From positions 1 through 10,233 of the forward strand of contig CAMPJN010000111.1 in NCBI GenBank assembly GCA_946886875.1: a stretch of 10,233 nt of DNA. Reading direction: 5' to 3'. Shown piece after piece: positions 1 through 10,233 of the stretch. The translations under genes were made by a program, and so were the position numbers. The stretch comes from an uncultured Pseudomonas sp. GTDB lineage: Bacteria > Pseudomonadota > Gammaproteobacteria > Pseudomonadales > Pseudomonadaceae. The notes beneath the pieces are model-generated. The model searched no databases, was not told where the DNA came from, and was given only the letters and a program-made list of their open reading frames with translations. Position 1 is the first letter of the stretch, and each line of letters begins with the position of its first letter.

Positions 1-1878
1 TGCTGGTACCGATGCTGCTCGACCCCTTGGGCGTGCACTGGATGCTGCCGGCCTGGCTGCAATTCGCCCTGGCCACCCCGGTGCAGTTCGGCCTCGGCGC
101 ACGCTTCTACCGTGCCGGCTGGCGTGCTTTGCTGGCCCGCAGCGGCAATATGGATCAACTGGTGGCTATCGGCACCAGCGCCGGTTATGGCCTGAGCCTC
201 TATCAATGGGCGATCACCCCGAGCGGCGGCATGCCCCATCTATATTTCGAAACATCGGCAGTGATCATCACCCTGATCCTGCTCGGCAAATACCTGGAAA
301 GCCGGGCCAAACGCCAGACCACCAGCGCCATACGCGCGCTGCAAGCCCTGCGCCCGGATCAAGCGCTACGCCTGAAGAATGGTCAGGAGCAACTGGTGGC
401 CCTCAACGCCCTGGTCCTGGGCGATCAGGTGGTGGTCAAACCGGGCGAACGCTTCCCGGTCGACGGCCAGGTGCTGGAAGGCCGCAGCCATGCCGACGAA
501 GCCCTGATCAGTGGCGAAAGCCTGCCGCAAGCCAAACAGCCGGGCGACAAGGTCACCGCCGGCGCGATCAACGGCGAAGGCCGCCTGCTGGTGGAAACCA
601 CCGCCCTGGGTGCGGAAACCGTGCTGGCGAAGATCATTCGCCTGGTCGAAGACGCCCAGGCGGCCAAGGCGCCGATCCAGAAACTGGTGGATAAGGTCAG
701 CCAGGTGTTCGTCCCGACCGTATTGCTGCTCGCCCTGGCCACCCTGCTGACCTGGCTGATGCTTGGCGCCCCGGCGGAAACCGCCCTGCTCAATGCCGTG
801 GCGGTACTGGTGATCGCCTGCCCCTGCGCCCTCGGCCTGGCCACCCCGACCGCGATCATGGCCGGCACCGGCGTGGCCGCGCGCCACGGCATCCTGATCA
901 AGGACGCCAGCGCCCTGGAAGTCGCCCATGGCGTGACCGCGGTAGCCTTCGACAAGACCGGCACCCTGACCTCCGGCAGCCCGCGGATCGCCCACCTCAG
1001 CGCCGTCGATGGCGACAACGAGACACTGCTGCAACTGGCCGGTGCCCTGCAACGCGGCAGCGAGCACCCGCTGGCCAAGGCGGTACTGGATGCCTGCAGC
1101 GAACGGCAGCTGCAACTTCCCGAAGTCAGCGACAGCCAGGCCCTGGCCGGACGCGGCATCGCCGGGCAGATCGGCGAACGGCAACTGGCCCTGGGCAACA
1201 AACGCATGCTCGAAGAACACTGGCTGCAGAATCAAGCCTTGGTCGCCGACGCCCTGGCCTGGGAGTCCGAGGGCCGCACTCTGTCCTGGCTGATCGAGTT
1301 GGCACCCAGCCCACGGATGCTCGGCCTGTTCGCCTTCGGCGATACGCTCAAACCCGGCGCCGCCGAAGCCGTCGCCCAGCTCAAGGCGCTGGGTATCCGC
1401 AGCCATCTGATCAGCGGCGACAACAAGGGCAGCGCCAATGCCGTGGCCAGCGCCCTGCAGATCGATTCGGTACATGCCGAAGTGCTGCCGGCGGACAAAG
1501 CCGCGATCATCGCCGAACTGAAACAGGATGCACGGGTGGCCATGGTCGGCGACGGCATCAACGACGCTCCGGCGCTGGCCGCCGCCGATGTCGGCATCGC
1601 CATGGGCAGCGGCACCGATGTCGCCATGCACGCCGCCGCGCATCAGGGTGATGCCGGCGGCGCTGGAGATCAGCAGACGCACCTACGACAAGATTCGCCA
1701 GAACCTGTTCTGGGCCTTTATCTACAACCTGATCGGCATCCCGCTGGCCGCCATCGGCCTGCTCAACCCGATGATCGCCGGCGCGGCCATGGCGGCGTCG
1801 AGCCTGTGCGTGGTGAGCAATGCCCTGCTGCTGAAACGTTGGAAGCCGAAGAACCCGGAGAGCTCGGAAACTCTGTAG
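1..1878 (+). pseudogene. copA: Cu(I)-exporting P-type ATPase CopA, 5' partial and frame-disrupted
   Basis: CopA is a P1B-type ATPase that pumps Cu(I) out of the cytoplasm across the inner membrane. The frame is open from the left edge (first full codon at base 3), so the metal-binding N-terminus and first helices lie outside. Numbering from the ATG at 12, I see the actuator-domain loop SGES (168-171), the membrane copper site CPC (270-272) with GLATPTA after it, the phosphorylation motif DKTGT (D314, base 951), the SEHP nucleotide-binding motif (H352-P353) and GDGINDAP (513-520). The frame stays normal through GTDVAMHAA (to base 1637) and is then lost. The expected continuation, PAALEIS through helices M7 and M8 with MAASS and the end KRWKP, is read in the next frame from 1654 to the TAG at 1876-1878. 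The original frame instead runs with unrelated residues to 2018. An 18-base inversion plus about 20 missing bases explains the break (1632-1661). As written, the product lacks both final helices and should not transport copper. The rest shows no decay, so the lesion is recent or an assembly error. Confidence 0.9.
1632..1661. other. micro-inversion plus deletion inside copA
   Basis: Bases 1638-1655, flanked by GCCGCC (1632-1637) and its complement GGCGGC (1656-1661), encode GITLMR when read on the minus strand. With the flanks, the minus strand gives AAGITLMRG. That is the sequence CopA proteins carry on the sense strand right after GTDVAM-x-AA. Turning the 18 bases around restores AAGITLMRG in the upstream frame. 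The usual five or so residues before PAALEIS are then still absent, a net loss of about 20 bases, which accounts for the frame change. The inverted text is directly visible; the ancestral order and the deletion size are inferred from the family consensus. Confidence 0.85.
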
Positions 1879-1939
1879 CCAGGATGCAATCCGGGGAGCG
1901 GTTGCATAGGCGCCGATTTCCCCAGATTGCATCCGGGCT
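1877..1939. repeat. imperfect inverted repeat, REP-like, at the copA 3' end
   Basis: Bases 1877-1897 (containing GGATGCAATCCGGGGA) match the reverse complement of 1919-1939 at 19 of 21 positions, with a 21-base spacer. Each arm carries the core GGATGCAATC, so the pair could fold into a long hairpin in RNA or single-stranded DNA. Elements of the form AGCCCGGATGCAATC recur in Pseudomonas chromosomes as far as I know, but copy number cannot be judged from one window. The left arm begins inside the TAG stop of the copA C-terminal frame (1876-1878). It could protect the 3' end of the transcript or lower read-through into cueR. Confidence 0.7.
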
Positions 1940-1955
1940 TCGGGACGACATATTC

Positions 1956-2014
1956 GCAGGAGCGGCCTTGGCCACGATCCGCGTCGCCCGCATCGCGGAC
2001 AAGTCCGCTCCTAC
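1956..2014. repeat. REP doublet (REPIN-type) between copA and cueR
   Basis: Two inverted REP units face each other. The left unit (1956-1977) starts GCAGGAGCGGCCTTGGCCAC. The right unit (1993-2014), read on the minus strand, starts GTAGGAGCGGACTTGTCCGC. They agree at 18 of 22 positions, and each has its own small palindrome (GGCC-TT-GGCC and GGAC-TT-GTCC). The right unit keeps the GTAG foot typical of REPs mobilised by RAYT tyrosine transposases; the left unit has GCAG. A 15-base spacer separates them. This is the usual REPIN layout of fluorescent and related pseudomonads. It ends 23 bases before the cueR start, next to its ribosome binding site. Confidence 0.85.
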
Positions 2015-2037
2015 ATAGACATAGTTGGGAGATATCG

Positions 2038-2436
2038 ATGAATATCGGCCAAGCCGCACAGAAAACCGGCCTTAGCGCCAAGATGATTCGCTACTACGAA
2101 AGCATCGAGTTGCTGCCGGCGGCCGGGCGCACCGACAGCGGTTATCGACAGTACAGCGCTCAGGACCTGCATCGCCTGGCCTTTATCAAGCGCGCGCGGG
2201 ACCTGGGCTTTGCCCTCGATGAAGTCGGCAAACTGCTGACCCTGTGGCAGGACCGGCAACGCGCCAGCGCCGACGTAAAAGCCCTGGCCGCCGGGCATAT
2301 AGACGCGCTGAACCGCAAGATCGCCGAGCTCAGCAGCCTGCGCGACAGCCTGCAGGAGCTGATGGAACACTGCCAGGGCGATCAGCGTCCGGACTGTCCG
2401 ATTCTCAAGGATCTGGAATCGGGCGGCTGTCACTGA
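2038..2436 (+). CDS. cueR: copper-responsive MerR-family activator CueR
   Basis: This 132-residue protein is a dimeric cytoplasmic sensor that binds Cu(I), Ag(I) or Au(I) and activates copper-export promoters by distorting the spacer between -35 and -10. An N-terminal winged helix-turn-helix (about 1-70: MNIGQAAQKTGLS, MIRYYE, GYRQYS) is followed by the long dimerisation helix (about 80-110) and the metal loop C112-QGDQRPD-C120. Cys112 and Cys120 sit at the same numbers as the ligands of E. coli CueR. Ser77, which separates monovalent-ion CueR from divalent-ion ZntR (Cys there), is present. The start is the ATG at 2038: it begins the conserved MNIGQAA and has GGGAG (2027-2031) six bases upstream. 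A longer reading from 1927 would translate REP DNA and is unlikely. It follows copA on the same strand. The copA operator, its expected target, would be left of the window. Confidence 0.95.
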   Translation: MNIGQAAQKTGLSAKMIRYYESIELLPAAGRTDSGYRQYSAQDLHRLAFIKRARDLGFALDEVGKLLTLWQDRQRASADVKALAAGHIDALNRKIAELSSLRDSLQELMEHCQGDQRPDCPILKDLESGGCH

Positions 2437-2450
2437 CGCCACAAATAGAA

Positions 2451-2472
2451 AACGGAGCCCTGAGGCTCCGTT
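2451..2472. terminator. shared intrinsic terminator between convergent cueR and ettA
   Basis: AACGGAGCC (2451-2459) and GGCTCCGTT (2464-2472) form a perfect 9-bp stem with a CTGA loop. On the minus strand the stem is followed by a T-rich run (TTTTCTATTT counting from the stem foot), a good terminator for ettA, whose stop lies 21 bases away. On the plus strand the tail TTGTCGTGTC is poor, so it is a weaker terminator for cueR. Confidence 0.85.
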
Positions 2473-2493
2473 GTCGTGTCGCGCTGCAGCTGT

Positions 2494-4158
<1,665 letters not shown>

Positions 4159-4468
4159 GGATAACCTGGGTTCTATTAAGACAAGGGATTGAACGGCTGG
4201 CGGCTGGTGCGCGATACCCCTGAGATGGGAAATTCGCTTGCGCCGTCTGGCCGGCGGGGTGGCCGCTGCGGCGGCAAGCAGTCGGCGAACGAAGCGCCCG
4301 CGCGCGTTGGGCAAAGCTACCGGAATGCGTGATCCAGGGCAAACGACGCTCGTCGGCCGCACTGGCACTTTGCCACGGTTATGGCATGCTAACCGCCCTG
4401 CGCGTGCCAACTACCTATAGTCGCCATAATTAGCCAACGTTCACGCTCCAAGCCCAGGATTTAAGCAC
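4159..4468. other. 310-base intergenic gap between divergent ettA and morA
   Basis: No gene is supported here. A 60-codon plus-strand reading (4238-4420) has no recognisable protein and no good ribosome site. The gap must hold promoters in both directions. The AT-richest part, 4411-4440, carries TATAGT (4416-4421) and CATAAT (4425-4430), either of which could be a -10 for morA, but neither has a convincing -35 at 16-18 bases. Close to ettA, the TTAATAG on its strand (around 4174-4180) is a candidate -10. No REP, hairpin terminator or riboswitch-like structure was seen. Confidence 0.5.
4456..4459 (+). promoter_or_regulatory. ribosome binding site fixing the GTG start of morA
   Basis: AGGA lies nine bases before the GTG at 4469. 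No in-frame ATG exists before the first membrane helix, so this site and the GTG define a start that keeps the N-terminal membrane anchor. Confidence 0.6.
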
Positions 4469-7400
4469 GTGCCCACCCCGCCCGCCTCTTCGTCGCCGCG
4501 CACCTCGCCACAATCGCGAGCGGAGTTTCTGCGCGAACGGCGCAAGGGCACCTGGCTGGCGCTGTTGGCATCGCTGTTCGGTCTGTTGCTGCTGACGCTG
4601 GGGCCGGTTTACCTGCAGGCCAGCCAACAACCTGGCAACCTGGCGCTACTGTTGCTGTGCAGCCTGCTGGCCCTGTTCGCCCTGTATCGCCTGGTGCGCG
4701 ACCGGCAATTGCCGCCTGCGCCTGAGGCCAATGTGCAAAGCCCACAGCAACAGGCGGTGAGTGCCCTCGGCGCCCTCGAAGAGCGGATCATGGTGACCGA
4801 TCACCATGGCGCGCTGAGCTACCTCAACCCCCAGGCCGAAGCGCTGTTTCGCGTCAGCAATACGGAGGTTCAGGGCAAGAACCTGCTGGAGCTGGTGCCG
4901 CATTTCGATACGCAATTGCTGCAGGCGCACGGCTGCCATACCGAGCACGGCCACGATCTGCTGGAACTCGAACTGGACGGCGAACGCCGCTTGTTCGATA
5001 TCGTCCGTAGCGACCTGCCGGTAACCGCCGGGCAGACGGGCTTCGTCTGGGCGTTGCGCGATGTCACCGAGGACCAGTACGCCACCCGGGTATTGCAGGA
5101 AACCCGGCGGCGCTACCAGGACATCTTCGAAGGCACCGGTACCGCGCTGTGCGTACTCGACCTGGCCGAGCTGCATCAATACCTGCAAAGCCAGCAGTTG
5201 CACGACGACACCGCTCTGGCCCAATGGCTACAGGGCTCGGCGCAACGCTACGAGCTGCTGACCCGGCTGGTACATATCACCGAGACCAATCAGGTGGCGC
5301 TGCGCCTGCTCGGCGTCGAGTCCAGCGCCCAGGCTGCCGAACACCTGCTGCACAGCAGCCCGCCACGCCCTGACGGCTTTCGCCAGCAGTTGCTCGGCGC
5401 ACTTATCGAAGGCGGCAAGCTGCTGGAGATGGAAACCCAGATCACCACGCCGCTGGGCCATGAGCGCCACCTGTGGTTGGTGATGCGCCTGCCGGAGAAC
5501 CCGCAGGATCTGCATGCCGTAACCCTGAGTATCAGCGACATCACCAGCCGCAAACGCATCGAGCTGTCGCTGATCGAGCGCGAGCGTTTCTGGTCGGACG
5601 TGGTGCGCGCGGTGCCGGATACCCTCTATGTGCAGGACGTGCCGAACAAGCGCGTGCTGTTCAGCAACCACCGCCTCGGCCCGGAGCTGGGCTACAGCGA
5701 AGAAGAAATGCTCGCCCTGGGCGATACCCTCTGGGAAAAACTCCTGCACCCGGACGATCTGGAACAGTATCGGCGCATGTGCAGCTTGCAGCAGGTGGTG
5801 GCCAAGGATCAGCAGTTGCATTGCCAATTACGCTGGCGCCACCGCGACGGCAGCTGGCATTGGTTCGATATCCGCGAACAGGCGCTGTCCTACGACGAAA
5901 ACGGCCGGGTCAGCCGCCTGATCGGGGTGGCCAAGGACATCAACGAACAGATCGTCAGCAGCGAATCGCTGCGCGCCAGCGAACAGCGCTACCGGCTGCT
6001 GGCGGAAAGCATCAGCGACGTGATTTTCTCCACCGACGATCAGCTGCAGCTCAATTACGTCAGCCCCTCGGTGGAACCGGTGCTCGGTCATGCGCCGAGC
6101 TGGGTGTTGGAGAACGGCTTTCACAGCCTGGCCACCAATCCGCGCCAGCTGGTCGGCATGTACGCCCTGCTGGAACGTATCCGCTATGCCTTGGGCGACC
6201 CGCAGCGCATGGCCGAGATGCGCGAGCAGGTCAGTGCCCAGCTGTTCTTCTTCGACATGTTGCGCGCCGACGGCCGCAAGATTCCGGTAGAGCTGCGCCT
6301 GATTCCCATGTGGGACGAACATGCGCGCTTCAAGGGCATGCTCGGCGTCGGCCGCGATATCAGCCTGCAACGCCGTGCGGAAAAAGACCTGCGCATGGCC
6401 GCCACGGTATTCGAACACTCCACCGCGGCGATTCTGGTCACCGACCCGGCTGGCTATATAGTCCAGGTCAACGAGGCGTTCTGCCGGGTCAGTGGTTACC
6501 GCTCCAGCGAAGTGCTGGATCAGCTGCCGGGCATGCTCACCGCGGACAAGCAACAGGCCACGCTGCTGCAGTTCATCTTCAAGCAGCTCAACCAGCGCGG
6601 CAGTTGGGAGGGCGAGATCTGGCTCAAACGCAAAACCGCGGAAAGCTTCCCCGCCTGGGTCGGCATCACCGCGGTCAAGGACGAAGACGGCGACCTGGTC
6701 AGCTACGTGTGCTTCTTCAGCGATATCAGCGAACGCAAGGCCAGCGAGCAGCGCATCCACCGCCTGGCCTACTACGACGCCCTGACCCAGCTGCCCAACC
6801 GCACGCTGTTCCAGGATCGCCTGCACACCGCGCTGCAGCAGGGCGAGCGGCACAACACCTGGGTCGCCTTGATGTTCCTCGACCTCGATCGGTTCAAACC
6901 GATCAACGATTCGCTGGGTCACGCTGCGGGCGATCGCATGCTCAAGGAAGTGGCGATCCGTCTGACCGCCTGCGTCGATGCCGACGACACAGTGGCGCGC
7001 ATGGGCGGTGACGAATTCACCCTGCTGTTGCAATCGCAGGCCCAGCGCGAGAGCGCCCTGAATCGCGCCATTCACGTCGGCGAACAGATTCTCGCCAGCC
7101 TCTCCGAACCTTTTCTTCTCGAAGGCCGCGAATTTTTCGTCACCGCCAGCATCGGTATCGCCCTCAGCCCTCAGGACGGTAACGAACTGAGCCAACTGAT
7201 GAAGAACGCCGACACCGCCATGTATCACGCCAAGGAACGCGGCAAGAACAACTTCCAGTTCTACCAGGCCGATATGAACTCCAGCGCCCTGGAGCGTCTG
7301 GAACTGGAAAGCGACCTGCGCCATGCCCTGGAGCAGGGCGAGTTCATGTTGTATTACCAGCCGCAATTCTCCGGCGACGGCAAGCGCCTGACCGGCGCCG

Positions 7401-8077
7401 AAGCGCTGCTGCGCTGGGAGCACCCGCGCCGCGGCCTGGTATCGCCGAACGACTTTATTCCGGTACTGGAAGAGTTGGGGCTGGTGGTCCAGGTCGGCGA
7501 CTGGGTGTTGCGTGAGTCCTGCCGCCAGCTGCGCGAGTGGCACCAAGACAAGGTGCGGGTACCGAAAATCTCGGTCAACCTCTCGGCCCGGCAATTCAGC
7601 GAAGGCGACCTCGACCTACGCATCGCCAGCATCCTCAAGGACAGCGGCATCGCCCCGGCCTGCCTGGAGCTGGAGCTGACCGAAAGCATCCTGATGGAGG
7701 ATGTGGTCAATGCCATGCAAACCCTGGCCAGCCTCAAACAACTCGGGGTGTGCATCGCCATCGACGACTTCGGCACCGGCTACTCGTCGCTCAACTACCT
7801 GAAACAGTTCCCCATCGACGTGCTGAAGATCGACCGCAGCTTCGTCGACGGCCTGCCCCACGGCGAACAGGACGGCCAGATCGCCCGCGCAATCATCGCC
7901 ATGGCCCACAGCCTGAACCTGATGGTGATCGCCGAAGGCGTGGAAACCCTGGCCCAGCTGGACTTCCTGCGCGGCCACGACTGCGACGAAGTCCAGGGCT
8001 TCCTGCTCGGCCGACCGATGCCGGCGAACCAGTTCACCGCCCTGTTCAGCGGCACCGCGTTGTTTATGCTGAGCTAG
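4469..8077 (+). CDS. morA: membrane-anchored PAS-GGDEF-EAL cyclic-di-GMP protein, MorA-type
   Basis: This 1202-residue protein is predicted to make and/or degrade cyclic-di-GMP at the inner membrane. MorA of Pseudomonas controls flagellar timing, motility and biofilm formation. Two membrane helices (about 27-50 and 58-76) are joined by a loop of about seven residues, so little lies in the periplasm. Then come about five PAS-like units, each ending in a PAC-like stretch: ~97-203 (ALRDVTED), ~213-364 (SISDITSRK, divergent), ~372-495 (GVAKDINE), ~503-636 (GVGRDISLQ), ~641-757 (FFSDISERK). GGDEF domain ~762-930: LDLDRFKPIND and an intact GGDEF (846-850). The inhibitory RxxD position (837-840) reads DADD, so product inhibition is probably lost. 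EAL domain ~945-1195: E978-A-L980, N1037 (VNLSARQF), E1069 (LELTES), DDFGTGYSS (D1099-D1100), K1120, E1156 (AEGVET), Q1176. All expected phosphodiesterase residues are present. The gene name rests on architecture and on glyA lying next to it, as I recall for P. aeruginosa and P. putida; the protein is shorter than the MorA lengths I remember there (roughly 1280-1415). Confidence 0.9.
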   Translation: MPTPPASSSPRTSPQSRAEFLRERRKGTWLALLASLFGLLLLTLGPVYLQASQQPGNLALLLLCSLLALFALYRLVRDRQLPPAPEANVQSPQQQAVSALGALEERIMVTDHHGALSYLNPQAEALFRVSNTEVQGKNLLELVPHFDTQLLQAHGCHTEHGHDLLELELDGERRLFDIVRSDLPVTAGQTGFVWALRDVTEDQYATRVLQETRRRYQDIFEGTGTALCVLDLAELHQYLQSQQLHDDTALAQWLQGSAQRYELLTRLVHITETNQVALRLLGVESSAQAAEHLLHSSPPRPDGFRQQLLGALIEGGKLLEMETQITTPLGHERHLWLVMRLPENPQDLHAVTLSISDITSRKRIELSLIERERFWSDVVRAVPDTLYVQDVPNKRVLFSNHRLGPELGYSEEEMLALGDTLWEKLLHPDDLEQYRRMCSLQQVVAKDQQLHCQLRWRHRDGSWHWFDIREQALSYDENGRVSRLIGVAKDINEQIVSSESLRASEQRYRLLAESISDVIFSTDDQLQLNYVSPSVEPVLGHAPSWVLENGFHSLATNPRQLVGMYALLERIRYALGDPQRMAEMREQVSAQLFFFDMLRADGRKIPVELRLIPMWDEHARFKGMLGVGRDISLQRRAEKDLRMAATVFEHSTAAILVTDPAGYIVQVNEAFCRVSGYRSSEVLDQLPGMLTADKQQATLLQFIFKQLNQRGSWEGEIWLKRKTAESFPAWVGITAVKDEDGDLVSYVCFFSDISERKASEQRIHRLAYYDALTQLPNRTLFQDRLHTALQQGERHNTWVALMFLDLDRFKPINDSLGHAAGDRMLKEVAIRLTACVDADDTVARMGGDEFTLLLQSQAQRESALNRAIHVGEQILASLSEPFLLEGREFFVTASIGIALSPQDGNELSQLMKNADTAMYHAKERGKNNFQFYQADMNSSALERLELESDLRHALEQGEFMLYYQPQFSGDGKRLTGAEALLRWEHPRRGLVSPNDFIPVLEELGLVVQVGDWVLRESCRQLREWHQDKVRVPKISVNLSARQFSEGDLDLRIASILKDSGIAPACLELELTESILMEDVVNAMQTLASLKQLGVCIAIDDFGTGYSSLNYLKQFPIDVLKIDRSFVDGLPHGEQDGQIARAIIAMAHSLNLMVIAEGVETLAQLDFLRGHDCDEVQGFLLGRPMPANQFTALFSGTALFMLS

Positions 8078-8112
8078 GAGCCAACCTGAACCCCGCTTAT
8101 CCGCTGGATGAC

Positions 8113-8133
8113 CAGGCTTCATATGCCTGTTTA
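8113..8133 (+). terminator. possible weak terminator after morA
   Basis: CAGGC (8113-8117) and GCCTG (8125-8129) can form a 5-bp stem with a seven-base loop, followed by TTTATT. The stem is short and the tail imperfect, so termination would be partial at best. It lies just upstream of the putative glyA promoter. Confidence 0.3.
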
Positions 8134-8143
8134 TTCCGGATGG

Positions 8144-8193
8144 GGTAGAATTCGCCCCCTCCTTCTACCGCCCAGCTGATTTTTCTCAGGGGA
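8144..8193 (+). promoter_or_regulatory. putative glyA promoter element, leader hairpin and ribosome site
   Basis: TAGAAT (8146-8151) resembles a sigma-70 -10 box (4 of 6 bases of TATAAT), but no good -35 lies 16-18 bases upstream. GGTAGAA (8144-8150) and TTCTACC (8163-8169) form a perfect 7-bp inverted repeat with a 12-base loop across the same place. If transcription starts further upstream, this would be a leader hairpin. AGGGGA (8188-8193) is a strong Shine-Dalgarno five bases before the glyA ATG. No known riboswitch class was recognised. Confidence 0.45.
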
Positions 8194-8198
8194 ATGCC

Positions 8199-9452
<1,254 letters not shown>

Positions 9453-9473
9453 CGCGCCGACAGCAGTACTAGA

Positions 9474-9496
9474 GCCCGCCTTCTGGCGGGCTTTTT
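9474..9496 (+). terminator. intrinsic terminator of glyA
   Basis: GCCCGCC (9474-9480), loop TTCT, GGCGGGC (9485-9491) form a perfect 7-bp GC stem followed directly by TTTTT and then ATTT. This is a textbook rho-independent terminator 21 bases after the glyA stop. On the minus strand the tail is not T-rich, so for the convergent yjiA gene it is a weaker signal. Confidence 0.93.
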
Positions 9497-9523
9497 ATTT
9501 AGCGCCCCACCCTGCAAAGCGAT

Positions 9524-10233
9524 TTACGCCACGGCCTCGGCGAAGCCCTGACGAATCTTCTGCTCCGGCAACTGTTCGCCGATAAACACCAGCACACTCT
9601 CGCGGACCTCGTCCGCGTCCCATTCGCTGTCGAAATCGAAGCCGTACAAGCGCAACACGCCCTGGAACACCATGCGGCGCTGCTCGCCGGCAATCGCCAG
9701 CACGCCCTTGTAACGCAGTAGCGCGTCGCCGTGCTCCTCCAACAGCGCACTCATAAAGGCGTCGAGTTTGTCGATATCCAGGGCCTGCTGGCTTTTCAGC
9801 ACCAGGGTGCCGATGCGATCGATAGAGGTCGCAGGCTGCAGCGGGCGGATGGTCAATGCCTGACCGAAATCGGCGTTCAGGTTGAAACCACGCACATCGA
9901 GCAGCGCCGCCAGCTCGATCTCGCCATGCCTAACCACATGGATGGGCGCACGTCGGTTGATCCGCTGCAAGCGCTCGGTGAGCGCCGCGAGGCTCGCCGC
10001 ATCGACCAGGTCGGTCTTGCTCAATAGAATCCGATCGGCGAAGCCGATCTGCGCCTGGGCGATGGTTTCGCGCAGGTGGCGCTCGGCATTGGCCGCGTCC
10101 ACCAGGGTGATGATGCCGTCGAGCACGTAGCGTTCGCACAGTTCATCGCCGGCAAAAAAGGTATGGGCCACCGGGCCCGGATCGGCCAGGCCGGTGCATT
10201 CGATCAGCACGCGGTCGAAGGCCAGTTCGCCAC
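9524..10233 (-). CDS. yjiA: YjiA-type COG0523 (CobW family) GTPase, 5' partial
   Basis: COG0523 proteins are G3E GTPases linked to metal-cofactor delivery or metal homeostasis; the cellular role of YjiA is not settled. About 236 residues are visible, the C-terminal three quarters of a protein usually near 320 long. The frame is open to the right edge and reads GELAFDRVLIECTGLADPGPV there, so the Walker A motif and the CxCC metal motif lie outside. Visible features are the ECTGLADPGPV switch region, the SKTD guanine-specificity motif (SKTDLVD, where NKxD is classic), and the CobW C-terminal domain with HVVRHGEIEL, LLRYKGVLAI, FQGVLRLYG and VFIGEQLPE. These closely resemble E. coli YjiA (RYKGMLWIDGE, FQGVQRLY, VFIGIQLPEEEI). 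The tail has no histidine-rich metal stretch. The stop (TAA at 9526-9524) faces glyA. In many gammaproteobacteria yjiA follows yjiX and a carbon-starvation/pyruvate transporter gene; those would lie to the right. Confidence 0.9.
   Translation of the reverse strand, partial: GELAFDRVLIECTGLADPGPVAHTFFAGDELCERYVLDGIITLVDAANAERHLRETIAQAQIGFADRILLSKTDLVDAASLAALTERLQRINRRAPIHVVRHGEIELAALLDVRGFNLNADFGQALTIRPLQPATSIDRIGTLVLKSQQALDIDKLDAFMSALLEEHGDALLRYKGVLAIAGEQRRMVFQGVLRLYGFDFDSEWDADEVRESVLVFIGEQLPEQKIRQGFAEAVA

Follow-up and report, generated by a model that had tools for sequence, protein, structure and literature searches.

In a 10,233-nt stretch of DNA from an uncultured Pseudomonas sp. (the window, analysed over its whole length), we describe a copper-exporter gene, copA, in which a short segment runs backwards, 20 nt are missing and the reading frame is broken, a form absent from the relatives searched. 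The reading that we favour, with a probability of roughly 0.5, is that a single short template switch between strands recently inactivated copA. That the change is a real event, through either template switching or break repair, we hold with moderate confidence. Template-switch mutations, spacer inversions and microinversions have all been described, and the copA event adds one more example to a kind of mutation already known. If real, it would provide an unusually legible bacterial switch-and-return, in which inversion and deletion arise from one event in a protein gene, and ordinary annotation would label it a frameshift, masking its cause. If it is an artefact, it would indicate that an assembled consensus can hold such a chimera and resemble a pseudogene.

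Sequences compared

The DNA comparisons use 37 copA loci of relatives, retained from 44 with a BLAST match; five loci without the motif were left out, as were L006 and L007, which overlap L001 and L002. Three pairs (L014/L107, L104/L105 and L119/L120) have identical sequence at the site. The 37 relatives are partly redundant, and comparisons with them are therefore not independent tests. One of them, L095, serves as proxy ancestor, its locus being about 80% identical to the window. At the protein level, 120 homologues were listed out of 7997 scored, and those with a named source include many from Pseudomonas. The closest protein is denoted P0002.

The disrupted copA gene

Starting at position 3, the copA frame runs open to a stop at 2018, departing from CopA after about 1640, while the rest of CopA (PAALEISRR...SSETL) is encoded in another frame, with its stop at 1876-1878. 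The gene and the joints within it comprise the following features:

3..1638, plus strand: copA, original-frame part, cut by the window start and ending in the P domain (open frame, TIGR01511 and P0002 match)
1632..1638, plus strand: left joint; the upright sequence may end anywhere from 1633 to 1638, with 5-nt microhomology (1625-1668 against L095)
1634..1662 at its widest (29 nt) and 1639-1651 at its narrowest, minus strand: inverted copy, in which minus-strand 1638-1655 encodes GITLMR
1652..1663, plus strand: right joint; the upright sequence may resume anywhere from 1652 to 1663, with 11-nt microhomology (against L095)
1640..2018, plus strand: aberrant tail, read by the original copA frame past the joint (open frame)
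1654..1878, plus strand: copA, out-of-frame C-terminal part with the last two membrane helices (74 codons and a stop)

The break is equally visible in profile searches, where the NCBIfam model TIGR01511 is split, one frame matching it as far as position 465 of 542 and the other over positions 474-542. The catalytic and C-terminal membrane parts, which a functional CopA-type copper P-type ATPase has in one frame, are divided between two frames in the window and united in P0002. Both the YN and the MxxSS motifs fall in the out-of-frame part, and both lie within the portion of P0002 that aligns with the solved CopA structure 3j09. We take these motifs to be located in the last two membrane helices of CopA and to bind copper. 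Judged from the encoded protein, copper transport would have been lost through the frameshift. The aberrant tail (residues 535-671) returned 1027 candidates from a set of 5.8 billion proteins, none of them at E <= 10.

The inverted segment and its joints

An earlier note on this DNA had proposed that the conserved GITLMR is encoded backwards within copA, flanked by a short inverted repeat, and that about 20 bases have gone from the same place. Each of these points was borne out. The reverse complement of 1638-1655, read directly, encodes GITLMR; the two halves of the 6-bp inverted repeat, GCCGCC and GGCGGC, occupy 1632-1637 and 1656-1661; and parses against relatives put the net loss at 20 nt, the absent bases being those that the relatives carry ahead of the right joint. 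The inverted stretch exceeds the extent given in that note. Its exact inverted match to upright copA reaches 29 nt (1634-1662) in 8 of the 37 relatives (L001, L094, L095, L100, L106, L109, L111 and L116) and 18-28 nt in another 26, and no exact match within the bounds of the script was obtained in three (L098, L117 and L019). A genus-level BLAST search, which covered two genomes (G002 and G001), gave in both a main copA match together with a short opposite-strand piece starting at query position 255, that is, window position 1634.

A single inverted copy taken from L095 yields window 1625-1668 (44 nt) exactly, as it does from no other of the 37 relatives, and a net loss of 20 is the sole outcome of the unfiltered L095 parse. 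Shorter cores of 38 and 34 nt are reproduced from 6 and 7 of the 37 relatives, respectively; these counts keep parses with a net loss of 20 only, and some parses with a net change of 5 or -14 stemmed from very short flanks. The loss of 20 nt also separates the change from a pure microinversion, which leaves length unchanged. The segment is itself a near-palindrome in 30 of the 37 relatives, with 6-nt arms and a 3-nt centre, and for this reason few bases tell its inverted form from its upright form.

Inverted copy against linear alignment

Linear and inverted-copy alignments were compared under one simple scoring scheme, which carries no switch penalty, so that every comparison gains some points. 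At the site, the inverted-copy parse outscores the linear alignment by 35-47 points in all 37 relatives. Other 95-nt stretches of the same copA, used as a control, gave a maximum gain of 24 and a mean of 8.5, with 6 of 567 reaching 20; comparisons of relative against relative at the same site (666 in all) gave a maximum of 16 and a mean of 5.9. The locus combines two marks of a short template switch, an exact reverse-complement copy of nearby sequence and a switch-and-return parse that beats linear alignment beyond the controls. The proposal that one template switch accounts for both the backwards segment and the 20-nt loss agrees with this outcome, requiring two switches with 5 and 11 nt of microhomology against L095.

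The linear alignment with L095 can nevertheless be read as three core substitutions, a 21-nt gap and a single inserted base, as if several separate mutations had accumulated. One such series would combine clustered substitutions with a deletion and the gain of one base; another would begin with a full inversion across the 11-nt arms, after which bases between short direct repeats were deleted. Because the segment contains a near-palindrome, such a history is cheaper than it first appears. It would still require at least three events for what a single inverted copy predicts in full, its alignment trails by the 35-47 points given above, and P0002 offers no intermediate; we consider it very unlikely.

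Inverted-repeat arms and folding

It had been predicted that the return site, 1652-1661, would also occur in the ancestor. The prediction is upheld by the 18 of 37 relatives that carry the 10-nt right arm. Both 10-nt arms are found in 9 of the 37 and both 11-nt arms in 3. The longest perfect arm at the site measures 10-11 nt in 10 relatives and only 6-7 nt in 23; elsewhere in the copA of these relatives, arms of at least 10 nt occur in 6 of 618 stretches of 80 nt. As single-stranded DNA, the site is predicted to fold strongly (-19.2 and -20.3 kcal/mol, with z of -2.15 and -2.58). The predicted folds vary by relative, with pairing of the long arms in L095 and L001 and of an inner hairpin in L109 and L100. 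It is conceivable that the GITLMR-to-VPAALE codons of Pseudomonas copA form competing hairpins and constitute a recurrent template-switch hotspot at which copper export is lost in nature, a conjecture to which we attach very little probability.

Ancestral state and age

The upright segment is ancestral in its distribution: it is in frame in all 37 loci with DNA and in 12 of 12 loci of a second, partly overlapping set. GITLMRGD is present in 119 of the 120 listed homologues, and the remaining one differs by a single residue. The derived DNA, searched as an exact pattern, was found in none of 398 family genomes and in no viral contig. Close relatives sharing the derived text with an intact frame, which the earlier note had named as evidence against a recent switch, were likewise absent from the 398 family genomes and the 120 listed homologues. 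Plasmid records with a match numbered 4508, with 8 in the 90-95% identity band, and the 20 matches listed reach at most 80.8% identity.

This distribution bears on the possibility that the segment is a reversible intragenic inverton that toggles copA on and off. An intragenic inverton switches back and forth between two orientations, both of them present at equal length. The inverted repeats that flank the segment, and the effect of its inversion on the frame, would suit such an element. Against it, the derived state is seen in 0 of the 398 genomes, no recombinase was recognised among the window genes, and a search of the rest of the window for 18 nt taken from the lost bases, tolerating up to 3 mismatches, found no copy. 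Because 20 nt have been lost, flipping the segment back would not restore the relatives' sequence, and we regard a reversible element as extremely improbable.

P0002 is intact and bears on the age of the change. Upstream of the junction it is identical to the window at 523 of 544 residues (96%), and all 21 differences lie within residues 7-258 (window 3-776); from residue 259 to 544 (286 residues; window 777-1634) identity is complete, and the last 74 residues of P0002, from PAALE to the end, are all identical to the out-of-frame part. The next three relatives, P0003-P0005, differ in both halves. The abrupt jump at codon 258 suggests that one of the two records reflects recombination or an assembly of mixed strains. 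Since P0002 is intact and identical on both sides of the junction, the event is either younger than the split from P0002 or not biological. It is private to the window, and recent or artefactual.

An artefact would have arisen during library preparation or assembly, if a single-stranded end had paired at the inverted repeat in vitro and been extended, and the resulting chimera had entered a consensus of thin coverage. The privacy of the change, the identity of the residues on both sides to intact P0002 and the strong single-stranded hairpin at the site are all in keeping with such an origin, and mixed-strain assembly could also account for the mosaic identity between copA and P0002. Chimeric reads in which the sequence between inverted repeats is reverse-complemented are moreover known from sonicated libraries, according to the available text of PMC10908179. 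That same text, however, reports such reads as low-frequency calls, and a chimera would here have to form two joints no more than about 30 nt apart and then pick up the correct flank again. No further frame break was noticed in the window, as judged by open frames, NCBIfam and Pfam. On balance we consider an artefact possible, though a good deal less probable than a real event.

Mechanism

Under a template switch, synthesis would have stalled, in the cell and during replication, within the imperfect inverted repeat across the GITLMR codons. The growing end would then have shifted to the other parental strand, copied 13-29 nt of it in reverse and overshot by about 20 nt on rejoining its original template, probably because it left through one inverted-repeat partner and came back through another. 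Such a sequence of steps would turn over a short stretch, make the gene 20 nt shorter and shift the reading frame, so that the last two membrane helices fall outside it.

The geometry departs in one respect from what had been proposed, namely a switch within one strand. Intrastrand switching, in which the nascent strand folds back, calls for a copied source behind the switch point. In the L095 parse, 26 nt of the source lie ahead of the left switch point, and the source is also ahead of the right switch point when viewed from the other strand. Fold-back would not work here, because a nascent strand cannot copy sequence that has not yet been made; with the source ahead of both switch points, the template would have been the other parental strand, or else the event would be one of break repair.

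Break repair would make the change a real mutation made in the repair of a double-strand break in the segment, through microhomology-mediated break-induced replication and not through a switch at the fork. This route has been proposed for microinversions with short or imperfect repeats in the portion of PMC8755829 at hand, and it would fit the loss of bases and the left microhomology of just 5 nt. The 11-nt homology at the right joint, by contrast, suffices for switching. The sequence data do not separate break repair from fork switching; we judge the former unlikely, and template switching between parental strands remains our preferred reading.

Relation to known systems

Events of similar geometry have been documented in several settings. 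The available part of PMC8604942 attributes the inversion of inverted-repeat spacers in yeast coding genes to interstrand template switching; there, as proposed for copA, a short segment between arms is flipped inside coding sequence by two switches that use the other strand as template. The yeast spacers described in that part give substitutions of 2-5 bp and up to two amino-acid changes, whereas the copA change turns over as many as 29 nt, removes 20 nt and breaks the frame. Template-switch mutations and loop inversions in rRNA genes, with cases in Actinobacteria and Firmicutes, are treated in PMC8794818, the accessible text of which holds that a loop inverted in place points to an interstrand mechanism. 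These loops share with copA an inversion explained by a single switch-and-return. The copA event differs from them in affecting a protein gene and in the different partners proposed for departure and return, so that length changes.

In bacteria, quasipalindrome-associated mutation in E. coli (PMC7202029) involves, as the copA event would, a replication template switch at an imperfect inverted repeat; in the reporters covered by the available text the events are intramolecular and perfect the palindrome, in contrast to the in-place inversion with loss seen in copA. Human-chimpanzee microinversions (PMC8755829) resemble the copA segment in size, at 17-33 nt, and in their flanking inverted repeats, but are, in the sections at hand, mostly pure inversions, while copA loses bases. 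Spontaneous Salmonella inversions with short inverted repeats at their ends are also on record in what is available of PMC3411829. Among the matches listed from the literature searched, with subscription papers mostly outside it, none was a survey of such events across the coding genes of bacterial genomes.

Genomic surroundings

Besides copA, the window encodes cueR (TIGR02044 above cut-off), an ABC ATPase (Pfam ABC_tran), a PAS/GGDEF/EAL protein, glyA and a CobW-type protein truncated at the window edge. The ABC ATPase is presumably of the EttA type. An Rfam scan of the window returned nothing at gathering score.

Three further features of the copA region were recorded. An open frame of 438 aa lies antisense to copA (366-1682, minus strand) and spans the inversion; it is probably a by-product of GC-rich codon usage. 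Just after copA, an inverted repeat at 1877-1939 has 21-nt arms that are 90% complementary, and similar stretches occur at several places in genome G308 and at one in G002, with none in G001; it looks like a dispersed intergenic repeat. A second inverted repeat, at 1958-2012 between copA and cueR, has 24-nt arms that are 83% complementary and, we presume, resembles the REP elements of Pseudomonas.
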